This document shows, one piece after another, positions 1-38,157 of a DNA stretch of 38,157 bases. The notes below the pieces were generated by a model. The model saw only the letters and a program-made list of their open reading frames with translations. It had not been told where the DNA came from and made no database searches. Where the stretch lies: contig JAOADD010000026.1 in the NCBI GenBank assembly GCA_026417495.1, positions 1 to 38,157 of the forward strand, given 5' to 3'. This DNA is from Ignavibacteria bacterium. GTDB taxonomy: Bacteria > Bacteroidota > Ignavibacteria > Tepidaquicellales > Tepidaquicellaceae. The translations under genes and the position numbers were made by a program. The first letter of the stretch is position 1; each line of letters begins with the position of its first letter.

Positions 1-2027
1 TTATCTAATGCAATGTTTACTGCATCCAGCATAGGCTTTACTGAAATATCAGAACCAACCGCGTTTTTCATCCATTCTTGGGGTATGATATTACCTGCTG
101 CGCACATGCGTTCCATTTCGGGACCGAGCTTTTTACCTTCAAGGTAGTTTTCAATTTGAAATTCTATAATGTGGCCAATAGCGTAATTGGGTAGATAAAG
201 TGGATTATCTATCATATGAGAATATATAGCAAGTATGATTTGATCTTTCATACCAAAAGCATCTGCAAAGTATTTATTCCAGACATCTTTTGCTATTGAA
301 ACAACTGCTTGTTTTAGTTCTTCGGGAGTTGCATCAGGATGTTGGTAAAGCCATTGCCAAACTTTAATATCAACAAGAGATACTCCCATAATTTCATAAG
401 TTTTCCAAAAATTATCTAATATATCATAATACTTTTTATCAGGGTCTGTATCTTTAATACCAAGAACTTCTAAATCCCTTGATTGAAATACAAATGCAAA
501 TGCTTCTGTAAAACTTACATTTGGAACACCAATCAATGTATAATAATCCATTTTATAAAGAGTAAGAGTCTGTTCAACCGTATGACCGAATTCATGCATT
601 GCGATATTGTATCCTTTATAATTCATACCGTCTTTACCAACCCGTGTTCTCAATCTTGCTTTGAACTTTTTAATTAAAGAACCAGTTGCATGTCCAGGTC
701 CACGAGAAGGGTCAACTTGAATTTTTTCTGCAATATATTTTGCACTTTCTTCAGAGAAATCAAGCTTTACCAAAATGTTATACAGATCTTTTTCAAATGC
801 TTCCGCTGTTGGATATTTTTCTTTTGTTATTTTATCAAGTTCTGATTCATTTAAAGTTGATTTTTTCTTAAATCCAGTATACCATATATCAAAAGGTAAT
901 AAATCTCTACCAAGCCGTTTCTTTATTAATGCAGCTACTTCTTTTACCTGTTTTGAACTCATTAATTGTTCATACATTTCTTCCACTTTTTTTAGAGATA
1001 TTTCCCTACCGCTTTCAAAACTTCTTAAAATATGAGTGTTATAATCAGGGAAATATGGATCAAACATTCTCATTGCATTAAACGCATTCAGGAATTTTTG
1101 ATATCTAACATTATTCTCTGCTTGTAAATTTACTTTAACACCATTTTCATAGGTTTCATTTGTATATGGATTCCACTTATACTTGGGAGAGTTGATAACA
1201 GCTGCTGGAATTTCTTGTAATATTATCCTTTCCATTACTTTATAAATCATCTTTTGTTTATCAATATCCTGTGGGTTGGAGTATCTAGCTTTAATTTCGT
1301 CCCTTAGACCCCAATGGCTTACAAGTTTTAGGTCCGATGGGAACAATTGTTCTTGATTATTATCAATAAGATTTCCCATATAAATATTATATTCACTAAT
1401 ATATTGATCGGCATCAGTTAGAATATCACTTACTTTTTGATTAATATCAGCGGGAACTCTTGCAGTATAGTTACCAGCAAGTCTTGCATAAGCCCATTGC
1501 AAGCGGTTCCAGTCTGGACCAAGTTTTTCTCTCTCCTCGAGGGAATATTTTGGGAAATTTAAAAGTATTAAGAAAATATACTTATTAGCAAATAAATCAT
1601 CAATTAGATGTGCATAGGGATTATAACTACCCATAATTAAATCTATTGGTGTTGTTTTTCCCCAATCCAAATCAATCGGTAATCTGAGTTCAATCATCAT
1701 TTCATTCAGGTATCCATTTAAAATCTCATTATAGTATTCAATTTTATCGAACAAGGATTTTTGTGCTGACTCATCACCCGCAAAATTATCCAAACAAAAT
1801 TGTTTAAATTCTTCTTTTGTCCCATCAGACTCCTGCCAGAACTCGGCTACCTGATTAACTCCTTTTTGTATTCTAAATTTCTGGCTTTCTCCATGTTTAG
1901 AAATCAATAAATTAATGACTTCGTTAATTGTAACATTATCAATATTGCTCTTGTGTACTTGAGCAAAACTTAATGTTGAAATAAATAAAATAAATAATAC
2001 GATTAATGTTTTAAACAATGTTTTCAT
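1..2027 (-). CDS. Exported zinc metallopeptidase, M2/M3-like gluzincin (C-terminus beyond the window)
   Basis: The frame stays open from the ATG at 2027 to the left edge: 675 complete codons with no stop, so the C-terminus is missing. Residues 1-22 form a clear signal peptide (MKTLF, a hydrophobic core, then SFA before Q), so the enzyme acts in the periplasm or outside the cell. The zinc site is H478-E-F-G-H482, and E508 in FTEAF lies at the spacing expected for the third ligand of the gluzincin peptidases (M2, M3 and relatives). The downstream segment YLPNYAIGHIIEFQ resembles the substrate-side helix of angiotensin-converting-enzyme-type (M2) peptidases, but I cannot choose between M2 and M3. 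A dipeptidyl carboxypeptidase or oligopeptidase role is an inference. The start codon lies inside the 3' end of the upstream aminotransferase gene (17 bp overlap, different frame), which suggests translational coupling. Confidence 0.85.
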   Translation of the reverse strand, partial: MKTLFKTLIVLFILFISTLSFAQVHKSNIDNVTINEVINLLISKHGESQKFRIQKGVNQVAEFWQESDGTKEEFKQFCLDNFAGDESAQKSLFDKIEYYNEILNGYLNEMMIELRLPIDLDWGKTTPIDLIMGSYNPYAHLIDDLFANKYIFLILLNFPKYSLEEREKLGPDWNRLQWAYARLAGNYTARVPADINQKVSDILTDADQYISEYNIYMGNLIDNNQEQLFPSDLKLVSHWGLRDEIKARYSNPQDIDKQKMIYKVMERIILQEIPAAVINSPKYKWNPYTNETYENGVKVNLQAENNVRYQKFLNAFNAMRMFDPYFPDYNTHILRSFESGREISLKKVEEMYEQLMSSKQVKEVAALIKKRLGRDLLPFDIWYTGFKKKSTLNESELDKITKEKYPTAEAFEKDLYNILVKLDFSEESAKYIAEKIQVDPSRGPGHATGSLIKKFKARLRTRVGKDGMNYKGYNIAMHEFGHTVEQTLTLYKMDYYTLIGVPNVSFTEAFAFVFQSRDLEVLGIKDTDPDKKYYDILDNFWKTYEIMGVSLVDIKVWQWLYQHPDATPEELKQAVVSIAKDVWNKYFADAFGMKDQIILAIYSHMIDNPLYLPNYAIGHIIEFQIENYLEGKKLGPEMERMCAAGNIIPQEWMKNAVGSDISVKPMLDAVNIALD

Positions 2028-3225
2028 ATTTTTTATCCTTTAGAATTTTTTTTAATGCTTTAATTAAATATTCGTACTGACTTATTGTATTGTAAGCCTG
2101 TGAAGCAATTCTTAAAATTCTTTTTGGGGGATTCTCCCAATATGTAATGACAACTTCAATATTATATTCATAAAATAAAATATCTTGAAGTTTACTCCTA
2201 TTATTAATAATATAATTATTAATCTGCTTGTCTTCAAAAAAAGGGATACCGTAAAGTGAGCCAGTCATATCTTCAGGATATGGTAATTCAATACCAAACT
2301 TTTCACAAATCATTTCTCCAGCTTCAAAAACCAAGTCATGATTTCTTTTCATCAAACCTTTTATTCCGTTATTATGAAGAGAATTTAAAAACTCAATCGC
2401 TTTTGGAATGCATAAAAAAGAAGTCACATCATCTGTCCCCTGCCATGAAAACTCCAACTGATATCTATTGACTGATGGATTATTTGTAGTTCTGCTAATA
2501 ACAAGAGGATGGATTTTATGTTGATATTCTTTCTTAACATATAAGAATGCGGAACCTTTAGGTGTGCATAGCCACTTATGACAATTTCCAGTATAGAATT
2601 CGGGATTTATTTCTTTAATATTTAGATCAATCATACCAGGTGCGTGCGCTCCGTCAATAAGCACATCGATATTTTTTGAATGTAAAATTTCTGTAATTTC
2701 TTTTACGGGAAAAATTATTCCAGGAATAGATGAAACATGGTCAATTAGAGCAAGTTTTGTTTTTGGAGTTATAGAAGATGCAATAGTATTAACTATCTCA
2801 AATTTATTTTTAATAGGAAGTTTTATTTTAATTTCATTGACAGTTAGCGATAATTTATTTGCAATAAAATGAACTGCATTCTTGCAAGCAGGATAAATTT
2901 GATTTGTAATTAATATTTCATCTCCGGGTTCGAAATCATAAGATTTAAGAATGGTATTTACTCCGGTAGTTGCATTATTTACAAAAACAATATCATCATA
3001 ATCACAATTAACTAAATCAGCAAGTACTCTTTTTGAGTTATTGTAAAGTTCCTCATATTCCCTTGTAAAGAATCTTACAAGCTCACTCTCTAACTTTTTT
3101 CTTAAAGATAATTGCTTTTTCAGTACTGGAATTGGGCACGCACCGAATGAACCGTGATTCAGGTAAATAATATTTCTATCTAACCCCCAATACTTAACGA
3201 ATTTAGAATACCCATTTCTCTTCAT
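2011..3225 (-). CDS. PLP-dependent aminotransferase class V, isopenicillin-N-epimerase-like
   Basis: A 404-residue fold-type-I PLP enzyme. Visible landmarks are LNHGSFG (residues 22-28), characteristic of the isopenicillin-N-epimerase/cysteine-desulfurase-like branch; the phosphate-binding NNATTGVN (83-90); the cofactor-binding DGAHAPG (191-197); and the Schiff-base lysine K217 in CHKW. This branch includes epimerases, cysteine lyases and desulfurases acting on amino acids, and the sequence alone does not fix the substrate. There is no beta-lactam biosynthesis context, so the name isopenicillin epimerase should not be taken literally. It lies 17 bp downstream of the MarR gene and overlaps the start of the exported metallopeptidase gene by 17 bp, so the three probably form one transcript linked to amino-acid or peptide use. 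Confidence 0.88.
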   Translation of the reverse strand: MKRNGYSKFVKYWGLDRNIIYLNHGSFGACPIPVLKKQLSLRKKLESELVRFFTREYEELYNNSKRVLADLVNCDYDDIVFVNNATTGVNTILKSYDFEPGDEILITNQIYPACKNAVHFIANKLSLTVNEIKIKLPIKNKFEIVNTIASSITPKTKLALIDHVSSIPGIIFPVKEITEILHSKNIDVLIDGAHAPGMIDLNIKEINPEFYTGNCHKWLCTPKGSAFLYVKKEYQHKIHPLVISRTTNNPSVNRYQLEFSWQGTDDVTSFLCIPKAIEFLNSLHNNGIKGLMKRNHDLVFEAGEMICEKFGIELPYPEDMTGSLYGIPFFEDKQINNYIINNRSKLQDILFYEYNIEVVITYWENPPKRILRIASQAYNTISQYEYLIKALKKILKDKKYENIV

Positions 3226-3242
3226 TAGACATCAGGGTTTAT

Positions 3243-3647
3243 TTATAAAACTTTTATTAATTTTTCAAGACTTATAGAAATAGATTCAATTTCACTTTCG
3301 GATAGTTTAGACTGAATCTCACTTTCACATTCATTAATTAAATCTTCAATCTTTTTTTTGACATTAGAACCTTTTTGAGAGAGAGTGATAATGTTACATC
3401 GTTTATCTTTTACATTGCGCTCTTCTTTTAAATATCCCTTTTGAATTAGTTTATTAATTACCCTGCTACCTCTCGATGGAGATAAACCCATTTTTCGGGA
3501 CAACTCATTACAGGTTAATTTCTCATTTGTTCTAATAGAAATAATACCATTAAACTCCGCAGGTGATAATTTCATTCTGATTCTAATTTTATCAAGATGA
3601 TTTGCGCAATTATTTTTTAAAATTGATAACGCTTCAATTATTTTCAT
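3243..3647 (-). CDS. MarR-family transcriptional regulator
   Basis: At 134 residues this is the usual size of a one-domain MarR protein. A winged helix-turn-helix occupies about residues 43-90. The recognition region is LSRKMGLSPSRGSRVINKL, followed by the basic wing ERNVKDKRCNIITLSQKG. The C-terminal helix would form the dimer interface with the N-terminal helix. It is the first gene of a three-gene minus-strand unit and probably controls it. A promoter-like element and a TTGYCA-type palindrome lie directly upstream (3661-3701), consistent with autoregulation. The ligand is unknown. Family assignment is firm and target assignment is inference from position. Confidence 0.88.
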   Translation of the reverse strand: MKIIEALSILKNNCANHLDKIRIRMKLSPAEFNGIISIRTNEKLTCNELSRKMGLSPSRGSRVINKLIQKGYLKEERNVKDKRCNIITLSQKGSNVKKKIEDLINECESEIQSKLSESEIESISISLEKLIKVL

Positions 3648-3660
3648 TTATTAGAATTTA

Positions 3661-3673
3661 TTGCCAATGACAA
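3661..3673. promoter_or_regulatory. Candidate operator (imperfect palindrome) ahead of the marR unit
   Basis: TTGCCA-A-TGACAA is a 13-bp near-palindrome, with five of six base pairs symmetric about the central A. It lies 14 bp upstream of the marR start and overlaps the predicted transcription start and -7 element. MarR proteins commonly bind short palindromes at their own promoter. The assignment is inference. Confidence 0.35.
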
Positions 3674-3701
3674 ATATATAAAGGTATACTAATCCAAACA
3701 A
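3671..3701 (-). promoter_or_regulatory. Candidate Bacteroidota-type promoter of the marR-aminotransferase-peptidase unit
   Basis: On the minus strand, TATATTTG (3678-3671) matches the Bacteroidota -7 consensus TAnnTTTG exactly. An upstream TTGTTTG (3701-3695) places a TTG 20 bases from it, near the expected spacing of the -33 element. The predicted start of transcription is about 3664, leaving a leader of roughly 17-20 bases before the marR ATG. Confidence 0.45.
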
Positions 3702-3873
3702 TGTAAATACAATTTTTAATTAAAAAATTCATCGATAAGTTAATTTATTTTAATAAATAAATAAATTTTTATATTTAAAAACTAAAAATAATTAGTTAAA
3801 TTACTTTGTCAAAATATGAACTTTTTTAGTTATTCTTTGTTTGTTAATATGTAAGAAAATTATTGTTGTAATT

Positions 3874-4161
3874 ATGAAAAAGAAAACAAAACAACCTGCC
3901 AAAGCAAAAAAATCTAATGCTAAGAGAACAATAGTTTTTTTAGAAGAATTTATGGAATATAAGGACAATCCATTGTTTTGTACTGAGTGTGACCATGATT
4001 TAGATACCTTTTGGTTATCTGAAAGATCACGCGATCCTGATGCGGTAAGAAAGAATCATCAAAGATGTGTAGAAACCGGTAAATTCAGGGGGGAATTATG
4101 TGCTAAGATGTTTATAATAAATGATAGTGATGTAGATGAAGTATGGTTAAAGGATGACTAA
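3874..4161 (+). CDS. Small uncharacterised protein with four cysteines
   Basis: I do not recognise this family. The ATG at 3874 gives 95 residues. An in-frame TTG at 3841 would add eleven hydrophobic residues, but it has no initiation signal and I reject it. The N-terminus is very basic (MKKKTKQPAK and on to about residue 18). The rest is a compact acidic domain with C36-x2-C39 and C65-x10-C76, plus H41 and H62, which could be a zinc or other metal site. The sequence CTECDHDLDTFWLSE is distinctive enough to use as a search probe. There is no signal peptide or membrane segment, so it is probably cytoplasmic. It stands alone, divergent from marR and 112 bp ahead of a tRNA gene. Confidence 0.65.
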   Translation: MKKKTKQPAKAKKSNAKRTIVFLEEFMEYKDNPLFCTECDHDLDTFWLSERSRDPDAVRKNHQRCVETGKFRGELCAKMFIINDSDVDEVWLKDD

Positions 4162-4205
4162 CACACCAAAAGGGGATTAAAATATTTAAGACACAATATT
4201 CAACG

Positions 4206-4243
4206 TTTTTGTTTAAATAAATTAATTATTCATTTTATTTTTG
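4206..4243 (+). promoter_or_regulatory. Candidate promoter for tRNA-Leu and possibly clpX
   Basis: TATTTTTG at 4236-4243 fits TAnnTTTG. A TTTTTG at 4206-4211 sits 24 bases upstream, slightly further than the usual -33 spacing. Transcription would begin near 4250, ahead of the tRNA at 4274. This is a weak, position-based call. Confidence 0.3.
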
Positions 4244-4268
4244 CAATAATTAATTTATTTTGCAATAA
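4239..4268 (+). repeat. Short direct repeat TTTTGCAATAA upstream of tRNA-Leu
   Basis: TTTTGCAATAA occurs at 4239-4249 and again at 4258-4268, 19 bp apart (about two helical turns), ending 5 bp before the tRNA. It may be part of the tRNA promoter or a protein site, or simply AT-rich coincidence. Confidence 0.35.
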
Positions 4269-4273
4269 ATTAT

Positions 4274-4355
4274 GCGCGGTTGGCGGAACTGGCAGACGCG
4301 CTAGACTTAGGATCTAGTGGGGCAACCCGTGGGGGTTCGACTCCCCCATCGCGCA
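4274..4355 (+). tRNA. tRNA-Leu, anticodon TAG
   Basis: An 82-nt class II tRNA. The acceptor stem GCGCGGT (4274-4280) pairs with ATCGCGC (4348-4354), followed by discriminator A4355. The anticodon stem CTAGA/TCTAG encloses the loop CTTAGGA, giving anticodon TAG at 4308-4310. A long variable arm (GGGGCAACCC) and the T arm GGGGG-TTCGACT-CCCCC are both present. The 3' CCA is not encoded. The 3' end lies only 23 bp before the clpX start. Confidence 0.97.
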
Positions 4356-4378
4356 CAGTAAAGTATTAATTTTTCAAA

Positions 4379-5662
4379 ATGAATAATAAAACTAATACAA
4401 AAACTTCACAACCACGATGTTCCTTTTGTGGTAGAACTGCTGATAAAGTAACAAATATGATAAAAGGTCCTGCCGATATAGGGGGTAAATCAGCTTTTAT
4501 TTGCGAGATTTGCGTCGGCAATGCAATGCAAATTATTAAGATGAATATATCAAGTAGTGTTAATAAATCTGTAGATAAACTAAAATCTAATTTTACACCA
4601 GCAGGAATAAAAGCATTTTTAGATGAATATGTAATTGGACAGGATAGAGCAAAAAAATCTTTAGCAGTAGCAGTGTATAATCATTATAAGAGAATTGATA
4701 CAAATAACTTCATTACATTAGATGAGGTAGAGATTGAAAAGAGCAATATATTACTTATAGGGTCAACCGGTACAGGAAAAACTTATTTAGCTCAGACACT
4801 TGCAAAATTTTTAAATGTACCATTTGCTATAGCAGATGCTACAACATTAACAGAAGCAGGATATGTAGGTGACGATGTTGAATCAATTTTAGTGAGATTA
4901 TTACAGAATTGTAATTACGATTTAGCTAAAGCAGAAAGAGGTATTGTATATTTAGATGAAATAGATAAAATTTCAAGAAAGAGTGAAAATGTATCCATAA
5001 CAAGAGATGTATCAGGAGAAGGAGTTCAACAAGCACTTTTGAAAATAATAGAAGGAACCGTTGCAGGAGTTCCACCGAAAGGAGGGAGAAAGCATCCCGA
5101 ACAACCGTTGATTTATGTAAATACCAAAAACATACTGTTTATATGCGGTGGTGCATTTGATGGACTGGAAAAAATTATTGAGAAAAGAATAGCAAAAAGT
5201 TCAATCGGATTCGGTGCGGAAATACATGGTAAAAAAGATATAACAAAAGATGAAATTCTTGCAAAAGTAGAACCTGAAGACTTAATTAAATATGGACTAA
5301 TTCCTGAACTTGTAGGAAGATTGCCTGTAATAACGACATTAGATACGCTTAACAAAGAAGCTCTTTTGAATATTTTGACAGTACCTAAAAACGCAATAAT
5401 AAAACAATTTAAAAAACTTTTCCGAATGGAAGGGGTGGAACTAGAATTTAAAGAAGATGCACTGGAAGCTATTGCTGATATAGCAATAAAAAGAGGAACA
5501 GGAGCAAGAGCTTTAAGATCTATACTTGAAAATGTAATGTTAGATATTATGTATAAAGTTCCTTCAAAGCAAAATATAACTCACTGCATAATAACAAAAG
5601 AAGTCGTAACAGAAAATAAAGAACCAATATTTCTTAATACCAACAAAAGAGCAATGGCATAA
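4379..5662 (+). CDS. clpX: ATP-dependent Clp protease ATP-binding subunit ClpX
   Basis: ClpX is the AAA+ unfoldase that forms a hexamer, recognises substrates such as ssrA-tagged proteins and feeds them to ClpP. At 427 residues it is the normal length. The N-terminal zinc-binding domain has C14/C17 and C42/C45. The AAA+ core has Walker A GSTGTGKT (128-135), Walker B YLDE (191-194), the pore loop GYVG (161-164), the arginine-finger region LVGRLP (R314) and sensor 2 GTGAR (373-377). The ClpP-docking loop IGF is at 276-278, so it should still work with ClpP even though no clpP gene is in view. It follows tRNA-Leu by 23 bp and may share its transcript. A weak hairpin overlaps its stop codon. Confidence 0.98.
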
Positions 5663-5687
5663 AAAATAAAATACCATTGCTGTTTTT
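5650..5687 (+). terminator. Weak intrinsic terminator at the end of clpX
   Basis: AGCAATGG (5650-5657) pairs with CCATTGCT (5674-5681), giving an 8-bp stem with a 16-base loop, followed by GTTTTT. The 5' arm lies in the last codons of clpX. The long loop and short U-tract make it weak. Confidence 0.45.
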
Positions 5688-5815
5688 GCAAAAAGATTTT
5701 ATTTAAATTTTTCCCTTCATTTTAATCTGATATTTTTTTAAAAAATTGAATACAGTAAATATTTTTACAGTTAAAATTTCATTTATAATCAAGTTATTTA
5801 ATTTTATTTTGTAAA

Positions 5816-8569
5816 ATGCAAATGCTAAATAGTAATATAAAAAACAAATCCGAAGATATAAGAAATACATTTTTAAAATTTTTTGAAAGTAAAGGCCACA
5901 GAATAATACCTTCAGCTTCTTTAATTCCTTACGAAGATCCAACATTACTATTCACCAATGCTGGGATGAATCAGTTCAAAGATGTATTTTTGGGAACTGG
6001 ATCTCGTGAATATACAAGATGTGCAAATACGCAAAAGTGTATTCGTGCTGGTGGTAAACATAACGACCTTGAAGAAGTAGGTCTTGATGGGTACCATCAT
6101 ACATTTTTTGAAATGCTCGGTAATTGGTCTTTTGGTGATTATTATAAAACAGAAGCAATTAGATGGGCATGGGAATTGCTCACGGAAGTTTGGAAATTAC
6201 CCAAGGAAAGACTTTGGGCAACTGTTCACCATACTGATGATGAAGCATATAATATATGGAAAAATGAGACTGACATAGATTCTACGCATATATTAAGATT
6301 TGGTGATAAGGATAACTTTTGGGAAATGGGCGAAACAGGGCCTTGTGGACCATGTTCTGAAATTCATATAGATTTAACAGAAAACTTATGCAAAAAAGAA
6401 GATATAAATGCAAATAATGAAGAGGTAATTGAAATCTGGAATCTTGTTTTCATTCAATATAATAGAGATGAAACTGGTAGGTTAACTCCCCTTCCCAAAA
6501 AACATATAGACACAGGTATGGGATTCGAACGTATAGTAAGGGTTTTGCAAGGGAAAAAATCAAACTATGAAATTGACATTTTTGAAAGAATAATAAATAA
6601 AATTAAAGACACCACAAATATAAAATATACTGATGAAAATAAATCACCAATAAATGCAATTGCAGACCATATAAGATGCTTAACATTTGCAATTGCTGAT
6701 GGTGCAATCCCATCTAATGAAGGTCGAGGATATGTATTAAGACGAATTTTAAGAAGAGCATCAAGACTATCGATGAAAATTGGAATTCAGGAACCATTTT
6801 TATTTAATGTTGTATCAACAATCGCAGAAATATATAAAGACATTTTTCCAGAATTAAAGCAGAAACAGGATTATATAGAGAATATTATTAAAACAGAAGA
6901 GGAAAATTTCAATTTGACATTAGGTAGAGGTATCGAGCTATTTAATGAAATATACGAGAAAATAAAATCTGATGGAAAGAAAATTTTTCCAGGTGAAGAT
7001 GCATTTAAATTATATGATACTTATGGTTTTCCACTTGATCTTACACAAGTAATGGCAAAAGAAAAAGGATTAGAAGTAGATATAGAAGGATTTGATAAAG
7101 AAATGGAGAAACAAAAAGAACGAGCACGACTAGCAAGAAAATCTATTGAGTTAGAATCTGAATATAACTTGAAAGATATTGAGTCAAATTTAAACAAATA
7201 TAATTTATATTATAATCCATATAATGTAAAACCTGAAGGGATTAAAACGAAAATTCTAGATAGTTTCAAATTAGGAGATAAATTAGTAGTGATTGTTGAA
7301 ACAAATCCTTTTTATTCAGAGTCAGGTGGACAAATAAGTGATACAGGAAAAATATTATTACCAAATGGAAAAGAGCTTAAAGTTATAGATGTCAAAGACC
7401 GAAATATTTTAATAGTAGAAACTAATGATGTTTACGAAATACCAAAAACAGAAGTAATTGCTCAAATTGATTATGAGAGAAGAGAAGATATACAAAGAAA
7501 TCATACAGCAACTCATTTACTCCATGAAGCATTGAGAAGAGTTTTAGGGGAACATGTAAAACAAATGGGTTCATTAGTTTCAGATGAATATTTACGATTC
7601 GATTTTCCGCATTACAGAAAGCTAACACAAAAGGAAATAGATCAAGTAGAAAATATAGTTAATGAAAAAATTCTCGCAAAAATAGATGTTAAAATTATAG
7701 ATGAAATTGACATAAAAGAAGCAGAAAAAATCCCAAATGTGAGAAAATTTTTCGGTGATAAATATGAAGATAAAGTAAGAATTGTAATAACGGGAGAGGA
7801 TTTCAGTGCAGAATTTTGCGGTGGTACACATATAAAAAATACATCAGATATTGGATATTTTAAAATTATAAAAGAGGAAAGTATTGCAGCTGGGGTCAGA
7901 AGAATTATTGCTGTTACAGGGAAAGGAAATATTAAGTATTTAAAAGAAAAAGCGTCAGAGAGTATCAATGAACTCGAGAATTTACCAAATGAACTTACAA
8001 AAGAGTTAAAGATTAAATTTGAAGAATTTAAAAGTAAATTGAATAATGTAGACTACAAAGATACTGAATTAATTAAATCATTATATGATGAATATTTAAT
8101 ACTAACAAAGGAATTAAGAAATTTAAAGATAGATTTTGAAGAGTACAAAAAGAAATCACAAAAAGAATTGATGAAAAAAAATGTTGAAAGAGTGAATGAG
8201 GAAATTGATAAATTCATTCAAGAAGCAGAGCATATAGATGGTATAAAATATATAGCAAAACGTGTTACCTTATCCAATATTGACGAATTAAGGGAAGTTG
8301 GTGATAGATTGCGTAAGAAATTTAAAAGCGGAGTTGGACTACTAGCAACCATAATTGATGAAAAAATAAATCTACTTTGCACTGTTGGAGATGAATTAAT
8401 TAAAAGTAAAAACCTTAATGCGGGAAAAATAGTATCCGATGTTGCATCAGAACTTGGTGGAAGAGGTGGTGGTAGACCACAAATGGCAACAGCAGGAGCA
8501 AAGGACAAAGATAAACTAGATAGTATTTTAAATCACTTTGCCGATATTTTGAAAAAACATATAAAATAA
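5816..8569 (+). CDS. alaS: Alanyl-tRNA synthetase
   Basis: A class II aminoacyl-tRNA synthetase that charges tRNA-Ala. At 917 residues it is slightly long but normal for the family. The catalytic core shows RCANTQKCIRAGGKHNDLEE and the FFEMLGNWSFGDYYK segment near the N-terminus. The editing domain carries the zinc ligands H563-x3-H567 (HTATH) and C668-x3-H672 (CGGTH), so mischarged Ser/Gly should be cleared. After a charged coiled-coil segment (about 715-800), the C-Ala domain ends with the glycine-rich GGRGGGRPQ (from 881). The first ATG (5816) gives MQM, and the second, at 5822, is an equally plausible start. The next gene begins 4 bp after the stop, suggesting co-transcription. Confidence 0.98.
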   Translation: MQMLNSNIKNKSEDIRNTFLKFFESKGHRIIPSASLIPYEDPTLLFTNAGMNQFKDVFLGTGSREYTRCANTQKCIRAGGKHNDLEEVGLDGYHHTFFEMLGNWSFGDYYKTEAIRWAWELLTEVWKLPKERLWATVHHTDDEAYNIWKNETDIDSTHILRFGDKDNFWEMGETGPCGPCSEIHIDLTENLCKKEDINANNEEVIEIWNLVFIQYNRDETGRLTPLPKKHIDTGMGFERIVRVLQGKKSNYEIDIFERIINKIKDTTNIKYTDENKSPINAIADHIRCLTFAIADGAIPSNEGRGYVLRRILRRASRLSMKIGIQEPFLFNVVSTIAEIYKDIFPELKQKQDYIENIIKTEEENFNLTLGRGIELFNEIYEKIKSDGKKIFPGEDAFKLYDTYGFPLDLTQVMAKEKGLEVDIEGFDKEMEKQKERARLARKSIELESEYNLKDIESNLNKYNLYYNPYNVKPEGIKTKILDSFKLGDKLVVIVETNPFYSESGGQISDTGKILLPNGKELKVIDVKDRNILIVETNDVYEIPKTEVIAQIDYERREDIQRNHTATHLLHEALRRVLGEHVKQMGSLVSDEYLRFDFPHYRKLTQKEIDQVENIVNEKILAKIDVKIIDEIDIKEAEKIPNVRKFFGDKYEDKVRIVITGEDFSAEFCGGTHIKNTSDIGYFKIIKEESIAAGVRRIIAVTGKGNIKYLKEKASESINELENLPNELTKELKIKFEEFKSKLNNVDYKDTELIKSLYDEYLILTKELRNLKIDFEEYKKKSQKELMKKNVERVNEEIDKFIQEAEHIDGIKYIAKRVTLSNIDELREVGDRLRKKFKSGVGLLATIIDEKINLLCTVGDELIKSKNLNAGKIVSDVASELGGRGGGRPQMATAGAKDKDKLDSILNHFADILKKHIK

Positions 8570-8573
8570 ATCT

Positions 8574-9554
8574 ATGAAAGCAGTAATTCCAGTTGCAGGA
8601 GAAGGGACAAGATTAAGACCGCATACTTTAACCAAACCAAAAGTACTTATGAATATAGCAGGGAAACCTATGATACATTACATAGTAGAACAATTAATTA
8701 ATGATAACCTTGTATCTGAAATAATTTTGATAACAGGTGCAATGAGTGAAATGATAGAGAAATATTTAAGGAAAGAGTTTAATTTCAAGTTCACATTTAT
8801 AAAACAAGAAAAACCATTAGGACTTGGACATGCAGTTTTTTGCGCCAAAACAGCTTTTAGAGATGAATCAATTTTGATTATTCTGGGTGATACTCTCTTT
8901 GATATACCGCTAAAAGAGATGATTTCAAATAATTATTCAGTTATAGGTGTCAAACCAGTTGAAGACCCGAGACGATTTGGAGTTGTTGAGACAGATAATA
9001 ATGGATTTATAATAAAATTTGTAGAAAAACCAGCATCTCCTGAAGTATCCCCTTCTAATAACGCAATTGTTGGTATATATAAAATAAATAATTCAAAACT
9101 CTTATTTGAAAGTTTGGAGTATATAATTGAGAGAAATATTAAAACAAGTAATGAATACCAATTAACTGATGCATTAAGTGAATATCTATCAAAAGGAGAA
9201 AAGATGATTACATTTAAAGTAGATAATTGGCTTGATTGTGGCAATAAAGAGAGTGTTCTTCAAACCAATGCATATTTATTAAGAAAAATGAACCTGGCAT
9301 ATAAAATAAAAGGTAGTTTAATCAAAGACTACTGTTATATTGGAAAAGATGTTAAAATTCATAATAGTATAATAGGAGAATATGTATCTATATCAGACAA
9401 TTGTATAATAGAGAATTCAATTATAGAAAATTCAATATTAGAAAAGAACTGCAAAATCGAAAATTCAATATTGAAAGACTCTCTAATAGGAGAGTATGCA
9501 AAGATTAGAGGACAAAAAAATGAATATAATATAGGAGACTATAGTGAGATTTAA
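8574..9554 (+). CDS. Sugar-1-phosphate nucleotidyltransferase with C-terminal beta-helix repeats
   Basis: 326 residues. The N-terminal Rossmann-like nucleotidyltransferase domain (about 1-235) has the signature G-E-G-T-R-L-R-P-H-T followed by TKPK (K23), then ILGDTLFD with the metal-binding aspartate, and VEKPASP. Such enzymes join NTP and a sugar-1-phosphate to make NDP-sugars for cell-surface glycans. The last 80 or so residues are isoleucine-rich hexapeptide repeats (IGKDVKI, IIGEYVSI, IIENSI, ILEKNC), a left-handed beta-helix as in glucose-1-phosphate thymidylyltransferase or mannose-1-phosphate guanylyltransferase relatives. Substrate and base are not decided by the sequence. It begins 4 bp after alaS and ends convergently with the DUF4190 gene. 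Confidence 0.88.
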   Translation: MKAVIPVAGEGTRLRPHTLTKPKVLMNIAGKPMIHYIVEQLINDNLVSEIILITGAMSEMIEKYLRKEFNFKFTFIKQEKPLGLGHAVFCAKTAFRDESILIILGDTLFDIPLKEMISNNYSVIGVKPVEDPRRFGVVETDNNGFIIKFVEKPASPEVSPSNNAIVGIYKINNSKLLFESLEYIIERNIKTSNEYQLTDALSEYLSKGEKMITFKVDNWLDCGNKESVLQTNAYLLRKMNLAYKIKGSLIKDYCYIGKDVKIHNSIIGEYVSISDNCIIENSIIENSILEKNCKIENSILKDSLIGEYAKIRGQKNEYNIGDYSEI

Positions 9555-9565
9555 AGAAATAAATT

Positions 9566-9886
9566 TCAACTTACTGAAACAAACGGGATAGTAAAAGCAA
9601 AAAACATAATAAGTATAACAATTATAATTATAGTTAAGAAAACAATTATTACATTAATAATTCCTAACCACATACCCGCCATAGCCATAGCTTTATTATC
9701 AGGAGATGACTTGTTTTCTTTAATATCGTTAAGTTCGCTTGCACCCAAAACCCAAGCAACAATTCCAAAAACTAAAGGGCAAACAAAATAAGATAATATT
9801 CCGAGTATTAATGAAATCAATGCTTTTGAGCTTGTTTCAGATTTACTTGTAGGGTAAGGAGGTTGTTGAGTATAGTTATTTTGCAT
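9566..9886 (-). CDS. DUF4190-type small membrane protein
   Basis: 106 residues. A short polar, Gln/Pro-rich N-terminus (about 1-20) precedes two hydrophobic segments (about 22-46 and 72-100). The pattern LGILSYFVCPLVFGIVAWVLG followed by AMAMAGMWLGIINV matches the DUF4190 family seen in many membrane proteins of unknown function. It lies 10 bp downstream of the BatA-like gene and is probably expressed with it. The function is unknown. The 11 bp separating it from the convergent nucleotidyltransferase gene hold no visible terminator. Confidence 0.8.
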   Translation of the reverse strand: MQNNYTQQPPYPTSKSETSSKALISLILGILSYFVCPLVFGIVAWVLGASELNDIKENKSSPDNKAMAMAGMWLGIINVIIVFLTIIIIVILIMFFAFTIPFVSVS

Positions 9887-9896
9887 TTTTGTTTTT

Positions 9897-11969
9897 TTAA
9901 AATTTCTTAAAAAATATTTTTACAAATAATATTTCAATTACAATCATCGCAATAGCAAGATATAAAAACAAATTTGTTAAATCTATTCCATTTCTATTTT
10001 TGAACAAGACTTCATCTAACTTAGCAGGATCTTCAATTATTTCATATTTTTCGATACCGTAAGATTTACAAACTGACTCTATCATCTTACTATCAGCAAA
10101 TTGCATATTACTTTCAGATGTATCAATATTTACGGTAATATATTGTGCATTCTTCTCTGATGAATCAGAAAAGTTGTACAAACCTGGTTTTTCCAAACCA
10201 CCAGTAGCTGAAAGAGAAACGAATCCTTTATTAAAATTATTACTTACAATTATATTTTTATTAGCATCATTAATAAAATTAAAATTGGATTTCAGGAAAA
10301 TGATTCCTGTTTTTCCAGAGATTAAATTATTGGAATAATTTTTATATGACAAATAATAAATTCCCTTTACAATTAAGACAGGAAAAATATTTTTTAATGG
10401 AAAATCAGACATTAATAAATCTGCAGAAACAGAATATAACAGCACGGGAGCGTAGATATCCCTTGATTCAGAGAGAAACGACTCTTCGTTATTTATTTTT
10501 ATAATAGGAGTAATTGCATCGGTTTTATTTAATTTAAAATACTTTGATATAAGGGGTGTTTCCTTGAGACTTAACTCAGAGTTTTCTTTGTCTTTAAATT
10601 TATATATACCATCGGTAATATAGTGATTCAATTCTGAAAATTTTAATCTAATATTCTCTTTATCATAAACATCAATAAGTTTTTCTATGGTAGAATTAGA
10701 AATTTCTTTTAACAACAAATTAAGATTATCTAAATTAGTGCTGACACTTGGGAAAATCATAATTCCACCACCATTTCTGTGATATTCTGCAATATATGAA
10801 ATTTCTTCTGAGCTTAAACTATTTTTATAATTTAAAATAAGTACATTATAATTATTAATATTCTTATCCACTTTATTTGATAGCGTAAAAGATACAATTT
10901 CCTTTTCTTGAACTGCATTATAAGATTGAATTGCTAATTTTAAATACTCTGAATACCTGTCACTTTCCGATAGAATAAAGACCTTTATACCATTTTGTAA
11001 ATTAGTTGCATAGTAAAATTTATTGTCTTTGATGATTTCATCATATGAATTATCAATATTTTGTAATTCAGTATAAATATAAAATTTATCAGTTTTAGTT
11101 GGTTTCAGATTAAAATCAATATTTTGAATTTCATTTGCATTGAATGATAAAAATTTCTCAAAAATCAAACTATCATTAAAGAAAATATTTAACTTTTTAT
11201 TAGATACTTGATTACTATTAAAATTCTTGACTCTAACTCTGAATTTCGATTCCGTAAACAAATCACTTATTCCTGATAAATTTTCAATTGATTGAATAGC
11301 AATATTTGCAGGTTGTCGTTTAAGGACAGGGATAAAGTATAAGTGTGAGCTTTTCAGAGGAGAATTCTCTTTAATTCTATAGGTCTCAGGTAAAAAATTA
11401 CGGTTCTGAAAATCTGATATTATGAATAATTCAGAAAAATTTTCTGGTGTTTTATTAAAAAGGTTTTCTGCTTCATCAAGCAGTTGTGGTATGTTGAAAG
11501 GAGTATATGATACTCTGTATATGTTAGTATCGTTAATGTTTTGTGTAAATTCAAGATTTGGACTTAAAATAAAAAAATAATCCGTCGAGTTATAATTTTT
11601 TTTGATGTTATTCAATACGTCTCTTCCAATCTCAACCAAATTTTTTCCTTGCTGAGAGACTTCCATACTAAATGAATTGTCAAATAAAATTACCGCTGTT
11701 TTCGTTTTAGTAGCATCACCATAACTTTCACTCTTGATAAAAGGTTTAGAAAATGAAAGTACAAGAAAAGTTATAATTAGAATTCTTATAATAAGCAGTA
11801 TTAATTCTTTTATTTTAATTTTATGAACCTGTTTTTCTTTTACTTCTTTTAAGAACATGAGAGAGCTAAATTCAATTTTAGTTGCTCTTTTGAAATTTAA
11901 TAAGTGAATAATTATAGGGATAAGCACAGCAAGTAATCCTAATAGCAATATTGGATTAAGAAAGGTCAT
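9897..11969 (-). CDS. BatA-like membrane protein with von Willebrand factor A domain
   Basis: 690 residues. The N-terminus (FLNPILLLGLLAVLIPIIIH) and a second helix at about 56-74 match the aerotolerance-regulator N-terminal domain (BatA). A von Willebrand A domain follows, with metal-site motif D97-x-S99-x-S101 (DNSFS), so divalent-metal-dependent binding to a partner is likely. A large central periplasmic-type region with beta-rich segments ends in a C-terminal helix (about 666-688). This architecture is common in Bacteroidota, often beside moxR and other bat genes, but here it is followed only by the DUF4190 gene. Its biochemical role is not established. Confidence 0.82.
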   Translation of the reverse strand: MTFLNPILLLGLLAVLIPIIIHLLNFKRATKIEFSSLMFLKEVKEKQVHKIKIKELILLIIRILIITFLVLSFSKPFIKSESYGDATKTKTAVILFDNSFSMEVSQQGKNLVEIGRDVLNNIKKNYNSTDYFFILSPNLEFTQNINDTNIYRVSYTPFNIPQLLDEAENLFNKTPENFSELFIISDFQNRNFLPETYRIKENSPLKSSHLYFIPVLKRQPANIAIQSIENLSGISDLFTESKFRVRVKNFNSNQVSNKKLNIFFNDSLIFEKFLSFNANEIQNIDFNLKPTKTDKFYIYTELQNIDNSYDEIIKDNKFYYATNLQNGIKVFILSESDRYSEYLKLAIQSYNAVQEKEIVSFTLSNKVDKNINNYNVLILNYKNSLSSEEISYIAEYHRNGGGIMIFPSVSTNLDNLNLLLKEISNSTIEKLIDVYDKENIRLKFSELNHYITDGIYKFKDKENSELSLKETPLISKYFKLNKTDAITPIIKINNEESFLSESRDIYAPVLLYSVSADLLMSDFPLKNIFPVLIVKGIYYLSYKNYSNNLISGKTGIIFLKSNFNFINDANKNIIVSNNFNKGFVSLSATGGLEKPGLYNFSDSSEKNAQYITVNIDTSESNMQFADSKMIESVCKSYGIEKYEIIEDPAKLDEVLFKNRNGIDLTNLFLYLAIAMIVIEILFVKIFFKKF

Positions 11970-12059
11970 AAGTTTAGATAATTAAATTTATTGTTTTTAC
12001 AATATTAACACAGTATTTTAGATAAAATAATCAAGTATAAAATTATATTAAATGATTTT

Positions 12060-12704
12060 ATGAGAAAAAATAAACAAAGAGGAATTATATTTTTAAATGG
12101 ATATATACCAGAAGAAAAAATCTATAAATATTTTATCAAGGGTAAGTGCTATATCATTTTTGCAGATGGTGCAGCAAACTTAATGCGAAAAAGTAAAATA
12201 CTACCAGATGTAATTTTAGGAGATCTCGATTCTGCTACAATGGAAACGCTTAAATACTATTTAAAGAGAAATGTTTTAGTAATGAAATTTACTGAGCAAG
12301 AGACAACCGATTTTGAAAAATCACTTTTGCATCTTGAAGAAAAAGGGATAAGAGAAATTTATGTTTTTGGTTTTATGAGTTTGAGACCAGACCACAGTTT
12401 GAATAATTTTAGCATAATGAAAAGGTATTACAAAAAAATGGATATTTATTTTGTCGATAGTGAATACATAACAAACTTCATAAAAAATAAAATAAGGTTT
12501 GAATATAAAGTCAATGAGGTTATTTCACTATTACCATTCCCTTATGCGAAAGGGATAAAAACAAAAGGTCTACAATACCCACTCAATAATGAAGACTTAA
12601 TACTTGGGATAAGAGAAGGAACTTTAAATTATTCTAATACAAAAAAAGTAGAGATAAGTTTTATAGATGGAGATTTACTTTTATTCAGAAAGCATTTCTT
12701 ATAA
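12060..12704 (+). CDS. thiN: Thiamine pyrophosphokinase
   Basis: This enzyme transfers pyrophosphate from ATP to thiamine, making thiamine pyrophosphate directly (salvage). At 214 residues it is the normal length. Motifs in order are ADGAAN (35-40), PDVILGDLDS (49-58) with the metal/ATP-binding aspartates, ETTDFEK (81-87) and LRPDHSLNN (108-116). In the last motif the usual Gly-Gly before Arg is replaced by Ser-Leu, a mild deviation. It is the first gene of a probable three-gene operon, and the symporter gene starts 6 bp after its stop. The 90 bp upstream contain no recognisable TPP riboswitch. The symbol follows the Bacillus name for this activity. Confidence 0.9.
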   Translation: MRKNKQRGIIFLNGYIPEEKIYKYFIKGKCYIIFADGAANLMRKSKILPDVILGDLDSATMETLKYYLKRNVLVMKFTEQETTDFEKSLLHLEEKGIREIYVFGFMSLRPDHSLNNFSIMKRYYKKMDIYFVDSEYITNFIKNKIRFEYKVNEVISLLPFPYAKGIKTKGLQYPLNNEDLILGIREGTLNYSNTKKVEISFIDGDLLLFRKHFL

Positions 12705-12710
12705 AACAAT

Positions 12711-14132
12711 ATGAACTATATTAATTTCGGTATAGGCGATTATATAATAGTAATAATTTATTTTATAATCTGCGTATATTTAGGGACATCAACAAAGAGA
12801 ACTGATGGTAATTTAACAGACTATTTAGTTGCTGGTAGAACGATAACTCTACCAGCTTTTGTTGCAACATTAGTATCAACTTTCTATGGTGGAATTCTTG
12901 GAGTAGGAGAATTTACATTTAGATATGGTATTTCAAGTTGGTTACTAAACGCTCTCCCCTATTATATATTCATATTAATATTTGCATTCTTTTTTGCTGA
13001 AAAAATCAGGAAATCAGAATTAAGAACTATACCTGAAAAACTGGAAATTTCATTTGGTAAAAAAGTTAGTCTAATTGGTTCAATATTTATATTCTTTCTT
13101 ACTACACCCGCACCATATTTGTTTATGCTTGGAATATTAGTTCAAATGATTTTTGGGCTTGATTTATGGGTTGCAATGATTATCAGTCTTTTTGTTTCAA
13201 TAATATTCTTGTTTAGAGGTGGTTTGAAAGCAGATGTAAGAGTTAATATATTAGAATTTATCATAATGTTTGCAGGTTTCATGATGATCTTACCTTTTTG
13301 TTTCTTCAAATTAGGTGGAATCGAATATTTGAAAAACAATTTATCGGGAAACTATTTCTCTTTAACAGGTAATCATAGCACACTATATATTATAGTTTGG
13401 TTTTTTATTGGTTCATGGGCTCTTGTTGACCCATCTTTTCATCAAAGATGTTATGCAGCAAAAAGTGCAAAAGTTGCTAGAAATGGGGTACTTATATCCC
13501 TAATCTTCTGGATTTTATTTGATTTTCTTACTGTAACTACAGGTTTATATGCTGCATCTCATTTGAAAAATTTAAATAATCCAGTTGCAGCATATCCAGC
13601 ACTTGCAGATAGTATATTACCACAATTTTTAAAAGGCTTCTTTTTTACTTCACTACTTGCTACAATCATGTCTACTTTTCACTCGTACCTTTTCATATCC
13701 GCTACTACATTTGGAAATGACATTATGAAATCATTTCCTAAATTCGCTTCACGAACAAGTTATATAGATTTATCAAAAATAGGAATTGTAATTACATCCA
13801 TAATATCTTTCATAATACCATTTATAATTCCTTCTGTAGTTGAAATGTGGTATACAATAGGAACTCTTGTAATACCACCACTTTTAATATCGATATTATT
13901 TTCTTATTTTAAAAAAAATTATATCCAAAGAGGGTTTATTTTAGTTGCGATGATATCCTGTTTTTTTGTTTCATTATTTTGGTTTATCTACGGTAACTTG
14001 TTACAAACAGAAAAAACGCAAAAGTACCTTTTAGATTTAGAACCTTTATATCCAGGTTTAGCAGTAGGTATATTATTTATTTTAATTGGTTTAGTTATTA
14101 ATTTAGTAAAAAATGAAAAACAGGTTGTTTGA
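12711..14132 (+). CDS. Sodium:solute symporter family transporter (SSS)
   Basis: 473 residues with about 12-13 hydrophobic helices. The N-terminus (DYIIVIIYFIICVYLGTSTKR ... LTDYLVAGRTI) and the following ATLVSTFYGG are typical of the sodium/solute symporter family, which uses the sodium gradient to import sugars, amino acids, vitamins or other solutes. Family members cannot be assigned a substrate by eye. Its position, 6 bp after thiamine pyrophosphokinase and overlapping the patatin gene by 20 bp, shows co-expression. Uptake of thiamine or a precursor is therefore an attractive but untested inference. The last transmembrane helix (LYPGLAVGILFILIGLVI) is complete and the short tail is basic. 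Confidence 0.88.
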   Translation: MNYINFGIGDYIIVIIYFIICVYLGTSTKRTDGNLTDYLVAGRTITLPAFVATLVSTFYGGILGVGEFTFRYGISSWLLNALPYYIFILIFAFFFAEKIRKSELRTIPEKLEISFGKKVSLIGSIFIFFLTTPAPYLFMLGILVQMIFGLDLWVAMIISLFVSIIFLFRGGLKADVRVNILEFIIMFAGFMMILPFCFFKLGGIEYLKNNLSGNYFSLTGNHSTLYIIVWFFIGSWALVDPSFHQRCYAAKSAKVARNGVLISLIFWILFDFLTVTTGLYAASHLKNLNNPVAAYPALADSILPQFLKGFFFTSLLATIMSTFHSYLFISATTFGNDIMKSFPKFASRTSYIDLSKIGIVITSIISFIIPFIIPSVVEMWYTIGTLVIPPLLISILFSYFKKNYIQRGFILVAMISCFFVSLFWFIYGNLLQTEKTQKYLLDLEPLYPGLAVGILFILIGLVINLVKNEKQVV

Positions 14133-16863
14133 GAAAATATTGATATCATTATTATTAATTTTTTTTTGTAATATATTTAATGTAGCATATTCACAAATCA
14201 ATCCTGATAGTAATAAAACTGTACTTACATTACCTTTAAGGCCAAAAGAGAACTTTGATACAAACAGATTTAATATTTTTTCTAAAAAATATAATTTGAA
14301 GAAAGTAGCTCTTGTTTTAAGTGGAGGTGGAGCAAGAGGTTTTGCCCAAATAGGGGTATTAAAAGCACTTGAAAGAAGTGGAATTCAAATTGATATGATT
14401 GTAGGAACAAGCATTGGAGCTATTATAGGTGGATTATATTCATCAGGATATACTGCAAACGAACTTGATTCATTAGCAAGAAATATTAACTGGACAGAAA
14501 ATTTAAAATTAACAAACAAATATAATCGACAACAGCTTTTCCCAATACAAAAAAGTATTCAGGACAAAAGTATATTAACTGTTTCATTAGAAGGTTTAAA
14601 ACCTGTTATTCCCACTTCCCTGTCAAGTGGGCAACAAATTACTGAAATATTAAACACACTTTTTCTCAATTCTAGATATAGACCTAATTATGATTTCAGT
14701 AATATTAAATATAGATTTTTTTCAGTTGCAACAGATTTAAATAAAGGAACAAGGGAGGTATTATCAAATGGAAATATAACCGAATGCGTAAAAGCATCTT
14801 TTACATTTCCACTATTGTATACGCCAATGCAAATAAAAGGTAGATTGTTAATAGATGGAGGTTTAACAGCAAACATTCCTGTAGATGTTGCTTTTGAAAA
14901 TGGTGCTGATTATGTGATAACAGTTAATTCTACAAGTCCTTTAAAAACAGAAGAGGAATTAAAAGAGAACCCAATTAACACAGCAGATCAGATTGTTTCA
15001 ATAACAATGGCAAGATTAAACGAACAACAATTGAAGAAATCAAATTTCACTATAACTCCAGAAATAGGTAGGCACAATGCTGAAGACTTTTCAAATATAA
15101 ATTTTCTTATTAGTAAAGGAGAAGAATCCACATATTTAAGAATAGAAGAACTTAAAAAATCTTTAGATTCTCTAGAAGCAGCAGCATCTCCACAATTTAA
15201 TTATTTTATCATAAATCCAAAGGTAATTATAGACTCACCATTAATACCTGATAGTATTAAAACAGGAATAATTGCCTATCAAGAAAATAATTTTGTAAAA
15301 TATATTACCATAGAAAAGACTATGCGTAATTTATATGATCTTGGTTATTTTAGAGATGTAAAAGCAGAAATATTTAGGAAAGATGGTGAGCTAATTTTAA
15401 AATATGCATTTGAAGAAAATCCAATTTTAAAGTCAATAAAAACAAACTCAAAATACGGATTTTTAGATTCGACAATAAATGAATTTTCAAAAGCAAATTT
15501 GAATAAAATATTAAATTATAAGAAATTAGAAACCCTTTATGAAACATTGTTGGGACAATTAAAATCTCATGGATATAGTTCAATAGATATTACAAAATTT
15601 TATTTTAATTGGAGTGAAAGTATTTTAGAAATAGAATTTGATAATGGACTTATTAATAATATAATCGTTACAGGAAATATAACCACGAAAAAGGAAATGA
15701 TATTATCTGAACTAACAATTAATAATCAAAGACCAATAACAGAAAACCAAATATTAAATGATCTAAGGAATTTATACAGCCTTAATTTATTCACACAGTT
15801 AACTTTCAACATCTTGAACACAGGTAATAGTAAAGATTTAACCATAAATTTAGTAGAAAAGAGTTCAAAAACTTTAAGTCTAGCTTTAAGAGCTGATAAT
15901 GAGAGGAACCTTCAAGCTTTTGTAGATATAAGAGACCAGAATGTATTTGGAACGGGAACTGAGATAGGACTATCATTAATTGGTGGCTTGCGTAATTTTG
16001 ATTTGAAGTTTGATATAAACAGGAACAAAATTTTTAAAACAGATTTCACATTTAATTTATCTGGATATTACACATTTGTTAATCACTATTTATATAGAGA
16101 AGATATCTCTAATAATTCATTTTCTATTACACAACTTGGTGAATATAGAAATATAAAATTTGGAGCCAGTTTACTGGTAGGCACACAGTTGGAAAAGATA
16201 GGAACAGTATACTCGCAAATATCAATAGAAAATTTTAAAACGAAAAATATAAGTAATACAAATTTTGACTTCGAAACAAGAGTTTTCAAATTAAAATTTG
16301 GTGGAAAAATTGATACGCAAGATGAATATCCCTTTCCAAATCAAGGTACAATTATAGAATATTATTATGAAACAGCACAAAATCAATTAAGAGGTTCTGA
16401 AGCTTACTCAAAACTGTATTTGGATTTTGAACATTATTTTGCAATAGATAAGTCATTATCCTTAAAACCAAAGTTCTTGTTTGCATTTGCAGATAATGCA
16501 ACTCCTTTAAATGATTGGTTTTTTATGGGAGGAGAAAATAATTTTATGGGTATGGTGGAAGATGAAATCTCAGGAAGACAATTATTTATCTCATCACTTG
16601 AATTTAGATACAAACTCCCATTTAAAATATTCTTTGATACATACTTGTCATACAGATATGATTTAGGAAGAATTTGGAATAATACCTCCGATATTAAACT
16701 AATAGATTTAAGACATGGAATGGGACTTTCTGCAATTTTTAGTACTCCGCTTGGAAAAGCGAGTTTTTCATTTGGAAAATGTTTTTATATTAATGAAGGA
16801 ATCGAGAATAATTTGGTCTGGGGACCAAATACATTTTATTTTACAATAGGATATGATTTATAA
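14113..16863 (+). CDS. Patatin-like phospholipase fused to POTRA and Omp85 barrel
   Basis: 916 residues. A signal peptide (1-28, ending AYSQ) leads into a patatin lipase domain at about 65-260. The oxyanion motif is GGGARGF, the nucleophile is S100 in GTSIG, and D248 in DGG completes the Ser-Asp dyad. POTRA-like segments follow (about 375-590, for example LINNIIVTGNITTKKEMILSE), then a C-terminal Omp85/BamA-like barrel ending in a beta-strand (FYFTIGYDL). This resembles the PlpD/type Vd arrangement, in which the barrel places the lipase at or outside the outer membrane. Whether the lipase is released here is unknown. It overlaps the symporter gene by 20 bp, so it is the third gene of that operon. 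Confidence 0.92.
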   Translation: MKNRLFEKILISLLLIFFCNIFNVAYSQINPDSNKTVLTLPLRPKENFDTNRFNIFSKKYNLKKVALVLSGGGARGFAQIGVLKALERSGIQIDMIVGTSIGAIIGGLYSSGYTANELDSLARNINWTENLKLTNKYNRQQLFPIQKSIQDKSILTVSLEGLKPVIPTSLSSGQQITEILNTLFLNSRYRPNYDFSNIKYRFFSVATDLNKGTREVLSNGNITECVKASFTFPLLYTPMQIKGRLLIDGGLTANIPVDVAFENGADYVITVNSTSPLKTEEELKENPINTADQIVSITMARLNEQQLKKSNFTITPEIGRHNAEDFSNINFLISKGEESTYLRIEELKKSLDSLEAAASPQFNYFIINPKVIIDSPLIPDSIKTGIIAYQENNFVKYITIEKTMRNLYDLGYFRDVKAEIFRKDGELILKYAFEENPILKSIKTNSKYGFLDSTINEFSKANLNKILNYKKLETLYETLLGQLKSHGYSSIDITKFYFNWSESILEIEFDNGLINNIIVTGNITTKKEMILSELTINNQRPITENQILNDLRNLYSLNLFTQLTFNILNTGNSKDLTINLVEKSSKTLSLALRADNERNLQAFVDIRDQNVFGTGTEIGLSLIGGLRNFDLKFDINRNKIFKTDFTFNLSGYYTFVNHYLYREDISNNSFSITQLGEYRNIKFGASLLVGTQLEKIGTVYSQISIENFKTKNISNTNFDFETRVFKLKFGGKIDTQDEYPFPNQGTIIEYYYETAQNQLRGSEAYSKLYLDFEHYFAIDKSLSLKPKFLFAFADNATPLNDWFFMGGENNFMGMVEDEISGRQLFISSLEFRYKLPFKIFFDTYLSYRYDLGRIWNNTSDIKLIDLRHGMGLSAIFSTPLGKASFSFGKCFYINEGIENNLVWGPNTFYFTIGYDL

Positions 16864-16909
16864 TTATTATTTTTTAAATTTAAATCTAAAAAATTAAAAT
16901 AATAAACAT

Positions 16910-18202
16910 ATGATATCACGATACACACTACCAGCAATGGCAAAAATTTGGACAGATGAGAATAAATTTAAAATCTGGCTTGATATCGAAATACTAATAT
17001 GCGAAGCATTAGCAAAAGAAGGTAAAATTCCATTAAAATCTCTGAATAATATCAAAAGAAAAGCAAAATTCGATATAAATAGAATAAATGAACTTGAGAA
17101 AGTAATAAAGCATGATGTAATTGCTTTTCTAACTAATGTAGCTGAAAATGTTGGACCTGATTCAAGATTTATTCACATTGGAATAACAAGCTCTGATATC
17201 CTTGATACAACATTAGCGGTTCAAATGAAACAAGCAGGAGAAATTATTTTGAAGGATTTAAATTTATTGAAACAGGTTTTGAAGGAGAAGGCAAAAAAAT
17301 ATAAATATTTACCACAGATTGGTAGAACTCATGGAGTCCATGCAGAACCAATTACACTTGGGCTTAAATTTGCTAATTGGTACGATGAAGTGAATAGAAA
17401 TATAGAAAGAATGAAAACAGCAATAGATGTTTCCAGTGTAGGTATGATATCGGGAGCTGTCGGAACATATAGTTATCTTTCCCCAAAGATCGAGGAATAT
17501 GTATGTAGAAAACTAAAATTGAAACCATGTAAAATATCTTCTCAGATAATTTCTAGAGACATACACTGTCAATATATTAACACACTTGCAATTATAGGGA
17601 CAACTTTGGAAAAAATAGCACTGGAAATAAGGCATCTTCAACGTACTGAGGTTTTAGAATTAGAAGAAAGTTTCACAAAAGGTCAAAAAGGTTCTTCTGC
17701 AATGCCACACAAAAAGAATCCAATAACAGCTGAGCAGATATGTGGGTTGGCAAGAATATTACGTGCAAATACAATACCTGCTTTAGAAAATGTAGCATTA
17801 TGGCACGAGAGGGATATATCACACTCTTCAGCAGAAAGAGTTATATTCCCAGATTCTACCATATTATTAGATTATACTTTAAATAAAACAGTTAATTTAC
17901 TTAAATATATAGTAGTTAATAAAAATAATATAAGTAATAATTTAAGCCTATTAAAAGGACTGTATAACTCGCAATATGTGATGCTAAAATTAACTGAAAA
18001 GGGATTAACAAGAGAAGAATCATATAAAATAGTGCAAGATATCGCTATGAAATGCTGGAATGAAAATCTAGATTTTAAAAATGAAATTTACAGTAATAAA
18101 AAAATAAGGGAATATCTTTCAGAAAATGAATTAAATGATATATTTGATTTAAAAAGGTTTTTTAAAAATATTGATTATATTTATTCTCGGTTAAATTTAT
18201 AA
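16910..18202 (+). CDS. purB: Adenylosuccinate lyase
   Basis: Cleaves fumarate from adenylosuccinate and from SAICAR in purine synthesis. At 430 residues it is the usual length. The fumarase/aspartase superfamily signature [11 protein letters not shown] is at 261-271 and carries the catalytic serine loop. [10 protein letters not shown] (from 138) includes the catalytic-region histidine H141. TSSDILDT in the N-terminal half is also typical. The 46-bp AT-rich gap after the patatin gene shows no GC-rich terminator, so read-through is possible. The 3' end overlaps the convergent lexA gene by 6 bp. Confidence 0.97.
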
Positions 18203-18826
18203 TTTGATTTTCTCGTAATTTCTTCTTAATTCAATAACCTTACCTAAAATTTTAAACGGACGACTTATTATTGATTTGTAATAAGGATTAGCCGCTTCAA
18301 GATATATACGAATTCTACTTTTTCTTAACTTTTTTACAGTTGCTTCATCATCTATTAAAGCAATAACTATATCTCCATCTTCAGCAGTATCTTGCTTTTT
18401 TACGATAACAATATCCCCATCGTAAATACCAGCGTCAATCATACTATCCCCCTGCACTTTTAAAGCGAAGTGCATTTTATGCCCTCTCGGAGTTTTCTCT
18501 ATGGATATATACCCATTAATATTTTCATTTGCAAAAATTGGTTCACCAGCTGCTACATTACCATACACAGGAATTAATTCAAAATCTTGTTTTATCGGTT
18601 TTGAAATACCTTCTGAATTCTTGATTATTTTGAATCCACGAGCTGTATCTCTTTTCCTTGAAATATATCCTTTCTTTTCAAGCGCATAGATATGGTCTTG
18701 TACAGTCCCAATTGTTAAATTAAAGTAATCTGCAATTTCTTTCAATGTTGGAGGATAATCATTATCCTTAATATACTTCTCTAAATAATCAAGAATTTTC
18801 TTTTGTTTACCTGTTAATTTATGCAT
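18197..18826 (-). CDS. lexA: LexA repressor (SOS regulator)
   Basis: 209 residues, normal for LexA. The N-terminal winged helix (about 1-68) includes [20 protein letters not shown] and the wing [10 protein letters not shown]. The self-cleavage site is A93-G94 (VAAGEP), with the catalytic pair S128 (QGDSM) and K165 (EATVKKL), so RecA-stimulated autoproteolysis should be intact. It would repress DNA-repair genes and itself. The operator is not evident by eye in the 84 bp upstream. It follows the gamma-carbonic-anhydrase-like gene on the same strand and overlaps purB convergently by 6 bp. Confidence 0.97.
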
Positions 18827-18910
18827 AATTAAATATGGTAATAAAAATTTATTTTGTCAATATACTTTTTTTCCCATTACATTCATAAATCTCTCTAAAA
18901 AAATATTTGA

Positions 18911-19420
18911 TTAATTTTTCTTAAAATTTTTTGCATACATAATGTAATTTTGCGCTCTTTGTTTTATTAAAGAAATTTCATCGGAGGTTAAATCTCTTAT
19001 AATTTTTGCGAGGATGACCCCAACTCGTGCACCTTCAGGAACGATAAAATTTTCTTTAATGAGCGCTCCCGCTGCAACAAGAGAATTTGAATTTATTATA
19101 CAATTATCCAAGAGTAAAGCACCCATTCCAATCAGAACATTATCTTTTACTGTGCAACCATGAACGATTGCTCCATGCCCAATGGAAACATCTTTACCAA
19201 TAATCAAAGGATATTTTTGATAAGTAACATGTAATATAGCTCCATCTTGAATGTTTGTTCTCTCCCCTACTCTTATAAAGTTTACATCCCCTCTAACAAC
19301 ACAATTAAACCATACGCTAACATCTTTTTCAAGAATTACATCTCCAATAATTACAGAACCATGACCAATAAAAACGCTATCATCAATTACAGGTATTTTA
19401 TCTAAATATGGTATTATCAT
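18911..19420 (-). CDS. Gamma-carbonic-anhydrase-like hexapeptide-repeat protein
   Basis: 169 residues of left-handed beta-helix (repeats such as SVIIGDVILEKDVSVW, IIGKDVSIGHGA and LIGMGALLLDN) plus a C-terminal helix, the YrdA/PaaY/gamma-carbonic-anhydrase family. The three zinc-ligand histidines are in place: H64 (AILHV), H82 (IGHG) and H87 (VHGC). Family members bind a metal, and only some are active carbonic anhydrases, so hydratase activity is uncertain. It starts 14 bp after cobO and is probably co-transcribed with it. The functional link to cobalamin is unclear. Confidence 0.88.
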   Translation of the reverse strand: MIIPYLDKIPVIDDSVFIGHGSVIIGDVILEKDVSVWFNCVVRGDVNFIRVGERTNIQDGAILHVTYQKYPLIIGKDVSIGHGAIVHGCTVKDNVLIGMGALLLDNCIINSNSLVAAGALIKENFIVPEGARVGVILAKIIRDLTSDEISLIKQRAQNYIMYAKNFKKN

Positions 19421-19434
19421 TTTAAAATTTTAAT

Positions 19435-20010
19435 TTAATATTCAATTCCTTTTTTAGCAATAATTCCTTTATCGAAATAATGTTTAATCTTTTTCATTTG
19501 AGTTATTAAATCAGCAGAATCTTTTAATTTTTTCCAAATTTTCCTACCTGTAAGGATAAGTTCAAAATTACGATTTTTATTATATAATTCAATAATTTCT
19601 TCTACTTGCTTTTTACTTAGTAATTTTGTGTAAACAGCAGAAATTATTTCATCTAAAATCAGAATATCTTGTTTACCTTTTGATATCAAATCTTTAGTGA
19701 GTTTTAATCCACTTAATGCTTCTTCATAGTCAGAATTAATATTTTCGAATCTAAATCTTCTTTTCTTATCAATTCTAAAATTACCAGTTGAATATAAATT
19801 TATTTTGAATCCCTTATCCTTTAAAAAATTAATAATTCTTCGCTCTGAGTAGAATTCATCGCTGCCACCTTTGTCAAATTGGATAATTGTAATTCTTTTA
19901 CCAGCACCGATTGCTCTTAAAGCTAATCCTAAAGCAGCAGTTGTTTTTCCTTTTCCATCACCATAGTAAATATGGATTGAATTAACATTATTCTTATTTT
20001 TAATATCCAT
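19435..20010 (-). CDS. cobO: Cob(I)alamin adenosyltransferase, CobO/BtuR type
   Basis: Transfers the adenosyl group of ATP to reduced corrinoid, making coenzyme B12. At 191 residues it is the normal length for the CobA/CobO/BtuR family. The P-loop GDGKGKTTAA (from residue 17) and IQFDKGG match the family, as does LILDEI, the Walker-B-like strand. It lies 46 bp downstream of the BtuB-like receptor, which itself follows a cobalamin riboswitch, so it is plausibly under the same control. With no other cobalamin-synthesis genes in view, it fits salvage of imported corrinoid. Confidence 0.93.
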   Translation of the reverse strand: MDIKNKNNVNSIHIYYGDGKGKTTAALGLALRAIGAGKRITIIQFDKGGSDEFYSERRIINFLKDKGFKINLYSTGNFRIDKKRRFRFENINSDYEEALSGLKLTKDLISKGKQDILILDEIISAVYTKLLSKKQVEEIIELYNKNRNFELILTGRKIWKKLKDSADLITQMKKIKHYFDKGIIAKKGIEY

Positions 20011-20056
20011 TTCAGGATTTAGATATATCTGAATTTACTTTTTATGAACACATTTT

Positions 20057-21985
20057 TCAATTAAATAAGGAAAGTTTTAATAAATAATTTCGTAATGGCA
20101 TAGGATAACCAGGCATAATAGAATAATCTGTGTTTGTAATATTATTTATCTCAAATGTTAATCTCAATCTGAAATAATCAAATTTTAAATTATAATAAAC
20201 ATTACCGTCAAGGACACCAGCAGGATTTAAAGATTCAGTGTTCTGTGCATCAGAATATCTTTTACCAATTAAATTGTAGAATAAATTAATTCCTAAATCT
20301 TTATACATAAAATTTAAATCAAGCTTAAATAAATCGATTGGCACATAAGGTAATTGTTTATCTTTAGATAAGTCACCAATATAATCCTCATTTACTTTTT
20401 TAGCATTGTTGTAAGTATAATTTGCGTTTATTACAAGTGATATATTCGTTCCTAAATTATATATGCTTTTAAAATCTATTGAGAAAATATTTGATAGTGT
20501 CTTTCCAATATTTACAGGAGTCCAGATACCTAATTGAGGATTATATAACCAGGTAATTTTATCTTTCATAAAAATATTAGTGTAATTAAAATCTATTAAA
20601 TTATTTCCAATTAGTTTAAAACCATAAATAAACCCTGCATCTATATTAAGAGCATTTTCTGGTTTTAAGTCAGGATTTCCACCAGGTATCCAATATAAAT
20701 CATTAAATGCAGGAACTCTTCCATTGTTGCTAATACTAACTCTTATATGAAAATCTTCTGTTCTAATGGGTCTTAAATTAATTCCTAATTTAGAGTATAA
20801 TTTTTTATATTCTACATCAGAAGCGGATTCATATCTTAAAGAAGGAAAGATTTTAAGATTATCAATTACATTAAACTCTCCTGTTATGAAAATTCCCGTA
20901 AGCGTTCTTTTTATATTTTTAATTGTTTCACTCTCAAAAGTATTATAATTTATTTCAGCACCAGAATAAATAGAATATTTATTAAATAATTTAGTACCTT
21001 CAAGTTGAATTACATAATTTCTATTTGAATAATAATCCCTGAACAAACCAATTGCTTCATAATTTATTATATTTTCTTGATAACCAAATTGAGTCTTAAA
21101 AGAAAAATTATCAATTTTCTTATATTCAGCTTTTATGATATTAACAAAACTTCTATCTTTTTGTTTTTCAGTCATAGTAAAAAATGAATTTAAAGCTGAG
21201 GGGAGATTCCTATCAAGCAAATAATAATATCCGTAGTAATTAATACTAAAATCTTGCCAAAGTTCTAAATTAGAATTTAAAGTAAATTTATTCCCCGAGA
21301 ATGAAGCATTTTCTCTCTTTTGCTTGATTAAATTAATTCCATTATTGTAATAGAAGTCATAATTATTGTTAGATTTTTCTTTATTATATCCAAAACTAAT
21401 TGAAGCAATTTTGTTTGAAAATATAGTGTTAAAACCTAAATTATAATACCCATATGAACCAGCAGCTGAGTTAAATCGCCAATTAAAAAGATATTTTTTC
21501 CCATTTGAAAAATTTAAATCCTGAGTTCGGATATTAATAACACCTCCAGAAGCATCTGAACCATATAACGAACCATATCCGCTATTTAACACTTCAACTC
21601 TTTCAACATCTTCCAATGGAATCATAGATAAATCAACTTGAGAATTCTGTTGAGAATTTAACTTTATTCCATTTAACAGAACAGCACTTTGTTCAGCACC
21701 CAGACCATTAAAAGAAATGGTTTTTAAAGAATTAATTCCAGCATATGACTTTAGATGAACCCCTCCGCAGTAATTAATAACATCATACAATTTTCCCCCA
21801 TTTAAATTATCTATATCCTGTTTTAGAAAAATCTTTACATCCACAGGAGAATAAAGTAATGAATGTTGAACTTTATTTCCATAAACAACAATTTCATCAG
21901 TTTTATAACTAGTAGAATCATATTGTGCGAAAGCTGACATCGATACAAAACATAAAACAAAAATGAAAATAATTTTTTTGTCCAT
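20057..21985 (-). CDS. btuB: TonB-dependent outer-membrane receptor, probable cobalamin transporter (BtuB-like)
   Basis: 642 residues. A signal peptide (1-20, cut after SAFA) is followed by a TonB box at about 30-36 (DEIVVYG). The plug domain runs to about residue 155, including NGGKLYDVINYCGGVHLKSY, VLLNGIKL and the plug-end motif GSLYGSDASGGVINI. The remainder is a 22-strand-type barrel rich in aromatic residues. There is no N-terminal carboxypeptidase-like extension, so it resembles small-ligand receptors rather than SusC glycan porins. Specificity for cobalamin is inferred from the riboswitch immediately upstream and the cobO gene downstream. Confidence 0.9.
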   Translation of the reverse strand: MDKKIIFIFVLCFVSMSAFAQYDSTSYKTDEIVVYGNKVQHSLLYSPVDVKIFLKQDIDNLNGGKLYDVINYCGGVHLKSYAGINSLKTISFNGLGAEQSAVLLNGIKLNSQQNSQVDLSMIPLEDVERVEVLNSGYGSLYGSDASGGVINIRTQDLNFSNGKKYLFNWRFNSAAGSYGYYNLGFNTIFSNKIASISFGYNKEKSNNNYDFYYNNGINLIKQKRENASFSGNKFTLNSNLELWQDFSINYYGYYYLLDRNLPSALNSFFTMTEKQKDRSFVNIIKAEYKKIDNFSFKTQFGYQENIINYEAIGLFRDYYSNRNYVIQLEGTKLFNKYSIYSGAEINYNTFESETIKNIKRTLTGIFITGEFNVIDNLKIFPSLRYESASDVEYKKLYSKLGINLRPIRTEDFHIRVSISNNGRVPAFNDLYWIPGGNPDLKPENALNIDAGFIYGFKLIGNNLIDFNYTNIFMKDKITWLYNPQLGIWTPVNIGKTLSNIFSIDFKSIYNLGTNISLVINANYTYNNAKKVNEDYIGDLSKDKQLPYVPIDLFKLDLNFMYKDLGINLFYNLIGKRYSDAQNTESLNPAGVLDGNVYYNLKFDYFRLRLTFEINNITNTDYSIMPGYPMPLRNYLLKLSLFN

Positions 21986-22005
21986 ATTTTTTTATTTAAT
22001 TCATT

Positions 22006-22062
22006 AAAAAAAAATCCTTTAGTCTTCAAAATCCAGTAAAGATTCTGAAGGCTAAAGGATTT
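22006..22062 (-). terminator. Intrinsic terminator in the leader of the btuB-like gene
   Basis: In the minus-strand transcript, a 17-bp stem (positions 22062-22046 with 22028-22012, one C-A mismatch) closes a 17-base loop and runs into nine U (22014-22006). It sits between the riboswitch aptamer and the btuB start, so it is the likely expression platform: termination when cobalamin is bound. Confidence 0.88.
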
Positions 22063-22111
22063 AACAAATTAACTCTTCACAATCTTTACCTGGAAGATTG
22101 TATGAAGAAAC

Positions 22112-22272
22112 CTCCTCAGGATAGGTCTCCTGACTTCAGTAAGACTTATAAAGTCTCCCATCTCCCCTTCCCATCCATAAAAGGACAGTGGTAATGGAAA
22201 TGGATTTAACTGTTACAGTTGCTAGGACAGTTCCGGATTCTCACCGGATTCCCTTTAAAATACATCCTGAAG
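22112..22272 (-). promoter_or_regulatory. Cobalamin riboswitch aptamer
   Basis: The minus-strand RNA contains the conserved core in order: GGGAA, CCGGTGAGAATCCGG, then ACTG, GCAACTGTAA, and finally the B12 box region GTCAGGAGACCTATCC. The closing P1 helix is CTTCAGGAT (22272-22264) with ATCCTGAGG (22122-22114). Its 3' side is followed by a terminator just before the btuB-like start. The aptamer begins 35 bp after the dCMP deaminase stop codon. Confidence 0.95.
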
Positions 22273-22285
22273 ATATAGAAAAGAA

Positions 22286-22293
22286 CAAATTTA
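22286..22293 (-). promoter_or_regulatory. Candidate -7 element driving the riboswitch transcript
   Basis: On the minus strand, TAAATTTG fits TAnnTTTG exactly and would start transcription near 22279, just ahead of the aptamer at 22272. No convincing -33 TTTG lies at the expected distance, so read-through from the upstream operon is an alternative. Confidence 0.4.
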
Positions 22294-22306
22294 TAATTTA
22301 AAAATA

Positions 22307-22798
22307 CTAAAGATAAGATTGAAATTCCAACACAATTTTTTTACCATCAAGTTTCAAAATTCTATATTTAACACCTGCCATATCAAACATTTTTTTTGAT
22401 GCTTTTACGCTATCGGAGTCTTTGTACTTATCTGAGAGGTATAAAACTTCCTTAATACCTGCTTGAATAATTAGTTTTGCGCATTCATTACATGGAAATA
22501 AAGCGACATACATTCTCGCTCCATGCAAATCCTTTGTTGAATTTAAAATTGCATTTGCTTCTGCATGAACAACATAAGGATATTTGGTATCATTGATATT
22601 TGGTGCTTCCTTTTCCCATGGAAGTTCATCATCACTACAACCAATAGGAAAACCATTATAACCAATACCAACAATTTTATTTTTTTCATCAACAATGCAT
22701 GCACCTACTTTAGTATTTGGGTCTTTACTTCTATATGCAGAAAGTAAAGCAATACCCATAAAATATTCATCCCATGAAATATAGTCTTTTGCTTTCAT
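22307..22798 (-). CDS. Deoxycytidylate (dCMP) deaminase
   Basis: Converts dCMP to dUMP for dTMP synthesis. 163 residues. The zinc-dependent deaminase signature is complete: H78-A-E80 (VVHAEANAI), with E80 as proton shuttle, and P102-C103-N-E-C106. The longer N-terminal region with [19 protein letters not shown] and the [10 protein letters not shown] insert is typical of dCMP deaminases (ComEB type) rather than cytidine or guanine deaminases. Its start overlaps the stop of the upstream kinase gene as ATGA, so the two are translationally coupled. It is the last gene of a four-gene unit. Confidence 0.92.
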
Positions 22799-23328
22799 AG
22801 AATAGTTTTTAATTTTTCTCTTAACTCTTCAATTGTACCATCATTAATAACAAGATAATCAGCAAATGCAATAGGACCAGCTTTTTCAATATTTTCAATT
22901 TCGCTAATATCTCTTCTTATGGATTCTTCTTCGGTTAAAGGTCTTATATCTCTTTCAGATAATCTTTTATATCTCAGTGATTTTGGAGTATGAAGAGCGA
23001 GTAATTTAAATGCATCCCCAAATTCAGATTTAATAATTTTATATTCAGTCCAAGAATATAGACTTTCAATAACAACATTACCTTTCTTAAATAGCTCTCT
23101 AATTTTATTCAAACTTTTCAAAGCCATAACACCCATTCCAAATTGTTTTCTGAGTTCCTCTCTAATTAATTTTTCATTTTGTTCGTTAACTTCAAGTCCT
23201 CTAGTTTTTAATTCATCAAGAACAATTTCCCCGAAATACACTTTTGAGTAACCATTTTCCGTAAAAAATTTCACAGCTTCACTTTTGCCAGAACCACATA
23301 AACCAACAACAGCAATGATTTTGTTCAT
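22795..23328 (-). CDS. P-loop kinase of the UPF0200 (archaeal dephospho-CoA-kinase-like) type
   Basis: 177 residues with a P-loop at G9-L-C-G-S-G-K-S16 and a nucleotide-kinase fold (AAA_18-like). From memory of family sequences, the segments [46 protein letters not shown] and the end [18 protein letters not shown] closely follow the archaeal UPF0200 pattern. The substrate is unknown to me, and a nucleotide or dephospho-CoA role is possible. It overlaps both neighbours by 4 bp: the lipoprotein gene upstream and dCMP deaminase downstream. Coupling to dCMP deaminase makes a deoxynucleotide kinase an inference worth testing. Confidence 0.75.
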
Positions 23329-23750
23329 TTATTTTCTAAATTTAGAAATAATTTTCGAGCACTTTGATTAATTTCCTTTTTAGAAAAAGAAACCTCATCT
23401 TTAATTGGATTGTAAAACTTTTCAATGAGAAAGTTTTTCTCATTACCATTTTCTATATAGGTAAGTATATATAAGGAAGTCGATATTTTATCAATAATTA
23501 CTTTTTCAGATTTGGAAACTAATGGATAAATTTCATTTTCAAGATAATCAGATAAATCTTCATCTTCTTCACCAATAAAATTATCAACCATTGTAAGAGC
23601 AAAAGACTCAGCTGGAGTAATAGAAGAAGTATCTACTTCATTATTATAAAATTCAGGAGAGCTATTATTCTTTTTATCACACCCTAATAGTAAAAAGATA
23701 AAAATTAAGAATGAAATTGAATCGAAAAAAAAATTTTTAAATGTAATCAT
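23325..23750 (-). CDS. Predicted lipoprotein of unknown function
   Basis: 141 residues. The N-terminal hydrophobic stretch ends in a lipobox, L-L-G-C24, after which the mature protein begins CDKKNNS. The rest is polar and acidic with no recognised domain, and includes a mixed alpha/beta part (VSKSEKVIIDKISTSLYILTYIENG). It would be anchored to a membrane facing the periplasm. It begins 6 bp after the serine-palmitoyltransferase-like gene and overlaps the kinase gene by 4 bp, so it belongs to the operon. A role in that operon cannot be read from sequence. Confidence 0.7.
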   Translation of the reverse strand: MITFKNFFFDSISFLIFIFLLLGCDKKNNSSPEFYNNEVDTSSITPAESFALTMVDNFIGEEDEDLSDYLENEIYPLVSKSEKVIIDKISTSLYILTYIENGNEKNFLIEKFYNPIKDEVSFSKKEINQSARKLFLNLENK

Positions 23751-23756
23751 AAATAA

Positions 23757-24950
23757 TTATTTGATAATATTCATTTCCTTTCCAATCTCACCGAATACTT
23801 CGAGTATTTTGTTCAAATGTTTATCTTCATGAGTTGCCATATAAGAAGTTCTTAGCATAGCAAGATTAGGTGGAACACCAGGAGAAACGAATGCATTGAC
23901 AAAAACACCAGCATCAAAGAGTTTTCTCCAGAATTTAAAAGTTAACATATCATCACCCAAAATAACAGGAACAATAGGTGTTCTTCCATCAGTAACTCTA
24001 AATCCGAGTTCTTTTAAACCTTTTCTCATTTTATTTCCATTCTCAATCAACTTATTAATTCTTTCTGGTTCTTGCATTAAAATATCAAGAGCAGCATCAG
24101 CAGCCGCAACAGCAGCAGGAGTAGGTGATGCAGAAAAAATTAAAGCGGAAGAATGATGTTTAAGATAATTAATTACAGCTTTTTCAGCAGCGACAAATCC
24201 ACCAAGAGATGCAAGTGTCTTTGAAAAAGTTCCGAAGATCATATCAATTTCATTGTCAAGTCCATATTCTGATGCAGTTCCCCTACCCCCTTTTCCTAAT
24301 ACACCAAGAGAATGAGCATCGTCAATTAGTATTCTAGCATTATATTTTTTACAAATTCTATTTAACTCAGGAAGGTTTACTATATCACCCGTAGTAGAAA
24401 ATACACCATCTGTAGCAACTAATTTGGGAGCATCTAAAGGTATAGAACTGAGAGTTTTTTCCAAGTCTTCCATATCATTATGCTTATATCTCAAATGCTC
24501 AGCAAAAATACCCTTAGCCATTATATTTCCTGCAACTATACTTGCATGGTTATCTCTATCTGAAATTATATATTCACCTTTATTAACAAGAGTCGGAATG
24601 ATACCTTGAGCAGTTTGGTAACCAGTAGAATATAAAAGTACTGCTTCTTTCCCAATGAAATCAGCGAGTTTCTCTTCAAGTTTGATATGTAAATCCAATG
24701 TACCAGTAAGATAACGCGAGCCTGAGCATCCCGTGCCATATTTTTCAAGAGCCTTTCTTGCAGCTTCAATAACTTTCGGATGTGTAGTTAACCCGTGGTA
24801 ATTATTAGAACCAGCCATGATCACTTCTCTACCTTCAATTTTCACAATTGGACCTTCATTTTGTTCAATAGCACGGAAATATGGATACACTCCCATTGCT
24901 TTGACTTCATCAGCACGGGTAAAATTGTAACACTTCTGAAATAAATCCAT
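23757..24950 (-). CDS. Alpha-oxoamine synthase, serine-palmitoyltransferase-like
   Basis: 397 residues of the PLP enzyme family that condenses an amino acid with an acyl-CoA or acyl-ACP (serine palmitoyltransferase, 2-amino-3-ketobutyrate ligase, 8-amino-7-oxononanoate synthase). Landmarks are GSNNYHGL (48-55), H135 in DRDNHASI, the PLP-binding D210-D-A-H213, and the Schiff-base K244 in [13 protein letters not shown]. From memory, the start ([12 protein letters not shown]), [19 protein letters not shown] and [12 protein letters not shown] follow the Bacteroides serine palmitoyltransferase pattern more closely than BioF. Sphingolipid synthesis is thus the favoured but unproven role. It heads a four-gene operon and is divergent from an extended SDR gene. 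Confidence 0.82.
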
Positions 24951-25043
24951 ATTAATAAATTAATCTTACAAATATCGGTAAAAATTTATTAATAGAAAAT
25001 ACATTAAATTATTGATAATTTAATAAAAAATTATCTCTTTTCT

Positions 25044-26030
25044 ATGATGAAAGCACTTATTACAGGTGGAACAGGTTTTGTTGGTAGCCATTTGGTTGAC
25101 AAACTTATAGAAAAAAATTTTGAAGTGTATTGTGTAATCAGGAAAACTTCGAATTTACAATGGTTAAAAGGTAAGAAATTAAATTATATAGAAAGTAATG
25201 ATCTAACGGAAAATGTTTTAAAAGATATTATTGAAGAGGTAGATTATATCTTTCACATAGCAGGAGTGGTAAAAGCGAAAGATGAATCAGGATATGAAAA
25301 AGGAAACTATATTATCACAAAAAATCTCATAAACTCTATATTAGAAACGAAACATAATTTAAGAAAATTTGTGTTTATTTCTTCTCAAGCTGTATGTGGA
25401 CCGAATCCCGATGATAAACCAATAGACGAAAATTATATTCCAAAACCAATAACAACATATGGTAGAACAAAGTTAAAAGCTGAACAGGAAGTAATGCTTT
25501 CAAAAGAAAAAATACCAGTTACTATTATTAGGCCATGCGCTATATTCGGACCTAGAGATACAGAAATATTGATATATTTTAAAACTTACTCAAAAGGATT
25601 AAATGCAATAATAGGACTTAAAGAGAAATACTTAAGTTTAATTTATATAGAAGACTTAATAGATGGTATATTACTTGCTGCTGAGAGTGATAAATCGAAC
25701 GGTGAAATATTTTTTCTATGTAATACAAAATTTTATAACTGGGATGAGATTGCCCGTACAACTGAGAAAGTACTAAATAAAAGAGCAATTAAAATAAGAA
25801 TTCCACATTTTGTTGTCTATACAGCAGGTGCAATTTCACAATTAATATCAATTTTTTCAAAAAATGCTGCTACACTAAACCTTGAGAAATGTAAAGATAT
25901 AACACAAACTAGGTGGGTTTGCTCAAATAAGAAAGCAAGAGAGGTTCTTGGTTTCCAAGAAAAATACACTCTTGAAGAAGGGTTTAAAAAAACTGTAGAA
26001 TGGTATAAAGAACAAGGATGGTTAAAATGA
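25044..26030 (+). CDS. Extended SDR, NAD-dependent epimerase/dehydratase-like
   Basis: 328 residues. The Rossmann nucleotide-binding motif GGTGFVG is at 8-14 and the catalytic pair Y139-x3-K143 is in YGRTK, with serines at S113/S114 completing the active site. The pattern FISSQAVCGPN and RPCAIFGPRDTE is typical of extended SDRs, which act as sugar epimerases, dehydratases, or reductases of ketones. Two adjacent ATG codons open the gene, and either may be used. It is divergent from the serine-palmitoyltransferase-like gene (93-bp gap), and an extended SDR (CerR) is known to act in bacterial ceramide synthesis, so a keto-lipid reductase role is possible. The argS gene starts within its stop codon. 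Confidence 0.85.
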   Translation: MMKALITGGTGFVGSHLVDKLIEKNFEVYCVIRKTSNLQWLKGKKLNYIESNDLTENVLKDIIEEVDYIFHIAGVVKAKDESGYEKGNYIITKNLINSILETKHNLRKFVFISSQAVCGPNPDDKPIDENYIPKPITTYGRTKLKAEQEVMLSKEKIPVTIIRPCAIFGPRDTEILIYFKTYSKGLNAIIGLKEKYLSLIYIEDLIDGILLAAESDKSNGEIFFLCNTKFYNWDEIARTTEKVLNKRAIKIRIPHFVVYTAGAISQLISIFSKNAATLNLEKCKDITQTRWVCSNKKAREVLGFQEKYTLEEGFKKTVEWYKEQGWLK

Positions 26031-27682
26031 AAGATTACTTAGTAAAAATAATTACACAGGCAATTAAACATATAAACTATCCAGAAGTTGCTATACAAAT
26101 AGAGAAACCTAAACTTCAACAATATGGTGATTTTTCAACGAATGTAGCATTAATTTTATCAAAATCACTTAAACAAGCACCAAAAAAAATTGCTGAAGAG
26201 ATTATTAAAAATCTTGAATACGACTCTGAATATATTGAAAAGATAGAAATTGCAGGTGGTGGTTTTATAAACTTTTTTGCAACTGATAAGTTTTTCTTAA
26301 GAAGCATAAATGAAATATTGGAAAAGAAATCAGAATTTGGTAAATCAAATTTATACAAAGGAAAAACAGCAAATATCGAATGGGTAAGTGCGAATCCAAC
26401 TAAACCATTACATGCTGGGCATGGGAGGCAAATATGTCTAGGAAAAGCAATAGCAAATATGCTTGAATGGATTGGTTATAAAGTTATAAGAGAATACTAT
26501 TATAATGATGCAGGAATGCAAATGACACTTCTGGGAAAATCAGTTCAAGCAAGATATGAACAAATTTTTAATAAAGAGTATCCCTTTCCAGAGGATGGCT
26601 ATCAAGGCAATTATATTGGTGACATAGCACAAGAAATTTTTAACAAATACGGAGATAAATATCGTAATTCGAATGATATAGAATTTTTTAAAAGAGAAGG
26701 AGAGAAATACAATTTTAATTCAATCCGTAAAACTCTTGAGAGATTAGGAATAAAGCATGATGTTTTTTTTAATGAATCTGATTTATATAAAGATGGATCA
26801 ATTATAAATATCATAGAAGAATTTAAAAAAAGAAATTTGGTTTATGAAAAGGATGGTGCATTATGGCTGAAATTATCAGAAAAGTTAAAACAAGATAAAG
26901 TTATTATGAAATCAACAGGAGAGTATACATATAGGCTACCTGATATGGCATATCATATTAATAAATTAGAGAGAAAATATGACTTGATAATTGACATATT
27001 TGGTGCTGACCATAGTGATACATATAAAGAAGTTTTAAGTGGTATTGAATTACTCGGATATGATACTAGCAAAATAAAAGTAATAATTCATCAAATGGTC
27101 ACTTTTAGATCGGGAGGTAAATCACTAAAGATGAGTGGAAGATATGGCACATTCTATTCACTTGATGATTTAATTAATGACATAGGAATAGATGCGACAC
27201 AGTTTTTCTTTATAATGAGGAGTGCAAACTCTCATTTAGATTTTGATATAGAGTTAGCAAAAGAACAATCTGACAAAAATCCTGTATACTATTTACAATA
27301 TGCTCATGCAAGGATTTGTGGAATCTTGAGGCATAGTATAGAAATAATAAATGACTTTGATCAAATAAATCTCTCTGATGTAGATTTTAATTTATTAAAA
27401 AACTCAGATGAAATTAATTTAATAAAGGAACTTGTAAAATTTCCTGACGAAGTAATATCAGCATCAATAGAATATGAACCACACAGAATAATCGGCTATT
27501 TAAATTCTGTTGCAGAATGTTTTCACAGGTTTTATAGAAATAACAGGGTATTAAATCCCAATGACATTACCTTATCTTTAGCTCGATTGAACTTATGCTT
27601 AGCAACAAAACAAGTATTGAAAAATGGTTTCGATATAATAGGAATTACAGCACCCGAAAGGATGGAAAGAGATATACAATAA
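26027..27682 (+). CDS. argS: Arginyl-tRNA synthetase
   Basis: A class I synthetase that charges tRNA-Arg. The ATG at 26027 overlaps the upstream stop as ATGA and gives 551 residues. An ATG at 26018 would add three residues, and I prefer the coupled start. The N-terminal additional domain is followed by the HIGH-type motif HAGHGR (H129-H132) in SANPTKPLHAGHG. The KMSKS equivalent is K368-MSGR. The C-terminal anticodon-binding helices include YLQYAHARICGILR, typical of ArgS, with the final residues APERMERDI. A strong terminator begins at the stop codon. Confidence 0.97.
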   Translation: MKDYLVKIITQAIKHINYPEVAIQIEKPKLQQYGDFSTNVALILSKSLKQAPKKIAEEIIKNLEYDSEYIEKIEIAGGGFINFFATDKFFLRSINEILEKKSEFGKSNLYKGKTANIEWVSANPTKPLHAGHGRQICLGKAIANMLEWIGYKVIREYYYNDAGMQMTLLGKSVQARYEQIFNKEYPFPEDGYQGNYIGDIAQEIFNKYGDKYRNSNDIEFFKREGEKYNFNSIRKTLERLGIKHDVFFNESDLYKDGSIINIIEEFKKRNLVYEKDGALWLKLSEKLKQDKVIMKSTGEYTYRLPDMAYHINKLERKYDLIIDIFGADHSDTYKEVLSGIELLGYDTSKIKVIIHQMVTFRSGGKSLKMSGRYGTFYSLDDLINDIGIDATQFFFIMRSANSHLDFDIELAKEQSDKNPVYYLQYAHARICGILRHSIEIINDFDQINLSDVDFNLLKNSDEINLIKELVKFPDEVISASIEYEPHRIIGYLNSVAECFHRFYRNNRVLNPNDITLSLARLNLCLATKQVLKNGFDIIGITAPERMERDIQ

Positions 27683-27709
27683 AAAACCCGTTTTCTCAAA
27701 CGGGTTTTT
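27682..27709 (+). terminator. Strong bidirectional intrinsic terminator
   Basis: AAAAACCCGTTT (27682-27693) pairs perfectly with AAACGGGTTTTT (27698-27709) around the loop TCTC, and a T-tract ends it. It begins at the argS stop codon. Because the flanking tracts are A on one side and T on the other, it can also terminate the convergent 27748-30414 gene. Confidence 0.92.
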
Positions 27710-27747
27710 AGGGTTAAATTAAAAATGAAAGGGTTATGAAAAAGATA

Positions 27748-30414
27748 TTATTTTATTAGCAACATTTTTTTGGTCTCTGTAAAGAAATCTGTCTTTAATT
27801 CATAAAAATAGATACCACTTGCTAAACTTGCTCCGTTAAATTCAACTTCATAATAACCAACATCTAATTTTTTATCTAAAAGAATAGTCATAGCTCTACC
27901 AGTAATATCGTATATTGTTAATTTAGCATTTGTTGGTTCAGAAATCTGGAATCCAATTTTCGTAATGGGGTTGAATGGGTTTGGATAATTTTGTTGTAAA
28001 GAGAATTTAACAGGACTACCAATCTCAACTGATGAATTCAACTCAAAAAATTCAAAATTCCCATTATAATCAATTTGTTTAAGTTTATAATTATAAACTC
28101 CTTTATTTAGGTTCTTATCATTATATGTATAATTTACAGGTGTATTTGAGTTACCATTACCTTTGACGAAACCAATTTTAATCCAATTATTACTTTCTTT
28201 TTGTTTCCTATAAATTTCAAAGCCTGCGTTATTGATTTCTTCCGTAGTTGTCCAACTCAACTTAACATCTCTTCCTTTTACAAAATGTGTAAAGGAAGCT
28301 AATTTTACAGGCATTGCACCTTCTACTTTTATAATATTATTTGCCGTAACACTTTGCCCATCAGGATTTGTTATTGTAACATTGATAAAAATATCGACAT
28401 TATCACCACTGTTTCTTTGTGCATTTTGAGTATTTAAATCAAGTGTTACTGAAGTTGGACTATTATATGTAATACTATTTACGGTTACTCCATGGTTGCA
28501 GGATGCCGAAATTCTATTAGGGAACCCACTCCCCGGGTCGTAGAATCCAGGGACAGAAGAATTAATTGTAACTATTACCGATGGCATACCAGCAGTAATT
28601 GTTGGTGGATTAGGTGTCCATAATGTATCAGGTGGTGGAGTAGGTGCAAGTACTTTCGCAACAACACATCCCCAAGAGTCAGTTGAATCGCAATACTCTT
28701 GTATAGTCCAAATCGTCATATCATCATTTGGGTCAAGAGAAGTAAATGAATAATCCCCCCATCTTCTTGAACCTCTTTGTTGATAATTTTCCCATGGTAC
28801 ATTGTAAGCGCTTTGACTTTCTTCATAATTTATAACTGTTCTAAATTTTGTGGGTGGATCTGTAGCTAACCTATAGGAGTATGAAGCAGTTAAATATTGA
28901 TTTTCACCAGCAGAAGTGAATCCAACTATAACATGCCCTTGTCCATTTATAGTCATAGCAGGATAAAAATAGAATAATGGATTAGTTTTTGAAGAATCAT
29001 AAATTGTTCCTGCACGATATACATAGGGAGTTTTACCTGATTCAATATCTCTTATTTCATACCATCTTATACCATTTCTAGTACCATTTGTAACAGCAAC
29101 ACCATTGCTATCAACTTGGAGATTATGTGCAGTCCAAAGACCACCTACACCATTGATAATTCTATAATGTGCATAAAAAAGTCTGTCATCTGAAGCATCT
29201 ATTTTAGCTAAATCACCACCAGTATTCCCTTTATGAGGTACTTTTAATGGATAATATGTAGTCAGAACAGTACTTATATTAATATCATTTGAAGAAGTTG
29301 GAGTACCACCCGGATTTGATATTCTCCTTAGTTTTAGCAACCCAAAGGATGCATTGTCTACTCCAATAAAATATCCTTCAGTTGAATTAGGATCATAATT
29401 ATCTATACCTTGTGGAGAAAAAATACCTTGCCTTCTTGGATTATTAATAAAAGTAAATGTAGTTCTAACCATAGGACCACTACCTAAAATAGAACTTTTT
29501 CTAATAACAAAACCCCGTGTACCTTGAAATGTACCATTTGAAGTACTGAAAAGATTTCCACCAATATAGACAGCATTTTTATCAACTGCTAAAGTTGGAT
29601 AATCAAGATAGTATGTATCATCTTGAAAATAAAAATATGTGATAGTAGAAGAACTCGTAATAACAGATGAATTACTAACAGCAATCATAATTCTATTTCT
29701 TCCTAAACCAGTATATGGCATATCTACCATTACAAAAATCCACCTACCGGATAATCTATCATATCTAACTCTTGGGTCTGTTGTAGTCCAACCTGTAGTT
29801 TTTACAGAATTGAAAAAATTATCAGTAGTCGTATTAATAATACCATCAGGTTGTCCCGTATTTTTATTATAAGTAATAATTCTACCATTAACTATATAAA
29901 CAAATTGGGAAGGACCAACAGCCCCCATAGCATCAGGAGGAATATATCCAGATGAAGATAAATTTCCCGCTTTAAATTTTTGTGAAACTCTTGTTTCCCC
30001 TAGATTTTGAACTTGACTATTATCTTCCTGGGTTGAGAAAAATGATGATTTTACTAAATCTGTAGATTGTTCTAACTTAGTTCTATCAACTTTCTTTTTA
30101 GAATTAGTTCTATATTTATATTCAAAATCAGATTTAAAATATTTATCCCTATCCATTATTTTTGATACACATTCAACAAATCCATAATCACCATTAGTCG
30201 ACTTTAGGTTTAATTCTGGTGGTATTAATGTATCAATGTGAATTTTTAATGGATAAGCGGATAATTTAATATCTCCTATTGAAAGAGGATTTTTTGATTC
30301 AGATTCAAAATAAATAAAAGCACTAACTAAAATAACAATTAACAGTAATATAAAAACGACATAAATTAATTTTTTTTCTGCTAATTTTTCCAAATGTGTA
30401 ATTTGTTGCTTCAT
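27748..30414 (-). CDS. Large envelope/secreted protein with T9SS type A sorting domain
   Basis: 888 residues. A single hydrophobic segment at about 17-37 is preceded by a 15-residue polar start and lacks a clear signal-peptidase site. The central region (about 150-600) is rich in Gly, Asn, Thr and aromatic residues (GAVGPSQFVYIVNGRI, WGDYSFTSLDPND), suggesting a beta-propeller-like exoprotein. Ig- or FN3-like segments follow (about 610-795, including LSWTTTEEINNAGFEIYRK). The last 88 residues, from FSLQQNYPNPFNP to the end with SGIYFYEL, are the classic C-terminal signal for type IX secretion and surface attachment. The actual function is unknown. Confidence 0.85.
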   Translation of the reverse strand: MKQQITHLEKLAEKKLIYVVFILLLIVILVSAFIYFESESKNPLSIGDIKLSAYPLKIHIDTLIPPELNLKSTNGDYGFVECVSKIMDRDKYFKSDFEYKYRTNSKKKVDRTKLEQSTDLVKSSFFSTQEDNSQVQNLGETRVSQKFKAGNLSSSGYIPPDAMGAVGPSQFVYIVNGRIITYNKNTGQPDGIINTTTDNFFNSVKTTGWTTTDPRVRYDRLSGRWIFVMVDMPYTGLGRNRIMIAVSNSSVITSSSTITYFYFQDDTYYLDYPTLAVDKNAVYIGGNLFSTSNGTFQGTRGFVIRKSSILGSGPMVRTTFTFINNPRRQGIFSPQGIDNYDPNSTEGYFIGVDNASFGLLKLRRISNPGGTPTSSNDINISTVLTTYYPLKVPHKGNTGGDLAKIDASDDRLFYAHYRIINGVGGLWTAHNLQVDSNGVAVTNGTRNGIRWYEIRDIESGKTPYVYRAGTIYDSSKTNPLFYFYPAMTINGQGHVIVGFTSAGENQYLTASYSYRLATDPPTKFRTVINYEESQSAYNVPWENYQQRGSRRWGDYSFTSLDPNDDMTIWTIQEYCDSTDSWGCVVAKVLAPTPPPDTLWTPNPPTITAGMPSVIVTINSSVPGFYDPGSGFPNRISASCNHGVTVNSITYNSPTSVTLDLNTQNAQRNSGDNVDIFINVTITNPDGQSVTANNIIKVEGAMPVKLASFTHFVKGRDVKLSWTTTEEINNAGFEIYRKQKESNNWIKIGFVKGNGNSNTPVNYTYNDKNLNKGVYNYKLKQIDYNGNFEFFELNSSVEIGSPVKFSLQQNYPNPFNPITKIGFQISEPTNAKLTIYDITGRAMTILLDKKLDVGYYEVEFNGASLASGIYFYELKTDFFTETKKMLLIK

Positions 30415-30454
30415 AGTTTGGTTCCTTTTGAGTAATTTTTATCAAATACCGTGC

Positions 30455-30462
30455 CAAAATTA
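30455..30462 (-). promoter_or_regulatory. Candidate -7 element for the T9SS-sorted protein gene
   Basis: TAATTTTG on the minus strand fits TAnnTTTG exactly and lies about 40 bp upstream of the start codon. The nearest upstream TTTG is 29 bases away, further than the usual spacing, so the call is tentative. Confidence 0.35.
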
Positions 30463-30700
30463 GATATACTAATAAGGAAATATTTTGTTTGCAAAAAAAT
30501 TTTTATGTTTCAATTTGAGAAAATCAGTCTCATAATAATACCATTGTAAACATTAAATAGCATTCTTACTTTACATAATATGATATATCAATTCATAATT
30601 AAAAATTAAAAATAAAGAATCAAATATTGTAATTACATTAATTATTTATAAAAAATAAAATTTTTTTTGTTATTCATTTACCCCACAATAGACAAAATAA

Positions 30701-30734
30701 AAAAGGCTGTTTGAATGTTTTCAAACAGCCTTTT
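30701..30734 (-). terminator. Intrinsic terminator after the LTxxQ/CpxP-like gene
   Basis: AAAAGGCTGTTTGAA (30701-30715) pairs perfectly over 15 bp with TTCAAACAGCCTTTT (30720-30734) around a 4-base loop. It starts 25 bp past the stop of the 30760-31278 gene, and a T-tract forms in the minus-strand RNA. Confidence 0.92.
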
Positions 30735-30759
30735 AAAAGACTTGTGTCCAGAGATAAGG

Positions 30760-31278
30760 TTATTTCTTCTTTTCGTCTTTCTTTTCCTCTTTCTTTTCTT
30801 CCTTCTTCTTATCATCTTTCTTCTTCTCATCCTTCTTCTCTTCCTTCTTTACATTCTTGTCTTCTTTCTTTTCTTCCTTTTTAGTTTCAGTTGTTTGCTG
30901 ATCTAGTTTCTTTACTCTTTTCTTCTTTACAAAGGTTTTCTTAAAGAATTTATCTTTAAATTTTTCATACTTTTCTGACTGTTCCTTTGTAAAGATTTTT
31001 GTAAAATCAGCATGGACACCAGCCTGTAACTTCTTCATTTCTTCTTCTCGGGCTTTCTTGTCTTTCTTTTCAGCTTTCAAAGCATCTACTTTCTTCTCGT
31101 ACTCATGAAGGGTCTGATAAACCTTAACATACTGCTCATCAGTAAGTTTCAACTTTTTCCACAGATAATCTGCTTTCTTACCTGCCCTATCACCAGGCCA
31201 ATTTTGTGCTTGTGTAGCTGCTGTAAAAGCAAAAATTAAAACAACTACAAAAAGGGATACTAATAATTTCTTTAACAT
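30760..31278 (-). CDS. Exported LTxxQ/CpxP-Spy-like protein with lysine/glutamate tail
   Basis: 172 residues. A signal peptide (about 1-24, ending ATQAQ) is followed by a helical segment with L45-T-D-E-Q and a second, related F96-T-K-E-Q motif. This spacing and the heptad-like Lys/Glu content match the LTxxQ proteins (CpxP/Spy type), periplasmic helical proteins that often bind misfolded proteins or metals. From about residue 131 to the end it is almost pure Lys, Glu and Asp, which is unusual for CpxP and probably disordered. It lies 127 bp downstream of the alpha-2-macroglobulin gene on the same strand and has its own terminator. A chaperone-like role is inference. Confidence 0.75.
   Translation of the reverse strand: MLKKLLVSLFVVVLIFAFTAATQAQNWPGDRAGKKADYLWKKLKLTDEQYVKVYQTLHEYEKKVDALKAEKKDKKAREEEMKKLQAGVHADFTKIFTKEQSEKYEKFKDKFFKKTFVKKKRVKKLDQQTTETKKEEKKEDKNVKKEEKKDEKKKDDKKKEEKKEEKKDEKKK
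30763..30888 (-). repeat. Low-complexity purine-rich tract encoding the Lys/Glu/Asp tail
   Basis: The coding strand is almost all purine (AAG, GAA, AAA, GAT codons) across about 126 bases, with repeated AAGAAGGAAGAG-like units. Such homopurine tracts can slip in replication and can form triplex DNA. The reading frame is kept to the stop. Confidence 0.7.
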
Positions 31279-31405
31279 AGTTTATTAATTTAATTTAAAA
31301 AAATAGCATATAAACTTAATTAAAAGAAAAATAAAAGTAAATATCAATTTTTTTATACAATTATTAGATCTCTCTTATAAAGAATTATATATAATAATAA
31401 AATGT

Positions 31406-34400
31406 TTATTCTTTGATTGTAATTCTCAAATCAGATGTATTGCCGTTTATCTCAGGATAATACATAAGCATAGCTCTAGATGGATTTACAAAATACATAC
31501 CAGGTATCTGAGCTCTCATCAAATATGAAAATTCATGTTCTCCACCATAAAGATAAGTTGCAAAGAAAGTTATTTTATTATCTCTAATATCTTTATCAGC
31601 ATACCACCATCTCCAGAAATAATATTTATAACCTTCATAATTCTTTTCATCTTCAATTTGATATGCCCAGTCATCTTTTACTACTTCACATCCTGCTGGG
31701 ATAGGTTCTTCAAGCATAAAATAGTATAATTCTTTTTCTTTTGAGTACACTTTCAATTTTACAAATATTATATCACCAGAATTAACTTCACCACCGAAGT
31801 ATTTTTTCCTGTATGTAATTTTATCTTCAGCATAGTGAGAGTACTTTTCAAGTCTGTAATATTCCCTTTCAACTCTGAACCAATTTTCAGTTGCTTTTAT
31901 AGATGCAGAGTTATCAAAAAAATAAACATTACCAGAAAAATATAATTTACCTTTACCAGATTTTTCTAATTTAATTTCGTTTATACCTTTATTTATTTTA
32001 AAATATGGAATTTTAAGTATTGAATCCTTTTTATAAATATCATTTTTTGTAAACGGTTTTTCATAAATAATCTCATTGTTCAAAAAAACTTTGACAACAA
32101 AATCTGGTTGTAATTCATTAGAAATCATCAAATAATCAATCAAAGAATAAACAATTAATGCAGTCTCTTGAGTGCTTCTCCAAGACATACCTTTTCTATG
32201 CATTAACAACCACCTTACTGTTTTTTCAATCAAAGGACTATCAGGTTTAATATTAACTAATGCTTTCAATGCCATTGCAGTAGTTTGCACCTTATCTTCC
32301 TGCCATGTATAACGGAAATTGGAACATTCCCAATACACTAATTCTTCTCCTACCTTTTTTGCTGTTTCAGTAAGTTTATCGATTTCGATAAGAGCGGAAG
32401 TTTTATCTCCGATATTTAAATAAGATAAAGCTATTAAACTTCTTGCATAATCATTAATATCCTTATATTTAATGTTTAATAATTCTTTTTCAATAAATTT
32501 TGAATCTTTATCTTCAGATAAAGATAATACATAAAGTATATATGCTTTAGTTACATTATTATCTGCAGAATTGTACAATGATTTTAAAGCAGATAAACCT
32601 TTACTATAAACTCCATTCTTTATATCATAACCAGCATTTTTAGCAATAGTTAAACCGTATACCACATAAGCAGTCATATAGGGATTACTGTTATCATTAA
32701 TCCACCACCCCCATCCACCATCTGAGTGTTGCATACTATATAGTCTTTTCAATCCCTGATTAACCATATCAGGAAGTTCTTTTTTTGTTTTGTCAGAAAG
32801 TGGTACATCCAATTTTTTAAAAGCTTCAGCAACTACAATTGATGGTAGAAATCTACTCATCGTTTGCTCAACACATCCATAAGGATATCCAACAAGTTCA
32901 TCGAGTGAAGTTAATAGAGTTGATGCAATTGATGGCGATACTGAAAACTTTATTCCAGCAGAGCGAATATCAATATAATCTGGTATTGTAAATGACTTTG
33001 TTTCAGTCTTCCAATCTTCTGAAATATCAGAAACAATCATATTAACCATTTCCAAGCCACGAGGTTGCAAAGGAACATTAATCTCAACAGCATCTGATTC
33101 TTCATTGGTTAATGCTTCACAATATAATTTAGCATAACCGTAAGGATTATCAACCTTAATTTTCCAATCAATACTTTGTTCAGAATTTGATTGTAAATTA
33201 ATTTCTTTAATAGAATCACCAATTAACTTTACCCCATTTACTGAGAATTTTACTTTAGTATATTTTTCATTATTCAAATAATTGTGTATAATAGTTGTTA
33301 TTGAAAGCTCATCATCCGATTGTAAAAATCTAGGAGTTTCCATTCTAACCAGTAAATCTTTTCTCGTAACAACTTTTGCAATTACCTGTCCTACTTTTGT
33401 ATCTTCTGTGATAACTCTAGCAGTCATTCTCCATTCTGTAAGATTATCAGGATATTTTACATTAATATATGCACATCCATCTTTATCAGTTCTTATAAAC
33501 GGTAACCAAACGATAGCATCTCTAAAATCACTTCTAACTTCTGGCAATACAAGTTTATCATCTCCTTTTACTTTCTTTTCTTCCTTTTTTACATATACCT
33601 CTCTATCTTTTTCACCGTCTAAGGGTCTCACTGTTTCAACTTCTAATTGCTTTTGCTCGATATTTATGTATTTGTTTAAATCTTTTTCAGTATATAGCTT
33701 AATTGTTTTAATTTCTCCCTTCTTGATCTTTATTTTTGCAACAGCATCACTTTTCTCATCACCCATAAAAACACTTATCTCATATTCACCTTCTGGTAAC
33801 TTAAATTCAAATTCACCAGTAATACTTGTTTTATCAGCATAAAATTCATCATCAATTACAATTATAGCTCCAGCAACAGGTTTTTTATCTTTATCAAAAA
33901 GAGTACCTCTAATAGTTCCAAGCTCTGATTCTTTTGCAGATTTCAGATTAAAATGTTCATATATTGAGATAAGTCGTGAATATCCGTAAATAGTTGAAGG
34001 GACATTAAAGGAAGTGTTGATAAAACTTTTAAGTGATGAATAGAAAAATTGCCTTACATCCTTTGTTTTATCTTCTTTAATAGAATAAATACTTTCGTCA
34101 ACTATACCAAGTGATACTTCAGCATTACCAACAGGATTACCCTTAAAATCAACAACTCTTATTTTTAGTTCACCTTCTTCTCTTGGTTTATAAGAGTATT
34201 TAGATGGTAATAACTCAACGGTTAGAAACTTATCTTCTGGAATAACATTAACTTTTTTTGTTTCTGTATAAAGTTGGAAATTTTTTACATAACTAACAGT
34301 AAATGCAAAACCTGAGTTGAATTTATCATCAATTAAAAATTCAATTACTGCGGATTTTTTATTACTTTTTAAATTTTTATAATATAAAACATTTTCTGTT

Positions 34401-36388
34401 TTTGCAGAAGCAATCAAATCCACATCTTCATCAGGAGTCATAATGAAAGCTTTACATATTTCACCTTTTTTATAGGAATCTTTATCAAAAACGATTTGTA
34501 GACTTCTCTGATCTTGGCTATACCACCACCAAGTATCACCACTATAAACATAAAAAGAAGTTGAAGATGTTATTTCATTTCCCCTTTCATCTAATGCTGT
34601 CAACTTTGCTTCATAATACCCTTCAGAACCCGAAGAAGGGATTTCATAATATTCGATTGATTTTCCATCAGATTTTGTTCTACCTCTAATAGTTTTGACT
34701 AATTCTTTATTAACATTTTTATCGTCATAATACCAACTGTACTTTGTTTTGAAAATTTCCAGTTTATAATCTGTTTCAATTGGCTTTTCACTGAAATTAA
34801 GAGCGTTAATGTTGAAATCAACTGTTTCACCAGGTTTATAAAAATATTTACCAGTTTTAATATTAGTATAGAACCCACCACGAGTCACAAAAATAGTAGA
34901 TACACCAGAAATCTCCCTCCTTGACTTATCAACGACTCTTGCTTGAATAATATATTTATAATCAGTGTAATAATCTCTCCACCACCACCAGTAATTTGGA
35001 TATTCTTCTTTGAAATCTTCATTAATATTATATTGAAAATCAAATTTTCCATTTTTATCCAGTTTACCCTTACCACTAAAAATCATTTGTGCTCCTGTAA
35101 AATCATTTTCGACCTCACTATAAAATTCATTGTCTTCATACCACCATGCATAATCAGTAAATTTCCACCACGGAGTAAAGTATCTAATTTTATAAATATT
35201 ATACTCAACATCCGCTTCACTAACAGGGTTACCGAAAAAATATACAGCTGAGATAGAAGCTTTGAGTTCATCTTTTCCATAGTATTGACTCTTATCCGTA
35301 GATACCGTTACTTTGTACTCAGGTTTTTTGTACTGCTCAACAGTAAAAGATTTATTGTATATTTTGTTTTCTGATATAGTAATATATATAATGTAATCAC
35401 CAAGATTAGCATCATCATCAATTTTATAAGAACCACTTATACTACCATTTTCATTTGAAAACATTTTTGTTTCATATACTGTTTGACCTTTAGGATCATT
35501 TATTTTTACATTAACTTCTTTATTTGCAAATGATTTAAATCCATAAATATCTTTCTCTTTGATAGTTGCTTTAAATAAAACTTCACTTCCAGTTCTGTAT
35601 ACAGGTTGCTGTGTTGTTATATAAACAGAATAAATTTCATCAGGAAACATATAGAATGCGTAAGGGTTGGATATTATTAATTGGTTATCTTTACTACCAA
35701 TTAATAAAACATTCACTCCCCCCTTGTTAATCTCTTTATAATCAGGTGAATACTCTCCATAAAGAATACCATTTTTTGTGTTACCTTTAAATTTTGACTT
35801 TCCGTTCTGGAAAAATTCTAATTCTGCATCATTAATTGGTTCACCAGTTTTTCTATCAACAACGAAAGCAAGAAAATTATTGTTACCAACTTCTGAAATT
35901 ACACCAAATGGAGATACAATAAATCCTGTGTAAGCGATAAATCTACCTGACTTAACCTGTACAATATATGCCCCTATATCAAATTTACCTAATTCAACAA
36001 ATTCATTTATGTAATAATAATAATAATCTTTTTTAGAGGTAAATTTTTTTGTAATAGACTTTACTTCTTCAGTATAATAAATGAGATTTGAACTATCTTT
36101 TCCGATTGTACTTATGTAATATGTAGAAGACTGATTAGAATAGAAATTAACAATGTTTTTTATTCTTAGAATTTTAAACTCAAATTTCTTAGTTTTTTGA
36201 GGACTTTTTTCAGAATAATCGTAGGAATAAATTTGCAATGATGCTTTCTCCCCAGGATAATATAAATTTGTCATTTGTACACTGAAAGAATTAACTTCTT
36301 CTTCTGTTTGTGATAAAACTTTATTATGAGATAAAGTTCCAATAATTATAAGAGCAAAAAGAACTAAAACAAATTTTTTACTTTTCAT
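31406..36388 (-). CDS. Alpha-2-macroglobulin family protein with thioester motif
   Basis: 1660 residues. A signal peptide (1-27, ending KVLSQ) has no lipobox, so this is a soluble periplasmic or secreted form. MG-type segments are recognisable, for example TTQQPVYRTGSEVLFKATI (from about 260). A carboxypeptidase-regulatory-like Ig insert begins at about 820 (GTIRGTLFDKDKKPVAGA), and an MG7-type signature LTEWRMTARVITEDTKVG lies near 985. The thioester motif C1172-V-E-Q1175 in YPYGCVEQT is intact, so covalent trapping of attacking proteases is possible. An acidic/basic linker near 925-960 may be the bait region. The usual partner gene pbpC is not adjacent; the neighbour downstream is the LTxxQ protein gene. 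Confidence 0.92.
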   Translation of the reverse strand: MKSKKFVLVLFALIIIGTLSHNKVLSQTEEEVNSFSVQMTNLYYPGEKASLQIYSYDYSEKSPQKTKKFEFKILRIKNIVNFYSNQSSTYYISTIGKDSSNLIYYTEEVKSITKKFTSKKDYYYYYINEFVELGKFDIGAYIVQVKSGRFIAYTGFIVSPFGVISEVGNNNFLAFVVDRKTGEPINDAELEFFQNGKSKFKGNTKNGILYGEYSPDYKEINKGGVNVLLIGSKDNQLIISNPYAFYMFPDEIYSVYITTQQPVYRTGSEVLFKATIKEKDIYGFKSFANKEVNVKINDPKGQTVYETKMFSNENGSISGSYKIDDDANLGDYIIYITISENKIYNKSFTVEQYKKPEYKVTVSTDKSQYYGKDELKASISAVYFFGNPVSEADVEYNIYKIRYFTPWWKFTDYAWWYEDNEFYSEVENDFTGAQMIFSGKGKLDKNGKFDFQYNINEDFKEEYPNYWWWWRDYYTDYKYIIQARVVDKSRREISGVSTIFVTRGGFYTNIKTGKYFYKPGETVDFNINALNFSEKPIETDYKLEIFKTKYSWYYDDKNVNKELVKTIRGRTKSDGKSIEYYEIPSSGSEGYYEAKLTALDERGNEITSSTSFYVYSGDTWWWYSQDQRSLQIVFDKDSYKKGEICKAFIMTPDEDVDLIASAKTENVLYYKNLKSNKKSAVIEFLIDDKFNSGFAFTVSYVKNFQLYTETKKVNVIPEDKFLTVELLPSKYSYKPREEGELKIRVVDFKGNPVGNAEVSLGIVDESIYSIKEDKTKDVRQFFYSSLKSFINTSFNVPSTIYGYSRLISIYEHFNLKSAKESELGTIRGTLFDKDKKPVAGAIIVIDDEFYADKTSITGEFEFKLPEGEYEISVFMGDEKSDAVAKIKIKKGEIKTIKLYTEKDLNKYINIEQKQLEVETVRPLDGEKDREVYVKKEEKKVKGDDKLVLPEVRSDFRDAIVWLPFIRTDKDGCAYINVKYPDNLTEWRMTARVITEDTKVGQVIAKVVTRKDLLVRMETPRFLQSDDELSITTIIHNYLNNEKYTKVKFSVNGVKLIGDSIKEINLQSNSEQSIDWKIKVDNPYGYAKLYCEALTNEESDAVEINVPLQPRGLEMVNMIVSDISEDWKTETKSFTIPDYIDIRSAGIKFSVSPSIASTLLTSLDELVGYPYGCVEQTMSRFLPSIVVAEAFKKLDVPLSDKTKKELPDMVNQGLKRLYSMQHSDGGWGWWINDNSNPYMTAYVVYGLTIAKNAGYDIKNGVYSKGLSALKSLYNSADNNVTKAYILYVLSLSEDKDSKFIEKELLNIKYKDINDYARSLIALSYLNIGDKTSALIEIDKLTETAKKVGEELVYWECSNFRYTWQEDKVQTTAMALKALVNIKPDSPLIEKTVRWLLMHRKGMSWRSTQETALIVYSLIDYLMISNELQPDFVVKVFLNNEIIYEKPFTKNDIYKKDSILKIPYFKINKGINEIKLEKSGKGKLYFSGNVYFFDNSASIKATENWFRVEREYYRLEKYSHYAEDKITYRKKYFGGEVNSGDIIFVKLKVYSKEKELYYFMLEEPIPAGCEVVKDDWAYQIEDEKNYEGYKYYFWRWWYADKDIRDNKITFFATYLYGGEHEFSYLMRAQIPGMYFVNPSRAMLMYYPEINGNTSDLRITIKE

Positions 36389-36554
36389 TTTATAATATTT
36401 TATAATTTAATTTTCAAATTACCAACAGGAATCTATATTTTATAGTCAAAATTTTTCTCTATGTTCCCAATATAGCTTTTAAAATTCTTGTGAAAAATTC
36501 ATTGTTATGAACATAATAAAACTTTATTTTGTTTATAAATAAAATAAAAAAATT

Positions 36555-36791
36555 ATGGCAAAACCAAAAATCGCTCAAAAATCACCCTACATTTTGGACA
36601 TAAAACCAGGAAAATATTGGTGGTGTGCATGTGGGTTATCCACAAATCAACCATTTTGTGACGGTTCTCATAAAGATACAGAATTTACTCCTATGGAAAT
36701 AGATATAACTGAGGAGAAAACTGTTGCATGGTGCGGTTGCAAACACTCTTCTAATGGTTGTTTCTGTGATGGCACTCACAAAGATTTATAA
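36555..36791 (+). CDS. Double CDGSH iron-sulfur domain protein
   Basis: 78 residues, soluble. The first motif C24-A-C26-x2-S29-x3-P33-x-C35-D-G-S-H39 is a complete CDGSH [2Fe-2S] site with three Cys and one His ligand. The second, C60-G-C62 ... C71-D-G-T-H75, keeps the ligands but has C69 where the first has proline. Each motif should hold one labile cluster with roles in electron or cluster transfer. The WWCACGLSTNQPFCDGSH block is diagnostic. It stands alone, divergent from the alpha-2-macroglobulin gene, with the hydrolase gene 51 bp downstream. Confidence 0.93.
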   Translation: MAKPKIAQKSPYILDIKPGKYWWCACGLSTNQPFCDGSHKDTEFTPMEIDITEEKTVAWCGCKHSSNGCFCDGTHKDL

Positions 36792-36842
36792 AACTGCATT
36801 TTAAAAATACTACACAAGTATAGAAGCATAATATATTTTTAT

Positions 36843-37631
36843 ATGAAAGAAAAAATCATTGATGGAATAACTATTTTTGACTATGAAGGTAGTGGAGAAA
36901 TATTGTTATTTATACATGCATTTCCACTTACCAGTAAAATGTGGGATAAACAAGTTAATTATTTCAAAGAAAATTTCAGAGTTATTACTTATGATGTACG
37001 AGGTTTAGGAAAAAGCCAACAGAAGAATAATCAATTTACCCTTGAAGAGTATGCAAATGATTTAATAGAAATATGTAATAAAATGCAAATAACTAAAATT
37101 AATGCTTGCGGGTTATCAATGGGAGGTTATATAATTTTAAGAGCATTGGAAAAAAAGTCAGAATTATTTTCAAGGGTGATACTTGCTGATACTCGTGCAG
37201 AAAGAGATACAGATGAAGGTCTTATCATGCGTTCAAATGCAATAATTGATATTAAAAATGGGAAAATAGAAAATGTCTTAAATGATTATCTAAAAAAATT
37301 ACTATCAGAAAAAAATTACAATAATTCTGAAATTAGAAATTATATTTTTAATATGATGAAAAGTAACTCTGCTGAGGGAATCATAGGGGCTATATTAGCA
37401 ATTGCAACAAGAACATCAACTCTGAAATTTTTAACTAATATAGATATCCCTGCATTAATATTAGTAGGAGAATATGACTCATTGACACCATTAAATTACG
37501 CACAAGACATGAAAAATGCATTGAGGGACTCAACACTAGCTATAATCCCAAATTCAGGACATTTAAGCAACATAGAAAATCCTGATTATTTTAACGATAT
37601 TGTTAATGATTTTCTTACTAAAAAAAATTAA
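36843..37631 (+). CDS. Alpha/beta-hydrolase fold enzyme
   Basis: 262 residues. The oxyanion segment HAFPLTSKMWD follows strand LLFIHAF. The nucleophile elbow is G90-L-S92-M-G94, the acid is D212 in VGEYDSLTP, and the catalytic histidine is H240 in NSGHLSNIE. Length and motifs fit the 3-oxoadipate enol-lactonase/pimeloyl-ester-esterase-like group of esterases. The natural substrate is unknown. There is no signal peptide, so it is cytoplasmic. It follows the CDGSH gene by 51 bp and may share its transcript, and it is convergent with the partial gene at the right edge (17-bp gap, no terminator visible). Confidence 0.88.
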   Translation: MKEKIIDGITIFDYEGSGEILLFIHAFPLTSKMWDKQVNYFKENFRVITYDVRGLGKSQQKNNQFTLEEYANDLIEICNKMQITKINACGLSMGGYIILRALEKKSELFSRVILADTRAERDTDEGLIMRSNAIIDIKNGKIENVLNDYLKKLLSEKNYNNSEIRNYIFNMMKSNSAEGIIGAILAIATRTSTLKFLTNIDIPALILVGEYDSLTPLNYAQDMKNALRDSTLAIIPNSGHLSNIENPDYFNDIVNDFLTKKN

Positions 37632-37648
37632 TTTTATTAATTAACTAA

Positions 37649-38157
37649 TTATAACTCTGCAACGAACTCCCTATCTTGAGTTATGATTCGGATTTTTATA
37701 TGTTTAGTCTCATCTGATTGAATTGTTCCCCAAAGTAGTGCCAATTGTTGGAGTTGAACATCAGGTTTATATTTCGCAGAAAGCCCAATCACAACTTCTC
37801 TAACACCAAGTAATTTCGCTGTGTTCATAATAGAATAAAAAGCATTATTCGTTGGTATAATAACAGTAATAACTGGTTTACCAATTTTTTCAGAAACATC
37901 TACAACATTACTGAACAATTCCCTTTCGTCTTCCTGTAAATCTCTATCAACAAAAGTAGTATATTTATCTGTAAAAACTCTTCCAATCATAACGATTACA
38001 TCAGTTTTTTCCGTATCTGTTTCATTTAAGACTTTTTGGAGATGATTTAAATTATTGGGATCTTTTACAGCAACAAGAACTCTATCATTTAATTCACTCC
38101 CTATAGCTTGAGGAGAAATTTCATATTCATCTTCAAGATTAAAATGTTCTAAAACTC
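37649..38157 (-). CDS. C-terminal part of a gene with a universal-stress-protein-like domain (5' end beyond the window)
   Basis: The minus-strand frame is open from the right edge to the stop at 37649, giving 169 complete codons, so the N-terminus is missing. The sequence DRVLVAVKDPNNLNHLQKVL, later VVMIGRVF, and VREVVIGLSAKYKPD show a UspA-like alpha/beta fold. In Bacteroidota and relatives such a domain is often the cytoplasmic tail of an APC-family amino-acid permease, and the segment TEKTDVIVM fits that tail. The identity of the missing N-terminal domain is inference. Confidence 0.65.
   Translation of the reverse strand, partial: VLEHFNLEDEYEISPQAIGSELNDRVLVAVKDPNNLNHLQKVLNETDTEKTDVIVMIGRVFTDKYTTFVDRDLQEDERELFSNVVDVSEKIGKPVITVIIPTNNAFYSIMNTAKLLGVREVVIGLSAKYKPDVQLQQLALLWGTIQSDETKHIKIRIITQDREFVAEL

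What the first reader, a model, noticed from the sequence alone, without database searches (positions are those of the whole stretch)
12060..16863. Thiamine pyrophosphokinase, a sodium symporter and a patatin-Omp85 protein in one operon: candidate vitamin-uptake unit
The three genes are separated by 6 bp and then a 20-bp overlap, so they are probably co-expressed. Thiamine pyrophosphokinase acts on imported thiamine. Other bacteria pair it with a transporter (PnuT or ThiT types), while here the partner is a sodium:solute symporter of unassigned substrate. The link to thiamine is inference from context. No TPP riboswitch is visible in the 90 bp upstream, which weakens it.
Basis: partly seen in the sequence, partly recalled or inferred. 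Interest (0 to 1): 0.5.

Follow-up and report, generated by a model that had tools for sequence, protein, structure and literature searches.

The report
Sodium symporter as bacterial thiamine importer
In a group of bacteria that seem unable to make vitamin B1, a sodium-driven transporter sits where related bacteria keep a different B1 importer, so it very probably brings in vitamin B1, and the gene next to it turns the vitamin into its active form.

Summary
Observation confirmed: TPK (12060-12704), SSF symporter (12711-14132), patatin-Omp85 (14113-16863), 6-bp gap, 20-bp overlap, no TPP riboswitch in the window. In 149 genomes of the class, TPK->SSF adjacency occurs in 77; in 59 of these a TPP riboswitch lies upstream in line, with a TonB receptor between wherever I read it. 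In the window's family (12 genomes) the unit is split: riboswitch and receptor lie elsewhere. The SSF nearly excludes the alternatives: of 109 SSF+ genomes, 2 have ThiC and none a PnuC/PnuT over cut-off; of 40 SSF-, 33 have one of them. In one family PnuC/PnuT-type gene and SSF alternate right after TPK. No ThiC, ThiE, ThiD, ThiG, PnuC/PnuT or ThiT was found in this genome, so it should need imported thiamine. The SSF group is separate from PutP, PanF and ActP. Patatin-Omp85 is probably a passenger. SSF-family thiamine/HMP transporters (ThiV, SSSP, DUR31) are known; whether this group is one of them or an independent recruitment is unsettled. Uptake is untested.

The parts
12060..12704 (+). 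Thiamine pyrophosphokinase (TPK, thiN type): thiamine + ATP -> TPP + AMP
   Evidence: TIGR01378 equivalog over cut-off; PF04263 and PF04265; solved TPKs matched; the only TPK match in the genome
12711..14132 (+). Sodium:solute symporter family protein, proposed inner-membrane Na+:thiamine symporter
   Evidence: PF00474; confident model, pLDDT 91.4, among the nearest solved folds SGLT2, CHT1, SiaT; adjacent to TPK in 77 of 149 genomes, with a TPP riboswitch upstream in line in 59; nearly exclusive with ThiC and PnuC/PnuT
14113..16863 (+). Patatin-POTRA-Omp85 protein, co-transcribed by position; probably a family-specific passenger
   Evidence: PF01734, PF07244, PF01103; follows the SSF in all 12 sampled family genomes but in 0 of 66 named loci outside that type (55 of the 66 hold at least 1 kb after the SSF)
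11970..12059 (.). 90-bp intergenic leader without a TPP riboswitch
   Evidence: the genome's one TPP riboswitch hit is at G000:C62 upstream of a TonB receptor

Best explanation
TPK and SSF are the two inner steps of a thiamine (vitamin B1) salvage route in a probably thiamine-auxotrophic relative of the Ignavibacteria. A TonB-dependent receptor, encoded elsewhere in this genome under a TPP riboswitch, brings thiamine across the outer membrane (inferred). The SSF protein carries it across the inner membrane with Na+ (inferred). TPK pyrophosphorylates it to TPP, trapping it in the cell (established chemistry of the family). When TPP is plentiful the riboswitch should lower receptor synthesis, and in relatives the whole operon (inferred). 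The SSF does the job that PnuT does in Bacteroidetes and stands in PnuT's place in the operon. Patatin-Omp85 is an unrelated rider.
For: 1) TPK->SSF adjacency, same strand, in 77 of 149 genomes of the class and in 73 of the best 80 named loci (80 kept of 573 confirmed), including KSB1, Calditrichota, Armatimonadetes and Neomarinimicrobiota bins. 2) TPP riboswitch upstream in line with TPK - SSF in 59 of 149. The gene between is a TonB receptor wherever read: by family models in L097 and L107, by similarity to the own receptor in L094, L095, L105 and L106; a receptor profile matches upstream in 52 of 80 named loci. Outside the window's family type, 41 of 45 named loci with at least 3.6 kb upstream have the riboswitch. 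3) One locus reads riboswitch - thiM - thiE - thiL - TonB receptor - TPK - SSF. 4) All 12 sampled genomes of the window's family have a TPP riboswitch just upstream of an orthologous TonB receptor; the own one scores 57.3 bits, gathering score 54.3. 5) SSF against ThiC or PnuC/PnuT (over cut-off): 2 of 109 SSF+ and 33 of 40 SSF- genomes have one of them, with switches inside three families. In family f17 a PnuC/PnuT-type gene follows TPK in two genomes where the three others have the SSF. 6) The own genome has no ThiC, ThiE, PnuC/PnuT or ThiT match; its ThiD- and ThiG-family hits are a heptose kinase and a nitronate-monooxygenase/FabK-type enzyme. 7) The SSF orthologues form one group of 39 rows (100/99) apart from PutP, PanF, ActP and three other SSFs of this genome.
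Against: No uptake, expression or growth data. Sodium coupling and the thiamine ligand rest on family and context. In this genome TPK-SSF has no riboswitch of its own. In some families the SSF is not next to TPK (f3, f14, f19, f20, f21, and G111 of f7). Seven of the 80 named loci lack TPK right upstream. Two genomes have both ThiC and SSF, and seven have neither SSF, ThiC nor PnuC/PnuT; one SSF+ genome (G135) has a PnuC-family hit below cut-off. The tree is unrooted and several outgroup rows have long branches, which the program flags. ThiBPQ-type ABC transporters and ThiL were not searched in this genome.
Confidence: 0.87

Rival explanations
1. The SSF is a ThiV-type importer of the pyrimidine precursor HMP (or another B1 fragment), not of thiamine.
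For: SAR11 cells take up HMP, and the riboswitch-controlled SSF ThiV is the likely carrier (PMC11452348: passages and section 18). Kryptonia-type genomes (f16) and G121 keep ThiE, so HMP could be used there. Phe followed by His or a polar residue, reported for HMP/thiamin symporters, is present here as F243-H244 (81 and 70 of 81 sequences).
Against: This genome has no ThiE match and no true ThiD, so HMP could not be built into thiamine. ThiE is over cut-off in only 12 of 77 TPK-SSF-adjacent genomes. The usual partner is TPK, whose substrate is thiamine. The acidic residue reported in cTMD3 of HMP/thiamin symporters has no conserved counterpart here (at most 25 of 81 at any position 115-152).
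Confidence: 0.08
2. TPK and SSF are neighbours for reasons unrelated to thiamine; the SSF imports proline, pantothenate, choline or another solute.
For: SSF proteins carry many solutes. By sequence the closest solved structure is a choline transporter (9rws). In a genome of family f3 the SSF sits by fumarase-like and gmhA-like genes, away from TPK (names by eye).
Against: Riboswitch membership, the alternation with a PnuC/PnuT-type gene after TPK and the near-exclusion with ThiC; separate group from PutP, PanF and ActP.
Confidence: 0.04
3. The three genes including patatin-Omp85 form one vitamin-uptake unit, Omp85 being the outer-membrane part.
For: 20-bp overlap here and conserved order in all 12 sampled family genomes; the TonB receptor is not in this operon in this family.
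Against: A TonB receptor is present at its own riboswitch locus in all 12. Patatin-Omp85 was not found in the other 66 named loci, 55 of which hold at least 1 kb after the SSF. Omp85 proteins insert or export proteins, as generally known, rather than import vitamins.
Confidence: 0.03

Closest known systems
OMthi-PnuT-TPK (tnr3) thiamine salvage operons of gut Bacteroidetes under TPP riboswitches
   Same: TPP riboswitch, TonB receptor, inner-membrane transporter and thiamine pyrophosphorylating enzyme; the operon can be split, as in B. thetaiotaomicron (PMC5613172, passages)
   Different: The inner-membrane transporter is an SSF protein, not PnuT; B. thetaiotaomicron also has a thiamine synthesis operon, whereas 107 of 109 SSF carriers here have no ThiC match
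ThiV / SSSP / SSSQ sodium:solute symporters (SAR11, Methylobacillus, algae, fungi)
   Same: SSF family, often with TPP riboswitches, thiamine-related uptake proposed (PMC11452348, PMC4260697; passages and one section)
   Different: ThiV of SAR11 is the likely HMP carrier; partners named in the passages are thiamine synthesis genes, not TPK plus TonB receptor; the cTMD3 acidic residue is not conserved here. A tree with ThiV could not be built
DUR31 thiamin transporter of Candida
   Same: SSF-family protein shown genetically to take up thiamin (deletion gives pyrithiamine resistance), with a TPP riboswitch in many species (PMC5997356, passages)
   Different: Fungal; no tree made with it
PutP, PanF, ActP of E. 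coli
   Same: SSF family
   Different: Fall outside the group of the window protein

Membership tests
Thiamine pyrophosphokinase (TIGR01378) | Equivalog model score over cut-off | tested here: met
   137.6 bits, cut-off 76.4
Thiamine pyrophosphokinase (TIGR01378) | Catalytic and B1-binding domains | tested here: met
   PF04263 and PF04265 over cut-off
SSF / SLC5 family | PF00474 match and the fold of solved SSF proteins | tested here: met
   108.2 bits, cut-off 22.8; model pLDDT 91.4, query TM-scores 0.81-0.85 to the best SGLT2, CHT1 and SiaT entries
SSF / SLC5 family | Na+-coupled transport | not testable with these tools
   needs uptake assays; Ser321/Thr322 are nearly invariant in the alignment; that they form the Na2 site is recalled family knowledge
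TPP-riboswitch thiamine salvage regulon | TPP riboswitch upstream of the gene or operon | tested here: met
   59 of 149 genomes in line with TPK-SSF; in the own family only at the receptor, not at TPK-SSF
PnuT (PF04973) | PnuC-family (NMN_transporter) protein | tested here: not met
   no PF04973 match in the own genome; the transporter is SSF
ThiV/SSSP/SSSQ | Phylogenetic placement with ThiV | not tested
ThiV/SSSP/SSSQ | Acidic residue in cTMD3 (SiaT position 139) | tested here: inconclusive
   no position 115-152 is acidic in more than 25 of 81 sequences, which speaks against it; register to SiaT not established
ThiV/SSSP/SSSQ | cTMD6 Phe followed by His or polar residue | tested here: inconclusive
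   F243 81 of 81, H244 70 of 81; register to SiaT not established
PutP/PanF/ActP-type SSF | Groups with the characterised protein | tested here: not met
   window group of 39 rows, support 100/99, excludes them

The most novel reading that the evidence does not exclude
A so far unnamed SSF subfamily, recruited independently of ThiV/SSSP/DUR31, is the main inner-membrane thiamine importer of Ignavibacteria, Kryptonia and relatives (with KSB1, Calditrichota and Armatimonadetes carriers). It has swapped places with PnuT inside the same riboswitch operon, making Na+ symport one of two interchangeable solutions for B1 uptake in TonB-receptor-bearing bacteria.
Probability: 0.5. Interest if true: 0.6.

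Novelty: new variant of a known kind. Interest (0 to 1): 0.5.

Why it matters
It gives a testable function to a widespread symporter group known here only by its broad family (PF00474), predicts that most members of the class sampled here cannot make their own B1 (ThiC in only 25 of 149 genomes), and offers a natural swap (PnuC/PnuT-type gene and SSF after the same TPK) in which a facilitator plus kinase trap and a secondary active symporter can be compared.

Tried and rejected
Looking for a hidden TPP riboswitch before TPK in the window: none. Getting a ThiV relative from plasmid records: 80 records hold matches, all under 60% identity, and the four neighbourhoods I opened with 3 kb on each side (a fifth, smaller) list no thiamine genes; the first four served as outgroup rows. 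ThiG hit over cut-off (26.9 bits, 95 of 247 positions): the frame is a nitronate-monooxygenase/FabK-type enzyme (PF03060 221 bits, FabK model 321.7 bits but below its own cut-off of 453.1). ThiD hit below cut-off: the frame is a heptose-7-phosphate kinase (TIGR02198 362.8 bits, cut-off 345). Patatin-Omp85 as outer-membrane importer: rejected.

Rows dropped or limits: the hand-copied table uses one best SSF place per genome with at least 189 bits (109 genomes); the 115 include six genomes with weak matches only (G004, G015, G035, G045, G054, G144). One search did not list its weakest riboswitch rows, so riboswitch counts are lower bounds. The 149 genomes are an even draw from a larger class. 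PnuC/PnuT counts use hits over cut-off (10 of 11; G135 dropped). ThiE counts use hits over cut-off (39 of 46), some of them partial. The 80 named loci overlap in part with the G genomes (e.g. L139 = G055, L178 = G121, by equal contig length), so the two sets are not independent, and some riboswitches used to build the model come from the same records as loci it then found. The Fisher value ignores relatedness; I rely on the within-family switches. In the tree the fifth SSF of this genome (L211, partial) was left out. Family labels f1-f24 are the tool's. Named by eye from sequence: the fumarase-like, gmhA-like and prepilin-like frames.
Full report
What is there. The gene upstream is divergent and adenylosuccinate lyase follows. 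No TPP riboswitch is in the window by three searches. The window is contig C76 of a 2.19-Mb genome, 99.77% complete; the named relatives of its SSF are mostly bins labelled Ignavibacteria/Ignavibacteriae, Bacteroidetes, Kryptonia and Melioribacteraceae.

Is the pair conserved? I searched the SSF, the TPK and the TPP riboswitch family through the same 149 genomes, an even draw from the class, and compared coordinates. TPK was found in 138, an SSF orthologue (at least 189 bits) in 109, and TPK directly followed by the SSF (gap under 300 bp) in 77. In 72 genomes a TPP riboswitch lies within 8 kb upstream of TPK on the same strand, and in 59 riboswitch, TPK and SSF are in line, usually with about 2.5 kb between riboswitch and TPK. 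Where I read that space it holds a TonB-dependent receptor: by family models in L097 and L107, by similarity to the own receptor in L094, L095, L105 and L106. One genome, G141, has riboswitch, receptor and SSF without a detected TPK. Another, G121, has riboswitch - thiM - thiE - thiL - receptor - TPK - SSF.

A scan of named species genomes kept the best 80 of 573 confirmed stretches. Of these 80, 73 have TPK just upstream and 52 a receptor match upstream; 44 have the riboswitch by a model built from this class. Outside the window's own type, 41 of 45 loci with at least 3.6 kb upstream have it; of the 14 loci of the window's type, 11 of them with that much room, none has it.

Why the window lacks the riboswitch. 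In all 12 sampled genomes of the window's family the TPP riboswitch sits directly before a lone TonB receptor, orthologous across the family (58-84% to the own one in the other 11) and 33-36% identical to the receptors downstream of riboswitches in other families' operons. In this genome it is at contig C62 and reaches 57.3 bits against a gathering score of 54.3 when searched permissively; the class-wide search, with stricter filters, had given 45.8. So the regulon has been split: receptor and riboswitch in one place, TPK and SSF in another. B. thetaiotaomicron also has a split thiamine operon (PMC5613172, passages).

Does the genome need thiamine? It has no ThiC match and no ThiE match. Its ThiD-family hit, below cut-off, is a heptose-7-phosphate kinase, and its partial ThiG-family hit, just over cut-off, is a nitronate-monooxygenase/FabK-type enzyme. 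It has no PnuC/PnuT match and no ThiT match. ThiBPQ and ThiL were not searched. It has five SSF matches; this one is next to the only TPK match.

A natural replacement. Over the 149 genomes, ThiC occurs in 25 and a PnuC/PnuT-type transporter over cut-off in 10, never together. Of 109 genomes with the SSF, 2 have ThiC and none a PnuC/PnuT over cut-off (one, G135, has a weaker hit); of 40 without, 23 have ThiC and 10 PnuC/PnuT, leaving 7 with neither, six of them from one family in which no TPK was found. The switch is seen inside three families: f7 (4 PnuC/PnuT, 1 SSF), f11 (9 ThiC, 4 SSF) and f17 (2 PnuC/PnuT, 3 SSF). In f17 the PnuC-type gene of G043 and G115 stands immediately after TPK, where the other three have the SSF, and in G115 the upstream riboswitch is there too. 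The NCBI model calls these two genes nicotinamide riboside PnuC; that they are PnuT is inferred from TPK and riboswitch.

What kind of SSF. The orthologues form one group of 39 rows (support 100/99) that excludes E. coli PutP, PanF and ActP, three other SSFs of this genome and four plasmid SSFs; the tree is unrooted and several outgroup rows have long branches. Y59, E67, Y85, P241, F243 and D271 are invariant in 81 sequences and D240 nearly so. AlphaFold2 gives a confident model (mean pLDDT 91.4) with helix breaks at residues 58-61 and 240, where LeuT-fold transporters bind substrate (recalled). The nearest folds include SGLT2, the choline transporter CHT1 and the sialic acid symporter SiaT. 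A cation site built from E67, D240 and D271 for the positively charged thiamine is a guess to be tested.

Thiamine or HMP? In SAR11, where cells take up HMP, the SSF protein ThiV is the likely carrier (PMC11452348, passages and one section), and fungal DUR31 is a thiamin transporter by genetics (PMC5997356, passages). Algal and bacterial SSSP genes often carry TPP riboswitches and were proposed to move thiamine or HMP (PMC4260697, passages). Here thiamine is favoured because the usual partner is TPK and because 65 of the 77 adjacent genomes, this one included, have no ThiE over cut-off, without which HMP is useless. Whether this group is part of ThiV/SSSP could not be tested by tree; the reported cTMD3 acidic residue has no conserved counterpart.

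Patatin-Omp85. It follows the SSF in all 12 sampled family genomes and in the 14 named loci of that type, but was found in none of the other 66, of which 55 hold at least 1 kb after the SSF. I take it as a co-transcribed neighbour.

Novelty. In the held open-access library I ran ten searches (one search failed). In their listings and in the passages I read of four papers I saw none pairing TPK with an SSF protein or naming this group; papers outside that library, such as Rodionov et al. 2002 (seen only as cited in PMC4260697), could not be read. The system is a new variant of a known kind: the riboswitch - TonB receptor - transporter - TPK salvage unit, with an SSF protein as the transporter.

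Noticed in passing
window 19435-22284, - strand: Cobalamin riboswitch (RF00174, 93.8 bits, 22103-22284) upstream of a BtuB-like TonB receptor (20057-21985) and a corrinoid adenosyltransferase (19435-20010): a likely B12 salvage operon about 2.6 kb beyond the patatin gene.
   Followed up: partly
G004, G015, G025, G035, G045, G054 (family f6): Six genomes (68-94% complete) with no TPK match, no ThiC, no SSF orthologue and no PnuC/PnuT; four have ThiE and three have TPP riboswitch hits. How they obtain TPP is open.
   Followed up: no
L092:6642-6797 (-), own genome C62: The TPP riboswitch of this genome has a stretch of 67 nt where the Rfam consensus has 7 (P3 region), and scored below the gathering score under the stricter filters.
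   Followed up: no
L101 (G001, family f3) and L190: SSF orthologues away from TPK lie by fumarase-like and gmhA-like genes (by eye), while ten of twelve f3 genomes show riboswitch and TPK in line elsewhere: the operon split the other way round.
   Followed up: partly
G065 and G129: The only two of 149 genomes with both ThiC and the SSF; possibly recent regain of synthesis.
   Followed up: no
L154 and L170: Armatimonadetes bins with a TPP riboswitch and TPK - SSF but no TonB receptor match between them; in L154 a prepilin-like frame (by eye) lies there.
   Followed up: no
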